Both the position numbers and the translations under genes were made by a program. Below, piece after piece: positions 1-64,000 of a stretch of DNA of 64,000 bases; position 1 is the stretch's first letter; the number at the start of each line of letters is the position of its first letter. The stretch lies in NCBI RefSeq assembly GCF_003336875.1, contig NZ_QGNJ01000005.1, forward strand, positions 1-64,000, given 5' to 3'. Source of the DNA: Oleisolibacter albus (GTDB lineage Bacteria; Pseudomonadota; Alphaproteobacteria; Azospirillales; Azospirillaceae). A model generated the notes under the pieces. The model worked only from the letters and a program-made list of their open reading frames with translations. It ran no database searches and was not told the origin of the DNA.

Positions 1-326
1 CGGCCTTCCTGGCCTATGTGGAGCAGGTGCTGGCGCCGACGCTGGCGCGGGGCGACGTGGTGGTGATGGACAATCTGCCGGCCCACAAGCTGGCCGGCGT
101 GCGCGACATCATCGAGCGGACCGGGGCCGAACTGCGCTACCTGCCGCCCTACAGCCCCGACTTCAACCCCATCGAGATGGCCTTCTCCAAGCTCAAAAGC
201 CTGCTGAAGAGGGCGGCGGCCAGAACCAAAGAGGACCTTTGGCAGGCCATCGCCACCAGCATCGATGCCTTCACCCCAACTGAATGCCAAAACTACTTTG
301 CCGCTGCGGGATATGACCTCGATTGA
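1..326 (+). CDS. IS630-family transposase, C-terminal part (5' end outside window)
   Basis: The reading frame is open from the window edge and ends at a TGA at 324-326. The visible ~107 residues are the second half of a DDE transposase of the IS630/Tc1 type. The segment [10 protein letters not shown] carries the second catalytic Asp, and [16 protein letters not shown] carries the third acidic residue in the usual NPIE context. The stop is followed by a short AT-richer stretch (AAGGAAAACGCTCTAG) that may be the right end of the element. The left end, the first catalytic Asp and the terminal inverted repeat partner are not visible, so I cannot tell whether the element is intact. Confidence 0.85.
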
Positions 327-416
327 AAGGAAAACGCTCTAGGACCGGGCCCGCCCCCGTTGCAGGACGGCACGCCGGCGCTTCGCCGCCACTCGGTCGC
401 CGCCAGTCGGTCGCCG

Positions 417-818
417 TCAGTCGGTCAAGGTGTGGGTGACGGAGGTGGCACCGTCGGTGGTGACGACGAAATAGCCGGCCGTGACGTGTCCACGGGCCTC
501 GCACGCCGCGTCGCCACGGATGCGGAAATCCTTGGCGTCGATGCAGAACGGATATTCCCCGGCCCAGCCGGCCGCCCCGGGCGTCAAGGGTCGGGCATAG
601 AGGTAATAATCGGCCTGGGTCAGGTCGGTCTCGATCACCGTGGCACAGGCCCCGGGCTTGATCTGCCACCAGCCACGGGACAGCCAGCCCTCCGCCTCTT
701 CCGCCCCGACGGCGACCCGCACCGTGTCGCTGCTCTTGTTGCAGACCGTCAGCCGGGCCTCCGCCGGCGACACCGGCAGCAGCAGCGCCGCCAGTCCCAC
801 AAGTATGATCCCGCGCAC
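417..818 (-). CDS. DUF1036 family exported protein
   Basis: This is a 133-residue protein with a cleavable signal peptide (hydrophobic core GIILVGLAALLL, then SPAEA) followed by a DUF1036 domain (LTVCNKSSDTVRVAVG, then WW, and paired Cys residues). DUF1036 proteins are small periplasmic or membrane-associated proteins of unknown function, common in alphaproteobacteria. I chose the GTG at 818 because GGAG lies six bases upstream and it places the signal peptide at the N-terminus. The longer open frame up to 932 would overlap the end of smpB and add a charged tail before the signal peptide. It lies downstream of smpB on the same strand with a 71-bp gap. Confidence 0.8.
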   Translation of the reverse strand: MRGIILVGLAALLLPVSPAEARLTVCNKSSDTVRVAVGAEEAEGWLSRGWWQIKPGACATVIETDLTQADYYLYARPLTPGAAGWAGEYPFCIDAKDFRIRGDAACEARGHVTAGYFVVTTDGATSVTHTLTD

Positions 819-889
819 CGGCAGCTCCGATCGACCGTGGCAGCACCGGGCCAGGATACGCCGGCAGAAGGCTGCGCGGAAGTGGTGGA

Positions 890-1366
890 TCAGCCGCGGG
901 CCCGCATCAGTCGGGCCTTGTCGCGCTGCCAATCGCGCTCCTTCTCCGCCTCGCGTTTATCGCCCTTCTTCTTGCCCTTGGCGATGCCGATCTCGACCTT
1001 GGCCTTGCCGCGGTCGTTGAAATAGATCGACATGGGAATCAGGGTCATGCCCTCGCGCCGGACGGAATTCAGCAGCCGGACCAGCTCGCGCTTGCGCACC
1101 AGCAGCTTGCGTGGACGCTTGGTCTCATGCTGGAAGAACTGCCCGGCCTGCTCGTACTCCGGGATATAGGCGTTGACCAGGAACAGCTCGCCATTCACCT
1201 CGCCGGCATAGGACTCGGCAATGCTGGCCTTGCCGGCGCGCAGCGACTTCACCTCGGTGCCGTGCAGCATGATGCCGGCCTCGAGCGTGTCTTCGATAAA
1301 ATAGTCGAACCGTGCCCGCCGGTTCTGCGCGGCGAGGCGATTCGGCGCGGAGTCTGCGCGGGACAT
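890..1366 (-). CDS. smpB: SsrA-binding protein SmpB
   Basis: This 158-residue protein binds tmRNA and delivers it to stalled ribosomes for trans-translation. The sequence shows the SmpB fold throughout: [18 protein letters not shown], the GTEVKSLR motif, the [20 protein letters not shown] block and a Lys/Arg-rich C-terminal tail ([22 protein letters not shown]) that folds along the decoding channel. Length is normal for the family. It starts 25 bp after the dapA stop on the same strand, and dapA-smpB is a common pairing in alphaproteobacteria, so co-transcription is likely. AAAAGG precedes the ATG. Confidence 0.97.
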
Positions 1367-1391
1367 GGACTTGGAACCTTTTCTTAAGCTA

Positions 1392-2267
1392 TCAGCTCAA
1401 CAATCCCGCCTGCACCATCGCGTCGCGGACCTGGGGACGGGCCGCCTCGCTGCAGGGCACCAGGGGCAAACGCACATCCGCCGTACATTTGCCGAGCAGG
1501 CTGGCGGCGTATTTCACCGGGGCCGGGCTGGTTTCGACGAAGAGGGCATGATGCAGCGGCATCAGCAGATCGCGGATACGGGCCATCTCCACCAGGTCGC
1601 CACGGCTCCAGGCGTCCTGCATCTGGGCGCAGAGGGCCGGCGCGACGTTGGCCGTCACCGAGATGCAGCCGACGCCGCCCTGGGCATTGAAGGCCGTTGC
1701 CGTGGCATCCTCGCCCGAGAGCTGGCAGAACTCCGGACCGATCTCCACCCGCGTGCGCAGCGGCCGGGCCAGATCGCCGGTGGCATCCTTGACGCCGACG
1801 ATGTTCGGCAGCTTGGCCAGCCGCGCCATGGTCGCAACGCTGATATCCACCACGCTGCGGCCGGGGATGTTGTAGACGATAATGGGAAGATCGACGGCGT
1901 CGTTGATCGCCTTGAAGTGCTGGTACAGCCCCTCCTGCGACGGCTTGTTGTAGTAGGGCGCCACCACCAGCGCCGCATCGGCGCCCACCTGCTTGGCATG
2001 TTTGGTGAGTTGAATGGCTTCTTCCGTGCTGTTGGATCCGGACCCGGCAATGACCGGAACCCGCCCCTTGGCCACCTCGACGGCCAGAGCGACCACCAGA
2101 CGGTGCTCCTCATGACTGAGCGTCGGCGATTCCCCGGTGGTGCCGACGGGGACCACCCCGTGCGTACCCTGTTTGATCTGCCAGTCCACGAAGTCCTGGA
2201 AAGCGCGCTCATCCACCGTCCCGTCCCGGAAGGGCGTGATCAGTGCGACGATAGACCCCCTGAACAT
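1392..2267 (-). CDS. dapA: 4-hydroxy-tetrahydrodipicolinate synthase
   Basis: This 291-residue class I aldolase condenses pyruvate with aspartate semialdehyde in lysine and meso-diaminopimelate synthesis. Diagnostic segments are visible: [14 protein letters not shown] (pyruvate-carboxylate binding and catalytic Thr), [10 protein letters not shown] (active-site Tyr) and [11 protein letters not shown] with the Schiff-base Lys. Length is typical. Only 24 bp separate its ATG from the divergent slt ATG, so each promoter must lie close to or inside the other gene. It leads into smpB on the same strand. Confidence 0.97.
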
Positions 2268-2291
2268 AGCGATATCCCTCGGCCAGATCTC

Positions 2292-4304
2292 ATGAAGCGG
2301 CGAACCTTAGCGGTGTCATTTGGGCGAAACAAGGGCTCCCTGCGCGCCCTTGCCGCCTCCCTCCTCTTCCTTGCCTGGACAGGCACCGGCACGCCGGCGC
2401 TGGCCGCCCTCGGCACGGAGGACGTACAGATCTACCGGCAGGCGCTGCGCGCCGCCGATGGCGGCCGCCTGGACGAGGCAGAGCGCATCGCCCGGCAGGC
2501 CCGGGAAAACCTGCCGGAAAAGCTCATCCGCTGGATGGACCTGACCCGGCCGGAAACCGATGCCAGTTGGGAGGAGTTGAACCGCTTCCTCAAAGACAAT
2601 CCAACCTGGCCCAATCTTGCGGCCATCCGCCGCAATGCCGAAACCCGGATGCCGGCCCTGCCCTGGAAGGAGGTGCGGACCTGGTTCGAGGCGCATCCGC
2701 CCCTGACCACCATCGGCTTCACACGCTATGTCGATGCGCTGATGGAGACCGGGGCCAGCGACAAGGCCATCGACCTGGTGCGCAAGCGCTATGTGAGCGG
2801 CAGTTTCGGCGCCGTGGAGGAGAAGGACTTCCGCCAGCGCTATGTCGCGCTGCTGCGGCCGCACGACCATTGGGCCCGGCTGGACCGGCTGCTGTGGGAC
2901 GGGGACGGCGTGACCGCCAAGCGGATGATGCCGCTGGTCGATCCGGGGCATCAGGCCCTGGCCCTGGCCCGTCTGGCGCTGGCGGACATGGCGCCCGGTG
3001 TCGAAGCCGCCCTGCGCAAGGTTCCGGCCAAGCTGCAGGCCGATCCCGGCCTGCTGTACGAACGGACCCGGTGGCGCCGGCGCAAGGACCAGGATGCCGG
3101 GGCCCTGGAGATCCTGATCAAGCCGCCCAAGGACATGGGCCGGCCCGAGGCCTGGTGGACCGAACGCCACATCATGGCCCGGCGGCTGATGGAACAGGGC
3201 CAATATGGCCGCGCCTACCAGCTGGCCGCCGCCCACGGCACCGGTGACGGTCTGGCCTTCGCCCAGGCGGAGTTCCTGGCCGGCTGGCTGAGCCTGCGCT
3301 TCCTGAAGAAGCCGGAGCAGGCGCTGAAGCATTTCGAGACCCTGTTCCGCGGCACCTCCAGCCCCATCAGCCGCTCACGCGGGGCCTATTGGGCCGGCCG
3401 CGCCCTGGATGCCATGGGCAACCAGGAACGGGCACGGCAATGGTACGAGGCGGCCATGTCCTACAACAGCACCTTCTACGGGATGCTGGCCGTGGACCGG
3501 CTGGGACTGGCGGCAGGAGCGGCGCCGGTGACGGAGACCGCCGTGGCCCCCGAGGCCGAAAGAGCATTCGAACGCAACGAACTGGTCCGTCTGGCCAAGA
3601 TGCTGCACCGGATCGAGGGCAGTGACAGCCGGCGCCTGGAGCTGTTCCTGCGCCGGCTGAGCGGTACGGCCCTGTCGGCCGACAATTTCCGCCTGACCGC
3701 GGCGCTGGCTGCCGAGCTGGACCGCCCGGATCTGGCGGTGTGGACGGCGCGGCAGGCGCTCCAGGACGGGTTCGTCGTCTATACCGCCGGCTATCCCCTG
3801 CTGGAGCGTGGCGTGGCCGCCAAACCGGAAGCCGGGCTGATCCACGCCATCACCCGCCAGGAAAGTTCGTTCGATGCCGGCGCCGTCAGCCCGGCCGGCG
3901 CCCGCGGCCTGATGCAGCTGATGCCGGCCACGGCGCAGCATGTGGCCAAGGGGCTGGGGCTGAAGCACAGCCACGACCGGCTGACCAGCGATCCCACCTA
4001 CAACCTGCAACTGGGGGCCAGCTTCCTGCAGGATCTGGTGGACCGTTACAACGGCTCCTATGTGCTGGCCATCGCTGCCTACAATGCCGGTCCCGGACGT
4101 GTATCGGGATGGCTGACATCCTTTGGCGACCCGCGCGACCCCGGCGTCGACCCCGTGGACTGGATCGAGACCATCCCGATCTATGAGACCCGGAACTATG
4201 TGCAGCGTGTTCTGGAGAATCTGCACCTGTACCGGGCTCGGCTGAAGCAGTCGCCGGTGCCGATGACGGTCGATCTCAAGCGCGGCGCGGATGGCAATGG
4301 CTGA
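2292..4304 (+). CDS. slt: Soluble lytic murein transglycosylase (Slt70 type)
   Basis: This 670-residue periplasmic enzyme cleaves peptidoglycan glycan strands with formation of 1,6-anhydro-MurNAc ends. A signal peptide is present (basic start, then [16 protein letters not shown], then ALA). An alpha-superhelical TPR-like U domain follows, up to about residue 480. The C-terminal SLT domain contains [15 protein letters not shown] with the catalytic Glu near residue 523, [12 protein letters not shown] and [10 protein letters not shown]. The open frame extends far upstream through dapA, but the ATG at 2292 gives the signal peptide directly and avoids overlap with divergent dapA. Confidence 0.94.
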
Positions 4305-4316
4305 GACGGTCCGGCA

Positions 4317-4368
4317 TTCTCGGGGCTTGCGCCGGATGGACTACCCCGTTCGGCGCAAGCCCCGAGAA
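4317..4368. terminator. Perfect 18-bp hairpin after slt
   Basis: Bases 4317-4334 and 4351-4368 are exact reverse complements (core CTCGGGGCTTGCGCCG), with a 16-base loop. It begins 12 bases after the slt stop, so it is probably an mRNA-end or terminator structure. No U-run follows on either strand, so factor-independent termination is not clearly supported. A small palindromic repeat element is the alternative. Confidence 0.5.
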
Positions 4369-4553
4369 AAGCTACAGTCGAAGCCCATTTTCACAAAGGC
4401 TTCCCTGAGTCTGTGCCATACGTTTCGGGTTAGCGCCAAAGATGAGGGGACATGAAAAAGCCCCTTTACCACTCCTTAACTGGGCAGGGATGTAGATGGC
4501 CCTGCGTTCCGAATGCTGTCAGCAGCATCAACCAGTGACCAAGGGGCAGATCT

Positions 4554-4784
4554 ATGCGCGGCGTTGCAATCGAGTCCGAAATCCGGCGTGCGGCCTATAT
4601 CCATGCCAGCCTGCTGGACTCGTTCATTGCGCTGACGGAAGCCGAACTGGCCGGGCATGATTCCGGCTTCATCGCCGAAAGCCTGCAGGAGCTGCTGGAG
4701 ACCCTGCGCAGCGAACGCAGGGCCTATGGCAGCATCGGCGGCGTCATGGCGGTGCCGATGCCGGTCATCGAAAACGCCGCCTGA
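4554..4784 (+). CDS. Small conserved-type hypothetical protein, 76 aa
   Basis: This 76-residue protein has AGGGGCAG five bases before its ATG and uses the high-GC codons of its neighbours, so it is probably expressed. It is predicted mostly helical: an N-terminal amphipathic stretch (ESEIRRAAYIHASLLDSFI), then ESLQELLETLRSERR, and a short hydrophobic end. There is no signal peptide, Cys or recognisable motif. It stands alone between slt and the convergent DUF2934 gene. I do not recognise the family. Confidence 0.55.
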   Translation: MRGVAIESEIRRAAYIHASLLDSFIALTEAELAGHDSGFIAESLQELLETLRSERRAYGSIGGVMAVPMPVIENAA

Positions 4785-4817
4785 AACGCAGCGCCGGTCT
4801 GCCGACGGATCCGGCGG

Positions 4818-5249
4818 TCAGGCTTCGCCTTTTCCCTCCGGTCTGGCCGGCACGCGCCGCGTGGCGGGTCCTTGCCTGCTCCCCGCGTCCGCCTCGATTC
4901 CGGATGCCGGCGCTTCCGCCGCAGGCACAGCGCCCGACGGCGTCCGGCTTGCCCCCGTGCGGCCGCGGCCGCGCGGCCGCGGGCCGGCCGGGTCGGCCTC
5001 GCCGCTCCCCTGGTCCGACGCCGCCGACCGCCCCCGACGGGCCGGAGCCGCCTCCGTTCCCTCCGTCTGCGGCCCGTCCCCGGACACTGTGCTCACGGTC
5101 TCTGCACCGGTGTCGGCGCCCCCTTCCCCTTCGGCGAGAACCTCCTCCCGCGCCCTGGCCCAATGCTCGTCCTGCCGGCCATCCGGGCAACCTTCGCGTT
5201 GCCAGATGTCATAGGCCCGCTGCCGGATTTGCGCATCCAGATCAGTCAT
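4818..5249 (-). CDS. DUF2934 domain protein with disordered tail
   Basis: This 143-residue protein begins with a short DUF2934 domain (residues 1-35, TDLDAQIRQRAYDIWQREG then GRQDEHWARAREE), a small module of unknown function frequent in alphaproteobacteria. The rest is low-complexity, rich in Ala, Gly, Pro, Arg and Glu, and probably disordered. The ATG at 5249 puts the domain at the extreme N-terminus, as is usual, with a GGGG-containing ribosome site upstream. The longer frame to 5420 has no support. Direction is convergent with the small gene at 4554-4784. Confidence 0.75.
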   Translation of the reverse strand: MTDLDAQIRQRAYDIWQREGCPDGRQDEHWARAREEVLAEGEGGADTGAETVSTVSGDGPQTEGTEAAPARRGRSAASDQGSGEADPAGPRPRGRGRTGASRTPSGAVPAAEAPASGIEADAGSRQGPATRRVPARPEGKGEA

Positions 5250-5713
5250 GCTGTTGCCCCGTGGTTGGCCTGTTATCCTTGCGCCCTCTAACGGCGCGAG
5301 TGCGCCAGGGTTCCACCGGCCCCTCCGATCCCGGAGCGCAACCGCACGTCCTCCGAGTCGGCGCCAGATCGACGCCCCGGCCCGCGCCGGTGGCGCAGAA
5401 GATCCCGGAACTGCGCGCATAAGGTGATGACAAGCCGCATATCCCGGCGCATCATATCAGTTCATGCCGTGCTTGCACGCGATAGAGGGGGCAAGACCTC
5501 TGCGTGTGCATGGAAGCTATGGACAGACGGCTGTGGCGGCTTCATCCTCGCACACGATAGTATGTGATTCATGACAGCGGCCCGCCCTCTGTCGGCCGGA
5601 CGCACCTCCAAGGGTTGTGCAGCACCGAATTTTCACATACGCATTCAGCCAATTCCGCCCTGCAGGAAGAACAGAGTGGCTGCAGCGGTGCAATATGGAG
5701 GCTTTAGGTTTCT
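5250..5713. other. Intergenic region before the XRE regulator
   Basis: This 464-bp stretch has no convincing coding frame. It is the divergent control region for the DUF2934 gene and the XRE regulator. AT-richer segments near 5560-5580 and 5625-5660 could hold promoters, but I see no match good enough to call. GGAGG at 5697-5701 is the likely ribosome site for the XRE gene, although its spacing of 12 bases is long. Confidence 0.4.
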
Positions 5714-6355
5714 ATGCCGAGAAGAAGCAAGAACGTAGCGGTTGCCGCTTTGGAATCATCGATTGAGAACCATGTGGCGAGCCGCATACGTCTCCGCCGT
5801 GGTCTCCTGGGCATGAGTCAGTCCGACCTTGCCAAGTCCCTGGGTATCACATTCCAGCAGGTGCAGAAGTACGAGCGCGGTTCGAACCGTGTCTCGGTCG
5901 GCAAGCTGTATCGACTTGCCGAGATCCTGGACGTGCCTCTGACCTTCTTCTTCGACGGGCTGGATCTGCCCGACCTGAAGCGGCCGCCGGAATCCTTTGC
6001 CATGACCGAGGATGGCCAGAACCCCATCCTGTCGCGGCGCGAGCTCGATCTGCTGCGGGCGTGGAAATCCTCCCCCGACGAGATCGCCGACGCCGTCGCC
6101 TCGCTGCTGCGCTCCGTATCCTCCATGGCGGACTTCACTGAGGACACGCCGGCCCCGGTTTCCGTGGCCACGGACGCCGCTGCCCCCGTGATCGCCGAAG
6201 CGGTCAGCGCACCGGTGAAGGCGAAGCCCGGACGGCCGGCCAAGGCCGCCGCCGCCGCAGGGGCCGCAGCCGCGGCCGGCGGATCCCGCCGTCGCCGCGG
6301 TGCGGTCTGGGACCCGGCCGACATCCGCAACTATGACGACCGCGACAAGGACTGA
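5714..6355 (+). CDS. XRE/Cro-family transcriptional regulator with Ala-rich tail
   Basis: This 213-residue protein has an N-terminal lambda-repressor-type helix-turn-helix at about residues 20-78 (IRLRRGLLGMSQSDLAKSLGI, FQQVQKYERGSNRVSVGKLYRLA). The FFDGLD linker is typical of a large alphaproteobacterial XRE group. A second helical segment (SRRELDLLRAWKSSPDEIADAVASLLRSV) may mediate dimerisation. The last ~80 residues are Ala/Pro-rich and include KPGRPAKAAA, which resembles an AT-hook, and a basic GGSRRRRG patch. Its target is unknown. A strong terminator follows at 6418-6447, so it is monocistronic. Confidence 0.85.
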   Translation: MPRRSKNVAVAALESSIENHVASRIRLRRGLLGMSQSDLAKSLGITFQQVQKYERGSNRVSVGKLYRLAEILDVPLTFFFDGLDLPDLKRPPESFAMTEDGQNPILSRRELDLLRAWKSSPDEIADAVASLLRSVSSMADFTEDTPAPVSVATDAAAPVIAEAVSAPVKAKPGRPAKAAAAAGAAAAAGGSRRRRGAVWDPADIRNYDDRDKD

Positions 6356-6417
6356 TCCGCCGGAAAGCCATGGCGCAACGGCCATGGCCCTGGTGTCAGG
6401 GTTCCAAAGCGTTCACA

Positions 6418-6447
6418 GGGCGGCTCTCCCGGAGCCGCCCATTTTTT
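6418..6447 (+). terminator. Rho-independent terminator of the XRE gene
   Basis: A 9-bp GC stem (GGGCGGCTC / GAGCCGCCC, 6418-6426 and 6432-6440) with a 5-base loop is followed by ATTTTTT. This is a classical factor-independent terminator about 60 bases after the XRE stop, and it separates that gene from thiM. Confidence 0.92.
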
Positions 6448-6614
6448 CGGCATCGTTCCAGACACCCATGCCGGCGGCGCCGGGCTGCATCACCTTGCCC
6501 CCTTCCCCCGCAGCCCCCACCCTTGAGAAGACCAGCAGGACAACGCCCCGCCCTCATGCGGCCGGTGCTCATCCGACCGGTGACCGCGGGGGCGTCCCCG
6601 CCGCAGGAGACATC

Positions 6615-7424
6615 ATGGCTTCGCACAATACTGCCTCCGATCAGGCTGCCGACCTTCTGGCCGCGCTGCGCCAGCGCCGCCCGCTGGTCCAGAACATCAC
6701 CAACTATGTGGCCATGGACCTGTCAGCCAACGGGCTGCTGGCCATCGGCGCTTCGCCCGCCATGGTGCATGCGGTGGAGGAGGCGGCGTCCTTCGCCGTG
6801 CTCGCCGAGGCGCTGGTGGTGAATATCGGCACCCTGTCCGCTGCCTGGGTCGAGGCCATGACCCAGGCGGCCAGGGCCGCGGGCGCCGCCGGCCGGCCCT
6901 GGGTCCTGGACCCGGTGGCCGTCGGCGCCACCGATTTCCGCAACCGCACGGCCCGCGATCTCTGCACCCTGCGCCCGACCGTGATCCGCGGTAACGCCTC
7001 GGAGATCCTGGCCCTGCACCAGCAGGGCCAGGGTGGCGGGCATGGCGTCGATTCCCGGCACAGCAGCGACGAGGCCCGCGAGGTGGCGCGGGATCTGGCG
7101 CGATCCTTGGGCTGCGTCGTCGCCATGACCGGTGCCGTGGATTACGTCACCGATGGCGACCGTCTGCTGGCGGTGGAGAACGGGCACCCGCTGCTGGGGC
7201 TGGTCACCGCCACCGGCTGCACCGTCAGCGCCATCGTCGCCGCCTTTCTGCCCCTGTCCAACGACCCGGTGATGGCCGCGGCGGCGGCCCTGGCCGTGTT
7301 CGGCCTGGCCGGCGAGCAGGCCGCGGCCGGAGCCGCCGGTCCGGGCAGCTTCCGCGTCGGGCTGCTGGACGCGTTGTACCAGCTGACACCGGACGATGTG
7401 CGGACAGGAGCCAGAATCCGATGA
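6615..7424 (+). CDS. thiM: Hydroxyethylthiazole kinase
   Basis: This 269-residue enzyme phosphorylates 4-methyl-5-(2-hydroxyethyl)thiazole in thiamine salvage. Family landmarks are RPLVQNITNYVAMDLSANGLLAIG at the N-terminus, WVLDPVAVGAT, IRGNASEILAL and the C-terminal anion hole with catalytic Cys in LGLVTATGCTVSAIVAAF. Length fits. The ATG at 6615 has AGGAGA four bases upstream. The open frame begins earlier but lacks family similarity. The stop overlaps the thiE start in ATGA, so the pair is translationally coupled. I searched the 5' region for the TPP-riboswitch core and did not find it. Confidence 0.96.
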   Translation: MASHNTASDQAADLLAALRQRRPLVQNITNYVAMDLSANGLLAIGASPAMVHAVEEAASFAVLAEALVVNIGTLSAAWVEAMTQAARAAGAAGRPWVLDPVAVGATDFRNRTARDLCTLRPTVIRGNASEILALHQQGQGGGHGVDSRHSSDEAREVARDLARSLGCVVAMTGAVDYVTDGDRLLAVENGHPLLGLVTATGCTVSAIVAAFLPLSNDPVMAAAAALAVFGLAGEQAAAGAAGPGSFRVGLLDALYQLTPDDVRTGARIR

Positions 7425-8116
7425 GCGGGACCCGGACTGCGCCGCGCCTGCGCCGGCGCCCGTTCAATGCCGGCCTGTATCTGGTCACCGACCGCGCTCT
7501 CTGCCACGGGCGCCCGCTGGTGGAGGTGGTGCAGGCGGCGGTAAGCGGCGGCGCCACCCTGGTGCAGCTGCGCGAAAAGGCCCTGGAGACCCGCCCGTTC
7601 CTGGAACTGGCGCGGGCGTTGAAAGCGGCCTTGCAGGCCAGCGGCGTGCCGCTGATCATCAATGACCGTGTCGATGTGGCCCTGGCCGCCGGTGCCGACG
7701 GGGTGCATGTGGGCCAGGACGACATGCCGGTTGCCGATGCCCGCCGCCTGCTGGGGCCGGACGCCATCATCGGCCTGTCGGTCACCACGCCGGCAGAAGC
7801 GGCGGCCATGGACCCGGCACTGGTGGACTATGCCGCCGTCAGCCCGGTCTTCGCGACCCCGACCAAGGTCACCGAGCGGGTGGCCCCGCCGGAGGACTGG
7901 GCCCGCATCCGCACCCTGGTCGATCGGCCTTTGCTGGCCATCGGCGGCATCCATGCCGGCAATGCCGGGCGGTTGCGGGCGGCCGGGTTCGACGGTATCG
8001 CCGTGGTGTCCGCGCTCTGTGCCGCCGAAGACCCGCGGCAGGCGGCGGCAACGCTGCGCCAGCGGTTCATCCTGGGAGAAGAAGCCCCACGTTTCACCCT
8101 TGACGGGCCGGGATAA
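7421..8116 (+). CDS. thiE: Thiamine-phosphate synthase
   Basis: This 231-residue TIM-barrel enzyme joins hydroxymethylpyrimidine diphosphate and thiazole phosphate to give thiamine phosphate. Signature segments are GLYLVTDR, GGATLVQLREK (pyrophosphate contact), PLIINDRVDVALAAGADGVHVGQDD and a C-terminal phosphate-binding AIGGI. Its ATG overlaps the thiM stop by four bases. No thiD lies beside them, so the HMP kinase must be encoded elsewhere. Confidence 0.96.
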   Translation: MSGTRTAPRLRRRPFNAGLYLVTDRALCHGRPLVEVVQAAVSGGATLVQLREKALETRPFLELARALKAALQASGVPLIINDRVDVALAAGADGVHVGQDDMPVADARRLLGPDAIIGLSVTTPAEAAAMDPALVDYAAVSPVFATPTKVTERVAPPEDWARIRTLVDRPLLAIGGIHAGNAGRLRAAGFDGIAVVSALCAAEDPRQAAATLRQRFILGEEAPRFTLDGPG

Positions 8117-8177
8117 GGGGCTAGACAGACGGGCGGATTACCGCGGACGCGGCGCGCCAACAGAGGAGACGGTCAAG

Positions 8178-10127
8178 GTGACGGCGATTTGCGGCAGCTG
8201 GCATTTGGATGGTCACCCCGGGGCGGCCGAGGATTGCAGCCGCATGCAGTCGGCCCTGTCCCTCTATGGCCGCGACCGCAGCGCCCGCCGGGACATGGGG
8301 GAGATCGCCTTCGGATTGCAGCTGTGGCGGCTGGTGCCGGAGGACCGGTTCGACCGCCAGCCGCTGGTGGGCGGCGGCGGGCGCTTCACCCTGGTGGCCG
8401 ACGTGCGCATCGACAACCGGCCGGAACTGGCCGAAGCGCTGGGCCTGCCCGCGGACCGCACAGCCAGCATGGCCGATGCGGACTTCATCCTGGCGGCCTG
8501 GGAACGCTGGGGCGAAGACTGCCTGGACCGGCTCTATGGCGATTACGCCTTCGCCCTCTGGGACAGCACGGAGCGGGTGCTGCGGCTGGTACGCGATCCG
8601 CTGGGCAAGCGCCCCCTGTTCGTCCACCGCAGCCCCGGCCATGCCACGTTCGCCACCATGGCCAAGGGGCTGCATGCGCTGCCGCACATCCCGCGTGCCG
8701 CAAACCCGGAGATGATCCGGGACTTCCTGGCCCTGCTGCCGCATGTGGGCACACAGAGCTTCTTCGCCGGGATCGAGCGGATCGAACCGGGCCAGATGCT
8801 GCGCCTGTTGCCCGACGGCCGGGCCGAGCGGGTGGACTGGTATGACCGCACGCGCATCCGCAGCGTCGCCCTGACCCGGCCCGAGGAGTATGTGGAGACG
8901 TTCCGCAGCCTGTTCGACCGGGCCGTGAGCGACTGTCTGCGCACCACCAGCCCCCATGTTGCCAGCCATCTCAGCGGCGGCATGGACAGCAGCACGGTGA
9001 CGGCCACCGCCGCCAGACTGCTGGACGCCCGCGGACAACGCCTGACCGCCTTCACCCATGTGCCGCTGCCCGGCGCGCCACTGATGCGGCAGGCCAGGCG
9101 GTTCGGCAATGAAGGCCCGCTGGCCGCCAGCCTGGCCGCCCGCTATGCCAATATCGACCATGTGCTGGTGGATTCCGCCAAACGACAGATCGGCGACGAT
9201 TTCGACAGCAATTTCCATTACTTCGAATATCCGCTGCTGAATCCCGCCAACAGCCAGTGGGGCAGCGAGATCGACCGGCTGGCTGCGGCGCGCGGGGCAA
9301 GGCTGGTGCTGAACGGCCAGTTCGGCAATGCCACCCTGTCCTGTACCGCCTATGAGCGGCTGCCCGAACTGCTACGCCGGGGCCGGCTGCTGGCCTGGCT
9401 GCGCAATGCGATCCCGCTGGCCCGCAGCGGCCAGATGCGGGCGGTGTCGGTGCTCTGGCGCAGCCTGGGTCCCTTCCTGCCCCCGGCCCTGCTCAGCGCC
9501 GCCCGCCGCCTCGGCAACAGCCATGACTGGTCCCTGGAGGGGTATTCCTCGCTGAAGCCGGAGGTGGTGCAGTCGCCAGCCATGCAGGCGCGGCTGGCCG
9601 AGGTGGGGATCGATGGCCGGTTCGCCCCCTATGCCGATTCACGCAGCCCGCGGATCTTCATGCTGTGGCGCGTCGATTATCTGGCGCAACACCAAAAGGG
9701 CATTCTCGCCTCCACCGGCGTCGACAGCCGCGACCCGACCCTCGACCGACGCTTCGTCGAGTTCTCGCTGGGGCTGCCGTCAGAGATGTTCCTGCGGGAC
9801 GGGCAGTGCCGCTGGATCTTCCTGCAGGCCTTCGCCGACCGGCTGTCACCGGAAATCCTGACCCAGCGCGGCAAGGGGCTGCAGGCGGCGGACTGGGCCA
9901 CGCGGCTGCGCGCCGACCTGCCGGCCCTGCGCAGCGAGATCGAGCGGGCCCAGCACAGCAGCACCGCCGACGCGCTGATGGATCTGCCGGGTCTGCTGAC
10001 GCTGGCTGGCGAAGGGCCGCGCACCAATGGCGAAGATCCGGACGAGGATATGGCCTATCGCTGCCGCTTCCTGCGCGGGCTCGCCATGGCGCATTTCCTG
10101 CGCAAGCTGGAGGCCGGGAATTACTGA
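8178..10127 (+). CDS. Asparagine-synthetase-like lasso peptide cyclase (C protein)
   Basis: This 649-residue protein has the asparagine synthetase B architecture: an N-terminal glutaminase-like domain (about 1-200; ADVRIDNRPELAEALG, WERWGEDCLDRLYGDYAFALWD) and a C-terminal AMP-forming synthetase domain with the PP-loop HLSGGMDSS near residue 266. The canonical catalytic Cys2 is missing: the GTG start gives MTAICG. Loss of glutaminase activity is typical of lasso peptide cyclases (McjC-like), which adenylate an Asp or Glu side chain to form the macrolactam. GAGGAGA precedes the GTG; the frame is open further upstream but overlaps thiE. Two lasso-type precursor genes lie just downstream on the opposite strand, which supports this role over ordinary asparagine synthesis. 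Confidence 0.82.
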   Translation: MTAICGSWHLDGHPGAAEDCSRMQSALSLYGRDRSARRDMGEIAFGLQLWRLVPEDRFDRQPLVGGGGRFTLVADVRIDNRPELAEALGLPADRTASMADADFILAAWERWGEDCLDRLYGDYAFALWDSTERVLRLVRDPLGKRPLFVHRSPGHATFATMAKGLHALPHIPRAANPEMIRDFLALLPHVGTQSFFAGIERIEPGQMLRLLPDGRAERVDWYDRTRIRSVALTRPEEYVETFRSLFDRAVSDCLRTTSPHVASHLSGGMDSSTVTATAARLLDARGQRLTAFTHVPLPGAPLMRQARRFGNEGPLAASLAARYANIDHVLVDSAKRQIGDDFDSNFHYFEYPLLNPANSQWGSEIDRLAAARGARLVLNGQFGNATLSCTAYERLPELLRRGRLLAWLRNAIPLARSGQMRAVSVLWRSLGPFLPPALLSAARRLGNSHDWSLEGYSSLKPEVVQSPAMQARLAEVGIDGRFAPYADSRSPRIFMLWRVDYLAQHQKGILASTGVDSRDPTLDRRFVEFSLGLPSEMFLRDGQCRWIFLQAFADRLSPEILTQRGKGLQAADWATRLRADLPALRSEIERAQHSSTADALMDLPGLLTLAGEGPRTNGEDPDEDMAYRCRFLRGLAMAHFLRKLEAGNY

Positions 10128-10130
10128 CGC

Positions 10131-10161
10131 CTGCCCCACGGCAGCGGGGCAGACCGATTTT
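10131..10161 (+). terminator. Probable terminator after the cyclase gene
   Basis: A stem of CTGCCCC (10131-10137) and GGGGCAG (10146-10152) with an 8-base loop lies right after the cyclase stop and is followed by a short T-run (10158-10161). It sits between the convergent cyclase and precursor A1 genes and may serve both. A related GC-rich hairpin follows precursor A2. Confidence 0.55.
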
Positions 10162-10231
10162 CAGCAAAATACGTTATATAACTACACGCCAGAATCTTCT
10201 CTCCCGGGATGCATTCATGGGAGTGGCGTAC

Positions 10232-10393
10232 TTAACTGAAGCCAGTTCCATCAAACGCTCCGGACGAACCATTCTGGGTCTCGATCATCGCCAGTTCTGA
10301 AAGGGCCGGCGCCTGCCAGGGCTTGCGGACACGGTCCGGCGTCTCACCCACAGCGATCAGGACCTGCTCGGTCCGCTCAGTCTGCTCACGCAT
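10232..10393 (-). CDS. Lasso-peptide-like precursor A1, 53 aa
   Basis: The ATG at 10393-10391 opens a 53-codon frame. The leader (residues 1-40) ends KPWQAPALSELAMIETQ and matches the lasso leader pattern Y/W-x2-P-x-L-x3-G/A-x4-T, with Thr at -2. The predicted core is NGSSGAFDGTGFS: Asp at core position 8 could close an 8-residue ring with the N-terminal amine, leaving a GTGFS tail. The C-terminal Ser matches substrates of HPr-kinase-like lasso tailoring kinases, and such a kinase is encoded at 15131-16069. Core position 1 is Asn, which is unusual since Gly, Ala, Ser or Cys is common. The gene is a paralogue of precursor A2, with nearly identical leader DNA. AGGGGA lies 10 bases before the ATG. 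Confidence 0.82.
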   Translation of the reverse strand: MREQTERTEQVLIAVGETPDRVRKPWQAPALSELAMIETQNGSSGAFDGTGFS

Positions 10394-10462
10394 CACTCCG
10401 CCATCCCCTTATATGTGTAAATGCGTCAACCTCATTCCCGGCAGAGCCAGTGATATACTGTT

Positions 10463-10495
10463 TCACCTATAGGTGATCACACCATATTTTTGCAA
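10463..10495 (-). promoter_or_regulatory. Promoter of precursor A1 with overlapping palindromic operator
   Basis: Reading the minus strand, TTGCAA (10495-10490) is followed after 18 bases by TATAGG (10471-10466). The -10 lies inside a perfect 14-bp palindrome, TCACCTATAGGTGA (10463-10476), a good candidate operator. The predicted transcript start leaves a leader of about 65 bases before the ATG. The spacer word AATATGGT directly after the -35 is also present in the A2 promoter, which supports a functional, shared signal. Confidence 0.6.
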
Positions 10496-10793
10496 AGATA
10501 TTCTCTTGAAAATGGCCGATTTCTGTAAAAAATTCCCCTTTGCCGGTTCAGGCCACAGACAATAAGCGGCCACGGACATCATCGTGCCAGCCTCGTCCGA
10601 CAAAGCTGAATCCCTGCCGGGGCTGCTGGCGGCCGAGAGGCCGATACACACGGGCTTCATCGGGCAGGCTTCATCGAGCAGGCTTCATCGGGAGGACTAT
10701 TCCGCACGGCCGCCAGATCGGGCTGGAGAGACAGCAACACAGACATCGAGGAGACGGGTGCCGGCATCCGGGCAACCGGCGGGATAACCTGAC
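10496..10793. other. Intergenic region upstream of precursor A1
   Basis: I see no credible gene in this stretch. It carries an AT-rich segment (10496-10550) that may contribute upstream promoter elements for A1. A short imperfect repetition, GGCTTCATCGGGCAGGC / AGGCTTCATCGGGAGG, occurs around 10654-10695. The rest is the 3' flank of the exported-protein gene at 10794. Confidence 0.35.
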
Positions 10794-11246
10794 TTACCAA
10801 TCGAGACCGAGTTTTCTGGCTTCGTCCCTGATGGAAATCATCTTGTCGATGGCAGGAAGCGGCTGGCCGAGAATTTTCTGGGCCGCCATCCGGTTCCAGT
10901 CGTTGGGCACCAACTGCACACGCAGGTCGCCTGGGTCAATGATCCCCCAATTGTCCAAGTCTCGACAGCCTGAGCCGCCGCAATAGGCCTGGAACAACAC
11001 GGTAGGCCTGTTACGCCCGTTCCTGAGGCATACGCCCCCGATAAAATCAATATTGCCGTCATAGCGCAGCACCGTCGCCCGGCTATCCCGGCTGACGGTG
11101 AGCACGGCTTCCACATGCTCCTCCCCTTCGGTGCGCTTGTTGAAACTGAACGTCACGTCGGCACCACCACAGGAAAAGGCGCCCTCGGCACGTGCGGCAA
11201 CCGGTGCCATTGCCAGCATGGATGCCACCAGCATCGAACGCAGCAT
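10794..11246 (-). CDS. Exported hypothetical protein between the two precursors
   Basis: This 150-residue protein begins with a clear signal peptide (MLRSMLVASMLAMAPVAARA) and a mature part of about 130 residues with four Cys (FSCGGADV, GGVCLRNG, AYCGGSGCRD), probably disulfide-bonded in the periplasm. It ends in a helical segment (DKMISIRDEARKLGLDW). The ATG at 11246 is preceded by GGAGA at good spacing. The frame is open further upstream, but that extension is repetitive. I do not recognise the family. It lies on the same strand as and between precursors A2 and A1, so a link to export or immunity is possible but unproven. Confidence 0.7.
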   Translation of the reverse strand: MLRSMLVASMLAMAPVAARAEGAFSCGGADVTFSFNKRTEGEEHVEAVLTVSRDSRATVLRYDGNIDFIGGVCLRNGRNRPTVLFQAYCGGSGCRDLDNWGIIDPGDLRVQLVPNDWNRMAAQKILGQPLPAIDKMISIRDEARKLGLDW

Positions 11247-11340
11247 CAATGCGTCTCCGGAAAACTGAATATTTCGACAAGCATCCTTGCTCACCGACAT
11301 GCCGTCAATCCGTGGCATGCTCACCTTGTCATACCGATCG

Positions 11341-11370
11341 AAATCACGACGGCCGAAATCACGACGGCCG
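11341..11370. repeat. 15-bp tandem duplication
   Basis: The unit AAATCACGACGGCCG occurs twice in direct succession upstream of the exported-protein gene. It may affect that gene's promoter or simply be a slippage duplication. Confidence 0.8.
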
Positions 11371-11708
11371 AACGAAGCGCGACAAACCGCGCATTCAGCA
11401 AATGATTTCCGCATCAAGGCAAAATAATACTGATGAATTTTGCACCCCGGCGCGGGGGTGCAGCAGCCTCAACCAAAACCAGTAAAAATACACCAAGCGG
11501 CAGCATGAAATAATCTGGCATCACCGCTCGATAAACGGGCGGCAAATAAACGCCTGCCCCGCGGCGGCGGGGCAGGCGATGCACAGTCTGGAACGACGCC
11601 AAGTCCGGAACACCAGCCCCAGCACGTCACAGCGTTGGAGCCATCACAGGATTGGACTTACCGCCCAGACCCGCTTGGCCGGCCGTGATTCCGGCGTCAC
11701 TGGTTCGA
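11371..11708. other. Intergenic region between precursor A2 and the exported-protein gene
   Basis: No supported gene. It holds the A2 terminator (11551-11578) and an AT-rich stretch at 11400-11525 that is the likely promoter zone of the exported-protein gene. A second GC hairpin (CCCCGGCGCGGGGG) lies around 11445-11458. An open frame on the minus strand at 11414-11602 runs through the terminator and is not credible. Confidence 0.4.
11551..11578 (-). terminator. Terminator of precursor A2
   Basis: This is a perfect 12-bp stem (CGCCTGCCCCGC with its complement) and 4-base loop. On the minus strand it is followed by TTTATTTG, which fits a factor-independent terminator about 130 bases after the A2 stop. 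Confidence 0.75.
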
Positions 11709-11870
11709 TTACGAGAAAATACCGCCGTCAATAGTGCCGGGTCCGCCAGCCCGGGTCTCGCTCATCGCCAGTTCTGACAGGGCCGGCGCCTGCCAGGGCT
11801 TGCGGACACAGTCCGGCGTCTCACCCACAGCGGTCAGGACCTGCTCGGTCCGCTCAGTCTGCTCACGCAT
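11709..11870 (-). CDS. Lasso-peptide-like precursor A2, 53 aa
   Basis: This is a 53-codon frame from ATG 11870; a second in-frame ATG directly upstream at 11873 is an equally possible start. The leader differs from A1 at only four of 40 residues and keeps KPWQAPALSELAMSETR, with Thr at -2. The predicted core, AGGPGTIDGGIFS, is a good lasso core: Ala at position 1, Asp at position 8 for macrolactam closure, and a GGIFS tail ending in Ser. Conserved leader with diverged core is the hallmark of RiPP precursor duplication. The C-terminal Ser again fits a lasso tailoring kinase. The downstream hairpin and upstream promoter are well formed, so the gene looks expressed as a single unit. Confidence 0.85.
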   Translation of the reverse strand: MREQTERTEQVLTAVGETPDCVRKPWQAPALSELAMSETRAGGPGTIDGGIFS

Positions 11871-11944
11871 CATCCCACCACCCTGTCATGTTTAAAGGCA
11901 AGCATAGCGCTATCCCCGACGCAGCCAAGGAACACGCATCTCCT

Positions 11945-11973
11945 TATATATCAAAAGTACCATATTGGTGCAA
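11945..11973 (-). promoter_or_regulatory. Promoter of precursor A2
   Basis: On the minus strand TTGCAC (11973-11968) is followed after exactly 17 bases by TATATA (11950-11945). The spacer begins with CAATATGGT, matching the A1 promoter, and TATAAGGAGATG after the -10 resembles TATAAGGGGATG upstream of A1. The palindrome seen at A1 is absent, so the two genes may share activation but differ in repression. Confidence 0.65.
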
Positions 11974-12149
11974 ATCGCTTCTCCAGCCGACCAGAGTGAT
12001 ACCCGCGAAAAGACTTAGCCGCATCCCTTCCTGCCGCAGAAGACAAGTAGGCCCCGGAACTGTCCCCGCAATAGACGCCCCACAATGCAGTAGCGATGCC
12101 TGGGGTTGCTGCGCTATTTTACGCACACCAAAAAAACGGGAATACAACG

Positions 12150-12455
12150 ATGCCGCTGGATCTCGCCACCGTGACCGCTGAAGAGTTCGAGCCGCTGCGG
12201 GGCGGCCGTTTCCGCGTCTGCTGGGAAGGGCTGGAGGAGACCCTGACCCTGCAGGAAATCCGGCGCCTGCGCTACGGTCTCCCTGGTGGACGGTCGCCCT
12301 TTGCCCTGACCTTCAAGGGCGGATCCGACAGCATCCTGCTGAACCAGCGCATCCATCCGCTCCAGGCCGAGGGGCTGGGCGATATCGAGATCTTCCTGGT
12401 CCCAATCGGCCGCAACGACGACGGCACCTATCTTTACGAAGCCGTGTTCAACTGA
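12150..12455 (+). CDS. DUF6916 family protein
   Basis: This 101-residue protein resembles DUF6916, a small beta-rich family often encoded beside tail-collar (microcystin-dependent) proteins. Visible features are FEPLRGGRFRVCWEGLEETLTLQEI at the start and a conserved-looking end (DIEIFLVPIGRNDDGTYLYEAVFN). The ATG at 12150 was chosen over the upstream in-frame start because the protein then begins at the conserved region. It points toward the collar/GNAT gene set on the opposite strand. Function is unknown. Confidence 0.7.
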   Translation: MPLDLATVTAEEFEPLRGGRFRVCWEGLEETLTLQEIRRLRYGLPGGRSPFALTFKGGSDSILLNQRIHPLQAEGLGDIEIFLVPIGRNDDGTYLYEAVFN

Positions 12456-12465
12456 TCCGGACCGA

Positions 12466-12518
12466 CCGCTCCACGCCGCTACCGACCCCGCCGTCGTGGA
12501 GCGGCCGGCGTGGAGCGG
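12466..12518. terminator. Hairpin between convergent genes
   Basis: CCGCTCCACG (12466-12475) can pair with either of two copies of CGTGGAGCGG (12495-12504 and 12509-12518). It lies between the convergent DUF6916 and GNAT genes and may end both transcripts. There is no T-run. Confidence 0.35.
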
Positions 12519-12578
12519 GATGCCTGCCGGTCAAAGTCTGCCGGCCAAACCGGTCAGGCCGGGCCGTCAGGCAGCGGC

Positions 12579-13076
12579 TCATGCGGCCCAGTGCAGGCGG
12601 ATATAGGGTCCCACCAGCTCCACCTCCCGGAAATCAAGGCGATTATAGAGCCGGCGGGCCGGGTTGCTGTGTTCCACATGGATGGAACAGCTTTTCCCGG
12701 CGGCCCTGGCCCGTTGCTGTACCGCGCGCAACAGGGCCGTGCCGAAGCCGCGGCCGCGATAATCGGGCAGGAAGCCGATCTCGACAATGCGCAAATCAGC
12801 GGGATTGTGATCCCACAGGTAAAGCCGCCCGGCCGCCTGTCCATCCACCTCCACCACCATGAACTCGGCATCATGGTAGTGTTTTTCGTAATGCAAACAT
12901 TGCAGCCGGAACTGGTCGTTGAGAAAGGCCAGCTTCTGCTCATCGGTCCAATCGATGAGAACCTGCACCTCTTCCCAGCGATGGCTGACATAGATCTCCC
13001 GGATCAGCGGCTGGTCCGCCCCGGTCAGGGGGCGGACCGTAACCCGATGTCCGGCGATGGCACCGTCGAACTGCAC
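12579..13076 (-). CDS. GNAT-family N-acetyltransferase
   Basis: This 165-residue protein has the GNAT fold: VTVRPLTGADQPLIREIYVS at the N-terminus, VEIGFLPDYRGRGFGTALLRAV with the acetyl-CoA-binding R/Q-x2-G-x-G/A loop, then SIHVEHSNPARRLYNRLDFRE. The GTG at 13076 has GGGAG at good spacing; a TTG at 13103 would add nine residues with a poorer ribosome site. It is the last gene after three tail-collar genes on the same strand, a pairing seen in other bacteria. The substrate is unknown; modification of a neighbouring protein or peptide is one possibility. Confidence 0.82.
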   Translation of the reverse strand: MQFDGAIAGHRVTVRPLTGADQPLIREIYVSHRWEEVQVLIDWTDEQKLAFLNDQFRLQCLHYEKHYHDAEFMVVEVDGQAAGRLYLWDHNPADLRIVEIGFLPDYRGRGFGTALLRAVQQRARAAGKSCSIHVEHSNPARRLYNRLDFREVELVGPYIRLHWAA

Positions 13077-13121
13077 AGCGGACTCCCGATCGATTCTGGC
13101 CAACCAAGGCCGCCCGGGCCC

Positions 13122-13670
13122 TTAGGGACGCTCGGGCCAGATCCCGTTGGTGCAGATACAGAAATTGATGCAGAGCCAGGGCTGCATATTGTTGTGCGGC
13201 TGCGTTGACAGGCTACCGGCCGGACCGATGACAGCGAGATCAAGACCGGTGGTCGTGGTCCAGGGGTCGATTTCCGTCGTGGAGTAATTCCACTGGTTGA
13301 AGGTCCGCGACAGCGTCACGGTCGATGCCGGTGCATTGACCAGATTGGCCGCAACACCGGTGACGAGGGCATTGACCGCATGCTGATGCGGGGGCATCTG
13401 CGCCGGGGACAGGGTTTCGGACAGGGTTCCCCCCTTGCTGGCAACCGGACGCGAGGTCAGGTTCGCGCCATTGCCCGCTCCGACCGGGGTGCGCCCCTGG
13501 AGATTGGGCAGCCCGATGGTGGTGCGGCCGTCGCCGCCATAGAGCGAGCCGATCACCGCCGCCAGGGCCTGGAACTGCGCCAACGGCAGGGTTGTGCCAT
13601 TGCACAGCGCCCAGTCCTGGGGCGCCCAGTTGAAGCCCAGGGGGCGGATTTCGCCGAAAAAAGGATCCAT
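13122..13670 (-). CDS. Phage-tail-collar (microcystin-dependent-type) protein 3
   Basis: This 182-residue protein contains a Phage Tail Collar domain: FFGEIRPLGFNWAPQDWALCNG at the N-terminus, then YGGDGRTTIGLPNLQGRTPVG, LSPAQMPPHQHAV and a C-terminal HNNMQPWLCINFCICTNGIWP. This is the hallmark of MdpB-like proteins, which occur as small gene families in many bacterial chromosomes outside prophages. GGGAGGAG precedes the ATG. It is paralogous to the two upstream genes, and GNAT follows with a short gap. The role is unknown. Confidence 0.88.
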   Translation of the reverse strand: MDPFFGEIRPLGFNWAPQDWALCNGTTLPLAQFQALAAVIGSLYGGDGRTTIGLPNLQGRTPVGAGNGANLTSRPVASKGGTLSETLSPAQMPPHQHAVNALVTGVAANLVNAPASTVTLSRTFNQWNYSTTEIDPWTTTTGLDLAVIGPAGSLSTQPHNNMQPWLCINFCICTNGIWPERP

Positions 13671-13701
13671 GATGTCGACTCCTCCCGTTCAGACCGCGGC
13701 T

Positions 13702-14289
13702 TCAAGGCCGGTCCGGATAAAGGCCGCTGACGCAGATGATGTAGTTCAGCGCCAGGAACGGCATCATGTTGTTGTGGGGATTGCCGAGTTCCTTGCTGCT
13801 TCCACCGCTGGCCATACCGCCGGAATAATCCAGGAAATTGGGATCAGCGACCTGCGCGATGGCCCCAGCCGTGGTGGTATTCATGTACAGCCCGCTGGTC
13901 TGGCCATTGGGCGTGACCACCGCCAGCATGTTGTTGGTGGGAATGCCCGTGCTGGCCGCCACATTGACGGCGGAAAAGCTATGGGTATGGGCGGCATTCT
14001 GCGCCGGTGTCAGCGATACCGTCTCGCTCCCCCCCATCTGTCCCAACAGGAAATTCGTTGTCGTCACACCCGCCGCCGCCGGTGCCTGACCCTGCCCCAC
14101 CACGGCCCTTCCGCGGAAATCCGGAAGGTTGAATGAATTCACACCATCACCGCCATAGGTTACACCAATCAGGGAATAGAGCGGCTGATATTCCCGGATT
14201 GCGAGTGCGGCCCCGTTGCACAGCATCCAGTCCACAGGTGCATAGATCCCGCCGAACAGGCGGATCTCACCGACGAAACAATCGGCCAT
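13702..14289 (-). CDS. Phage-tail-collar protein 2
   Basis: This 195-residue paralogue of the flanking genes has CFVGEIRLFGGIYAPVDWMLCNG, YGGDGVNSFNLPDFRGRAVVG, LTPAQNAAHTHSF and NPHNNMMPFLALNYIICVSGLYP. The ATG at 14289 is preceded by GAGAGGAGG. The frame is open upstream into the preceding gene, but that overlap region translates to the wrong frame of collar protein 1. The variable middle between the HxH motif and the C-terminus is the likely exposed part. Confidence 0.88.
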   Translation of the reverse strand: MADCFVGEIRLFGGIYAPVDWMLCNGAALAIREYQPLYSLIGVTYGGDGVNSFNLPDFRGRAVVGQGQAPAAAGVTTTNFLLGQMGGSETVSLTPAQNAAHTHSFSAVNVAASTGIPTNNMLAVVTPNGQTSGLYMNTTTAGAIAQVADPNFLDYSGGMASGGSSKELGNPHNNMMPFLALNYIICVSGLYPDRP

Positions 14290-14312
14290 GACTTCCTCCT
14301 CTCTGGCGGGTT

Positions 14313-14858
14313 TTACGGACGGGACGGATAGACGCCCGTCGTGGCGATACAATAATTGGTCACGGCCCAGGGCTGCAGGTTGGGGTGAGGCGCCCCCCCG
14401 CTGGAGGACACGGTGCTGGCGGCAAGGGCCACCGGCGCGTTGCCGCCCCGCGGCGCATAGATCGCGATGACGGGATTGTTCTGGTACACCCCGGGCTGGG
14501 CCAGCAGGTTGGCACCGGGTGCCGGACTGTTGCCGGTGGTGGTCACCACGTTGGTGGTATGGATATGCTGCGGGATCTGCGGCTGGGTCAGGGTCACCGT
14601 CTCGCTGCCGCCGGTGTTGCCGATCTGGTAGGCCGCGGTGCCGGCCGGATCGACATACTGGCCCTGTCCCAGCGGCACCCTCCCCCGCAGGTCGGGGAGG
14701 TTGAAATTGTTGACCCCGTCCCCGCCAAACTTGTTGCCGATCAGCGAAAACAAAGCCGGGTTCTGCCGCACCTGCAACTGCGCCCCCGTACAGGCCGCCC
14801 ATCCCCGTGGGGCCCAGACAAAGGAGAACATCCTGATTTCACCGACGAATGGATCCAT
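14313..14858 (-). CDS. Phage-tail-collar protein 1
   Basis: This 181-residue protein is the first of the three collar genes. Landmarks are PFVGEIRMFSFVWAPRGWAACTG, FGGDGVNNFNLPDLRGRVPLG, LTQPQIPQHIHTTN and HPNLQPWAVTNYCIATTGVYP. The ATG at 14858 has GGGGAG at good spacing. The upstream in-frame extension (to 15032) is Arg/Gly-rich and unrelated. The 270-bp gap to the kinase gene suggests its own promoter. Confidence 0.88.
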   Translation of the reverse strand: MDPFVGEIRMFSFVWAPRGWAACTGAQLQVRQNPALFSLIGNKFGGDGVNNFNLPDLRGRVPLGQGQYVDPAGTAAYQIGNTGGSETVTLTQPQIPQHIHTTNVVTTTGNSPAPGANLLAQPGVYQNNPVIAIYAPRGGNAPVALAASTVSSSGGAPHPNLQPWAVTNYCIATTGVYPSRP

Positions 14859-15130
14859 GGTGGCTCCCCGATAACGATTGGCCCGCACAACCAGGCTCCG
14901 CGATGGTGGCACAACCAGACCGCCACGTCCACTCGAAGGCGGCATTCCGAATAGGAAGAAGCACGCCCCCGCCGGGCGCGGGCTTCGACGTAGTCCCTGG
15001 CGGGAGTCAGCCGCACGGAATTCATGCCGCAACCGGTGGAGACCAGGAACCAGCCCTCCGTTTATTTGCGGTTAACATTCCAGTCTCTTGACTGTCACGC
15101 AGACCTGAAGATGTAGGCGTCCCGTCTCGC

Positions 15131-16069
15131 TCAACCGGCCTGCCCGCCGCCGGCGCGGACGACCCCTTCGATCACGGTGCAGAGCGCATCCAGCCGTCCC
15201 AGATCCTGGGGCCGCCGCAGCAGATGGACAGGCGTGCGCTGGGCCAGGGCCGTGGCCCAGCGGAATGCCGCGCGACCGCCATCCAGTGCAGCAGCACTCT
15301 CGCGGCGGTGAATGACCCGGTGCAGCAGGGCCGCAGCTTCGGGCCGGGTCAGCTGTTCAAGCGCGGGAGCCGTGCGCCCCGGTTCCGGCCTCAGCACCAG
15401 GACAGCCGCCAGCGGCACCGGTTCCGACTGGAAGACATGCAACTGCGGCATGTGGAACTTGGCCAGATCGCGGCGGACACGCAGATCCTGCTCCATCGCA
15501 TCGCCGAACACTTCCGCCGATGCGGTCCATAGCTTCAGCGACGGATATCCGGGGTGGACCAGCCCGGAGGCGGGATCGATCACCGCCTGATCATCGGTCA
15601 GCAGCCGGGCGCCACGCTGGATCAGGGCACGGGCGGTGGTGGACTTTCCCACCCCGGAATCACCGGCCACGGCCACACCGACCCCATCAATGGCAAGAAC
15701 GGCGGCATGCAGGGGGGGCTGCCCGCGCTGATGACACAGCGCCGAGGCGGCGGGGCCGCTGACATAGCTGTGCAACTCGGCGTCGGTCAGGCCGCCGGGG
15801 CCGGTATCCACGGTCACAAGCCGTCCCGCCTCGACCAGGAGCCGCACCCCGTCCGGCGTCTGCAACAGAATGCGGCCATCGGCCAGGACATCGATGGCGG
15901 GCCGGGACCGCTCCACCACGCCCTCCGGCAGCGGCACGGGCGCGAAACGCACCATGATGACATCGCTGTCGGCCGTCTCCGTCACCGGGCCGCCGTCATC
16001 GGGGCGCAGGAACGGAAGCGGACGCTCCGAGCGCAGCCGCCAGCCATACAAACGGTAATCATAGGTCAC
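15131..16069 (-). CDS. HPr-kinase-like lasso tailoring kinase (K protein)
   Basis: This 312-residue protein has a C-terminal HPr kinase/phosphorylase-like catalytic domain with P-loop GDSGVGKST near residues 136-144 and RLLTDDQAVID (Asp-Asp after the beta strand). The N-terminal ~110 residues (LYGWRLRSERPLPFLRP) are specific to this HprK-related group. In lasso clusters such kinases phosphorylate the C-terminal Ser of the precursor (the paeninodin-type kinase family), and both nearby precursors end in Phe-Ser. I chose the GTG at 16069, which has GGGGGA upstream; a GTG at 16090 is possible. It follows the pqqD-like gene on the same strand. Confidence 0.78.
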   Translation of the reverse strand: MTYDYRLYGWRLRSERPLPFLRPDDGGPVTETADSDVIMVRFAPVPLPEGVVERSRPAIDVLADGRILLQTPDGVRLLVEAGRLVTVDTGPGGLTDAELHSYVSGPAASALCHQRGQPPLHAAVLAIDGVGVAVAGDSGVGKSTTARALIQRGARLLTDDQAVIDPASGLVHPGYPSLKLWTASAEVFGDAMEQDLRVRRDLAKFHMPQLHVFQSEPVPLAAVLVLRPEPGRTAPALEQLTRPEAAALLHRVIHRRESAAALDGGRAAFRWATALAQRTPVHLLRRPQDLGRLDALCTVIEGVVRAGGGQAG

Positions 16070-16139
16070 TGCCCGTCCCCCACAATCCACACACCGAAAC
16101 GGCAGACCACGCTGCCCGGCGCCGCCGGCACGGCCACTG

Positions 16140-16418
16140 TCACGGCTCGATCCGGATCAGCCGCTTGTCCAGCATCTCCGTCAGGAAGCGCAGCACGCAG
16201 TCACGGATCACCCCGGCCTCTGCGTCATATTCGGCCTCGAGCCGACGGCACAGACCGTCCACCTCGACCGGATTGGCCAGTTCCTGCCAGATGCGGGAGC
16301 CGACATCGTTCAGCGCATAATACTGGCCGCTGTCCATATTCATCATCACCGTTTCGCCGTCGATCTCTGTCGACAGCAGATCCCCATTGGCCACAACCCG
16401 ATCCGTCAAGGCTACCAT
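16140..16418 (-). CDS. PqqD-like leader-peptide-binding protein (RRE / B1 protein)
   Basis: This 92-residue protein is of the PqqD family: LSTEIDGETVMMNMDSGQYYALNDVGSRIW, then LCRRLEAEYDAEAGVIRDCVLRFLTEML. The winged-helix RiPP recognition element binds precursor leaders and brings them to processing enzymes; in lasso pathways this is the B1 protein. The ATG at 16418 fits the family start; the longer frame (16451) adds 11 unlikely residues. The partner leader peptidase (B2, transglutaminase fold), often adjacent, is not found here. It sits upstream of the kinase with a 70-bp gap. Confidence 0.82.
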   Translation of the reverse strand: MVALTDRVVANGDLLSTEIDGETVMMNMDSGQYYALNDVGSRIWQELANPVEVDGLCRRLEAEYDAEAGVIRDCVLRFLTEMLDKRLIRIEP

Positions 16419-16605
16419 TATCAGACCCCACATTCGGCAAAGGTGGGCCAAGATATGCTGGCGCGCTCCGAGCCGCTACGGAAGAAATCCGCCCCGGGCC
16501 GATGAATTCCAGGCTCGGCATCGGGCCGGCCTTTGCGGCATGATCCGGGCATGGAACCGGTGGCGGGGCCAGCGAAGTCCCCGACCAGACCAGCAGGAGA
16601 AGCGC

Positions 16606-16652
16606 ATGTCCTCCCAGACCCCTGCCCATCCCGTCCGGGGCGGACGGCTGCC

Positions 16653-16656
<4 letters not shown>
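16606..16656 (+). CDS. Possible 16-codon leader peptide overlapping the activator start
   Basis: The ATG at 16606 has a near-perfect ribosome site (CAGGAGA, spacing 5) and opens a 16-residue frame, MSSQTPAHPVRGGRLP. It ends at a TGA overlapping the GTG start of the following activator in GTGA. This arrangement allows translational coupling. Alternatively a frameshift has separated a true N-terminus from the activator. Confidence 0.4.
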
Positions 16657-18500
<1,844 letters not shown>

Positions 18501-19214
18501 CCCGGCACCGCCGCGCGGAACGATGGCCCAGTCGGCGACACCGTCGGCCAGCGCCACCGCCGGAGCAAACGTGGCGGCCACCAGCGGCGGACGGAAAACC
18601 AGCACCCGCGCCGATGGTGCAGCCGCCCGCACCGCCCGCACGGTGTCCAGAACCGTCGTGACACAGGCATCCGCGGTCAGCTCCGGCCGGGGGCAGATCA
18701 ACAGCTGGTCGAGACCGGAGGCCAGGACGCGCCCCGCCTGACCGGGATCGCCGGCCACCGCCATGACCTGGAACCCGTGGGCCTTGGCCTGGACCAGGGT
18801 CACCAGCTCCGCGGCATAATCGGCACCGGCGTGGTGCAAGGCCGCGGCCAGGCCGCCGCCGATCATGGCCAGCGAGGGGAGATTGATGACCGCGCGAACC
18901 CCCGCCTCCCGCAGGGCGGGAAGCAACAGCGGCGGCGGACGGAACGGATCGGCCGCCAGGATGGCGGCGTAGGTTTCGGTATCGTCAGCGAAGCGGCCGG
19001 CCAGGGCCAGGGTGGCACCATTGGCATCGCCGATGGGCAGGGCGCCGGCCAGCATCGCCTCCACCGCGGTCAGCCCGGCGAAATGGGGACAGACAACGGC
19101 GAAATCCCCGGTGCGGCCCTGCGGGCGCTCGACAATGAGACCCCGCCGGCTCACGCCACACCTCTGCCGCCGATCCGGCCAGCACGGAGACGGTCGCGGC
19201 CGGGCCGGCCAAGT

Positions 19215-19244
19215 TCGGGTAATTTTGGGTAGGATCGGGTCATT
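19215..19244 (+). promoter_or_regulatory. Three helically phased repeats, probable activator site
   Basis: TCGGGTAATT, TTGGGTAGGA and TCGGGTCATT follow each other at exactly 10-bp steps. They share T(C/T)GGGT. The block lies 59-88 bases upstream of the -24 element, at the distance expected of an enhancer-like site for a sigma-54 activator, and its 10-bp phase places the repeats on one DNA face. Confidence 0.6.
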
Positions 19245-19302
19245 GTCCCCATTTTACTCATTCGCGCCCCCGGCGGCACCAGTGCCGCCCTGCTGTTGCG
19301 TC

Positions 19303-19318
19303 TGGCATGCCGATTGCT
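19303..19318 (+). promoter_or_regulatory. Sigma-54 (-24/-12) promoter
   Basis: TGGCATGCCGATTGCT matches the consensus TGGCAC-N5-TTGCW, with GG and GC separated by exactly 10 bases. The predicted start near 19329 leaves a leader of about 72 bases before the UPF0261 ATG. A sigma-54 activator gene lies 0.8 kb away. Confidence 0.85.
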
Positions 19319-19400
19319 GCGGCCCCGGTTGACGGCGTCCGTTCCCTGACCGCGGCGCCAGCGCGACAGCGGAAGCGACACAACAGGGGGAGGAACCCAG

Positions 19401-20627
19401 ATGCAGCCACCGATCACCAGCCTGTCCACACCCGGTTCCAGCGTAGCCTATGTCGCCGGAACCTTCGATACCAAGGGCAGTGAACTCGCCTTCCTTGCGG
19501 ACTGCCTGAAACGGACGGGGGTCCGGGTCGTCACCGTCGATCTGTCCACCACGGGCAGGGCCAGCGGCGCCGATATCCAGGCCGGCGAGGTCGCCGCCCA
19601 CCATCCCGGCGGCACGGCCGCGGTTTTCACCGGCGACCGCGGTTCCGCCGTCGCGGCCATGACCGAGGCGTTCCGCCGCTTCGTCGCCACGCGGCGCGAC
19701 CTCGCCGGCCTGATCTCGGCCGGCGGGTCGGGCGGCACGGCGCTGGTGGCGCCGGCCATGCGCGATCTGCCAGTGGGCGTGCCGAAGGTCATGGTGTCCA
19801 CCATGGCCTCGGGCGATGTGCGCCCCTATGTCGGGCCATCCGACATCTGCATGATGTATTCGGTCACGGATGTGTCGGGCCTCAACCGCATTTCCGAGCA
19901 GGTGCTGTCCAACGCCGCGCACGCCCTGGCCGGCATGGTGGCCCACCACCGGGCGCCCAGCGCCGCCGCCAAGCCGGCCGTAGGTCTGACCATGTTCGGC
20001 GTCACCACACCCTGCGTACAGGGGGTGACGGCGGCCCTGGCCGACCGCTTCGACTGTCTGGTCTTCCATGCCACCGGCACCGGCGGGCAATCGATGGAGA
20101 AGCTGGCGGATTCGCATCTGCTGGCCGGTGTCATCGACATCTCGACCACCGAGGTCTGCGACCATCTGTTCGGTGGCGTGCTGGCCTGCACCGACGACCG
20201 GTTCGGCGCCATGATCCGCACCCGGATCCCCACCGTGGTCTCGTGCGGCGCACTGGATATGGTGAATTTCGGCGCACCGGAGACCGTGCCCGCGCACTAC
20301 CAAGGCCGCACCTTCTATCCCCACAATCCGCAGGTGACGCTGATGCGCACCACGGCGGAGGAAAATGCCCGTATGGGCGTGTGGATCGGTGAACGGCTGA
20401 ACCGCATGGAGGGGCCGGTCCGTCTGCTGATCCCCGAAGGCGGCGTGTCGATGCTGGATGCGCCGGGCATGCCCTTCCACGACCCGGACGCCGACCGCGC
20501 CCTGTTCACGGCGCTGGAGCGGACCGTGGTGCAGACCGACACGCGCCGTCTGATCCGCCTGCCCCACCACATCAACGACCCTGCCTTCATCGAGGCCGTG
20601 GTCGCTCATTTCCTTGAGATTGCCTGA
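19401..20627 (+). CDS. UPF0261 family protein (Tm-1-like ATP-binding domain)
   Basis: This 408-residue protein belongs to UPF0261, the bacterial counterpart of the N-terminal domain of tomato Tm-1. Landmarks are [21 protein letters not shown] at the start, [63 protein letters not shown] and [27 protein letters not shown] precedes the ATG. It is first in an operon with the TIM-barrel gene 17 bp downstream, which corresponds to the second half of Tm-1. In plants the fused protein inhibits tomato mosaic virus replication; the bacterial role is unknown, presumably enzymatic. Confidence 0.9.
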
Positions 20628-20644
20628 GCAAGGGAGATCCCATC

Positions 20645-21478
20645 ATGCCCAGATTTTCGCGTGAGACGCTGCTGACCCGGTTCCGCGCCATGATCGCCGC
20701 CAATGAGCCCATCGTCGGCGGCGGCGCCGGCACCGGCCTGTCGGCCAAGTGCGAGGAAGCCGGCGGCATCGACCTGATCGTCATCTACAATTCCGGCCGC
20801 TACCGCATGGCCGGACGCGGCTCCCTGGCCGGGCTGATGGCCTATGGCAATGCCAACGATATCGTCGTCGAGATGGCATCGGAGGTGCTGCCGGTGGTGA
20901 AGAAGACCCCGGTGCTGGCCGGCGTCAACGGCACCGATCCCTTCATGCTGAAGGAGCCGTTCCTGCGCAAGCTGGGGGATCTCGGCTTCTCCGGCGTGCA
21001 GAACTTCCCCACGGTCGGTCTGATCGACGGCGTCTTCCGCGCCAACCTGGAGGAGACGGGCATGAGCTACGGGCTGGAGGTGGATATGATCGCCACCGCC
21101 CACCAGCTTGATCTGCTGACCACGCCCTATGTCTTCGATCCCGATCAGGCCCAGGCCATGGCCAAGGCCGGCGCCGATATCATCGTCTGCCACCTGGGAT
21201 TGACCACCGGCGGCAATATCGGCTCGCAGACCGCGCGCAAGCTGGAGGACTGCCCGGCCCTGATCAATGACTGGACCGAGGCGGCACTGAAGGTGCGCAA
21301 GGATATCATCGTGCTCTGCCATGGCGGCCCCATCGCCGAGCCGGAGGATGCCAATTACATCCTGAAGCACTGCCCGAACTGCCACGGCTTCTATGGCGCC
21401 TCCAGCATGGAGCGCCTGCCGACCGAGCGCGCGCTGACCGACCAGACCCGCCGCTTCAAGCAGATCCGGCGCGGCTGA
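20645..21478 (+). CDS. PEP-hydrolase-like TIM-barrel protein (Tm-1 C-terminal domain homologue)
   Basis: This 277-residue TIM barrel has the full set of family motifs: [76 protein letters not shown] and [12 protein letters not shown], then the [12 protein letters not shown] end. It is encoded 17 bp after UPF0261, so the products probably work together. It is the best conserved of the three barrels here. The family name refers to predicted phosphoenolpyruvate hydrolase-like chemistry that is not firmly established. Confidence 0.9.
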
Positions 21479-21488
21479 CCGGCTGCCC

Positions 21489-21521
21489 GGGAAGGGGTGC
21501 CCTCCCCCGGCACCCCTTCCC
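21489..21521 (+). terminator. 13-bp hairpin after the TIM-barrel gene
   Basis: GGGAAGGGGTGCC (21489-21501) and its exact complement (21509-21521) are separated by a 7-base loop, 11 bases after the stop. It has no T-run. It may attenuate transcription into the downstream dehydrogenase-like gene. Confidence 0.5.
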
Positions 21522-21702
21522 CGCCCGCATCGGCGTCATGACCGCCGCCGGGGCGGGCGGCAGCGCACGCGGGAGCGGTGCGACGGCACGCCCCCTGGTC
21601 CTGCCCGCCCGCATCGGTCAGAACGGCAGCATGGTTGCCGCCGGTCAGGGCCGCCCGTCGCGCGGACGCCCATCGGTCAGGCCGTTTGGAGACCCCGCCG
21701 AC

Positions 21703-22761
21703 ATGCCGCTGCCCGCCCCCACCTACGACGTCGCCAAGAGCTACGACGAGAATTACGCGGCCGGCCCGGCCTTCAGCGGCCCCGAGCCGGTGCTGGCTCC
21801 CCCGCGCCGGACGATCTCCTTTCTCGGCCACCGGCTGAACAGCCCCATCGGCGTCCCTGCCGGGCCGCTGCTGAACAGCGCCTATGTCTCCCTCTATGCC
21901 CGCCTGGGCTGGGACATCCCCGTCTACAAGACGGTGCGCAGTGTCGAACGGGCCTGCCACCCGGCCCCCAACTGCCTGTTCATCCCCGCCGATCCGTTGC
22001 GGGAGGAGGATGCGCTGTCGCTCCGGCGCACGGCGCCGGCGCCGGACGCGCTGACCGACCTCAGCATCACCAATTCGTTCGGCATGCCCAGCAAGCCGCC
22101 GGCGGAATGGCAGGCCGATGTCCGTGCCGCGGATGCCGCCATGGGACCGGGCCAGTTGCTGATCGTCAGCATCGTCGGCACGCCGGGTGCCGAGGGCCGC
22201 GATCTTGCCGCCGATTTCGCCCATACGGCGGCGCTGGCGAAGGCGGCCGGCGCCCGCGTGATCGAAGCCAATTTCTCCTGCCCCAACGTGGTCAGCAGCG
22301 AAGGCGCGCTTTATGGCGATGCCGTCACGTCAGCCGCCGTCACGCAGCGGATCAAGGAGGCCATCGGCGATACCCCGCTGCTCATCAAGATCGGCGCCCT
22401 GCCCGAGGAGCAGTTGACCGCCGTCGTCCGCGCCAACCTCCCTTTCGTGGACGGCATCGCCGCCATCAACACGGTGCCGCTGCGGATCGTCGATGCCGCG
22501 GGGCAGCAGGCCCTGCCGGGCGACGGACGGCTGAAAAGCGGCGTATGCGGTGCCGCCATCCGCGGCGTCGGCGCCGGGATGACCGCCCGCCTGATCCGCA
22601 TCCGCGACAGGCTGCACGCGCAGTACGCCGTGGTCAGTGTCGGCGGCGTGATGACGGAACAGGACATCGATGACCGCCTGGCCCTGGGGGCAGATCTGGT
22701 CATGTCGGCGACCGCCGCCATGTGGGATCCGCTGATGGCCGCCCGCTGGCGCAACCGCTGA
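21703..22761 (+). CDS. Dihydroorotate-dehydrogenase-like flavoprotein
   Basis: This 352-residue protein has the class 1/2 DHODH TIM-barrel fold. NSPIGVPAGPLLNSAYVSLYARLGWDIPVYKTV gives the FMN-binding start. The family signature EANFSCPNVV, LLIKIGALPEE, the NTVP block, SGVCGAAIRGVG and VSVGGVMTEQDIDDRLALGADLVM phosphate site follow. The catalytic base expected of true DHODH and the pathway role are not certain; similar proteins are annotated as DHODH-like and may act on other substrates. ATG 21703 was preferred over the GC-rich upstream extension. It lies 224 bp downstream of the Tm-1-like pair, possibly in the same sigma-54 operon. Confidence 0.8.
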   Translation: MPLPAPTYDVAKSYDENYAAGPAFSGPEPVLAPPRRTISFLGHRLNSPIGVPAGPLLNSAYVSLYARLGWDIPVYKTVRSVERACHPAPNCLFIPADPLREEDALSLRRTAPAPDALTDLSITNSFGMPSKPPAEWQADVRAADAAMGPGQLLIVSIVGTPGAEGRDLAADFAHTAALAKAAGARVIEANFSCPNVVSSEGALYGDAVTSAAVTQRIKEAIGDTPLLIKIGALPEEQLTAVVRANLPFVDGIAAINTVPLRIVDAAGQQALPGDGRLKSGVCGAAIRGVGAGMTARLIRIRDRLHAQYAVVSVGGVMTEQDIDDRLALGADLVMSATAAMWDPLMAARWRNR

Positions 22762-22791
22762 CCTGCACCCGCCCCATCCCGGGGCGTCCTC

Positions 22792-23103
22792 TCAGCCGCC
22801 GGGCAGCAGCCAGCGCAGGCTGGCCGGCCGCCAGGACAGGGTGAAGGTGATGGTCAGGGCGGCGGCGGCCAGGGTCATGATCCAGACCAGGGCCGCCATC
22901 GACGGGTGATCGGCCCCCAGGCAGAGACAGAGCGACAGGACCAGCGCCAACCCGCCGGCCAGACGCAGGCCCCGGATGGTGCCACGGCGCCGGGCACGGC
23001 CGCCGAAGACCTGACCCCAATGCGGTTCCATCGCCAGGGCCAGCCAGCCCATGCCCGCAGCGCTGGCCAGCATGGCGGCAGCCAACATCATGATCTCAGG
23101 CAT
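22792..23103 (-). CDS. DUF3325 domain membrane protein
   Basis: This 103-residue protein has three predicted membrane segments (MMLAAAMLASAAGMGWLALAM, LRLAGGLALVLSLCLCLG, AALVWIMTLAAAALTITF). It matches DUF3325, a small inner-membrane family encoded next to PepSY and TonB-receptor genes in iron-uptake loci. Its ATG overlaps the stop of the PepSY gene by eight bases. It is the last gene of the iron operon. Confidence 0.8.
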   Translation of the reverse strand: MPEIMMLAAAMLASAAGMGWLALAMEPHWGQVFGGRARRRGTIRGLRLAGGLALVLSLCLCLGADHPSMAALVWIMTLAAAALTITFTLSWRPASLRWLLPGG

Positions 23104-24775
23104 GGGTGACCCCGGTCTTGACGGTGTCGAGGGCGGGAGCGGCCGAGGCCCGCCGTTTCAGCCGGCGGGCGGCCAGCAGCGCCAGGGCGGCACTGGCCAG
23201 CAGGCAGAGATCCAACCCCGCCACCGGCCAGTAATGCGCCGCCAGCGTGCGCAGCAGATGATCGCCGGTCATGATCCAGTTCAGCAGCACGGCCAGCGGC
23301 GCCAGCAGGGCAATGGCCCGGCACTGTTCCGCCCAGGCCGGGGACAGGCGCCCCGCCGCCACCGGCGCGCTGCGCAGCAGCGCATGGACGAAGGCCAGCA
23401 GCCAGCCCCCCCAGAAGGCGTATCGTTCCAGATCCCCCCGCGGCGGCCACCCCCCGGGCAAGGCGTCGGGCAACAGCTTGTTGGCGATCAGCAGGCACAG
23501 GGTGGCCACCACCATGCCCGTCACCGTGGTCACGGCCAGGGCATCCACCAGCCGGGCGCCCTGGATGCCCTGCTTGGCGTGCTGGCGCTTGCGCTTCTCC
23601 ACAAAGAAGATGAAGCCGGTGGCGATGCAGACACACCCGGTCAGCCCGCCCAGCACATAAAGCCAGCGCAGCAGCCAATGGCGGAAATGCTGGAGATGCA
23701 GGCCGGTCAGGAACTCGTTCACGCTGCCGACGGCGCCAGGGGCAGGATCTTCGCGCAACAGTTCCCCGGTGGAGGCCTTGAAATGGATGCCTTCGCCGGT
23801 CAGGGCGATGCGGTCGGTGCCGGCGCGGTAGACGCTGACATAGCCGTTGGCATCGCCCACATGCTGCAGAGTCAGGAATCCGACCTCGCCGGCCATGCCC
23901 CGGGCGTGCCAGCGGCGCTGCGCCTCCGCCACCATGGCATCGACCGAGGCGATGGGGGCCGGCACACCCGCCCGCTCATGCGGCAGACCGGTCTCCGCCG
24001 CTTCCAGCCGCTCGCTCAGCTGGTGCAGCGGGTCCAGCTGGGTGTGGCCGACAGGGAAATAGATGCCGGCGAAGATCACCAATCCGGTGAAGGCAAAGAA
24101 GAAATGGAACGGCAGGGCCACGACGCCCGTGAGATTGTGCAGATCCAGTACACTGCGCTGGATGGTCTTGTCCGGCCGGAAGGTGAAGAATTCCCGGAAG
24201 ATCTTGCGGTGCATCACCACACCGCTGACCAGCGCCGCCAGCATCGCCATGGCGGCCGCGCCGACGATCCAGGTGCCGGCATCACGCCAGTGCAGGTTCA
24301 GGCTGTAATGCAGCGGATAGAAGAATTCACTGCCGATCTTCAGCCGGTCATCCGGCAGGCTGGCGCCCGTGCGCGGGTCGATGGTGCGATAGGCCCAGAG
24401 GGCCTCCTCCGGGTCCTTCGCACCGGGCACATCGAAGCCGATGAACAGTTCCAGCACCGGGTCGCGGTGGGTGGTATAGGCCCCCATGCGATCAATGGCC
24501 GTGTAGGTCTGCGGCATCGGGCCGTTGACGCGGGGGGCCATGTCGGCGATGGCCTCCCGCGTCGGCTGCATGCTCTCGAACACCGGGCGCAGCACCATGT
24601 CGAAACTGGGCATCGGCTGGGGCTCGAAGCGCGATTGCGGCACGGCCCAGCGGTCGATCTCCCGGTCGAACACCGACAGGGCGCCGAAGAAGAAGACGAC
24701 CATCAGCACGAAGCCCAGCACCAGACCGAACCAGGTGTGCAGCCAGGCCATGGAGAGGCGGACGCTCTGGAACAT
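23096..24775 (-). CDS. PepSY-associated TM helix protein (iron-uptake-associated)
   Basis: This 559-residue inner-membrane protein has about four to seven TM helices. The first is WLHTWFGLVLGFVLMVVFFFGALSVFDREID, typical of PepSY_TM (PiuB-like) proteins, with large periplasmic PepSY parts. Further helices lie at VGAAAMAMLAALVSGVVMH, VVALPFHFFFAFTGLVIFAG, LYVLGGLTGCVCIATGFIFF and near the C-terminus. Such proteins are thought to reduce ferric siderophores or pass electrons at the inner membrane. It starts 12 bp after the DUF3649 stop and overlaps the DUF3325 start. Confidence 0.9.
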   Translation of the reverse strand: MFQSVRLSMAWLHTWFGLVLGFVLMVVFFFGALSVFDREIDRWAVPQSRFEPQPMPSFDMVLRPVFESMQPTREAIADMAPRVNGPMPQTYTAIDRMGAYTTHRDPVLELFIGFDVPGAKDPEEALWAYRTIDPRTGASLPDDRLKIGSEFFYPLHYSLNLHWRDAGTWIVGAAAMAMLAALVSGVVMHRKIFREFFTFRPDKTIQRSVLDLHNLTGVVALPFHFFFAFTGLVIFAGIYFPVGHTQLDPLHQLSERLEAAETGLPHERAGVPAPIASVDAMVAEAQRRWHARGMAGEVGFLTLQHVGDANGYVSVYRAGTDRIALTGEGIHFKASTGELLREDPAPGAVGSVNEFLTGLHLQHFRHWLLRWLYVLGGLTGCVCIATGFIFFVEKRKRQHAKQGIQGARLVDALAVTTVTGMVVATLCLLIANKLLPDALPGGWPPRGDLERYAFWGGWLLAFVHALLRSAPVAAGRLSPAWAEQCRAIALLAPLAVLLNWIMTGDHLLRTLAAHYWPVAGLDLCLLASAALALLAARRLKRRASAAPALDTVKTGVTHA

Positions 24776-24787
24776 GGGGGCTCCGGA

Positions 24788-25099
24788 TCAGGTGAGATGG
24801 TTCTGGATCAGGCTGGCGGCACCGGCCATCAGCCCCGCCCCGCCTGCCGCCACGATCCAGACCCGGACCAGACTGCGGGCCGCGAAGGCCCACAGCAACA
24901 GCGCCAGATAGACGGCGACGCCGATGATGGCCGTCAGGTGTTCGGCATCATGGAACGGCATGCCAAGGGCGAACAGCGACGCCATACCGAAGGCGATAAA
25001 GCCCCAGGTGAAGGCGTAGCCACCCAGGACGGCAGCCGCGATCCGCAAGACGGGGTGCCAGAGGGGATGCCAGAGGGGATGATGGCCGGTGATACGCAT
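24788..25099 (-). CDS. DUF3649 domain membrane protein
   Basis: This 103-residue protein has three hydrophobic segments (VLGGYAFTWGFIAFGMASLFALG, AIIGVAVYLALLLWAFAA, VWIVAAGGAGLMAGAASLI) and the DUF3649 pattern. It lies eight bases after the TonB receptor stop and 12 bp before the PepSY gene, the standard neighbourhood of this family. The N-terminus contains a short HPLWHPLWHP repeat, visible in the DNA as a duplicated 12-bp unit. Confidence 0.8.
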   Translation of the reverse strand: MRITGHHPLWHPLWHPVLRIAAAVLGGYAFTWGFIAFGMASLFALGMPFHDAEHLTAIIGVAVYLALLLWAFAARSLVRVWIVAAGGAGLMAGAASLIQNHLT

Positions 25100-25107
25100 G
25101 GGCCTCC

Positions 25108-27546
25108 TCAGAACCGATAGCTCAGGGATACGGAGATCTGACGGGGTTCACCGTAGAAATTGCTGTAAACATTGGTGCTGGAATAATATTTCTTATCCAG
25201 AAGATTGTTGATGTTCAGACTGGCGGTCAGCGCATCATTGACGTCGTACTTCGCCATCACATCCAGGATGATGAAGTTCTTCTGCTCGGAGTAGACCGGT
25301 GTCGCGAAGTTGCCCCTGGCCACGAAGCGGCTGCGGCTTTCCCAGCGGGCACCGCCGCCTAGGGTCAGGCCGTCCCACGCCCCGGGCAGACGATAGGCGG
25401 TGAACAGCTTGGCGACATGGCGCGGCAGACCGACATTGAGGTCGAAGCCCTCCGGCAGGTCCGGCTTGGCATAGGTGTAGCTGGCCTGCATCTGCCAATC
25501 CGGCAGCAGTTCCCCCGACAGGTCGATTTCCACGCCCTTGATGCGGGCGCCATCGGCCGCCACGTAGGCGGAATCGCCATTGGGGGCCATGTTGCTGCCG
25601 TCCACGACGGCGTAATTGTCCTGCAGGCTTTTGAACAGGGCCAGGCTGGCATTGAGCGCGTCCTTGAAGAAGGCGCCCTTCACGCCGGCCTCATACGTGT
25701 CCCCCACCAGCGGATCCAACACCTTGCCGCTGACATCCTGATTCTGCTGCGGCTGGAAGATGCTGGTGTAGCTGGCATAGACGGAGATCGTGTCGGTCAG
25801 GTCCTGCACGACGCCGACATAGGGGATAACCTTGCCATTCTCCTTCATGTCGTCGGGATAGGGACCCCATTGCACATAATCGTAGGAGGCATTCTGGTCG
25901 AACCAGGTGAGACGGCTGCCCAGGATGACGGACAGCGTGTCCGTGGGGCGCAGCCGGGCGGCACCATAGAGCGATGCCTGCTTTTCCAGGAAATAGCGCT
26001 TGCCCGACGTTTCCCACACCGGCTCCGGCTTGTTGCCGTCCCAGGTGAAGATGTCGGGCACGGAGGCGTCATAGCCGGGCACGGTCCAGAGCGGATACAT
26101 GGTGTAGTTGGCCCGCGTACGCGACAGGTTGAGACCGACCGACAGGTCGTGCTGGCGGCCGAACAGCTCCACAGGGCCGGAGAGGCTGGCATCCAGCGCC
26201 GTCTGCGTCTTCGGGATGGGCCATTTCGCCACCCACAGCGAAGCCCCCGCCCCGGTTGCCGGATCGGCCAGCCCATTGTCGCTGAACCAGCCATAGGTGC
26301 GGTCGTTGTCATCGCCTGTGCGGGTCAGGGTGACGGCTCCCTGCCAGTCGCCGGCGAATTCATGCTCCAGCGTGCCGGCGAAATTGTAGCGCGTGCGGGT
26401 TTGCCGGCTCCAGTTCGTGGCGGAATTGTAGGAAACAGGGAAATCGGTGTGCGACCCGTTGGCGAAGACGCCGGGAAAGCCGAAATAGGAACAGGCCGTG
26501 CAGTGCTTGCGCTGATATTCACCGCTGAGGGTCAGCAGGGTGCGTTCCGACAGGGTCAGTTCCACCACGCCATAGAGCAGGCGGGAGTCCGCCTCCAGCC
26601 GGTCGACATAGGAATCCCCATCCTCCCATGCCCCCACGATCCTGGCGCGCACGGTCCCGCTGTCGGTGACCGGGCCACCGGCATCCAGTTCCAGGCGCTT
26701 TTTGCTCCAGGACCCGATGCTGGCCTTGGCCTCTGCCTGGAAACTGGCCGTCGGCTTCTTGCGCACCAGATTGATGGACGCGGCGGGGTTGCCATTGCCG
26801 CTCATCAGGCCGGTGGAGCCGCGCACGATCTCGATCCGGTCATACAGGGCGGTATCCATGCTCAAGGCTTTGAAGTCCTTGTGCAGGGGGACCCCGTCCA
26901 CCAGCATGTTGGTGATTTCCATGTTGCGGGCGAACAGGCCCTTCTCATTGTCGTCCGCCGTCGCCTTCTTCTTGAAGACGATGCCGGGCGAATTCACCAT
27001 CGCATCCTCGACGGTCGTGATGTGCTGGTCGTCCAGCCGCTGGCGCGACAGCACGGCCACCGTCTGCGGCGTTTCCCGCATGGTCAGCGACAGGCCGGTG
27101 GCGCTGCGCATGGGACCGGCGGTGTAGGACCCCGTGCCTTGCGTCAGCGCCGTCCGCTCGGTGTCGCCTTCGATGCGCAGCGTCGGCAGCAGGACGGCGC
27201 CCGTGTCGGGCGGCGCTTCCCCCGGCATCAGCGTGTAGCCGCTGGCGGTGCGGCCGATGCGGAAGCCGCTGCCGCGCAGCAGCTGGGTGAACCCCTCATC
27301 CACACCATAGGCCCCGCGCAGCCCCGGGCTCTGCAGCCCCTGGATCTGGCCGGCATCCACGGCGATGGACACGCCGGCCTGCTGGGCGAAGCGGTTCAGC
27401 ACCTGGGCCAGCGGTCCAGCCGGAATATCATAGCTGACACCCTGCTGCGCCGTCTGGGCACGGGCAACCACGGGAGCAAGGGCGGTCAGGCTGGCCAGGG
27501 CGGTGCCGCCGGCCAGCGCCAGCCGGTAAAGACGCGGGACATGCAT
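25108..27546 (-). CDS. TonB-dependent siderophore receptor with STN domain
   Basis: This 812-residue outer-membrane receptor has, in order: a signal peptide ending ARA-Q, an N-terminal STN signalling domain (residues ~38-90, GVSYDIPAGPLAQVLNRFAQ), a plug domain (~155-260, RETPQTVAVLSRQRLDDQHI, RGSTGLMSGNGNPAASINLVRKKP) and a 22-strand barrel ending in aromatic LSYRF. The STN domain indicates transduction to the FecR/ECF pair encoded just upstream. The closest type is hydroxamate/ferrichrome-like siderophore receptors (FpvA/FhuE group). ATG 27546 gives the signal peptide directly; the frame is open to 27666. Confidence 0.93.
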   Translation of the reverse strand: MHVPRLYRLALAGGTALASLTALAPVVARAQTAQQGVSYDIPAGPLAQVLNRFAQQAGVSIAVDAGQIQGLQSPGLRGAYGVDEGFTQLLRGSGFRIGRTASGYTLMPGEAPPDTGAVLLPTLRIEGDTERTALTQGTGSYTAGPMRSATGLSLTMRETPQTVAVLSRQRLDDQHITTVEDAMVNSPGIVFKKKATADDNEKGLFARNMEITNMLVDGVPLHKDFKALSMDTALYDRIEIVRGSTGLMSGNGNPAASINLVRKKPTASFQAEAKASIGSWSKKRLELDAGGPVTDSGTVRARIVGAWEDGDSYVDRLEADSRLLYGVVELTLSERTLLTLSGEYQRKHCTACSYFGFPGVFANGSHTDFPVSYNSATNWSRQTRTRYNFAGTLEHEFAGDWQGAVTLTRTGDDNDRTYGWFSDNGLADPATGAGASLWVAKWPIPKTQTALDASLSGPVELFGRQHDLSVGLNLSRTRANYTMYPLWTVPGYDASVPDIFTWDGNKPEPVWETSGKRYFLEKQASLYGAARLRPTDTLSVILGSRLTWFDQNASYDYVQWGPYPDDMKENGKVIPYVGVVQDLTDTISVYASYTSIFQPQQNQDVSGKVLDPLVGDTYEAGVKGAFFKDALNASLALFKSLQDNYAVVDGSNMAPNGDSAYVAADGARIKGVEIDLSGELLPDWQMQASYTYAKPDLPEGFDLNVGLPRHVAKLFTAYRLPGAWDGLTLGGGARWESRSRFVARGNFATPVYSEQKNFIILDVMAKYDVNDALTASLNINNLLDKKYYSSTNVYSNFYGEPRQISVSLSYRF

Positions 27547-27662
27547 AATGGAGGGTTCCTCTTTCCCAATCCGTTGCTCTCTCCCAGCGGTTGACGAGCG
27601 AGGTGGAAAAAGTGGAACCGGGACGGTGAGAATTTTTCCGCGCGGCTGGACCGTGGCTCCCA

Positions 27663-28646
27663 TCATGGCGGTGCGTCCACCAGCACCAGATACGGGGTGA
27701 GCGTGCGCAGGCGCAGGGCGGGGAAACTGCTGCGCAGCAGACGCAAGGCCCGGTCGGTGTCATCCAGCGGCAGCACGGCGCTGACGCGCAGGCCGGCGAT
27801 CTGGTCCCGGTCGTAGAGGATGCGGCCGGGCCGGTGGCGGGACAGCTCATCCAGCACCTCGGCCAGCGGCCGGTCGCTGACCACCAGCTGGTGCCGCGTC
27901 CAGGCATCGGCCAGGCTGGCCGGATCCACCGGGGCGCCCCGGGTGACGCCCGCCGCGGTGATGCGGGCGGACTGGCCGGCGGTGATGGTCAGCGGGGCCT
28001 CTCCCGCGGGCTGCCCGCGGGCGGTGATGCTGGTGCTGGAGTCCAGCATTTCCACCACCGTCTCCCCGTCCCGCCGGTCCACGGTAAAGCGGGTGCCCAG
28101 GGCACGGATGCGGCCATGCGCGGTGTCCACCAGGAAGGGCCGGGCGGCATCCTTGGCCACATCCACCAGGATGTCGCCGCTGACCAGTTCCAGACGGCGG
28201 CTGGTGGCATCGTAATGCAGGTTGACGGCGCTGTTGGCGGACAGGGTGATGCGGGTTCCGTCCGCCAGTTCGCGGCTTTCCCATTGGCCGGTGCCGGTGC
28301 GCAGATCGGCCAGCAGATAGGCGGGCGGCCAGAGGGAAAGGGCCGCCCACACCGGCAGGCACAGAAGCAGCAGCAGGGCGGCTCCCGCCGCCAGCGGACG
28401 CGCAGCGCGCGGCTTTGCGGCGGCGGCCAGCGCCGCCAGAGCCGGACGGGCGGTGGCCGGGCCGCTCAAGGCCCGGACCCGGCCCAGCAGCCCGTCGATC
28501 CGCGCGGCCGCCGCGGCATGGCGCGGATCGGCGGCTTTCCAGCGGACGAAATCGCGCTCCGCCTCGGCCCGTTCCGCCGGATCGTCATCGCCCAGGCGCA
28601 CGATCCAGGCGGCGGCCTGCTCCAGGATGGGATCAGCCCCGGTCAC
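27663..28646 (-). CDS. FecR-family anti-sigma / signal transducer
   Basis: This 327-residue protein has an N-terminal cytoplasmic segment (DUF4880-like: ADPILEQAAAWIVRLGDDD, FVRWKAADPRHAAAAARID), one TM helix (LAAGAALLLLLCLPVWAALSL) and a periplasmic FecR domain (LADGTRITLSANSAVNLHYD, RRLELVSGDILVDVAKD, ALGTRFTVDRRDGETVVEML). A C-terminal STN-like region contacts the receptor. The GTG at 28646 overlaps the ECF sigma stop in GTGA. It couples receptor occupancy to sigma factor activity. Confidence 0.92.
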   Translation of the reverse strand: MTGADPILEQAAAWIVRLGDDDPAERAEAERDFVRWKAADPRHAAAAARIDGLLGRVRALSGPATARPALAALAAAAKPRAARPLAAGAALLLLLCLPVWAALSLWPPAYLLADLRTGTGQWESRELADGTRITLSANSAVNLHYDATSRRLELVSGDILVDVAKDAARPFLVDTAHGRIRALGTRFTVDRRDGETVVEMLDSSTSITARGQPAGEAPLTITAGQSARITAAGVTRGAPVDPASLADAWTRHQLVVSDRPLAEVLDELSRHRPGRILYDRDQIAGLRVSAVLPLDDTDRALRLLRSSFPALRLRTLTPYLVLVDAPP

Positions 28647-29170
28647 AGCCCATGCTCCGCCAGGGCCGGGCAATGGAGGTGGCAGCACAGCAGGGCCTGG
28701 GCCAGATACTTCTGCACCATCCGCTTGGAAACCCCCAGCGCCCGCGCGATATCCGCCTGGGTCTGCTGTTCCAGATAATGGCGCAGGAAGGCTTCCCGGG
28801 CACGCGGCGGCACATTGTCCAGCGCCCGGGTGATCTGGGACAGGGCCTCCACGGCCGCCATGATCTCGGCCGGGGACGGATAATGCGGCAGTGTTTCCGC
28901 CAGCAGGGCCAGCTCCGCCAGATAGGCCTGTTCGATCACCTGGCGACGAGACCGGTCGATCAGCAGATGGCGGGCGGTGGTGGTGAGATAGGCGCGCGGT
29001 TCCTGCAGCCCGATCAAGGCATCGCGCGAGGCGATCAGCCGCAGAAAGGTTTCATGTGCCAGATCGGCCGCATCGGCGGCATTGCCCAGACGGCGGCGCA
29101 ACCAGCCCTGCAGCCAGCCATGATGATCGACATAAAGCGTATGGATGGTGTGGGCGTCGGCAGCGGGCAC
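28643..29170 (-). CDS. ECF sigma factor, FecI type
   Basis: This 175-residue sigma-70-family factor has region 2 (LYVDHHGWLQGWLRRRLGNAADAADLAHETFLRL) and region 4 (REAFLRHYLEQQTQADIARALGVSKRMVQKYLAQAL). The latter carries the RMVQKYLAQ signature of iron-responsive FecI-like factors. It is first of six co-directional genes with overlaps or short gaps, which suggests one iron-starvation operon. A possible Fur site lies about 50 bp upstream. Confidence 0.93.
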   Translation of the reverse strand: MPAADAHTIHTLYVDHHGWLQGWLRRRLGNAADAADLAHETFLRLIASRDALIGLQEPRAYLTTTARHLLIDRSRRQVIEQAYLAELALLAETLPHYPSPAEIMAAVEALSQITRALDNVPPRAREAFLRHYLEQQTQADIARALGVSKRMVQKYLAQALLCCHLHCPALAEHGL

Positions 29171-29216
29171 GGATTCATCTCATCCCAGGGGCGGCCGGAA
29201 CCGCCAGGGTCACAAG

Positions 29217-29243
29217 GAAATAAGAATGATTTGCATTCCTAAG
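29217..29243 (-). promoter_or_regulatory. Possible Fur box upstream of the ECF sigma gene
   Basis: The AT-rich imperfect palindrome AAATAAGAATGATTTGCATT (with TCCTAAG after it) stands out in the GC-rich flank and resembles iron-box elements (GCAAAT-CATTCT-TATTT read on the minus strand). Its position before a FecI-type gene fits. The match to the 19-bp consensus is only partial. Confidence 0.45.
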
Positions 29244-29303
29244 GGTCCCGGGCCGTTTACGCAATCCCTGTCGTTCCCGGCGCGATGCAGACCGGTCCCA
29301 CCT

Positions 29304-29332
29304 GAACCGCTCCGGGAAACCCGGAGCGGTTC
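29304..29332. terminator. 13-bp hairpin at the prophage/host border
   Basis: GAACCGCTCCGGG (29304-29316) and its complement (29320-29332) flank a 3-base AAA loop, directly after the stop of the RuvC-like gene. It probably terminates the leftmost phage transcript. No T-run follows. Confidence 0.55.
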
Positions 29333-29334
29333 AC

Positions 29335-29874
29335 TCACGGCACACCTCCCGCCCGGTGCTGGATGGTCCAGTGCAGCAGGGCGATGGCGTCGGCCTCGTT
29401 GTCGTCCGCCGGATTGAGCCCGCGCGCCCGGATGGCGGCGATCACCGCCTGTTTGCCGGCGTTGCCCTTGCCTGTGGCAAAGCGTTTGATCGTGCCCACC
29501 GGCACCGCCTCATAGGCGACAGTCCGGTCCTCGCACCAGGCCGTCAGCGTGGCGAGGAAGCCGCCATAGACGTGGGCGGCATCGGTGCCGGCATGGCGGC
29601 GGACTTCCTCATAGACGATAAGGCCGATCCCACCAGTGGTGGTGGCGATCTCCCCCAGCCAACGCCGCAAACGCAGGTAACGCATACCGCCGCCGGACCA
29701 GCGGTCCTGGCGGAAGGCTTCGGTGCCGGAGACGATGGTGCCGTCGCCGGCGCGCAAGGCCCAGCCCATCACCGTGCCCAGGTCGAGGGCCAGGATGGCA
29801 TGAGGTACGCGGCTGGCCCCGCTGGGGGCGGGCCTGGGGGCCGGCGCTGCCGGAACAGAATGCAAGAGGAACAT
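29335..29874 (-). CDS. RuvC-like crossover-junction resolvase (phage type)
   Basis: This 179-residue protein has the RNase-H-like RuvC fold: ILALDLGTVMGWALRAG with the first catalytic Asp, LIVYEEVRRHAGTDAAHVYGGF with the Glu, VGTIKRFATGKGNAGKQAVIAAIRARG, and DDNEADAIALLHW with the last acidic pair. Phages encode such proteins to resolve branched DNA before packaging. The N-terminal 25 residues are Pro/Ala-rich. It is the leftmost recognisable phage gene and faces the host iron operon. Confidence 0.85.
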   Translation of the reverse strand: MFLLHSVPAAPAPRPAPSGASRVPHAILALDLGTVMGWALRAGDGTIVSGTEAFRQDRWSGGGMRYLRLRRWLGEIATTTGGIGLIVYEEVRRHAGTDAAHVYGGFLATLTAWCEDRTVAYEAVPVGTIKRFATGKGNAGKQAVIAAIRARGLNPADDNEADAIALLHWTIQHRAGGVP

Positions 29875-30537
29875 GATGAAGGCTCACGCATGGGTGGGCC
29901 TTCGGCTTCGGTCACGAGGATGGAATCACAGGCCGGCGGACGGTGCAAGAGGGTCGTTTACTTGCTGCGCTCATCCCTCGGCGGTCCCAACCGTCCCATG
30001 TCCCAACGGGGGGTGCAAACATCCTATAGCAAAAATAATTTTAGTCATATTATGTGTATAAGTGGCAATTAACCACATCCCATGGGTGATTTTTCTCTCT
30101 CCATATTGCCTTTGCCAGAGGTTGGGACCGTTGGGACGGATGGGACAAAGCCAGGATTTCAGAGGCTTTCAGCGTGTCCCAACCTCCTGATGAGGTTGGG
30201 ACGGTTGGGACATGTCGGGCGGGGTGAGTTTGGAATGGGGCTCGGGGTTTGTCCCAACCTTGGCAGACGACGCAGGTCTGCTTCAGAGAGGTTGGGACAG
30301 CGATCCGCAGCAGGCGATCGGGACAGTGTTGGCCATGTTTCCGGTCGCCAAACGTCCGTTTGACAGATGCCAGACGGTAGGTGGGAATCTATGATCCCTT
30401 TGTACGGCTGCTTAGCGCCCCATGGTCGCCGTTTAGAGCCCCGAGTGACGAGCCCAAAAGCCGTCGTTCGCAGCATGCCTTGCAGTACGACCATTTTAAG
30501 AACGATTAGCCCAACCGCAGACTTATTCCTCGAAACC
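29875..30537. other. Gene-free region with repeats
   Basis: This 663-bp stretch has no convincing coding frame. It holds the nine-copy repeat described separately, an AT-rich segment at 30020-30075 (TAATTTTAGTCATATTATGT) and the 3' flank of the AIPR gene. Composition changes from GC-rich to AT-richer near 30.4 kb, which may mark the border of the inserted AIPR gene. Confidence 0.5.
29984..30298. repeat. Nine copies of GTTGGGAC / GTCCCAAC (iteron-like block)
   Basis: Exact copies start at 29984, 30000, 30121, 30130, 30176, 30195, 30204, 30251 and 30291, on both strands. Two pairs are spaced at 9 bp (GTTGGGACCGTTGGGAC and GTTGGGACGGTTGGGAC). One inverted pair makes an 11-bp stem with a 5-base loop (30176-30202). 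The block lies in gene-free, AT-interspersed DNA between the resolvase and the AIPR gene. Likely roles are a phage replication origin or a multi-site repressor region. Confidence 0.75.
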
Positions 30538-32277
30538 TCACTGTATCGGTATGTCCTCATCGACCAGATCGTGATCGAAAGCCTTCGCGAACGCTTCGGA
30601 TCGAATTGCATCGCGCAATCTCTCCCTGGTGCTTGCGTCAGTTGCCGTGACCCGCTTTTGTAGGACTTTGTAGACCGTCTCGATCGTTGCCTTCAGGCGA
30701 TGTTCGTTGTCCGCGAGGGTCACAATGCGTTGCGAAATTGCCTCTATGTCTTGCTTTCGGCGCGCAAAAATATCTCCGTTCCCAATTACTTTTCGACCGA
30801 TCGCGGCAAGAATATAATAACGGTAAAGTTTTAGACCATTGTCCAGCTTCTGTTTTCGCCAGAGGCAATCCAAACGGTAATACAAGTAACATGCAGCATA
30901 ATAAAGCCTGACATCGTGATCGTCCAAGAACAGTTTGGATTGATACTCGGCACTAATGCCACGATAGTCTCGTGCTGAGCGATTCGGCTGGTTTAAAAGT
31001 GTTGCCGCCACGGCTTTCATCAAGGTTGATGGCTGTATAATGCGAGCCTTCTCAACCTTCTGACCGCGGAACTGATTTTCACGCCGCTCAAAAAAGATAC
31101 GGTGATCATCGTCAAGAGACTGGCAATACTCTTCAAATGATTTCATGAACGGGCGAAGCGCCCAAAATTGCTCTTCCCGTACCGAATTCTGCCGGTTCGT
31201 TCCAGCGATGATTGACGATATAAATTCATCGTCTTTCGTTCCGATTAAACGGAACGGAATATTAACGCCATCGGCTTTGTCTCGGTTATTGAAAATAATG
31301 TTACTGGTTTGACAACCGTTTACGATCTGATAGTCTTCTATGCGAAAGCGATCGCCAGTCCTATCTATAGATTTAGCGACTACGGTTATCCCGTTATTTC
31401 GAAAAATGAAATCCGATCCTTCTCCTTTGTTCAAAGTCTCGGCTATGTCGATATTTATCTTTGAGTCTGGATCAAAGTCGCGGATGTTATCGAAAAAGAC
31501 CGATTTATTGATATCGGTAATCATCCCATCGTCATCACGCAGCGCGACGAGCTTCACGACCTCGCTTGCTGTAAGGTAACCCAAGTAGGCTTCCTCAACG
31601 CTTCCGTGGCTTGGCAGGACGACGTTCCGGGGAAAGTCGATCGTCACCTCAACCGCACTCGACGCAGCGCGATAGAGCCTCTGAAGCTCCTTGGCTCCGA
31701 GCATGTGGATGTTGAGCTTTTCCGGGTCGAAGATGTTCAAATCGGCCCACTGCGTCTGCGTCGACTGGATCAGCTTCTCGATCCGAGATGGCTTGTCGTA
31801 GTTTCCGGTGCAAACGTAATAGGCATGAAGCCCTGGATTCCGCCGCCCCACCGCCTTACTGTAAAGAAGGTCCTTCGCTGCCATCAAATCATCAAGCTGA
31901 GGGCTCTCGCCTTTCATGCCACCGTCAAAAAATCCCAAGATACCATCGAAAAACTTTGATATGTTGCCGTAGTCGAAGGAGGTGCCGGTCTTCGACTGGA
32001 AGAAGTAGAAGTCGATCTCTGGGCTTCGGATGTCTTGAATGGCTTGTTCCACGTCGGTCGTGTCTGTGACCAAGCGCCCCTGAACTATAATAGCCACGGC
32101 ATCGATACCGAACTCATCGCCCTTGAGGTGTGCCTCGACCGCATCGACGCTCTCTCCAAGCCCTCCGTTCAATACGGAGTAGGCCGAGTAGATCTCAAAT
32201 GCTTCGTTTTCGGGGTGGTCTCCGAGGTCTTCCCTCGCCGTGAATTCGGCGACTTGCGCCTTGATAACCGGGTTCAT
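30538..32277 (-). CDS. AIPR-family abortive-infection protein
   Basis: This 579-residue protein belongs to the AIPR family (abortive infection phage resistance). Features include an N-terminal nuclease-like region (FGIDAVAIIVQGRLVTDTTD, IDFYFFQSKTGTSFDYGNI), the central IFRNNGITVVAKSIDRTGDRFRIEDYQIVNGCQTSNIIFNN that is highly typical of AIPR, and GTNRQNSVREEQFWAL. The QSKTG segment recalls the QxK motif of Mrr-type restriction domains. Codon use is much more AT-rich than the neighbours, so it was acquired separately. It lies alone on the minus strand between the repeat block and the VapE remnant. Confidence 0.88.
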   Translation of the reverse strand: MNPVIKAQVAEFTAREDLGDHPENEAFEIYSAYSVLNGGLGESVDAVEAHLKGDEFGIDAVAIIVQGRLVTDTTDVEQAIQDIRSPEIDFYFFQSKTGTSFDYGNISKFFDGILGFFDGGMKGESPQLDDLMAAKDLLYSKAVGRRNPGLHAYYVCTGNYDKPSRIEKLIQSTQTQWADLNIFDPEKLNIHMLGAKELQRLYRAASSAVEVTIDFPRNVVLPSHGSVEEAYLGYLTASEVVKLVALRDDDGMITDINKSVFFDNIRDFDPDSKINIDIAETLNKGEGSDFIFRNNGITVVAKSIDRTGDRFRIEDYQIVNGCQTSNIIFNNRDKADGVNIPFRLIGTKDDEFISSIIAGTNRQNSVREEQFWALRPFMKSFEEYCQSLDDDHRIFFERRENQFRGQKVEKARIIQPSTLMKAVAATLLNQPNRSARDYRGISAEYQSKLFLDDHDVRLYYAACYLYYRLDCLWRKQKLDNGLKLYRYYILAAIGRKVIGNGDIFARRKQDIEAISQRIVTLADNEHRLKATIETVYKVLQKRVTATDASTRERLRDAIRSEAFAKAFDHDLVDEDIPIQ

Positions 32278-32559
32278 TTTCGCGCCTCTCCCAAACTTAC
32301 TGGCAATCTATCAGGTTGGGGGCGCTTGGCTAGCTGTCGATTGAGACAGAAAGCCGTCTGATCGTTGACCGCCGGGTGCAGGCCATCAACAGCCATGTAG
32401 ACGATCCCTACTGGCTACCTTATTGGAAGGCGGCTCCCCTGGCCCACTCGCCTAAAAGCGGTCCAGCGGTTAGCGGCCCAAAGTAGCCGATCCTATGCGC
32501 CTTCATACTGTTCATCGCCAAGCGTCGACGACGAATTTCCGGATGAAGCCGTGATCAAA
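32278..32559. other. Spacer between AIPR and VapE remnant
   Basis: No gene or clear signal was found in these 282 bases, apart from the presumed AIPR promoter just after 32278. Confidence 0.35.
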
Positions 32560-33702
32560 TCAATCGACTGCCCACACCGGCCGCCAATACCGCCACTCCC
32601 GTCGTCCGCCGCTTCCCGCCTTATACCGCTCCCACTGCCGGGCCTTCAGATACGCCGCCACGCGCATCTGGTCGCCGCGTGACCACTTCCCCGTTTCAAT
32701 CCCCAGCGCTCCTTCCAGGATTTCACCCACGGATACGTCACAGACCGGCTGGTCGCGTTCGACCTCCTCGTCGCGCCAGTCGTCATAGCCGAGGGCGCCC
32801 CGGTTGACGCGGCGGCGTTCATGGGTCAGCCAGCGGTCGATGCGGGCGTCCCAGGCGTCGCCCTGGGTGCGGGCTTCCTGCCCGACCCTGGCGGCGGCGA
32901 TCAGGTCGGGATCGTCCAGCCACCAGATGGCGCCGTCGCGGTAACGGACGACCGCCTCGGCCCAAAGCTGGTCGCGGTCCTGGCGCAGACCGTCGAGGTC
33001 GATGCGGCCGCAGCGCAGCGGCCAGAAGCGGCGGTTGCCGGTCTCGTCGCGCAGGTAGGTGTCGGGGTTGACCGACCCGGCAAAGACGCATTGCCGGGGC
33101 ACGTCGATGACGTAGCGTTCATAAGGCGGGCGGTAGCGGTCGGTGGTGCGGGTCAGGAAAGCCTTGATGCGCTCGACCTCGGCCCGGCCGATGGCGTCCA
33201 GTTCGGCGATCTCGATGATCCAGACGCCGCGCATCTGCTGGGCGCAGTCCTTGCTGCCGATCTCCGCCAGTTCGTCGGTGAACCAGTCCTCCCCGGCCAG
33301 GATCTTCAGGGCGGTGGATTTGCCGGTGCCCTGCGGCCCTTCCAGGATCAGCATATGGTCGACCTTGGCACCGGGGTGCCGGATGCGGGCGATAGCGGAG
33401 ATCAGCCAGCAGGTCCCGAAGGCGCGGTTGAGCGGCGTGTCCTTGGCGCCCAGATAGCGGATTGCCCAGGTCTCCAGCCGTGGCGTGCCATCCCAACGCA
33501 GATGGTCGAGATAGTCGCGGACGGGATGGACGCGGATGTCGTTGGCCACCGCACCCACGCTGCGGCTGACCACCAGGGGCGTGACATTGATCTCGCGGCG
33601 CTGGAGCCATTCGGCGCAGCGCACATCGTCCGTGGCATTCCAGGGGCGCGGGGCCTGGAACGGGGTGCTTTCGCCACAAAAAAGGCCGCGTGAGCGGCCC
33701 AT
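32560..33702 (-). pseudogene. 5'-truncated VapE / D5-like phage helicase
   Basis: The 380-residue frame matches the ATPase part of virulence-associated protein E: HPVRDYLDHLRWDGTPRLETW, Walker A LILEGPQGTGKSTALKILAG, WIIEIAELDAIGRAEVERIKAFLTR, CVFAGSVNPDTYLRDETGNRRFWPL. Full VapE proteins carry a further N-terminal primase/linker region of a few hundred residues, absent here. The only ATG at the 5' end sits inside a terminator hairpin (33678-33699) with no ribosome site, so the gene appears cut at its 5' end, probably when the adjacent restriction island inserted. I treat it as a remnant; a shortened functional helicase is less likely. Confidence 0.7.
33678..33699 (-). terminator. Rho-independent terminator at the end of the restriction operon
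   Basis: On the minus strand GGCCGC-TCAC-GCGGCC is followed by TTTTTT. It lies about 210 bases after the hsdR stop and overlaps the apparent first codons of the VapE remnant, so little transcription should enter VapE. Confidence 0.85.
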
Positions 33703-33910
33703 GGTCTGGTTGGTACCGGGGTAGTGGCGGAGGGAGATGGACTCGGAGCAAACTCTCTCTTCGCATGAGTTCTCGATCGTTCGATTGGGCTGACAGGCAA
33801 CGCAAAAAGCAAAATTTGATAAAACAGAATAAATGTTGCCTTAACGGATCGGATTTTTACAACAAGAATCACAGCTTCGACATGCGTTGGCAGCCTCCAT
33901 GATTTTCAAA

Positions 33911-36900
33911 TCATTGCATCCAAGTCGCTGAAAGCGCTTCCGCTTGGCGAAGAACTGTTTGCACGGCAGCGTCCTGAAGATCGGGCGGGTAGCCGTGCTT
34001 GCGCAAAATCCGCTTCACAAGCACGCGCATCCGCGCCCGGGCACTTTCGCGGTGTGACCAATCCACCGAGACGCTGCCTTTGAGGCTGACGAGAAGCTCG
34101 TGCGCGATCACCTTAAGGGAATTATTGCCCATCAGTTCGACCGCGCTCTCGCTTTCGGCCAGGGCGTCATAGAAGGCGATCTCGTCTTGCGACAGGCCTT
34201 CATCTTCGCCCCGCCTGCGGGCTGCGCGAACCTCTTTGGCGAGGTCGATCAGTTCCTGCAACACCTCCACGGTGCTGATCGCGTTCGTATGGTAGCGGGC
34301 GATGGCAGTTTCGAGGCGCTCGGAAAAGCGCTTGGTTTCCACGACATTCGTCTTGCTGCGTGAACGGATTTCATCGTTCAGCAGCTTTCGTAAGGCCTCA
34401 AGCGCCAGGTTCTTCTTTTCGAGCTGCTGAACCTCAGCAAGGAATTCGTCCGACAGGATTGAGATATCCGGTGTCGTGATGCCGGCGGCAGCGAGAATGT
34501 CCACGATCTCCGTTGAGACGACAGCCCGATCCAAGATCTGCTGGATTGCGAACTCCCGATCGGCACTGCTCGTTCCTGCACCGCCGGCGGACTTCACAAG
34601 GGCGGCACGAACAGTTTGGAAGAATCCCACCTCATCCCGGATGGCGCAGGCCTTATCGCTTGCAGACGCCAGGGCGAAAGCTTTTGAGAGCGCAAGCACG
34701 GCATCCTGATAGCGCCTATTCTCGCGGCGCTTGCCCTCTTCGCTGGTCTCCCTCGCTGCGGCTTCGTGCTGGCGGCCAAGTATCCACTCGATGGCTTCGG
34801 CGAGCACCACTAGGCGCTCATGCGGTGTGCCAGCCAAGCCGCGCTCATAGTCGAAGCCATGGTACATGGCCTTAACGACCTCGTACTTCTCAAGCAGTAC
34901 TGCAACCGCTTCGGCTTCATCAATGCCAGCCTGAGTCTGGTCGGACCCGGAATACTGGCCGAGTGCGTTTTTGAGGTTCTGGGCGATGCCTATGTAATCT
35001 ACGACAAGGCCAGCGGGCTTATCCCGGAAGACCCGGTTCACGCGGGCAATCGCCTGCATCAACCCATGCCCCTTCATCGGCTTATCGATGTACATCGTGT
35101 GCATCGACGGCGCATCGAAGCCGGTCAGCCACATGTCCCGCACGATCACAAGCTTGAGCGCGTCTTTCGGGTCCTTCGCCCGTTTTGCGAGAAGATCGCG
35201 GCGGGTCTTTGTCCCGATATGCGGCTGCCACTCCTCAGGATCGGCCGCCGAACCGGTCATCACAACTTTAATTGTACCCGCGGCATCATCGTCGCTGTGC
35301 CAATCGGGCCGAAGCGCGATGATCTGGTTGTAGAGCCCCACGCAGATGCGGCGGCTCATGCAAACCACCATCGCCTTGCCATCCATGGCGGCAACGCGAT
35401 CTTCAAAGTGCCGCACCAGGTCCGCGGCGACCATCGCGAGCCGTTTCTCCGAGCCGACCAGCGCCTCTACGGTCGCCCATTTGCGCTTGATACGTTCCTG
35501 CTCCGTAGTCGTCTCGTCTTCGGTCAGCTCCTCGATTTCGGCATCGATCTTTGGCTTTTCCTTGTCGGGAAGCTCAATGCGCGCAAGGCGGCTCTCGTAG
35601 TAGATCGGAACCGTGGCACCGTCTTCCACCGCCCGGCTGATGTCGTAAACGTCGATGTACTCGCCGAACACCGCAGGCGTGTTTACGTCGTCCTTTTCGA
35701 TCGGCGTTCCAGTGAAGCCGATGAAAGATGCGTTCGGCAGAGCATCGCGCAGATACTTCGCGAATCCATAGGCGATTTCACCCGTCTTTTGTTCAATCCG
35801 CGCCTTGAAGCCATACTGGCTGCGATGCGCTTCGTCTGCGATTACGACGATGTTCCGCCGGTCCGACAGCATCGGATAAGTCGCTTCGCCGGTTGTCGGC
35901 GAGAACTTTTGAATGGTTGTGAAGATCACGCCGCCCGAAGCACGGCTAAGCGCTGATTGCAGATCATCCCGGCTATCAGCCTGAACAGGCGTTTGCCGGA
36001 TCAGATCGCGGCACATGGAAAATGTACCGAAAAGCTGATCGTCAAGATCGTTGCGGTCGGTGATGACGACAATCGTCGGGTTCTCAAGCTCGGGACGCCG
36101 CACAAGCTGCCCGGCATAGAACGCCATCAGCAAGCTCTTGCCGGACCCTTGTGTGTGCCAGATCACCCCGACCTTACGGTCGCCTTGGGGTGCCGATGCC
36201 TCAACGGTCTTGTCCACGGCGTGCCGCACGGCATGGAATTGATGATAGCCCGCGATGATCTTTGTCAGGCCGGAACCCGTCTCGCCGAACACCGTGAAAT
36301 CGTGCAGGAGATCGAGCAGGCGCCGGCGATCGAAAACACCTTCGATCAGGATACTGAGTTCCGGTTGGCCTTTCGCGGCAATGACTTTGCCGTCCGTGGT
36401 GCGCCAGGGCATGAACCGCTCCTGATCGGCCGTCAGCGAGCCCACACGCGCGGTGATGCCATCCGAGGTGACAAGAACGGCGTTCGTCCGGAAGAGCGAA
36501 GGGATTTGCGCCTTATAGGTTTGAAGCTGGTTGTAAGCACCGGCAAGCGTGGCGTTCTCGCCGCCGGGGGCTTTGAGTTCGATCACCCCGAGCGGCAGGC
36601 CGTTAACGAAGACGACGATATCCGGCCGCCGGTTGATGCTGCCCTCAATCACCGTGAATTGGCCGGTTGCCAGCCAGTCGTTCGCGGTGAGATCGTCGAA
36701 GTCGATCAGGCGAACCTTGTCGCCACGGATCGTGCCGTCCTCGCTATAAAATTCGACATCTACTCCCTCGACCATCAGCTTGTGCAGGCGGCGGTTCTCT
36801 TCAACGAGCGACGGCTTCTCGGTAGCCAGCACCTTGCGCAGGGCATCACCGCGCGCCTCTGCCGGGATCTCCGGGTTGAGCTTTTCGATGGCCGCTGTCA

Positions 36901-37051
36901 GGCGCTTGGCGAGCACCACATCAGCATAGGCTTCCCGCTCGGGCGCCTTTCCATCCGGGCCGATTTCGGCGTCGGTGGTGATCGCGTATCCAAGCGCGGC
37001 AAGATGATCGAGAACGACCTGCTCGACAGCGGCTTCGGAAAGATAAGCCAT
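33911..37051 (-). CDS. hsdR: Type I restriction enzyme R subunit
   Basis: This 1046-residue motor/nuclease subunit has an N-terminal endonuclease domain with the PD-(D/E)XK elements [23 protein letters not shown]. The SF2 translocase motifs follow: Walker [15 protein letters not shown] near residue 298, [14 protein letters not shown] (DEAH box) near 404, FIGFTGTPI, and [22 protein letters not shown]-terminal helical domain contacts HsdM/HsdS. Length is normal. It is the last gene of the operon, and its start overlaps the abortive-infection gene stop. Confidence 0.96.
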
Positions 37052-37788
37052 CAGGCGACCTCCGCATCTTGAGGCGCAGCGGCCTTGGCTTCACGGCATG
37101 CATTCAGCACGAGCTTGTAGGCTTCCCGATCCACGCCGAACAGAAGGCGCGAGGGTTCGATCGCAAGCGGCACTTCTTCGCCGCCAGGCAGGCTGACGAC
37201 CACCTGGAGGAAGCCCTCGTCGTCAGTTTCGGCCCTCAGCGCGGCGAACTCGTCGATGATGGTGTTTGACGCTTCAAACCGCTCGTACGGTTCAAAGGTG
37301 CGCACCGGATCCGGCTCGCGCTCGAGGTAAGCCTCGTGCAGGAAAGTGATGATCGCGTCGGCGGCCAGCATGGCCGAGCGGCGGTGATGGGCGGACAGCT
37401 TGGCGATGAAGCCATCTTTGCCGTGGCTCACTGTTCCGGCCTCGTTGCGCAGGACCCGGAGGGTCTCCGTCAGTTTGTTGTGCTGCTTGATGAGGTCCGA
37501 GAAGGCTCGATGACGGACCGCGCCAAGGTCGAGCAGGCGCGTGGCGACGCCGACGAGGTGGCCGAGCGGCGTATCGGCAGCCTCCGGCTTGAGCGGGGCA
37601 AGCGGATCGTCGAGTTCCTCGATCAGCACCCGGCAGGCACATTCGACGAGGCCCTTGGCGGCGTCAATGCAGGCGTCGTTCTCGTCGGTGAATTCCCGTT
37701 CCAGCGTCGCGAAGGTCTGCTGGAGCATGGGCGCATGCTTCCAGTGTGTGCAGAAGGCTCGAATGCCGGGATACCAGTCTGCGCTCAT
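37051..37788 (-). CDS. Abortive-infection family protein
   Basis: This 245-residue protein fits the abortive-infection C-terminal family often found between hsdS and hsd[28 protein letters not shown], then [21 protein letters not shown] with an Rx(4)H-like motif ([10 protein letters not shown]) typical of HEPN-like RNase folds, then [16 protein letters not shown]. It has one-base overlaps with both neighbours and so is translated with them. It may be an RNase triggered on restriction failure; that role is inferred from the HEPN-like motif and context. Confidence 0.78.
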
Positions 37789-38291
37789 GCGGCCCTCGTC
37801 GCTGGCCCGAGAACGAACCGGGCGCGTTCACGCCGGAGCATTTCATAGGGGCTGATGCAGGTCAGACCCAGCCCGATGCAGGCATTGGGAATCTTGATCT
37901 TGCGCGTTGAATCCGAAGGCACCTCGTGCGTGACGACGATAAAATCATGGGCCAGCGCGTGCGCGACGAGCCAGTAGTCGGCGACCTGAAGGAATGTCGC
38001 GATCGCCGCCGCCTCGTAGTTCTGTCCGGTCGCCCAGGTGCTCACCTGGCTGAGCGCAGGCACAACGGGATCATCGGGCGGCAGGAAGAAGGCACGCCCG
38101 CGCGCGGCCGTCCAATCGGAGAGATCGTCGCCACCAGCCTGCAATTCGTCACCGACCTTGTCGATGCTCGCGACGCGGCCGGTGCCGTTCTGTGTGATCA
38201 GCCATTCCCAGAACGCCGGGCAAAAGTCGAAGCCGTAATGCAGGTTCTTCGCCTGAATGAAGATGTTCGTGTCGAGAAGGTAGCGGGTCAT
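37785..38291 (-). CDS. DUF4411 family protein (PIN-like)
   Basis: This 168-residue protein starts YLLDTNIFIQAKNLHYGFDFCPAFWEWL, the DUF4411 signature with the first catalytic Asp of a PIN-like RNase fold. It continues ASIDKVGDELQAG, ADYWLVAHALAHDFIVVTHE and a DUF4411-typical KIKIPNACIGLGL end. DUF4411 proteins pair with XRE-ImmA genes as a toxin-antitoxin-like module, exactly the arrangement seen here. The stop and start overlap the neighbouring genes by four bases. Confidence 0.85.
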   Translation of the reverse strand: MTRYLLDTNIFIQAKNLHYGFDFCPAFWEWLITQNGTGRVASIDKVGDELQAGGDDLSDWTAARGRAFFLPPDDPVVPALSQVSTWATGQNYEAAAIATFLQVADYWLVAHALAHDFIVVTHEVPSDSTRKIKIPNACIGLGLTCISPYEMLRRERARFVLGPATRAA

Positions 38292-39445
38292 CCCATGACC
38301 CCCACTTCACGCCCGATATTATTGAAGGTCTCCGTCTTCTTGACGCCCAGCATCCGGAAAGCATCGCGGTAGAGCGTCTGTCCTTCCAGCGTGCTTTCGA
38401 CGAGCGCGCGGGCAAACCGGCGGCTCACGCGCGACAGCGTCGTACGGTAGAAGTCCCCGCCGCCCGCGCCGGACCGGGCAAGTTCGCGCAGGCGCGCGCG
38501 CTCCTCAGTCCAGGCGCGGTCAAAGGCCGGGCGGTCGAGCACGTCCGCGTCCAGCAGCCGACGCAGGATGACCAGTGTGCTGACCTTGAACTGCCGTGCC
38601 AGGCGCTGCATCGCTTGATCGAGGGGCTCATCTGGCTGGATCACGGGCCGCAGTGCCGCGAGCGGCACCAACATCTCGGCGGCAACCGCATTGCACCAGA
38701 CCTCCTCACGGCGGTAGCCGCCCGGCGGCGCGGCACTGGCATCCGACACCGCCGAAGAGCCGAGCCAGAGATGCGCCAGCTCATGCGCGAGCGTGAACAT
38801 TTGGCCGGATTTCGTGTCCGCACCATTGATGAACACCAGCGGGGCGCGCCTGTCGGCCAGCGCGAAACCGCGAAACTCCTCCGGGTCGAGCGTTCGGCGA
38901 TTGTTGGACAGCACAACGCCGCTCACCATCACCAGCACACCGGCGGCATCCGCCTGCGCGATGAACAGCCGCAGCGCCTCTTCCCAGGTGCGGCAGGCGG
39001 CGCGATGGGCCACATTGAAGCCGAGCGTCTCGGCCATGCGGGCTGCTACATCTTGCGGCCTGTCGGAGATCGCCGCGCTGCCGACAAAGGCTGCCTCGGG
39101 CATGCGCACAACAGCGGCGAAATCGCGATACCAGCCCTGCCGTTCCTGGCAGGCATAGAGCATGTCGAGCAGATCGGGGCTGGCGCGCCGCACGGCGCGC
39201 CCGTCATGGGTGCGGAAATCCGGGATCGGCAAAGGCTCTTCGGGGGGCTCGGGCAGGAACAGATAGCCGATGGGCACATGCAGAGCCTGCGCGAAGGCTT
39301 CCAGCTGCTTGAGCGTCGGTTGCGCCTCGCCGGTTTCCCACTCGTTGAGCTTTGGGAAGCGACCCAGCATATCGCCGACGTCATGAATGCCGGCCCGCTC
39401 CCGCGCCCAGCGCAACATCTCAGGGCGGATGGCCGCGCGTGTCAT
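38288..39445 (-). CDS. XRE domain / ImmA-IrrE metallopeptidase fusion
   Basis: This 385-residue protein has an N-terminal helix-turn-helix (LRWARERAGIHDVGDMLGRFPKLNEWETGEAQPTLKQLEAFAQAL), a middle region, and a COG2856 zinc peptidase with HELAHLWLG near residue 220 (HExxH). Such proteins regulate their partner toxins by DNA binding and regulated proteolysis. It is coupled to DUF4411 downstream (ATGA overlap) and hsdS upstream (ATGA overlap), so the module is embedded in the restriction operon. Confidence 0.9.
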   Translation of the reverse strand: MTRAAIRPEMLRWARERAGIHDVGDMLGRFPKLNEWETGEAQPTLKQLEAFAQALHVPIGYLFLPEPPEEPLPIPDFRTHDGRAVRRASPDLLDMLYACQERQGWYRDFAAVVRMPEAAFVGSAAISDRPQDVAARMAETLGFNVAHRAACRTWEEALRLFIAQADAAGVLVMVSGVVLSNNRRTLDPEEFRGFALADRRAPLVFINGADTKSGQMFTLAHELAHLWLGSSAVSDASAAPPGGYRREEVWCNAVAAEMLVPLAALRPVIQPDEPLDQAMQRLARQFKVSTLVILRRLLDADVLDRPAFDRAWTEERARLRELARSGAGGGDFYRTTLSRVSRRFARALVESTLEGQTLYRDAFRMLGVKKTETFNNIGREVGVMG

Positions 39446-40740
39446 GTGGCCTCCCCAACTTGTTTTTCGGCGTCTTTCACGCGCACCTCGCCCGACATAA
39501 GCTTCGGAAGAAGCAAATCACGGGTGGCGGCGAGGGTTTGCGCCTCTGCATCGTTCGCAGCAATTCGCTTGAACATCGGGTCAATAATGCTGCCCAGCCT
39601 CATCCAAATCGCATCATGTGCCGGCTTAAATAAGGGATAGGCAGACACCGCATCGTTCGATGCCCTTTGCCTACCCGATGTTCCAGTCATGCTCCGAATA
39701 GCATTTGCACGAAACACCGGATCGCGTGCCACTAGGTAGGCGAAAGGCTTTGGAATCGGTGGGCGCGAGCGAAGCACGATAAACTCGGTTGAGCCCCACC
39801 CCACTTCGCCATCGGGCAGGCTTTGAACGTATCCGGTCTTTCCGTTTTCCAGACACGGTGTGATCCGCGCTAGCAGGGCATCGCCATTCCGAAACCGCAT
39901 GCCAGAGCCAAATTCTCGAAGAACGTAAGGCGCCGGGTTCGGGCCTGCGGTCGGGATCGAAGCCATGTCGAGATAAGGCGCATGCTTACCGCGCGCCAAA
40001 GGTTCGGACGGGTTTACCTCGATCAACGTCGACAAAGGCACCGGCAGCCACCCCTCCGGTTTGCCTTCATCGTCGAGGCGATCGGGGAAGAGGGACCAGA
40101 TATCCGGCGCAAGGTAGGGCGCGCGGCCTTCAGCCTTCGCGCGGGTCGGGCCGAAATCGACGAACCATTCCTTGAATATCGCCCGCGCCGTCGCTTCCAG
40201 AGAAGCATTCATCTGCCTAATCAGGTCAATTTTTTCCTGAAGTGGACCGATGATTTGAATGATCTTCGCTTGTTCTTTACTATCCGGAACAGCAACGCGC
40301 ATTCGCTTGAGATCTTGGATCGTTACATGCCCAAGGCCAGTAGTCTGCTTGTTCCTGGCAATCTCTGCAAAGCGCGGCCTCAGCCACTTGAGAAGAAAAA
40401 ACAGGAAGGAATCAGACAGTCCTTCCCCAGCGGTAACCTTGAAAATATGCTGGTTAAGCCAACCATCTTCACCCTCCCATCGAAAAACGTCGATCGAGGT
40501 GTCGGGATTGCCCGACCAAGAAAATAGCATGTCTCCAGCTTTGACAAAGACAGACCGATCATAATCGGCCATCGTACGCGCGGTCTGAGGCGATACTCCG
40601 CTCTTCAGCTCGGCGATCTTGATCACGGGTCGCCCATGATCAGAAAAATCTATATTCTTGAAGGCAAGCCCGTTTTTCCAGTGGGCGAGATCGAACACAC
40701 TGGAGACGTTCCAATCGTCTGGGCCAACAAGCTCATACAT
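39442..40740 (-). CDS. hsdS: Type I restriction specificity subunit
   Basis: This 432-residue protein has two target-recognition domains joined by helical spacers: TRD1 at ~1-160, spacer [43 protein letters not shown]2 at ~230-390, and a terminal spacer ([23 protein letters not shown]). It sets the DNA recognition site for both methylation and cleavage. TRD1 is visibly richer in AT than the rest, consistent with domain swapping. ATG 40740 overlaps the hsdM stop by eight bases; the longer frame has no family match. Confidence 0.93.
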
Positions 40741-42553
40741 TGGCACAAATCCAGCCAAGCTTCTCTCGAATAATCGCGTTGAGCTCGTCAGAGCGCGAAA
40801 ACTGCGCGTCAAGTTTGCTGCTGAGAAGCGAAATGCGTTCAGCGAACGGCATGTCGTCCTCTTCGACATCCGCCGCTCCGACATACCGTCCCGGCGTCAG
40901 TACGTAGCCGTGGGCCTTGATCTCCTCCAGGCTGGCCGACTTGCAGAAGCCCGGCACATCCGCATAGGCGCCAGCTTCACCTTCCCCGCGCCAGGCGTGA
41001 TAGGCGCGCGTAATCTTTTCGATGTCGGCGTCGGAGAACTCCTTGCGCGTGCGGTCCACCATGTGGCCGAGCTTGCGCGCATCGATGAACAGGACCTCAT
41101 TCCGCCTGTCGCGGAGCTTTGCGTCGCGGGCGACGCCGTTCGACTTGTCGCGGGCGAGGAACCACAGACAGACGGGAATCTGGGTCGAATAGAAGAGCTG
41201 ACCCGGCAGTGCGACCATGCAGTCGACGACTCCGGGTGCGCCGTTCACGCCCTCGATCAGCGCACGCCGGATTTCCCCTTCGCCGTTCTGCGTGGACGAC
41301 ATCGAGCCGTTGGCCAGCACTACGCCCGCCACGCCGGAGGGCGAAAGGTGGTGCACGATATGCTGCACCCAGGCGAAGTTGGCGTTCCCGGCCGGCGGGA
41401 TGCCGTATTTCCAACGCACATCATCACGCAGACGGTCTCCGCCCCAGTCGGAGATATTGAAGGGCGGGTTGGCGAGGATGAAATCGGCCTTCAGATCGCG
41501 CAGCTCGTCCTTATGGAAACTGCCCTCGCTGTTCCACTTGATATCTGCGTCGATGCCTCGCACAGCGAGGTTCATCTTGCACAACCGCCAGGTCGTGTAG
41601 TTCGATTCCTGCCCATATACGGCGATGTCGCCGATGCGTCCGCCGTGCAGTTCGACGAACTTCTCCGACTGCACGAACATGCCGCCCGATCCGCAACATG
41701 GATCATAGACCCGGCCCTTATAAGGCTCGATCATCTCGACCATCACGCGCACCACCGAGCGCGGCGTATAGAACTCCCCGCCACGTTTGCCTTCAGACCC
41801 GGCGAACTGGCCAAGGAAATATTCATAGACGCGGCCGAGCACGTCGCGCCCCTCGCCCCGTTCCGCCCCCAGCGTGATGCCCGAAATGAGGTCGATCAGC
41901 TCGCCAAGCATCACCGCGTTGAGCGCGGGCCGGGCATAGTCCTTCGGGAGAACGCCCTTCAGGTTTTCGTTGTCCTTCTCGATGGCGATCATCGCCTCGT
42001 CGATCATCTTGCCGATCGACGGCTGCTTTGCATTGGCCTGAAGATGCGACCAGCGCGCCGTGGGCGGCACCCAAAAGACGTTGTCGGCCGCGTATTCGTC
42101 GCGGTCCTCTGCGCCTTCCGGATATTCGGCCAGCAGTTCCGCTCGCTTCGCCTCGAAGCTGTCGGAGATGTGCTTGAGGAAGATCAGGCCGAGCGCGACG
42201 TGCTTGTAGTCCGACGGCTCCATGTTGCCGCGCAATTTGTCGGCCGCCTTGAACAGCTCCGCCTCGAACCCGAGATCGCCACCCTTGCCGTTACCATTGG
42301 CGCGTACAGGTCGCGCACGGGCAGGTGCCGGAACAGCTTCAGCCGCCGCCGCTATCACAGCACCGGGAAGCGATACGGAACCGCCCCGGCCACGCCCCGG
42401 CGCAACACGCCCTTCCGCGATGAGGGCGGCTTTCACGGCATCGTACGTGGCCTCGTCCCACGCCAATGCTTCGCGCAGCCGACCGTTGCCGGCGGAGCCG
42501 CCAAGCTCTGTAAGCGCCGCCACGAACCTGTCTTTCTGCGCCTGTTCAGCCAT
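40733..42553 (-). CDS. hsdM: Type I restriction methyltransferase M subunit
   Basis: This 606-residue N6-adenine methyltransferase has an HsdM N-terminal helical domain ([33 protein letters not shown]), motif [11 protein letters not shown] near residue 282 and motif [11 protein letters not shown] near 361. An extra ~80 residues precede the helical domain and resemble a winged helix ([32 protein letters not shown]) plus an Ala/Arg-rich linker, making it longer than usual. ATG 42553 lies 11 bases after the Phd-like stop. The frame is open further upstream but that part has no support. Confidence 0.95.
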
Positions 42554-42564
42554 TCCGCCCCGCC

Positions 42565-42759
42565 TTACTTCTTTTCGCCGGAGCGAGACGCTTTCGCGCT
42601 CCGTTCCGATTCGATTGCTTTCAGCCGCTCGTATTCCTCTACCGCCAGCACCACGACGACAGCCCGGCCGTGCTTTTCGACCGTTACGGGTTCCGCCCGC
42701 GCCGTGTCGATCAGCCGCCCGAAATTGTATTTCGCGTCCCTGGCCGATAGCGTTTGCAT
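42565..42759 (-). CDS. Phd/YefM-type antitoxin at the head of the restriction operon
   Basis: This 64-residue protein begins [44 protein letters not shown], the Phd/YefM DNA-binding domain, with a short charged tail. No cognate toxin (Doc, RelE or PIN) directly follows; hsdM does, 11 bp away. It may act as an autoregulator of the whole operon rather than as part of a toxin pair. Confidence 0.85.
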
Positions 42760-42793
42760 GTCCCGCCCGAAGCAGCCTTATTTGCTCCATTTG

Positions 42794-42808
42794 TGGCCAA
42801 AATGGCCT
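42794..42808 (-). promoter_or_regulatory. Candidate Phd operator
   Basis: TGGCCA-AAA-TGGCCT lies about 35 bases upstream of the Phd-like ATG. Two TGGCCA-like half-sites spaced 9 bp apart suit binding by a Phd-type dimer controlling the restriction operon. Confidence 0.4.
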
Positions 42809-43015
42809 AAACTTCAAGCGCTTTCTTAACGACGCGAGCGCGCCCGAGCCTGGTCCCGCATCACGCTGTAGTCGGAGAGCATTTCGGCGACAGGCTACCC
42901 CTCCGGCAGCAGATCGAGCTCGTCGGCTGTACTCCAGAGGAGCCTCGCGCGGAAGAGCATAGACATGAGGGGCTGCTCGTCGCAACCGCCAGATCTCCAC
43001 ATAAGATCAATTGGA

Positions 43016-43270
43016 TCAATGCTCAGCATGTCGCAACGCCTGCCGCACCTCCGCAATCTCGCTCTTGATCACCGCAACATCGTTGACGATCTGCGCCACC
43101 ACGCGGCGGCCGGTGATGTCGTTGTCGACGGCGCGTTCCAGGGTGCCGATCCGGCCTTCGATGACGGCCACCTTGGCGGTGCGCCAGGCGACCAGTTTCA
43201 GAAGCGCCGCCATGATGGCGGCACCATGGGCGACGATGGCAACCAGCAGGGCCCATTCGGCGGTGGTCAT
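43016..43270 (-). CDS. Small phage membrane / coiled-coil protein
   Basis: This 84-residue protein has one N-terminal TM helix (TTAEWALLVAIVAHGAAIMAALLKLVAW) and a C-terminal coiled coil (VIEGRIGTLERAVDNDITGRRVVAQIVNDVAVIKSEIAEVRQAL). Similar proteins sit at the ends of phage late operons and may assist lysis or membrane association; I cannot name a family. It lies 26 bp after the tailspike gene and is the last phage late gene before the restriction island. Confidence 0.6.
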   Translation of the reverse strand: MTTAEWALLVAIVAHGAAIMAALLKLVAWRTAKVAVIEGRIGTLERAVDNDITGRRVVAQIVNDVAVIKSEIAEVRQALRHAEH

Positions 43271-43296
43271 GGGCGGGTCTCCTTCGGGTCGGGGGC

Positions 43297-44724
43297 TCAG
43301 GACAGGATCCCGGCGGTCTTCAGGTCCAGGATCAGGGCGCGCAGCACGGCGCGAACGTCCGCCAGGGTGGAGCCGTCGGCGTTCAGGCTGCGGGTGAAGG
43401 CGCTGCCGGTGGGATTGGGCCAGACCGCGGCGGGACGGTCGTAGCGGGCGGCGATGATGTGCCAGGCCGCGCCATTGGAGACGACGACGACATGGTCGCC
43501 GCGCCGGCCGAGCCGGACCGGGTCGGCGTCGGGGCCACCGCCGCCGGCCTGCGTGACGGTCACGGCGTGGGGGCCGCTGTCGCTTTTCTTGACCACCAGC
43601 ACCACGCCGTTGTGCGGGTGCGGATCGGGCAGTTCGGCGGTGACCGGCCCGGTCCAGGCGCTGATCAGGTGGACGGCCCGCGCCGGATCGAGGGTGACAC
43701 TGGCCATGCCTTCGGTGAAGGCGGTCTCCAGTTCCAGCCGCCCGATGCGTGCCTCGGTCAGTTCGGTGCGCTTCAGGTGGTTCTTCACCGGATGGCCGGC
43801 GTTGAAGGCGGTGTAGCGGCCGGCCCCGGTGGTGTCCCAGATCGGCGCCCCGCCGGTGGCGGAGAACAGGTTGAGGATGGCCGTGTTCTGCGAGCCGCCG
43901 TCGATGCGGATGCCCGGCACCGGGCCGAGGCTCTCGGCGTAGAAGTTGACGATCAGGTTCTGGTCGGTGGAGAACCCGAGCCGGAAGCAGGCCTCCGCCC
44001 CCGGATGCAGGTTGGCCTCGCAGTCGACGAAGCTGTTGTTGAATCGCCCAGCCGAGACGAAGAACCCGCAGCCGGACATGGGGGCCGCCAGGGAATAGAC
44101 CCGGACGTCGTGGAACTTGTTGGCATTGGGCGTGTCGCCGGTGGAGTCCACGGTCAGCAGCACCCCGTGCAGCTGCGGCCGGGCGATCAGGGCGCGGGCG
44201 ATGTGGTTCCAGTAGCAGGGGCGGTCGGGATTATCGTACCCGTCCAGCACGATGCCGATCACCGCGTCCCAGATCGAGACGTTCTCGATCACCGTCTTCA
44301 CGCAGGGTCCGTCGCGGCCAAACAGCTTGATGCCACTGGCCCCGCCCACAATGCGCAGATTGCGGATGGCCGCATAACCATCCACCACCTCGACCGCATT
44401 CCAGCCGGTCTGGCTGTAGAGCGGGGCCGCCCCGTCGAATGGATCGGGCCGCGCCTGGAGGACGGAGCCTTCCCCCACCCCCATCAGGGTCTGGCCGTAG
44501 CCGAGCACGACGGGCTGCGAGACGCGGTAGGTGCCCGGCACCAGCAGCACGGTGGGGGCGGCGGCGAGTGCTGCCTCGATGGCGTCCGAACAGTCGGAGA
44601 CGCCGTCGGGGATGCCGCCGTAGCTCTGCGGCACGGCGATCTCCCGGCCGCGCAGATAGTCGCGCAGGCGCTGCTTGTCCACCGGCTGGCCGGGGATCAG
44701 CACATCATCGATCGCGGCCGGCAT
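43297..44724 (-). CDS. Phage tailspike-like pectate-lyase-fold protein
   Basis: This 475-residue protein starts with a pectate-lyase-3 type entry (PQSYGGIPDGVSDCSDAIEAAL, TVLLVPGTYRVSQPVVLGYGQTLMGVGEGSVL) leading into a right-handed beta-helix with repeated short strands (IRNLRIVGGASGI, VIENVSIWDAVIGIVLDGYDN). It ends in a helical tail (SLNADGSTLADVRAVLRALILDL). The role is probably binding or depolymerising a cell-surface polysaccharide of the host. It lies in the tail-fibre position at the end of the late operon. Confidence 0.8.
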   Translation of the reverse strand: MPAAIDDVLIPGQPVDKQRLRDYLRGREIAVPQSYGGIPDGVSDCSDAIEAALAAAPTVLLVPGTYRVSQPVVLGYGQTLMGVGEGSVLQARPDPFDGAAPLYSQTGWNAVEVVDGYAAIRNLRIVGGASGIKLFGRDGPCVKTVIENVSIWDAVIGIVLDGYDNPDRPCYWNHIARALIARPQLHGVLLTVDSTGDTPNANKFHDVRVYSLAAPMSGCGFFVSAGRFNNSFVDCEANLHPGAEACFRLGFSTDQNLIVNFYAESLGPVPGIRIDGGSQNTAILNLFSATGGAPIWDTTGAGRYTAFNAGHPVKNHLKRTELTEARIGRLELETAFTEGMASVTLDPARAVHLISAWTGPVTAELPDPHPHNGVVLVVKKSDSGPHAVTVTQAGGGGPDADPVRLGRRGDHVVVVSNGAAWHIIAARYDRPAAVWPNPTGSAFTRSLNADGSTLADVRAVLRALILDLKTAGILS

Positions 44725-44727
44725 GGT

Positions 44728-45885
44728 TCAGAGTTCCGCGCTGGCGAGCAGCCGCCCGCCGAGGCTGGTCAACACCACCGGGGTGCCACTGGTCAGACCG
44801 GAAAAGCCACTGACATCAAAGCGCCCGCCGTCCGCGGTGCGCTCGTGGATGCTGCCGATGCCAGCGGAGGCTTGCGTATAATTGGCGGTCACCATGTCGG
44901 TGATGGTCAACGCCCCTGTCACCTGATAGGCGGGGGCCGCCCGCATACCGGGATGGTTGACGGTCAGTTGGATGTTGGTGCCGGAATTGGCGCGGCCGAA
45001 GGCGGTGGCGATCGGCCGAAGCTGGCGGTGGACCAGGGCCGTCTCAAGGGCGCTGGGGCGCAAGTCGAAGTCTGTGGCGGTGCTTCCCGCTTCCAACTGG
45101 ACGGCACCCAGATAGAACCAGCGGCCGGACACGGCCCCGCACGCGGCGGTGACGGTGATCTGCAGCCCGGTCTCGCAGGCGCCCATGTCGGGCACGGCCA
45201 GGACGAGGTCGGTGTTGCTGTCGTGGGGCACGGTGATGGTGGTGGTGGCGATGGTGCTGACGCTGGAGAAGCTGTCGGGGGCGCCGGCGTGGGCCAGCGT
45301 CAGGGTCCAGCCGACATCCCGCCCGCAATCATGGTAGGCGCGCGCCGACAGCACCGCCGAGCTGTGACGTAACCGCAAGGCATCGGCCGCCTCCAGACGC
45401 AGGCGCCAATGGATGGCACCACCGCTGCCCAGGGTGGCACCCTGGACGAGGCAGGCGGCCCCCGACGGCGACAGGGTGAACACGCCCGTGGCGCGCTTCA
45501 CCGTGCCGGCGCTGGGGCTGCCGTCGGCCCGGACCCGCCACAAATCGACCTCCCCCGGCTGCCAGGTGGCGGCCAGGGGGGCGGCCGGACGGTGGGAGAC
45601 GCGGGCACAGCCATTGACCACCAGATTGCGCTGGGCTGCCAATCCGCCTGCCCCACTGCCCGCCGACAGCCGGGGATCGTCGGCGCGCACAAGCTTTGCG
45701 GGATCGCTCTCCCCCAAATTGGCCACCGGCAGGTCGGCCAGGGCGTGGCTGTGGATGATCGCTGCCTTGCCGTCCAGCGCCGTGGACAGCCCCGTCACAT
45801 CGTCAAGACTGTGGCTATGGTCAGCCGGCGCCTTGCCGTCCAGGGCGGCGCGAACGCCGGGCAGGATGAAGCGGGCATCGCGCAT
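44728..45885 (-). CDS. Phage tail fibre protein
   Basis: This 385-residue protein opens with collagen-like tail-fibre repeats (RAALDGKAPADHSHSLDDVTGLSTALDGKAAIIHSHALADL), where the DHSHS/IHSHA units are typical of fibre shafts. A jelly-roll-like carbohydrate-binding region follows (LVVNGCARVSHRPAAP, WFYLGAVQLEAGSTATDFDLRPSA). It starts four bases after the tail-tip stop and ends three bases before the tailspike start. It likely mediates host adsorption. Confidence 0.78.
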   Translation of the reverse strand: MRDARFILPGVRAALDGKAPADHSHSLDDVTGLSTALDGKAAIIHSHALADLPVANLGESDPAKLVRADDPRLSAGSGAGGLAAQRNLVVNGCARVSHRPAAPLAATWQPGEVDLWRVRADGSPSAGTVKRATGVFTLSPSGAACLVQGATLGSGGAIHWRLRLEAADALRLRHSSAVLSARAYHDCGRDVGWTLTLAHAGAPDSFSSVSTIATTTITVPHDSNTDLVLAVPDMGACETGLQITVTAACGAVSGRWFYLGAVQLEAGSTATDFDLRPSALETALVHRQLRPIATAFGRANSGTNIQLTVNHPGMRAAPAYQVTGALTITDMVTANYTQASAGIGSIHERTADGGRFDVSGFSGLTSGTPVVLTSLGGRLLASAEL

Positions 45886-45889
45886 GGGG

Positions 45890-47299
45890 CTACATGGGTT
45901 TCAGCCAGGAGGGATCGTGGGCGTAAACGTCGGCGGCATCCTCGGCCAACGCCAGATCGACGCCCATCTCCTCGGTCAGCCGCCAGGTCTCCACCCGAAA
46001 CGGCGTGCCAGCCAAGCCAAGCCGCCCCAAGGACACCGCCACCGGATAACCCGCAGCCAGCCGCAGGCCTGCCAGATTAGCGGGCCAGTCCAGGCTCTTC
46101 TGTCGGCGGTTCTGGCGCAGCGCGATGCGGGCGATGCGCTGGGCCATGGTGTGCGAAGTGGTGAAGGGCAGATCGAGGGTCAGGGCTGCCTCGCCATCAT
46201 CGGCGGCGATGGAAGCGGCGTCGGCCACCGGCGGATAGTCGGTCGGCTGCCAGTTTTGCGCCGGGCTGGTGAAGGCCCCGCGCACGATGTTGACCAGATC
46301 GCGCCGTGAGCGCCAGGGGCGATAGGATACCGGCGCTCGCAGCTCGTTCTCCCCCAGGATGACGGTCGGCGGCTGCCATGCCCCTACCGCCAGCCGCCAC
46401 TTCCCACCGGTGAAGCTCAATCGGCCGGCACAACTGGTCAGCAGGGATTCCAGATTGTCCAGCGGTCGCCCGGCCAGATCGAGCACGCCGTTGCAGGTGT
46501 AGCGTGGTTCACTGCCGGTCAGGGTGGCGACCTGTTCGTCGCAGATATTGGCCTGGGCGATCCAGCCGGCAACGTCAATCTCGTCCGGGCCGGCGGCCAG
46601 CCCCCAGGGCGCCATCAGATAATCGAGGATGCATAGCGCGGCGTTGGCCGACCAGCGAGTGGCACCGTCGCGCGGATCCCAGAGTTTCCGGCCCCGCACC
46701 AGCCGGCTGAGATTGGGAATGCCGCTGGCAAACGCGTCCTGATCGTAGCGTAGACGCAGATGGGTATAGGCCCGCCCGCGCAGCCGGTGGTTATGGGTCC
46801 AGCGCCCGCCCGCTTCCGCCACCAGCACCCCATCGGCCCCCTGGTCCGGATGGCCAGCATGGCTCCAGACATGGACCTTGCCGGCCCAGGGTGCGGCAGT
46901 GGCGGCCCCACTGCCATCCAGTGTGATGGCGGTGTCACCGAACCAGACCGTACCCAGGTCCTCCACCTCGTGTGCGGCGTGGACGACGACCAGATGCAGA
47001 ATGTCGAGCTTGCTGCCGCCATCAGTGCGGGTATGGGCAAAGACCAGCGGGCCACCCGTGCGGACTTCGCCATAGACGATGTGATGGCTGGTCACCGGCT
47101 GCACCAGCATCTGGGTGCGGCCAGCAGCATCCAGCATGGTTTGGCTGGGTTTCGGGGTGCCGATGACGCGGTTGCCGAGATAGGAGACGCCAACCGTGAC
47201 CGTGGCCCCGACCAGGGCCCCGATCAGCCCGCCCCCCACAGCGGCAGCCGCCGCCGAACCGGCCACCGCGGCACCGACCGCAATGATGGCCGGTGGCAT
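45890..47299 (-). CDS. Phage tail tip / host-specificity (J-like) protein
   Basis: This 469-residue protein has a Gly/Ala-rich TM-like start (AVAGSAAAAAVGGGLIGALVGATVTVGVSYLGNRVIG) and central-tail-protein features (MLVQPVTSHHIVYGEVRTGGPLVFAHT, YTHLRLRYDQDAFASGIPNLS, YTCNGVLDLAGRPLDNLESLL). It corresponds to the baseplate hub/tip protein, shorter than lambda J. ATG 47299 overlaps the DUF6950 stop in ATGA; the open frame to 48022 overlaps neighbours in the wrong frame. Confidence 0.8.
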   Translation of the reverse strand: MPPAIIAVGAAVAGSAAAAAVGGGLIGALVGATVTVGVSYLGNRVIGTPKPSQTMLDAAGRTQMLVQPVTSHHIVYGEVRTGGPLVFAHTRTDGGSKLDILHLVVVHAAHEVEDLGTVWFGDTAITLDGSGAATAAPWAGKVHVWSHAGHPDQGADGVLVAEAGGRWTHNHRLRGRAYTHLRLRYDQDAFASGIPNLSRLVRGRKLWDPRDGATRWSANAALCILDYLMAPWGLAAGPDEIDVAGWIAQANICDEQVATLTGSEPRYTCNGVLDLAGRPLDNLESLLTSCAGRLSFTGGKWRLAVGAWQPPTVILGENELRAPVSYRPWRSRRDLVNIVRGAFTSPAQNWQPTDYPPVADAASIAADDGEAALTLDLPFTTSHTMAQRIARIALRQNRRQKSLDWPANLAGLRLAAGYPVAVSLGRLGLAGTPFRVETWRLTEEMGVDLALAEDAADVYAHDPSWLKPM

Positions 47300-47718
47300 C
47301 AGCCGATCCTCCACCCGGACAGCGCACGGGTGCGGTCCAGGGCGGCCAGACCGCGCTGCGCCGGCAGGACCAGCGCGGCACCCAGGCAGACGGCGAGTGC
47401 ATGGCGGCCGTCGTCCAGCCGCACCAGGGCCACGTCGCCCCGGCCGAGGAAGGCCGGAGGCACCGCGGGCCAGCCGTGATGGCGGGCAACGCGGGCGGCC
47501 ATTGCAGAAAGGCCCCCCATCCGCGCCAGCAGGCGGGTAGCCGTGCCGGCATCGGCGTAGGTACCGCGCCAGGGAGCGGCGGGATCGACGCCGGTGACCG
47601 CCACCACCGCATCGGCGGCGAACAGGCAGCAGTCGACCCGCCCCCAGGCGAAGGTGCTGTGCCGCGCGGCTTCGACCACCCGGTCGAGCCGTTCCGGCCA
47701 GTCGGGCAACCGGGTCAT
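47299..47718 (-). CDS. DUF6950 family phage protein (NlpC/P60-like)
   Basis: This 139-residue protein has the NlpC/P60-like pattern: STFAWGRVDCCLFAADAVVAVTG with the Cys nucleophile region, and GRGDVALVRLDDGRHALAVCLGAALVL with the His. It occupies the position of the tail peptidase that opens the cell wall during DNA injection. It has four-base overlaps with both neighbours. Confidence 0.75.
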   Translation of the reverse strand: MTRLPDWPERLDRVVEAARHSTFAWGRVDCCLFAADAVVAVTGVDPAAPWRGTYADAGTATRLLARMGGLSAMAARVARHHGWPAVPPAFLGRGDVALVRLDDGRHALAVCLGAALVLPAQRGLAALDRTRALSGWRIG

Positions 47719-48284
47719 GCCGCGGGCGCCCCCCAGCGGATCTCCAGTTCCTGAAGTTCCGGCACGAAGTCGAAGCCGCGGTCACCGGGGTAGTCCGATT
47801 GCTGGTCCTGGCTGGTGTAGCGGCGCAGCCGTGGCCGCTCCAGGTCGCGCAGCCGGTTCTCGGCGGCGAGCGCGATGGTGGCGATGCGGCCGCCGTCGGT
47901 GACCTCGACCATGTCCATCCGCCCGTCGAACAGCGGCACCGGTGCTTCGATGAAGCCGCCCCAATCCTCCGCCATGAAAGCCAGCCACAGCCGGGCCCGG
48001 CGCCCCTGGACGCTGACGCCAACCACTTCGTTCAGCAGGCCGGAGGGCACACCGGACAGTTGGAAACGCGCCCCGGTCGCCCGCACCTCGGTGGTTTCCT
48101 CAATCGGCCCGACCGCGCCGAAGCTGCCAACGCCAACCCAGGTCTGCCCCTCCCAGACCAGATCGCCCACCCCTGACCAGGCGCGCACGGCACCGCCAGC
48201 AAAGTTGAACAGGGCCAGCAGCACCGGCCGCACCACCGGCTGCGCCGTCTCCGCGGCCAGGGTGGCGCTGAGGCGTTGGGTCAC
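47715..48284 (-). CDS. Phage minor tail protein (baseplate hub type)
   Basis: This 189-residue protein includes VRPVLLALFNFAGGAVRAWSGVGDLVWEGQTWVGVGSFGAVG and FDGRMDMVEVTDGGRIATIALAAENRLRDLERPRLRRYTSQDQQ. The ENRLRDLERPR.RRYT motif is shared with tail proteins of GTA-like and lambdoid phages between tape measure and tip. The GTG at 48284 overlaps the preceding stop (GTGA); an ATG farther upstream would overlap more. Its specific function is not known to me. Confidence 0.68.
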   Translation of the reverse strand: MTQRLSATLAAETAQPVVRPVLLALFNFAGGAVRAWSGVGDLVWEGQTWVGVGSFGAVGPIEETTEVRATGARFQLSGVPSGLLNEVVGVSVQGRRARLWLAFMAEDWGGFIEAPVPLFDGRMDMVEVTDGGRIATIALAAENRLRDLERPRLRRYTSQDQQSDYPGDRGFDFVPELQELEIRWGAPAA

Positions 48285-48964
48285 GCCAGATCCTCCAAAA
48301 GGTTCAGGGTCCAACGGGTCCGGGCCGGCGGGCGGGTACGCCCCCGGCCCGCCTCGTCGTCCGCCAGCCGCATCCGCAATGTCAGCCCGTCGGTCGCCAG
48401 GGGCGCGCGGCCGATGGGGGTGCGCAGAGGGGGACGGATGGTGACGATCATCCGGCCGTCAATGTCGGTGCGCCCGGTCTGGACCAGCAGATGGACACTG
48501 CCGGATGGGACAGAGACGGCATCGCCCGGTCTCAACACCCCTTCTGTCCATGGTGCAAAGCCGGCCACGGCTAACCGTGCCGCGACGCCGCCGGTGATGT
48601 GGGGTTGCCCGCTTCCCTCGATGAAGCCGGCGCCGTCGTCGAAATCGGTGCCGTCGGCAAAGCGGGTGATGCCGATGGCAGCGGCGTACTCGTCCATCGA
48701 CCGCAGCGAGCCGGCGGCCCCGTCATGCAGCCACAGTGGCACGCGGAAGGCGGCGACGGGACCGCGACAGGCGGCCAGCCACGCCCCGAAGCGGGCGGCC
48801 TGCGGGCCGGACAGCTCCACGGTGACCTCCGCCACCCAGCGGGCGCCGTCCCGTTCCAGGGCCAGGGTCTGCCGGGTCAGTGGCGAAACGGTCTGCGCCG
48901 TCACCGGCTCGAACCAGAAGGCCACCGCGACGGGATGGATGTCGGCCGGCCAGTCCGGCGTCAC
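48281..48964 (-). CDS. Phage tail protein, paralogue of the following gene
   Basis: This 227-residue protein shares order and motifs with the product of 48961-49557: LERDGARWVAEVTVELSG, VAGFAPWTEGVLRPGDAVSVPSGSVHLLV, and a RMRLADDEAGRGRTRPPARTRWTLNLLEDL end. The pair looks like a tandem duplication with a variable insert. The GTG start overlaps the upstream stop in GTGA. It lies between tape measure and hub genes, so it is a minor tail or distal tail component. Confidence 0.68.
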   Translation of the reverse strand: MTPDWPADIHPVAVAFWFEPVTAQTVSPLTRQTLALERDGARWVAEVTVELSGPQAARFGAWLAACRGPVAAFRVPLWLHDGAAGSLRSMDEYAAAIGITRFADGTDFDDGAGFIEGSGQPHITGGVAARLAVAGFAPWTEGVLRPGDAVSVPSGSVHLLVQTGRTDIDGRMIVTIRPPLRTPIGRAPLATDGLTLRMRLADDEAGRGRTRPPARTRWTLNLLEDLA

Positions 48965-49557
48965 GGCAGCACCTCGAACAGTTCCAGCGACCATTCGGTG
49001 CGGCGCGGCGGGCCGGTCGGGTTGCGCCCGGCATCGTCGGACGACAGGCGCATGCGCACCCGGCAGGCCGTGGTGACCAGCGGACCGACCGCAACCGGCT
49101 CCCGCAGGCGCGGCTCCACCGGCACGGTGGCGCCGCCGTCCGGTCCGGCGTTGACCGTTGCGGTGACCAGATGGGCACGACCGGGCGAGGTCTGGATCAG
49201 GTCGCCGGGCAGCAGCACGCCCGTTGCCCCTGGGGCAAAGCCGGTCACGGTCAGGCTGCGCCCGCTGCCCCCCGCCAGTTGCGGCGTTCCTGCCAGCGTC
49301 CCACGCGCGGCCGGGGTCCGCCAATCCGGTACCAGCACGGTACCGGCGGGACCCCGCAGAGACGCGATCAGGGCATCAACCTGCCGGGCCACCGGATCGC
49401 CACGCTGGAAGGTCAGGCGACTGACCCAGCGGGCACCATCACGCTCCAGCACCTGGTTCTGCCCGGTATAGGGGCTGGCCCAGACGGTGCTGAGCGTCTG
49501 GATGTAGAATTCCTGGCTGGCCGGCCGCAGGTCCAGGGGCCAGACAAGATCGCTCAC
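48961..49557 (-). CDS. Phage tail protein
   Basis: This 198-residue protein has the elements VLERDGARWVSRLTFQRGD, VTGFAPGATGVLLPGDLIQTSPGRAHLV and CRVRMRLSSDDAGRNPTG, then PRRTEWSLELFEVLP. These match the next gene and mark a tail protein family encoded directly after tape measure in this phage group. The GTG at 49557 overlaps the tape measure stop by four bases. Confidence 0.68.
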   Translation of the reverse strand: MSDLVWPLDLRPASQEFYIQTLSTVWASPYTGQNQVLERDGARWVSRLTFQRGDPVARQVDALIASLRGPAGTVLVPDWRTPAARGTLAGTPQLAGGSGRSLTVTGFAPGATGVLLPGDLIQTSPGRAHLVTATVNAGPDGGATVPVEPRLREPVAVGPLVTTACRVRMRLSSDDAGRNPTGPPRRTEWSLELFEVLP

Positions 49558-52226
49558 CCCAGGCGCCCTCCGCGGCGGCTCCACTCATCGGCCACCTGCG
49601 ACCGGGCCACGCTGGCAGCCGCCTTGACCACGCCCGGCAGGCGGACGGCCAATGCCTGATCCAATGCCGCTTCAACCCGTGCTGTCACTGCTTCCGGATC
49701 GTCGGCACCCCGGGCATCGACCTGGATCATATAGACCGGCCCGCCGGTCCCGACGTCGCTGCGGGTGCCGCCCGCCACCATGGCGGCGGACTGCGCCCGG
49801 TTCAGCACGATTTCCCCACGTTGCAGGATGGCGGGGATTTCGTCCGCTGCCAGCCAGGGCATGGTGCCGCTATGCAGACGTGGGGCTGCCAGGAACGCCG
49901 CCGGCGACACCATCCGCGCCGGTGCGGCACCACCCGCCATGCCGCCACCGTGAAAGATCCCGGCCAGGGCGCTGGATGCCGCCTGGGCCAGCGGGGCGGT
50001 GATGGACATGCGGATCATCATCCGGGCGAAATCGGCCGCGATGGCATTCAGCAGGTCGGCAATGCTCAGCTTCTGGCGTGTGACCAGATCAACCAGGGCG
50101 TCTTCCAGTCGGCCAAAGGCGCTGCTGATCACCTCTTCAACCTGGGCGGCGGCATTGCTGGCCGCATCGGCGTAGTCTTCCAGGCCCCGGATGGCGCCAT
50201 CCTGCCAGCGCCGGCTGGCGGCCAGCACCCGGTCGGCCGCCTGTTCCTCGGCACGACCCCTTGTCTCGGCGGTGATCGCGCCCGCCGCCTGCAACTCGTT
50301 CAGCTTCGCGATGGTGGCGGCGTACTGTTCGGTCGGCGACAGCAGCCGCTCGGTCAGCCACGCCCCGTGTTCCAGCAGGCGGTTGCGCTTCTGCGTCTCC
50401 GGATCGGTCTGTGCCGCCCGCTCCAGGGCACGGCTGTAGGTCTCCCAGGTGATGGCGCCGGCCTCCAGCAGGGCCTGGAGCCGCGCCAGTTCCGCCTGAT
50501 AGCGTTCGGTCGGGTCGAGCAGGCTGTCGGTCAGCCGCGCCCCTTCCTCCATCAGCCGGTTGCGCTCAGCCGTCGCGGCGGCGGCATCGTAATTAGCACC
50601 GGCTTCCGCACGGATCGCCTCCCGCTGTGCTTCAGTCAGGGCGATACCGCCGCGTCGTGCGGTGTCTTCGGCGCGCAGCAATTCGGTTTGGATGGCCCGC
50701 TCACGCGCCGACAGGGCGACCGCATCCCGTTCTCGCACTAGGGCGGCAATCTGGCCGTCGATGGCATCCATCGCGGCCTGCCGCCGCTTGGTTTCCGCGT
50801 CCTGTTCGCGGGCCGCCCGGTCGCGCTCGGGCTGTTCGATCTGCGTGATGCGCCGCCGCGCCAGTTCCTCGGCCTTGGCCAGGGCGCTGTTGACAGCATC
50901 GGCATTGCTGCCGTCAGGACTGCGCAGGGCCTCCAGCGCCTGCCGGGTGCGGTCGAGTTCGGCATTGACGCGGGCGATGCGCTCCGCCGGATCATTGGCC
51001 AGTTGGGCCAGCCCGTCGTCGAGCTTGCGACGCCACTCGGCAATGATCTCCGCCCGCTTTTCGGCCTCGGCGCGGGCACGGCCTTCGTCGGCCTGCCGCT
51101 GGTCGGCATCGGCTTTATCAGCCTGCTGGCGGGCCTCGGTGATCAGCGCGTCCAGTTCGGCTTCCAGGCTGGCGACATCGGCGCGGGCGTCGGCCAGCCG
51201 GCGTTGGCCGAACCGGCCGTTGGAGGCATCGACGATGGCCTGGATCTCCGCCGCCCGATCCTGCGCTTCCACCAGCTGGCGGTTCAGGGCAACGATACGT
51301 TGGTCGATGGGCGTGCCCTGGAGGATGTTGGCCCAACCATTGGCGGCCCTGGCCAACAGGTCCAGCACCGCCTCGGCCGGCCCGGCGACGGCTGGGGTCT
51401 TGCCGATCTCTTCCAGCATCTTGCCCCAGGCATCGGACAGGCGATTGACCGCCCCGGTGACGCCACCGGCCTCCGCCTTGGCAGCACCACCCACCTGTTG
51501 TTCCAGCGCATCCAGGATGATCCGTTGCGCACCGGCCACCTGACCGGTCTCCACAAGGCTGCGGATCACCTCCGCCTGACTGCCGGTGAAGCTGACGCCG
51601 ACCCGCCGCAGCGCGCTCAACCCTTCCACCGGGTCTTCCAGCGCCTTGCCAAGCTGCATGGCCGACGACGACAGGTCGCCGCCGAACACCGCCGCCATGT
51701 CGCCGGCCAGGGTCAAGGCGCGGGTGAAGGTGTCGCCGGCCACGGAGCGGAAGGTGGCGAGCACGGAAGCGGCGTCCTGCACCGCTTCGGCACTGGCCAG
51801 CGTCGCCGCCTCCTGGCCATCGGCGAAGGCGGCGATCTGCTCGGCGGTCAGCCCGGCGGCATGGCCGGTGGCCTTCAGCACCGCCTCCAGGCGGCGGTAG
51901 GACTGCTCCGCCTCGCCGGCCGCCCTCAGCCCCTCGGTGATGCCGAGGGTGAGCACGCCCATGGCCGCCGCTGCCGCCAGCCCCACCGGCCCCAGGGCCG
52001 CCAGCGCCGCGCCCGCCGGCCCCAGCCGCCCCGCCATCGCCTCCGCCCCGCTGCGGACTTCGCCGGCCGCAGCGTCCACGGCTTGCAAGGCACGGGAGGC
52101 CGGCTGGGACGCCTGCTCGATGCGCTGAAGGGCGCGTTCGCCGGTGGTGCCAACCTCGCGCAGATCCGCCCGCACCCGGTCGCCGCCGATGGCGGCGAGG
52201 CGCACGGCAATGGTACGGTCGGACAT
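49554..52226 (-). CDS. Phage tail length tape measure protein
   Basis: This 890-residue protein has an N-terminal membrane-active Ala/Gly-rich region (AAALGPVGLAAAAAMGVLTLGI, residues ~75-105), a phage-tail tape-measure block (AVFGGDLSSSAMQLGKALEDPVEGLSALRRVGVSFT), and a long coiled-coil region from ~330 to 620 with repeated LLDPTERYQAELARLQALL / LLSPTEQYAATIAKLNEL units. It ends with a lambda gpH-like domain (IADLLNAIAADFARMMIRMSI, GEIVLNRAQSAAM). It sets tail length. It lies downstream of the chaperone genes but separated from them by a cargo gene. Confidence 0.92.
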   Translation of the reverse strand: MSDRTIAVRLAAIGGDRVRADLREVGTTGERALQRIEQASQPASRALQAVDAAAGEVRSGAEAMAGRLGPAGAALAALGPVGLAAAAAMGVLTLGITEGLRAAGEAEQSYRRLEAVLKATGHAAGLTAEQIAAFADGQEAATLASAEAVQDAASVLATFRSVAGDTFTRALTLAGDMAAVFGGDLSSSAMQLGKALEDPVEGLSALRRVGVSFTGSQAEVIRSLVETGQVAGAQRIILDALEQQVGGAAKAEAGGVTGAVNRLSDAWGKMLEEIGKTPAVAGPAEAVLDLLARAANGWANILQGTPIDQRIVALNRQLVEAQDRAAEIQAIVDASNGRFGQRRLADARADVASLEAELDALITEARQQADKADADQRQADEGRARAEAEKRAEIIAEWRRKLDDGLAQLANDPAERIARVNAELDRTRQALEALRSPDGSNADAVNSALAKAEELARRRITQIEQPERDRAAREQDAETKRRQAAMDAIDGQIAALVRERDAVALSARERAIQTELLRAEDTARRGGIALTEAQREAIRAEAGANYDAAAATAERNRLMEEGARLTDSLLDPTERYQAELARLQALLEAGAITWETYSRALERAAQTDPETQKRNRLLEHGAWLTERLLSPTEQYAATIAKLNELQAAGAITAETRGRAEEQAADRVLAASRRWQDGAIRGLEDYADAASNAAAQVEEVISSAFGRLEDALVDLVTRQKLSIADLLNAIAADFARMMIRMSITAPLAQAASSALAGIFHGGGMAGGAAPARMVSPAAFLAAPRLHSGTMPWLAADEIPAILQRGEIVLNRAQSAAMVAGGTRSDVGTGGPVYMIQVDARGADDPEAVTARVEAALDQALAVRLPGVVKAAASVARSQVADEWSRRGGRLG

Positions 52227-52608
52227 ACGATGACTTTCGCGCTAACGTTCAAGAATGATTTTGGTTTGGAAGTCCGCTGTTAACCCAGAGCGGGGATCGC
52301 TGCAACCCAAATGCGGTGTCTGCTTCGCGCCCACAACCGAAATTGCGGCTCAATACCTGTTGCCCATGATCCGACGTTGTGGCACAGAGCTTAAATTTGC
52401 GTTCTCCGCCTATGCTCGTGAGATCCGTCGTATATGCTCGATATCCAGAGGGTAAAATGGCGCTAACAAAGAGATGGGCAGGTAGAACTTGGAGGATGAA
52501 CATCGGAAACGTGTTCGTCACGCTAGAGGGCGAGGACACTATACAATCCGGCTCGTCATAGCCTAGACCGCGCACGACAGCCTTTTGTCAAGTGTCAGGA
52601 GGGAACAA
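52227..52608. other. Gene-free flank of the cargo nuclease gene
   Basis: This 382-bp stretch is AT-richer than the phage tail genes on its left and has no supported frame. It must contain the promoter for the plus-strand cargo gene and possibly the minus-strand promoter for the tape measure, which the cargo has cut off from upstream transcription. AGGAGGG at 52597-52603 is the cargo ribosome site. Confidence 0.45.
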
Positions 52609-53475
52609 GTGACAGAGACGGTGTCGCAAGCCCAGAATATGTTTGGCGACAAGCTCTACCAAATTCGCGCAAGAAAAGCGTTGCCCATACTTGTTCGTCA
52701 GGCCGCCTCTCGAAAGCCGATATTCTATGAGGCATTGGCCACCGAACTCGGTATGCCAAACCCTCGCAATCTGAACTACGTGCTGGGTAGCATCGGCACC
52801 ACTCTAAGCGAGCTGTCTCTCGAGCCGAGATGGGGTGAAATACCTCACATCCAGTCCCTGGTAATAAATCAGCATCATCGGCTTCCAGGAGAGGGCTTTG
52901 AGGGATTTCTCGCCCAGAGGATGAAGGAGTACCAAAACCTCTCACCAGCCGATAAGCGCGCGTATCTCGAGGCTTATTGGCACGAGGTTTATGCCTACCC
53001 CTACTGGCAGGATGTTTTGGAAGCCTGCAAGCTGGCTCCCGCCTCAAGCGGTGCCTCCAACATCATTGAGAAAGCCAAGACTGGAAAGAGCGGCGGTGGT
53101 GGCGAGGGCGAGGAGCACCGCAGTCTAAAGGAATATGTCTCCAACAATCCCAGGCTCGTAGGTCTGCCCACCCATACTCGCGGAAGGACAGAGGCTTCCC
53201 TACCCTCCGGGGACAAGATTGACGTGCTGTTTGAGGCGCCAGAAAGATTAGTTGCTGTAGAAGTAAAGTCAAGGATTTCCGATGATGTTGATCTAGTGCG
53301 CGGGCTGTTTCAATGCGTTAAATATCGCGCAGTTATGGAAGCAGAGCGCGGTTTCAAGAGTGCTCGATATTCGATTGATATATTCCTGGCATCAGGTCGG
53401 TGTTTTCCAGAGAGCCTTCGCTCTTTGCAGAACAGCTTGGGGGTTGAGGTTATGGAGGTTCTTAGTCAGCATTGA
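52609..53475 (+). CDS. PD-(D/E)XK nuclease-like cargo protein
   Basis: This 288-residue protein has an N-terminal helical/winged-helix domain (LPILVRQAASRKPIFYEALATELGMPNPRNLNYVLGSIG, reminiscent of small restriction or MarR-like wHTH domains) and a C-terminal restriction-endonuclease-like core: KIDVLFEAPERLVAVEVKSR (D...ExK). It reads opposite to the tail operon, has its own strong ribosome site (CAGGAGGGAACAA-GTG) and lower GC, all typical of a phage moron. The likely role is exclusion of competing phages or mobile DNA; no exact family is recognised. Confidence 0.75.
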   Translation: MTETVSQAQNMFGDKLYQIRARKALPILVRQAASRKPIFYEALATELGMPNPRNLNYVLGSIGTTLSELSLEPRWGEIPHIQSLVINQHHRLPGEGFEGFLAQRMKEYQNLSPADKRAYLEAYWHEVYAYPYWQDVLEACKLAPASSGASNIIEKAKTGKSGGGGEGEEHRSLKEYVSNNPRLVGLPTHTRGRTEASLPSGDKIDVLFEAPERLVAVEVKSRISDDVDLVRGLFQCVKYRAVMEAERGFKSARYSIDIFLASGRCFPESLRSLQNSLGVEVMEVLSQH

Positions 53476-53760
53476 TACGCGACGCAGGCAATTTTGGCGC
53501 TTATCGAGTATATCCAATGTCACGTCGCGCTCGACTCGATTCAATGAAGAAATTCGTCAAGGCATTAATAGTATTCAATAAGGATTTGTCCTTTGGTAAG
53601 CCCGAGAGTGACAGATATCGAGACGTGGAACTCGCAAGTCGCTGTTCGGATGGCGGACCAACACCGCCTTCCTCATCGTTAGGGCAAGCGTCTGCTTCCT
53701 GATCTGTAATGGACATGGAGCAAGTATCCCTGGCCCGATAATAAATTCTGTGCCAATTCA

Positions 53761-54473
53761 CTATCGTCCAAGGGTGTTTTGTTCGCGAGAAACTACCTCA
53801 ACAAGAGTTGCTTCGATTGCAGGCGCCAGAACGGCCACGACTGCGGCTGGCAAGTCGTGTGCCGCTGCCATGGTCAGCACGGCACCATAATCGAAACCGA
53901 GCACCAGCCCGCTCGGTGCGATCCGAAGCTGCCCGGCGCAAGCAAGCGCGAGATCCCAGACCTGCCAGCCCTCCACCGTCTGCGGGGCGTGCTCATCATA
54001 GGGGCAGCGAGCGCCCGTCGGTCCTGGTCGCCCCTCGGCACAGGGCAGGCCGGCAGCCGCACAGTTCGCGCAGTATTGTGGCCCGCCGCCGAGGTGCCAC
54101 TCGGCGCGGGCCTTCAGACGTTTTTTTCCTGTTCCAGCAGCGCCACCGGCCCCAGATAGCGCAGGCTGAAAGCGTCGGCCACCGGGTGCAGGTCGAGCAG
54201 CGCGTCGATCCCTTCTGGCGTGGGCACCACCGGGTTGCCATCGGCGTCGCCCACCCCGTCCCAGCCAAGGATGGCCAGCCGGCCCATCGCCTTCAGAAAG
54301 GTGGCGGTGCGCGTGCCCTGCACGAGGTCCGGCGGTTCGTCGGTCATGTCCGCATCACGCACGGCTTGGCGGGCGGCCAGCACCAGCGCCGTGGTACAGG
54401 GCCGCAGGTGAAGACGCACCCCCATTCCCAGATCGAGCCAGAACGGCTCGCGGGCCAAGTCGAGGCGGATCAT
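53761..54473 (-). CDS. Tail assembly chaperone, frameshifted G-GT-type fusion
   Basis: Translation starts at ATG 54473. At the slippery heptamer A AAA AAC (54126-54120) a -1 shift moves into a second open frame running to the stop at 53761, giving 237 residues. The extension (RLKARAEWHLGGGPQYCANC...) contains a Cys4 pattern C-x2-C-x6-C-x11-C, then DEHAPQTVEGWQVWDLALACAGQLRIA and a conserved helical end. This is the lambda gpG/gpGT arrangement: the short chaperone and the fusion together coat the tape measure during tail assembly. Position between tail tube and tape measure fits. The extension has no ATG of its own, and the only in-frame GTG (53976) would lose the Cys region. Confidence 0.85.
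54080..54126 (-). promoter_or_regulatory. Programmed -1 frameshift signal
   Basis: The heptamer A AAA AAC is in the correct phase for -1 slippage. Seven bases later a stem GGCCCGCGCCGAG pairs with CTCGGC-G-GCGGGCC (13 bp with one bulged G, 6-base loop). The frame-0 stop TGA lies two codons after the heptamer. Heptamer, spacer and stem all match known efficient -1 signals. Confidence 0.9.
54114..54473 (-). CDS. Tail assembly chaperone, short form (G-like)
   Basis: The unshifted 119-residue product begins MIRLDLAREPFWLDLGMGVRLHLRPC and ends LLEQEKNV. It includes ATFLKAMGRLAILGWDGVGDADGNP and ALLDLHPVADAFSLRYLGPVALLEQE, typical of siphophage chaperones. GGGGA is upstream. Most ribosomes should make this form, and a few percent the fusion. 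The start at 54473 was chosen over a longer frame up to 54563 that runs into the antitoxin gene region. Confidence 0.85.
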   Translation of the reverse strand: MIRLDLAREPFWLDLGMGVRLHLRPCTTALVLAARQAVRDADMTDEPPDLVQGTRTATFLKAMGRLAILGWDGVGDADGNPVVPTPEGIDALLDLHPVADAFSLRYLGPVALLEQEKNV

Positions 54474-54561
54474 GGTGGGCAATCCCCTGAGATTGGTTGA
54501 ACCTTGACCGGCTTCGGACCACGGCGCATATTCTGGACAGAAATTCTGGACAGGTGCTGCC

Positions 54562-54822
54562 ATGTCTCAGTCGAGCTGGTCGTTACAGGACGCCAAGAAC
54601 AAATTCAGTACAGTGGTCGATGCTGCCTTGGCCGGGGAGCCACAAATGGTTACCCGGCATGGTAAGCCTGCTGTCATTGTGGTTGCCGCAGACACGTTCG
54701 CACGGTTGCATCAACTGGACCGCGAACGGGCACCGTCACTTGCCGAGATGTTGCTGGCGATGCCGCAGGATGATGGATCCTTCGAGCGTTCCCATACGCC
54801 TCCGCGTGATGTGGAATTCTGA
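54562..54822 (+). CDS. Phd/YefM antitoxin (toxin-antitoxin cargo)
   Basis: This 86-residue protein has the Phd fold (SWSLQDAKNKFSTVVDAALAGEPQMVTRHGKPAVIVVAADTFARL) and a C-terminal toxin-neutralising tail (RERAPSLAEMLLAMPQDDGSF). Its stop overlaps the ATG of the PIN toxin (TGATG). It diverges from the chaperone gene, 88 bp away, and splits the tail tube gene from the chaperone. Confidence 0.92.
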   Translation: MSQSSWSLQDAKNKFSTVVDAALAGEPQMVTRHGKPAVIVVAADTFARLHQLDRERAPSLAEMLLAMPQDDGSFERSHTPPRDVEF

Positions 54823-55226
54823 TGTTCCTGCTCGATACTGTCGTGCTGTCAGAACTGCGAAAACGGGACCGCAATCCCGGTATCGTCGCCTGGATCAGCG
54901 AACAGCCAACGGCCGATCTGTTTATCAGCACCGTCACCATTGGCGAGATAGAACGCGGCATTGGCCTGCAACGGTCGAAAGATGCTGCCTTTGCCGCGTC
55001 CCTCACCACGTGGCTGGACCGTGTCCTGACCACCTATGGCGAGCGGATCCTGCCGTTCGACCTCAAGGCTGCCCGCCGATGGGGACGCCTCAGTGCCGGG
55101 ATCGGCCATGAGGGTGCGGATCTGATGATCGCTGCGACCGGACTGGAACATGGACTGACGGTCGTTACCCGCAATGTCCGCCATTTTCAGCCAACCGGCG
55201 TGGCGACCTTAAATCCGTTCTCGTGA
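54822..55226 (+). CDS. PIN-domain toxin (VapC/FitB type)
   Basis: This 134-residue PIN ribonuclease has FLLDTVVLSELRKRDRNPGIVAWI with the first Asp, STVTIGEIERGIGL with the Glu, and ADLMIAATGLEHGLTVVTRNVRHF with the distal acidic and TRN motifs. It is paired with the Phd antitoxin in one overlapping operon. It is convergent with the tail tube gene, 18 bp apart. A role in prophage maintenance or superinfection exclusion is likely. Confidence 0.93.
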   Translation: MFLLDTVVLSELRKRDRNPGIVAWISEQPTADLFISTVTIGEIERGIGLQRSKDAAFAASLTTWLDRVLTTYGERILPFDLKAARRWGRLSAGIGHEGADLMIAATGLEHGLTVVTRNVRHFQPTGVATLNPFS

Positions 55227-55244
55227 TCACCCATCCTGATACCA

Positions 55245-56180
55245 TCAGTAGCTGGCGACGTCGTTCTTCAGGGTGACGGTGACGAAGCCCCCGCTGTCGG
55301 GCTTGGCGGCCTGCCAGTCGAAGCGGGCCTCGATGCCGGCCGGGCCGGTGATCGGGATGCGCGGCTTGGGCAGGAAAACCGATGGCAAGGCGATGGTCAG
55401 CGACCGGTCGGCGTCGATCACCCAGGCGAACTCCAACGCCATCGCGGTACCATCGGTGGCGGCGTCCAGCAGCACCATGTCGGCGAAGCGGGCCGCCAGA
55501 TTGCCGGTGCAGGATGCTACGCCAAGGTCCGCCCCCTCGATCTTGCCGTCGTCCCGGATCACGCGGACCGGGTCAAGGTTGTTGGCGTAGGTCAGCTCGG
55601 CGGCGGTGATATTGGCCAGCGCCGCCCCGTCCTTGCGGATGCGCCCCTGGAACTGGTGGAAGCGCTGGAAGGCGGGGGATGTAGGCATCCCACCGGACGA
55701 GGCGGCGGCATCGGTCTCGCCCTGCGCGATCACGGCCAGGGTGGCGTTGGCCTTCCCCGACGGCGCCCAGCCGAGCCTCAGGCTGTTGACCAGGACGCCG
55801 AGGTTCAGGAAGTAGCGCGGCACCTGCGGGTGCCCGATCTCCAGCGCCAGGCTCGGCAGCGTGTCGGCCCCCGAGGTGAAGGCATGAATGTAGGGGCCGG
55901 TGCCGGTGGTGGTGGGTGCCCCGAACAGGCCCTTGAGCCAGAAGCCGATGCTGCGCAGGTCCACCGGCACGGTGACCTGCCCCTCGGCGGTGATGACGTC
56001 GCGCGAGGGTGGTGCGGGATCGCGCCCCAGCCCCAGCACGTCGGACGCCTCCAGCGGCTGCTGGCTGCCCAGGTCGCAACTGACGAAGGGCAGCGTGTGG
56101 AAAGTACCGCCGGGGGCGGTGCCGTAGGCGGTCTCGAAGGCGCCCAGCAGCTGCGCATGGGCGCCGGTGGCGCGGGCCAT
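55245..56180 (-). CDS. Phage tail tube protein
   Basis: This 311-residue protein has the tail tube (major tail) pattern: AQLLGAFETAYGTAPGGTFHTLPFVSCDLGSQQPLE, VTVPVDLRSIGFWLKGLFGAP, PRYFLNLGVLVNSLRLGWAPSG. A C-terminal Ig-like or phage-adhesion part follows (SLTIALPSVFLPKPRIPITGPAGIEARFDWQAAK). It forms the tail tube that DNA passes through. It is followed by the inserted toxin-antitoxin pair rather than directly by the chaperone. Confidence 0.85.
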   Translation of the reverse strand: MARATGAHAQLLGAFETAYGTAPGGTFHTLPFVSCDLGSQQPLEASDVLGLGRDPAPPSRDVITAEGQVTVPVDLRSIGFWLKGLFGAPTTTGTGPYIHAFTSGADTLPSLALEIGHPQVPRYFLNLGVLVNSLRLGWAPSGKANATLAVIAQGETDAAASSGGMPTSPAFQRFHQFQGRIRKDGAALANITAAELTYANNLDPVRVIRDDGKIEGADLGVASCTGNLAARFADMVLLDAATDGTAMALEFAWVIDADRSLTIALPSVFLPKPRIPITGPAGIEARFDWQAAKPDSGGFVTVTLKNDVASY

Positions 56181-56196
56181 GGTCGGGTCTCCCGGA

Positions 56197-56646
56197 TCAG
56201 GTCAGGGGATCGGGCGTGGAGTAGGTGAGCGTCACCGGCACGCGGGCGGCCTTGATGGCGGCCCCGCCGGCGACGGCGATGTCCTCGGTCTCGGGTGCCC
56301 CCCAGGCGAGCCAGTCAACGGTGCCGCCGAGCGTGCGGTCGGCGGCGAGCGACGCGGCCAGGGCCCGCAGCAGGTCATCCAGGGCGCGCGCCCGGCCGGA
56401 TCCGGGCCGGCCAAGCGGTGGGTCGGCCGCCTGGACCAGCGCCTCGATCTCGGCGATGTGGTCGTAGTGATACAGCAGCGGCGACAGCGTCACCTCGGGC
56501 TCACCGGGTACACCGTCGCGCAGGATCAGCAGGCCACCGGGCGGGATGCGCTCGGGCACGGCAATTTCCCGCCCGGCCGTGGCGTTCGGCACGGCGGCGA
56601 GCCGCACCAGCAGCGCCGACAACGCCGTCTCGCGGATGCTCGGCAT
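56197..56646 (-). CDS. Phage tail completion (terminator-like) protein
   Basis: This 149-residue protein begins SIRETALSALLVRLAAVPNATAGREIAVPERIPPGGLLILRDG. It has LLYHYDHIAEIEALVQA and a strand-rich end (ARVPVTLTYSTPDPLT). The gene lies between DUF6441 and tail tube, where lambda-like phages encode the tail terminator (gpU-like). The role is inferred mainly from position. Confidence 0.62.
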   Translation of the reverse strand: MPSIRETALSALLVRLAAVPNATAGREIAVPERIPPGGLLILRDGVPGEPEVTLSPLLYHYDHIAEIEALVQAADPPLGRPGSGRARALDDLLRALAASLAADRTLGGTVDWLAWGAPETEDIAVAGGAAIKAARVPVTLTYSTPDPLT

Positions 56647-56649
56647 GGC

Positions 56650-57300
56650 CTACGCCTCCGGCCAGTGGCGCAGGATCAGACCGGGCAAACGGCCCTGCCA
56701 GGCACGGCCCGCCCCGGCCACGTCCAGCCGCTTCCTCACCCGCACCTGCGGCACCAGGATGAACACCGGCACGGTGGTGCGCCCGGCCAGCCGGGTGAAG
56801 GCAGCATCGCCGCGCCGGCCCCGGTTGCCGGTCACCCGCCCCCGTTTGCTGAGCCGGGCGTTGTCAGCAACCAGCAGCGACAGGCCGCGGCGGCGATAGA
56901 CGAAGCGCAATGGCAGTCCGGTGCGCCGCTCCCAGCCGCCCGGCGTGATCTTCCTGCCACCATCCCCATAGCGGCCGGCGGCCGGGGTCGGGATGGCGAG
57001 GAACAAACCGTGACGGGAGCGGATCACCGCCCCCTCATCGTACAAGCCGACAATGCCCGGTGCCTTGCTCCAGACCAGCCCGGCGGCACGGATGCTCCGC
57101 CCACCCTTGGGGTAGACCTCACTGCGCCAGGTCCGGGCCAGCCTCTGGCCGAGGCCGGCTCCGGTGATCTGGCCGCGCAGGTCGGCCTTCAGCCCGTCGC
57201 TCGCCTCCCGCAACCCGGCGGTGACAGCGCGCTCCGCCGCTGCGAGGTCGGCCGCCAGCATCTCAGCAAGACGGCCTTCGATCGCAGCGGCAAGGCGCAT
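56650..57300 (-). CDS. DUF6441 family phage protein
   Basis: This 216-residue protein has the DUF6441 pattern: LAAAERAVTAGLREASDGLKADLRGQI, RTWRSEVYPKGGRSIRAAGLVWSKAPGIVGLYDEGAVIRSRHG, and a very basic C-terminal part ending VPVFILVPQVRVRKRLDV. It sits in the neck/head-completion position and likely has a minor tail or neck role (gpZ-like). Confidence 0.75.
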   Translation of the reverse strand: MRLAAAIEGRLAEMLAADLAAAERAVTAGLREASDGLKADLRGQITGAGLGQRLARTWRSEVYPKGGRSIRAAGLVWSKAPGIVGLYDEGAVIRSRHGLFLAIPTPAAGRYGDGGRKITPGGWERRTGLPLRFVYRRRGLSLLVADNARLSKRGRVTGNRGRRGDAAFTRLAGRTTVPVFILVPQVRVRKRLDVAGAGRAWQGRLPGLILRHWPEA

Positions 57301-57306
57301 GGACGG

Positions 57307-57765
57307 TTACGCCAGCTTCACCGGCCGTTCCAGGCTGATTTCCAGCTTGGTCGGCGTCAGCGCCTGCCCGATATGGACAAGATTGCCGCTGGCAGGCGGC
57401 GTTGTCGTCAACGTCCCGGGAATGGCACCGAGATAGTAGAAGCTGCCGGGCACCAGGGCGGCGCTGCCGGCGGCATCGGTCCAATCGGTGACCTCGAGAA
57501 CGCCGTCGGTGAGAATGGTGACATAGGCATCCGATGCCACAGCACCCAGGACGAGGCCGAGCACGGTAGCCTTGGCATCATCGGCCGCATCGGCCAGCTG
57601 GCACTGATAGGCCGCGCTGACATAGACGGCCATACCGGCGGACATGGCCTGCTTGGCCTGCAACTCAACCGCGTCAACTTCCTGGATCTTGGCGTCGAGC
57701 GTGGCGCCCAGCGGAAGCTGCTGGATCTGCCCGTTGATGAGAACGAGGGGACGATAGGACGGCAT
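57307..57765 (-). CDS. Phage structural protein of unknown role
   Basis: This 152-residue protein starts PSYRPLVLINGQIQQLPLGATLDA and contains KQAMSAGMAVYVSAAYQCQLADAADDAKATVLGLVLGAVASDAYVTILTDG, a beta-rich pattern resembling head-decoration or spike domains (DUF2190-like). It ends ALTPTKLEISLERPVKLA. AGGAGA precedes the ATG at 57765; the frame is open upstream without support. Encoded between head-completion genes, it is likely virion-associated. Confidence 0.62.
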   Translation of the reverse strand: MPSYRPLVLINGQIQQLPLGATLDAKIQEVDAVELQAKQAMSAGMAVYVSAAYQCQLADAADDAKATVLGLVLGAVASDAYVTILTDGVLEVTDWTDAAGSAALVPGSFYYLGAIPGTLTTTPPASGNLVHIGQALTPTKLEISLERPVKLA

Positions 57766-57892
57766 GGACGAGATCTCCTGTAGCGGGGACATGGACAGAC
57801 TTGACCACCGGCGTCCCGCCAAAACCGATGGCCAGCCGCTGCCATCCCAGGCAGGACGACGGCGGGATGAGGAATGGTGAAGGAAACTCGTG

Positions 57893-58231
57893 TCAGCGCT
57901 GGTCCGCAGGGACCGGTGCTGTTTCCAGCGTCCAGATTCGCCGATCCGGATCGCGCCGGGTGGGTGCGCCCTGGACCTCGAACAGGTCACCGCCGAGCAG
58001 CAGCCGGTCCCCTGCCCCCGGCCGGACACCCGCCACCATCAGATCGGCGGCCTGCACCTCGAACAGGGCAGCATCGGAAACCAGATCGGCTGTGCCGAAG
58101 CCGGTGACGACGTCACCGCGGCGGGCGATGACCCGTAGCGGGACTGAAACCCCGTCGGTCCCGAGATAGGTGGCGGGCGTGCCGAAAACCGTGAACACCG
58201 GATCGAGGGCAGCCTGGAAGGGATCGATCAT
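57893..58231 (-). CDS. Head-tail joining protein (gpFII-like)
   Basis: This 112-residue protein begins DPFQAALDPVFTVFGTPATYLG and continues VPLRVIARRGDVVTGFGTADL, VQAADLMVAGVRPGAGDRLLLGGDLFEVQGAPTRRDP. This is typical of small head-tail joining proteins encoded after the capsid genes in lambda-like phages. It lies 13 bp after DUF2190. Confidence 0.72.
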   Translation of the reverse strand: MIDPFQAALDPVFTVFGTPATYLGTDGVSVPLRVIARRGDVVTGFGTADLVSDAALFEVQAADLMVAGVRPGAGDRLLLGGDLFEVQGAPTRRDPDRRIWTLETAPVPADQR

Positions 58232-58243
58232 GGCCGGTCAGTG

Positions 58244-58582
58244 TCAGACGACGGCCCCGTTCAGCCGAACCCGCCCGACGGTCTCGCCGGCACTGTTGCC
58301 GACGGCGGTGACCGCGGCGCCGATCAGGATGTTGCCGGTGGCGGTCTTGGTGGCCTCGCGGGCGGTGTTGTCCCAATAGACCTTGTCCCCGGCGCTCCAG
58401 GCCTGGGAAGCGGTCTTCTTCAGGTCGAAGACGCCGACCAAGCAGACCTCGACCGGCTCGCCGCTGCCGGCCGAGGCGACCGCGATGCCGAACAGGGCGC
58501 CGACGAGCACTCCCTCGCCGGAGGACACGGCGTAGGGGGCGGCCAGCGTCAGGGTGGTGCCGGGCTGGATGTGGTTTTTCAT
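58244..58582 (-). CDS. DUF2190 head decoration protein
   Basis: This 112-residue protein matches DUF2190: GTTLTLAAPYAVSSGEGVLVGALFGIAVASAGSGEPVEVCLVGVFDLKK, then AWSAGDKVYWDNTAREATKTATGNILIGAAVTAVG. The family is a capsid decoration or stabilisation protein related to the lambda gpD position. It is encoded downstream of the capsid gene with the lysis genes in between. Confidence 0.85.
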   Translation of the reverse strand: MKNHIQPGTTLTLAAPYAVSSGEGVLVGALFGIAVASAGSGEPVEVCLVGVFDLKKTASQAWSAGDKVYWDNTAREATKTATGNILIGAAVTAVGNSAGETVGRVRLNGAVV

Positions 58583-58618
58583 GAAGCGGTTCCTTGGCGG
58601 TCGGGTTCGGCCCGGTCC

Positions 58619-58792
58619 TCAGCGGGCGGGCCGGTCGGGGGTGAGCATGAGGATCAGGCCGGCCGCCGCCCCGCCGACCAGGGCAATCTGGTCCACCAGG
58701 GCCGGGTCGAGGGAGAAGCCGAAGGCGGAGAGCAGCGTGGTGAGACCAAGCCAGGTGCTGCGCTCACGCAGGCGTTCGATCAGGTAGCGCAT
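58619..58792 (-). CDS. Small holin-like membrane protein, 57 aa
   Basis: A 57-codon frame starts at ATG 58792, preceded by AAGGAGCATCCCC. The product begins MRYLIERLRERSTWLGLTTL, has a hydrophobic stretch (LLSAFGF, then ALVDQIALVGGAAAGLILML) and a basic end. Such small proteins with one or two TM segments and terminal charges directly after a phage amidase are usually holins or holin accessories. It sits 12 bp after the amidase stop. Confidence 0.72.
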   Translation of the reverse strand: MRYLIERLRERSTWLGLTTLLSAFGFSLDPALVDQIALVGGAAAGLILMLTPDRPAR

Positions 58793-58804
58793 GGGGATGC
58801 TCCT

Positions 58805-59299
58805 TCAGGACAGGGCCGGCACGGCCGGCATGCGGAAGCCGCCCCCATCCAGGCCGAGGACGGCGCGATAGTCGAAGTTGGGGCAGAGCTTGGCGGCAAC
58901 CTCGCGGTGCCCACGCCAGCGCAGGCGCTTTCCCTGGCCGGCATAGCCTGTGTCCATCGCGTCGGCCAGCCGCAGCAGGGCGTCGAACTGCGCCGGGGCA
59001 AAGGTCTTGAAGCCGTGCAGGCAGATGGCGATGGAGCCGCTATTATGGCCTTCCTGGGCAGCCGGGATTTGCTCCAGCGGGCGGCCGCGCTGGATCGTGC
59101 CATCGCCGCGGATGAAGAAGTGATAGCCGATGCCGCGCCAGCCGCGCTGGCGGTGCCACTGGTCGATCACGGCGGCATCGTCATGGGCGGCATGGTCGCT
59201 GGCGCTGCAATGGATGAAGACCACATGCACCGGCCGCTTGGGCGCGGTGAAGGGCACCTTCTGGCCGGGCATGCTGAGAACGGGAAACGGGTCCGTCAT
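58805..59299 (-). CDS. Phage endolysin, N-acetylmuramoyl-L-alanine amidase
   Basis: This 164-residue Ami_2/PGRP-type zinc amidase has VVFIHCSASDHAAH with the first zinc His, GYHFFIRGDGTIQRGRPLEQIPAA, and LRWRGHREVAAKLCPNFD with the second His and the Cys ligand. It is close to T7 lysozyme in size. No signal peptide is present, so it needs a holin, encoded next. Placement between capsid and DUF2190 genes is unusual for a lysis gene. Confidence 0.92.
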   Translation of the reverse strand: MTDPFPVLSMPGQKVPFTAPKRPVHVVFIHCSASDHAAHDDAAVIDQWHRQRGWRGIGYHFFIRGDGTIQRGRPLEQIPAAQEGHNSGSIAICLHGFKTFAPAQFDALLRLADAMDTGYAGQGKRLRWRGHREVAAKLCPNFDYRAVLGLDGGGFRMPAVPALS

Positions 59300-59302
59300 G
59301 GC

Positions 59303-61315
59303 TCAGGCCCCGGCATTCTTGTAGAGGCCGCGCCAGTCGATGGCCTTGGCCCCGAAATCCAGCCGGCACTTGATCTCCACGCCGTCCACATCGAAGCCGT
59401 TGCGGGTTTCGATGTAGGCGCCCTGCTGCCCCTCCAGGTAGGCGTATTCCAGCGTGTCGATCTGGGCTGGGTTGGCCGCCAGATACCAGGCGGTGGCGCT
59501 GGCGGCGTCCAGCCGGGGCTCGGCGATGGGTGTCAGGGTGCGGATGGAGGCGGGCACGATGTCGCTGGTTTTGGCCGGCGTCAGGTTCTGCGCCACCAGT
59601 TGCTCGGCTGTCAGTTCCAGCGCCGCCGGCACGATCAGGAAGGACGGCCGGATGTTCAGCACGGTCTTCTTGTCCAGCCCGGTCTGCTTGGCCATCGCCG
59701 CGCGGGCATCGCCGATGGCGGTGACGGTCGGGGGAGCCGCCGTGCCGGCGAGGTTCTTGTGGTCGGCATGGAACAGCGCTTTGCCGTCGGCCATGGCGGC
59801 GTTGGCGGTGAGGATGCCCCAGACCACGTCACTTTCCAGGGTGGCGATGGCGGTGCCGTACATGGCCGGAACGCGGGTGAAGGCGTCGAGATCGTCGTTG
59901 ATCAGCACCTGCCGCGTGATCGCCACCACCCGGCCGTAGGTCTCGATGCGGTAGCTCTCCTTGCTCTCGCCGATGGTGCCGCGCTGGAACTCGCCCCCCT
60001 CATTGACCTTCAGCAATTGCGGCGCCTCACCGATCTGGACCCGGTGCATGGCCTTGAAGTCGGTGGCCAGCACCTGCCGGCAGAAGGGCGTGAAGGTGCG
60101 CGGATAGACCTCGTAGGCCTGGCGCAGGGTCTTGGCGGTGACGGCGGACAGCACCTCGGGGAAGTCGGAGGTGGAATGCAGCGCGCGGGTGGCGATCTCG
60201 TCGCGCGATAGGCCTCGCACCGCCACCCCGGCCTGGGTCAGGAACTCGCGGGCCAGTTCCAGCAGACTGAGGCCGCGATACTCGCGGGCATGTTCGGAGA
60301 GCGGGAACAGGGTCGGGCTGTAGCGGTGCAGCAGGGCGGCGCTGACCGCCTCGCGCCGCAACAGCCGTTCGTCCGTGCCGCCCAGCGGGACGGTCACCTG
60401 CGGGAAAATGCGGGTGCGGTCCGACGCCTCCGCCACCTTGTCCAGGATCAGCCGGCGCGCCTCGTCCAGGCCGGTGCCGCGCTGGACCAGATCGTCAGCA
60501 AAGCCGCGTTCCAGCCCCAACCGCCCGGCAAGCGCGTGGATGGTGCCGACCCGCTCGCGTTCTGCCGCCTGCGCCCGGGCGACCAGGGCGTCGGTATCGG
60601 GCGGCGGCGGCGTGGCGCTGGCGCGCATTCCTTCGGATGCCGGGGGCGTCGCCACGTCCGGGGCGGCGGGTTGGGTCTGGGTTTCGTCCATGGGGGTCCT
60701 CGTGGCGGGTGACAGTGCGCCGGGACGGACCACGACGCAGGGGGAGAGCGGCTCGGCGCTGCGAAAGCCTGCGGCGGGATCGGCGCCCACCGGCACGGCG
60801 GAAATCTCGAACGGCGTCCAGTCCACCGCGCGCCAAAGTTCCGGCCCTGCCGCCGGGCGGGAGACCTCGAAACGGTGGACCTGATAGCCGATGGAGACGG
60901 CGCGCAGATGGCCGGCGCGGATATCGGCCAGGATCGGCTCCACGTCGGCCCGGTCGCTGAAGCACACGCGGGCGATGCCGCGACCATTCTCGATGCGGGC
61001 GCTACCCGGCACCACCGAGCCGATCACCGCGTCCAGGGTTCCCATGTCATGGACTTTCAGCAGCGGTGCCCCGCCGTTCAGCCGTTCCAGCCGGACATGG
61101 GCGGGGTCGAGACTCAGTTCCTCGTCGAAGGGCTCCCCGAACAGCGGCTGGCGGCGCACCCGCGCGCCGGTGGACCAGACCAGTTCCACCGAGCGGTCGG
61201 CCTCGTCGAAGCTGGCCAGCACAAGGTCAGCCGCCCGCACGCTATGCGTGCTACCAAAATGGTTGGCGGCCACGGCCGCCGGGCGCAACGCCGGCAGGTC
61301 AAGGGTGCCGTGCAT
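59303..61315 (-). CDS. Prohead protease / major capsid protein fusion
   Basis: This 670-residue protein has residues ~25-195 as an HK97-type prohead protease (PLLKVHDMGTLDAVIGSVVPGS with catalytic His, LRAVSIGYQVHRFEVS with catalytic Ser). A Pro/Ala-rich scaffold-like linker spans ~200-290, and ~300-670 is the major capsid part (TFTPFCRQVLATDFKAMHRVQIG, GEFQRGTIGESKESYRIETYGRVVAITRQVLINDDLDAF). Fusion of protease, scaffold delta-like part and capsid is a recognised variant. Self-cleavage in the linker should free the shell protein. Confidence 0.9.
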   Translation of the reverse strand: MHGTLDLPALRPAAVAANHFGSTHSVRAADLVLASFDEADRSVELVWSTGARVRRQPLFGEPFDEELSLDPAHVRLERLNGGAPLLKVHDMGTLDAVIGSVVPGSARIENGRGIARVCFSDRADVEPILADIRAGHLRAVSIGYQVHRFEVSRPAAGPELWRAVDWTPFEISAVPVGADPAAGFRSAEPLSPCVVVRPGALSPATRTPMDETQTQPAAPDVATPPASEGMRASATPPPPDTDALVARAQAAERERVGTIHALAGRLGLERGFADDLVQRGTGLDEARRLILDKVAEASDRTRIFPQVTVPLGGTDERLLRREAVSAALLHRYSPTLFPLSEHAREYRGLSLLELAREFLTQAGVAVRGLSRDEIATRALHSTSDFPEVLSAVTAKTLRQAYEVYPRTFTPFCRQVLATDFKAMHRVQIGEAPQLLKVNEGGEFQRGTIGESKESYRIETYGRVVAITRQVLINDDLDAFTRVPAMYGTAIATLESDVVWGILTANAAMADGKALFHADHKNLAGTAAPPTVTAIGDARAAMAKQTGLDKKTVLNIRPSFLIVPAALELTAEQLVAQNLTPAKTSDIVPASIRTLTPIAEPRLDAASATAWYLAANPAQIDTLEYAYLEGQQGAYIETRNGFDVDGVEIKCRLDFGAKAIDWRGLYKNAGA

Positions 61316-61321
61316 GATGGG

Positions 61322-62809
61322 TCAGTCCTGGTTGGAAACAGCCTCACCGGCCTGCATCGCGCCGGTCTTGGTCACCCGGCGCGGGTCGCTGTCCAGCACA
61401 AGGCCGAGCGCGTCCAGGCGGGCGTTCATGGCGGCGATCTCGGTCAGCACCGCCTCGGGGTTATGGCCCTGGCGGGCGATGGCCTGGGCCAGCGTCATGG
61501 TGCCGGAGCGCATGGCCAGCAGGTCGGCCATGGCGTCCTTCAGCGGGTCCACCGCCTCAAAGCGCGGCGGCGACCATTCAACCGGGACATCCGGGCGCGG
61601 CAACCGGCCTGCCGCCCAGGCCTGGGTGGTGAACCAATCCCAGACCGGCTGGCACAGCATGGGGATCACCAGTTGCCATTGCGCCGCCTCGATCAGGCGG
61701 CGGAATTCCACCAGCCCGGCGCGGATGCTGGAATAGTTCACCTGGGACAGGTCGCCGGTCAGCAACTCGTAGGGCATACGAAAGCCGGCGGCGATGATGT
61801 GCAACTGCGCCCGCAGCCATTCCGCCACGCCGGCCGTGGTGGCGGGCTGGTTGAAGCGGATATCCTTACCGCCGCGGGCATAGGCGATCAGGCCGGGCTC
61901 GAACTGCTCGACCCGATGGCCATCGGCATCGACCACCGAGGGGGCAATGCCCTGTTCCCCTTCGTCGGCCCCCAGCACGATGCCGACCACGCAGGCCTCG
62001 GTCTTCTTGCGCACCAGTTCGGCTTGGGTCCAGTCGTCCAGATCGCGCAGCGCCCGCATCACCGGGGTGCCCCAGGGCACGCCGCGCACCTGCGCGCGCT
62101 GCTTCTCGTAGATGTGCGCCACCTCGGCGGCGGGCACGGCGGCGCTGTCCAGCCGGCGGCGCAGGCTGACCACGGCGTCGCCCGGATGCTGGGCGTAGAG
62201 CCAATAGGCCCGGCGCCTTCCCAGCGGGTCGAACTCAATGCCCTGGACGATCCGGCCGCCATCGGCAAGATCGCCATTGCGCCCGGCATCCAGCAGGTCG
62301 GCCTCGACCAGTTGGATCTGGAGCGGTACCGGCAACCCGTCAGCCGCGCGCCGGGGCCGGCGGCGCAGCAACACCTCGCCCGCCTCGACCATCTGGCGGC
62401 AGGCCAGGGTTTGCAGCCCGTAGACATCCAGCTGCCCGTCGGCATCGCACCGTGCCGACCACTCCTGCCACAGGGCGTCAGTCACCTTGTCCAGCCGATC
62501 GTCGCCCGAGGCGGCGCGCGGCATTATGCCGGAACCGACAATATTGTTGACCAGCACCGACACCGCCTTGGCGGCGTGCGGGTTGTTGCGCACCAGATCG
62601 CGCATCCGGTCACGCAGCAGCGCCCCGGCCACGGCGATCTCGGCATCGGCCGAACTGCCTGGTGCCCGCCACCCGTCGGTGCGGCGTCCCTTGGCAGCAC
62701 CGTCATAGCCGCGGGTCAGCCGGTCGAGGCTTTGGCGGGCCAGCACACGGCGCAGGGCCGCCTGCGGCGCCACCAGCCCCAGGGCGCGGTCGAGCCAGAG
62801 CCCGGCCAT
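61322..62809 (-). CDS. Phage portal protein, lambda family
   Basis: This 495-residue portal is of the lambda gpB type: NPHAAKAVSVLVNNIVGSGIMPRA, PLQIQLVEADLLDAGRN, GIEFDPLGRRRAYWLYAQHPGD, RGVPWGTPVMRALRDLDDWTQAELVRKKTEACVV, and MPYELLTGDLSQVNYSSIRAGLVEFRRLIE. It forms the dodecameric ring for DNA entry. Start and gpW stop overlap (ATGA); the capsid fusion follows six bases after the stop. Confidence 0.94.
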   Translation of the reverse strand: MAGLWLDRALGLVAPQAALRRVLARQSLDRLTRGYDGAAKGRRTDGWRAPGSSADAEIAVAGALLRDRMRDLVRNNPHAAKAVSVLVNNIVGSGIMPRAASGDDRLDKVTDALWQEWSARCDADGQLDVYGLQTLACRQMVEAGEVLLRRRPRRAADGLPVPLQIQLVEADLLDAGRNGDLADGGRIVQGIEFDPLGRRRAYWLYAQHPGDAVVSLRRRLDSAAVPAAEVAHIYEKQRAQVRGVPWGTPVMRALRDLDDWTQAELVRKKTEACVVGIVLGADEGEQGIAPSVVDADGHRVEQFEPGLIAYARGGKDIRFNQPATTAGVAEWLRAQLHIIAAGFRMPYELLTGDLSQVNYSSIRAGLVEFRRLIEAAQWQLVIPMLCQPVWDWFTTQAWAAGRLPRPDVPVEWSPPRFEAVDPLKDAMADLLAMRSGTMTLAQAIARQGHNPEAVLTEIAAMNARLDALGLVLDSDPRRVTKTGAMQAGEAVSNQD

Positions 62810-63018
62810 CAGCGCTCCCCGCGGCGGAAGCCGGTGAAGCCCGCCACCGGCAGTTTGCTTGATGTGTTGCCAGCCAATTCCCGTTCGATGGTGCGGATGC
62901 GCGACAGCAGGTCGGCGGCGGAGCCGTAATCGACGCTGCGGCCGTCATAGCTGACGCGCAGCGTGCCGGCGGCATAGGCGCGGCGCAGCGCGTCCAGTTC
63001 TCCCTGGGTCCAGTTCAT
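62809..63018 (-). CDS. gpW-family head-tail connector
   Basis: This 69-residue protein matches gpW: WTQGELDALRRAYAAGTLRVSYDGRSVDYGSAADLLSRIRTIERELAG. It plugs the portal after packaging and is needed before head-tail joining. Its ATG and stop each overlap the adjacent gene in ATGA. The longer open frame (to 63189) has no similarity. Confidence 0.9.
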   Translation of the reverse strand: MNWTQGELDALRRAYAAGTLRVSYDGRSVDYGSAADLLSRIRTIERELAGNTSSKLPVAGFTGFRRGER

Positions 63019-64000
63019 CCCAACCATCCCTGATTGCGTCCACCCAGCCAGCCGCACCGGCGTTTCTCCCCCGCTGCGGTGGGGCGTTGAAGGTGACCGG
63101 CGGTCGGCCCCCCGGCGTCCGGCACCAGCGGGGCCGGGGTTGTACCGGCGTTGGGCGCCGGTCCGACCTGATCCTCCAGATCCCGCCACTTCGTCTCGGC
63201 CCAGCGGTCGATGCCGGCGATCCAGGCGGCGGCGCGGGCATAGACCCGGCAGTCCAGCGCCTCATTGCGTTCGCGCAGCTTCTGCCAGTCCAGCTTGGTG
63301 AAGCCGCGCTTGGTCTTCACCGTGACCAGCTGCTCGGCCACCAGCTGCTTGACCCATTCGGCCTCCACCCCCTGCGGCAGGTGCAGGCTGCCGGGGGGCA
63401 CGGTGATGCCGGCGGCGAAATCCTCGTCCGTCGGCCGGGCCAGCCGCAGGAAACGGTAGGTCTCACTCTTGAAGGTGGCCACCGCCACCGTCCACAGCCG
63501 CGCCCCGCGCCGCACCTTGCGGCCATTCTCTGTGGCGTCGACATAGGACGGGCCGACCACCGGTGCCGCGCGGTTGAAGCCCTCCACGCCCTTGACCGGC
63601 GCCACCTGCGCGAAGCCGACCGAGCGTGCCCAGGCATAGACCGCCGGGGCCTCATAGCCGGTGTCGATGGCCAGCCGCGCCAGCCCCAGCCGGCTGCCAT
63701 GGGCGTGCTGCCATGTCCGGCCCAGCAGCAGCGTCAACGCCGCCCAGGCTTCCGCCCGCTCGGGCCCACCTTCAATGACGATGTGGTCCACCAGCCAGCT
63801 GGTCAGTCCGCGGCCCCAGGCCCAGACCGACACCTCAATGCGGTCCTTCTGCACATCGGCCCCGGCGGTCAGGAACAGGCCACCGGTGGGCACAGTGCCG
63901 AAGCGGTAGCCGCCGCGCCGTTCATAGAGAAGCTGCCAGTCCGGGGCTTCACCGCTTTCCTGCCAGGTCTCCCCCAGCGAGGTGTTGACGAAGGTCTTCA
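63015..64000 (-). CDS. Phage terminase large subunit, GpA family (5' end outside window)
   Basis: The last ~328 residues of a lambda GpA-like terminase are visible; the frame runs beyond the right edge. Visible parts: SLGETWQESGEAPDW, then the nuclease domain FLTAGADVQKDRIEVSVWAWGRG with the first Asp, HIVIEGGPERAEAW, LAIDTGYEAPAVYAWARSVG with the second Asp, and NEALDCRVYARAAAWIAG near the end. The ATPase half lies outside. It packages DNA at cos sites together with a small subunit expected to the right. Confidence 0.94.
   Translation of the reverse strand, partial: KTFVNTSLGETWQESGEAPDWQLLYERRGGYRFGTVPTGGLFLTAGADVQKDRIEVSVWAWGRGLTSWLVDHIVIEGGPERAEAWAALTLLLGRTWQHAHGSRLGLARLAIDTGYEAPAVYAWARSVGFAQVAPVKGVEGFNRAAPVVGPSYVDATENGRKVRRGARLWTVAVATFKSETYRFLRLARPTDEDFAAGITVPPGSLHLPQGVEAEWVKQLVAEQLVTVKTKRGFTKLDWQKLRERNEALDCRVYARAAAWIAGIDRWAETKWRDLEDQVGPAPNAGTTPAPLVPDAGGPTAGHLQRPTAAGEKRRCGWLGGRNQGWLG

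Follow-up and report, generated by a model that had tools for sequence, protein, structure and literature searches.

Lasso precursors are recognized by a [YW]-x2-P-x-L leader motif, a Thr at position -2 and an acidic residue at core position 7-9, and genome mining for lasso pathways usually looks for compact clusters. Huascopeptin has 13 residues, and its pathway is not known to include a kinase. The kinase of the paeninodin system phosphorylates the last Ser of its precursor (excerpts of PMC9266682). Lasso cores range from 13 to 33 residues (excerpts of PMC13352647), and the 13-residue cores described here are at the lower end. Two frames, A1 and A2, were analysed in a 64,000-nucleotide stretch of Oleisolibacter albus DNA (the window). 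Judged from sequence, they very probably encode lasso precursors. The whole explanation, to which we assign a probability of about 0.85, is that A1 and A2 are kinase-associated lasso precursors served by paeninodin-like enzymes, with a B2 protease in trans, in a recurrent tail-collar neighbourhood. It is supported by domain matches and by a leader-conserved, core-divergent pattern in both the window pair and a second pair on contig C33.

A preliminary description had proposed two 53-residue minus-strand frames with a common leader, and both translate as described. Their leaders, said to differ at four of 40 positions, are identical at 36 and differ at residues 13, 21, 37 and 40. The last 13 residues, said to differ strongly, are NGSSGAFDGTGFS in A1 and AGGPGTIDGGIFS in A2 and differ at seven positions. 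Translation also gives the Thr at -2, Asp8 and final Phe-Ser claimed for both cores, and a W-x2-P-x-L motif is found in the leader as WQAPAL. Both frames carry the precursor hallmarks and a C-terminal Ser. The proposal that these are lasso precursors whose 13-residue cores form an 8-membered ring is strongly supported in silico by the flanking cyclase, B1 and kinase genes (Table 1) and by similar frames in relatives. Beyond that description, the window has no B2 gene, and a collar module lies inside the cluster. The paeninodin precursor model NF033524 gave no match to A1 at E <= 1 and stayed under its cut-off on A2.

Table 1. Features of the window, followed by precursor-like frames in three loci of the Tistrella genus (positions within each locus)
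Feature	Positions	Strand	Evidence or remarks
Precursor A1 (predicted)	10232..10393	minus	53 aa, core NGSSGAFDGTGFS
Precursor A2 (predicted)	11709..11870	minus	53 aa, core AGGPGTIDGGIFS; NF033524 paeninodin family 19.6 bits (cut-off 27)
Lasso-type cyclase (C)	8178..10127	plus	NF033535 254 bits (cut-off 525); PF00733 98 bits (cut-off 21)
DUF6916 protein of collar module	12150..12455	plus	PF21880 82.7 bits
GNAT acetyltransferase of collar module	12579..13103	minus	PF00583 55 bits
Tail-collar protein A	13122..13670	minus	PF07484 82.5 bits
Tail-collar protein B	13702..14289	minus	PF07484 match at 14104-14271
Tail-collar protein C	14313..14858	minus	PF07484 93 bits; start set by comparison
HPr-kinase-like protein (K), putative precursor Ser kinase	15131..16090	minus	PF07475 43 bits (cut-off 33.3); P-loop GDSGVGKST
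PqqD-type leader-binding B1	16140..16451	minus	PF05402 64.5 bits (cut-off 23.4); NF033536 70.4 bits (cut-off 80); start codon uncertain
Precursor-like frame, L121	9531-9698		B1-GNAT-DUF6916-collar locus, no local cyclase
Precursor-like frame, L123	8549-8734		B1-GNAT-DUF6916-collar locus, no local cyclase
Precursor-like frame, L125	9508-9741		B1-GNAT-DUF6916-collar locus, no local cyclase

Nucleotide changes between A1 and A2 are clustered in the core (hypergeometric P = 2.5e-11), with 5 of 120 nt different in the leader and 21 of 39 in the core. Twelve of the 13 core codons are changed, some of them synonymously, at conserved Gly, Asp and Ser positions; the 40 leader codons have one synonymous and four non-synonymous changes. 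Ungapped flanks differ at 33/60 nt upstream and 47/60 nt downstream, which leaves weak similarity on the upstream side and no similarity on the other, and the conserved block thus consists of little more than the leader. This is what one would expect if the leader, which binds the enzymes, were retained while the cores were swapped or driven apart by selection, perhaps by gene conversion. The common leader suggests that one enzyme set serves both precursors while the cores diverge. A search of 59 relatives with A1 returned the window pair, a frame on contig C2 and a weak match in G024 (E 0.0027); the latter lies within a 230-aa frame and was dismissed as chance. Between A1 and A2, frame 10794-11417 (minus strand) has an apparent signal peptide by eye and no Pfam or NCBIfam match.

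The cyclase gene has a GTG start and an SGGMDS motif and is convergent with A1. Its best model is NF033535, below the curated cut-off, and PF00733 is over its cut-off. Glutamine-dependent asparagine synthetases have Cys at residue 2, unlike the window cyclase, a contrast that favours the lasso reading. The HprK-like kinase exceeds the PF07475 cut-off. B1 exceeds the cut-off of PF05402 and falls below that of NF033536. The precursor, cyclase and B1 scores below the cut-offs of the NCBI models weigh against the lasso reading; such scores are expected in a divergent group. The collar trio and GNAT gene (minus strand) and the DUF6916 gene (plus strand) are positioned between the kinase and B1 genes and the precursors. 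Divergent from B1, plus-strand frame 16533-18500 combines a PEP-hydrolase-like domain (PF09370), a sigma-54 activator domain and a Fis-type HTH.

In the proposed pathway, B1 would bind the WQAPAL leader and present the precursor, and the kinase would phosphorylate the C-terminal Ser (Ser53). B2 would then cut after residue 40, two residues on from where the conserved Thr-x pair begins, and the cyclase would join residue 1 to Asp8, forming an 8-residue ring with a 5-residue tail. This order is taken from paeninodin, where the kinase step precedes B2 and C (excerpts of PMC9266682). Phosphorylation of the final Ser is plausible because the homologous paeninodin kinase acts in this way (same excerpts). 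A 5-residue tail leaves little for threading, so the terminal phosphate might, speculatively, help hold the threaded tail. B2 would act in trans, most likely from a solitary gene on contig C41.

Similar frames occur in relatives. At E <= 1e-40, 32 cyclase matches were found in 22 of the 82 genomes of the window's family. They often accompany a precursor-like frame with the same leader motif, Asp or Glu at position 8 or close to it and, in most cases, Ser or Thr as the last residue; examples of the cores are NTGGVQGDDGFGS (L073), NGGTPPADDGFGT (L072) and NNSSIVSDSTSDSHS (L106). The L077 frame ends in Ser-Gly, and at L079, L080, L104, L109 and L111 it is uncertain which residue begins the core or where the ring closes. 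No precursor-like frame was found at loci L075, L102 and L110. A genome_contigs scan with the cyclase as query gave four distant loci, which added little. A strict precursor motif gave 24 matches in 23 of 87 collar-bearing loci, all within 3.5 kb of the collars. It was present in 20/34 loci with a cyclase match, missing the other 14, and in 3/53 without one, all three of which have B1. The other 763 kb gave two matches, both adjoining a cyclase-type gene. The motif was composed after the relatives had been inspected, so the one independent check is that it stays silent where lasso genes are absent. Possible tailoring or export genes are common to several relative loci and absent from the window locus: an ABC transporter (L074 14636-16621), a sulfotransferase (L102 10258-11121), a JmjC-type gene (L077 10376-11638) and a nucleotidyltransferase (L109 13094-14299).

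The collar, GNAT and DUF6916 genes were at one point taken as unrelated neighbours, as the genome's other lasso loci lack them; the relatives' loci overturned this. A collar gene is present in the fetched stretch at 21/32 window-family cyclase matches, at a median distance of 1,062 bp and a maximum of 3,787 bp. Eleven cyclase loci have no collars, of which five (L071, L113, L115, L134 and L135) have <3.8 kb on one side. Collar loci were chosen by eye among the matches listed. DUF6916 matches were fetched from a first set of 25, save two weak ones (G176 and G325), and from a second set of 52, save the second match of G622, the third match of G735, and G572, G546, G501, G484, G537 and G475. Among 51 fetched DUF6916 regions outside the family, eight have a cyclase (E < 1e-60); these eight span seven families by automated label, and all of them have B1. 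This count leaves out L131, which is from the same family, and takes as negative L154, where the cyclase match is weaker (2e-40) and a precursor-like frame is present. Estimates of how often the link would arise by chance presume independent genomes and an approximate number of collar clusters, and their P values are given no weight here. Three further regions, from the Tistrella genus, have B1 and no cyclase. Their precursor-like frames are flanked by the DUF6916 gene on one side and the collars on the other, and are oriented like the collars. On plasmid pTM1 of T. mobilis, the cyclase, HPr kinase and PqqD genes are adjacent.

There is close to an even chance that the collar module marks a common insertion hotspot and that its closeness to lasso genes is functionally meaningless. 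Neither cyclase nor B1 is found in 40 of the 51 DUF6916 regions outside the family, and inside it eleven collar-bearing regions (L086, L088, L090-L096, L099 and L131), some of which are short or carry no more than two collars, have no lasso gene. In genus g2 the same site is found both with and without lasso genes. These lasso-free regions and the mixed site indicate that the module is widespread alone and that its link to lasso genes recurs but is not universal. A mere hotspot fits less well with collars within 3.8 kb of two-thirds of the family's cyclase matches, with a gene order that differs among loci and with the precursor-like frame and B1 inside the module at the three Tistrella-genus loci lacking a local cyclase. 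Lasso and collar genes also sometimes stand head to tail (L100 and L080); at L100 tens of bases separate the last collar gene from B1, and B1 from the kinase. The nearest solved relatives of the collar proteins are phage tail fibres. An AlphaFold model of one collar protein (pLDDT 67.8, pTM 0.48) gave a collar resemblance to T4 gp12 as its sole outcome. A functional partnership is a more doubtful idea: the lasso peptide, phosphorylated or not, could be the working partner of the non-phage collar trio, which would assemble into a tail-fibre-like heterotrimer and carry the peptide, display it or respond to it, with the variable core setting specificity and one dispersed enzyme set serving several precursors across the genome.

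The pathway appears to be spread over the genome. PF13471, the B2 model, has no match in the window and four elsewhere in the genome, which in total encodes four B2 proteins, seven PqqD-like proteins and four lasso-like cyclase loci besides the window. The window contig (C40) and C1 each have cyclase, B1 and kinase genes, with no B2 nearby. C33 has B1, a kinase and two precursor-like frames, with no cyclase or B2 nearby. These frames, at 11644-11820 and 12015-12191 of L039 (G000:C33:164000-183000), are in tandem on the minus strand and encode 53 aa from ATG, with 13-residue cores. Their leaders differ at 3/120 nt, their cores at 14/39 nt and their upstream sequences at 5/100 nt. The C2 frame (L013, G000:C2:1-16000, 5214-5387, minus strand) has a 13-residue core, AFNGGLGDGNTGS, and no lasso enzyme was found within that 16-kb stretch.

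One B2 gene, C41:32912 (PF13471, 69.6 bits), is solitary and lies some 200 bp downstream of a TonB receptor-like ORF, so judged from its sequence. In five of six loci (L072, L073, L074, L077 and L079; not L075), the relatives' B2 matched this copy best. Across loci, C41 B2 scores correlate with those of the C40 kinase (Spearman 0.72, p 1.1e-4, n = 23), not significantly with C40 B1 (rho 0.39, p 0.06, n = 24) and not with the C40 cyclase (rho 0.12, p 0.57, n = 23). The B1 and cyclase values weigh against assigning this B2 to the window system. For the remaining genomic B2s, rho against the kinase was -0.46, -0.37 and 0.14. With moderate confidence, from these comparisons, the solitary C41 gene is the candidate B2 of the window system.

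A decaying cluster, with A1 and A2 as true lasso precursors, is improbable; in this reading it has lost B2 and yields no product, and the other genes are relics. It would account for the missing B2 and for the lack of a window gene from an ABC-exporter family common to 17 relative and comparison loci. Every reading frame is intact, however, the few leader changes and the retained Asp8 and final Ser do not suggest relics, and C41 still encodes a B2 that resembles those of complete clusters in relatives. A non-lasso peptide-modification pathway with PqqD and HprK-like proteins is very improbable: it finds some support in weak HprK_rel_A and SynChlorMet-type matches to the kinase and B1, whereas the best models for 8178-10127 and B1 are the lasso cyclase and lasso PqqD, and the acidic residue position, Thr at -2 and leader motif all fit lasso precursors.

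Under the favoured reading of kinase-associated lasso precursors with a B2 in trans, mining for compact clusters would miss precursors such as those on C33 and C2 and would misjudge completeness, since the pathway parts are apparently spread over the genome. The recurrent collar neighbourhood is more surprising than a precursor pair with an apparently dispersed pathway. No report of a lasso peptide-tail collar link was found in the literature searched, which extended to neither preprints nor most subscription papers. Among the lasso and PqqD papers listed, one names a tail fiber protein, and its excerpts show separate entries in a gene table. Among the phage-tail papers listed, one, a long review, names lasso peptides. 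At most, this suggests that the association is unreported. No literature was found on DUF6916, and none dedicated to Azospirillum lasso peptides by title or opening of the abstract. On dispersed lasso pathways, nothing was plainly on point among the literature matches listed. The recurrent tail-collar link is a clue to the role of kinase-associated lasso peptides in Alphaproteobacteria.

Among known systems, paeninodin from Paenibacillus dendritiformis (kinase PadeK) resembles the window in its HprK-like kinase, split B1/B2 and precursor ending in Ser (excerpts of PMC9266682). In the window, by contrast, the cores have 13 residues, two precursors have a common leader, the locus lacks B2, a collar module lies alongside and the match to the paeninodin model is below cut-off. 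Huascopeptin is likewise very short, and is termed the smallest lasso peptide in excerpts of PMC9784485, which give it a Gly1-Asp7 ring; a ring from residue 1 to Asp8 is proposed here. Huascopeptin comes from Streptomyces. The collar proteins match the collar region of the phage T4 short tail fibre gp12 by profile and, in a low-confidence model, by fold, but are three paralogues of about 180 aa outside any evident phage. Comparable arrangements are on plasmid p1 of Azospirillum sp. TSH100 and on an A. oryzae plasmid, where an asparagine-synthase-like cyclase, a PqqD protein, three 'tail fiber' genes and a GNAT are annotated together. Those clusters differ from the window in having B2 inside the cluster, extra oxygenases and one precursor-like gene each, labelled hypothetical.
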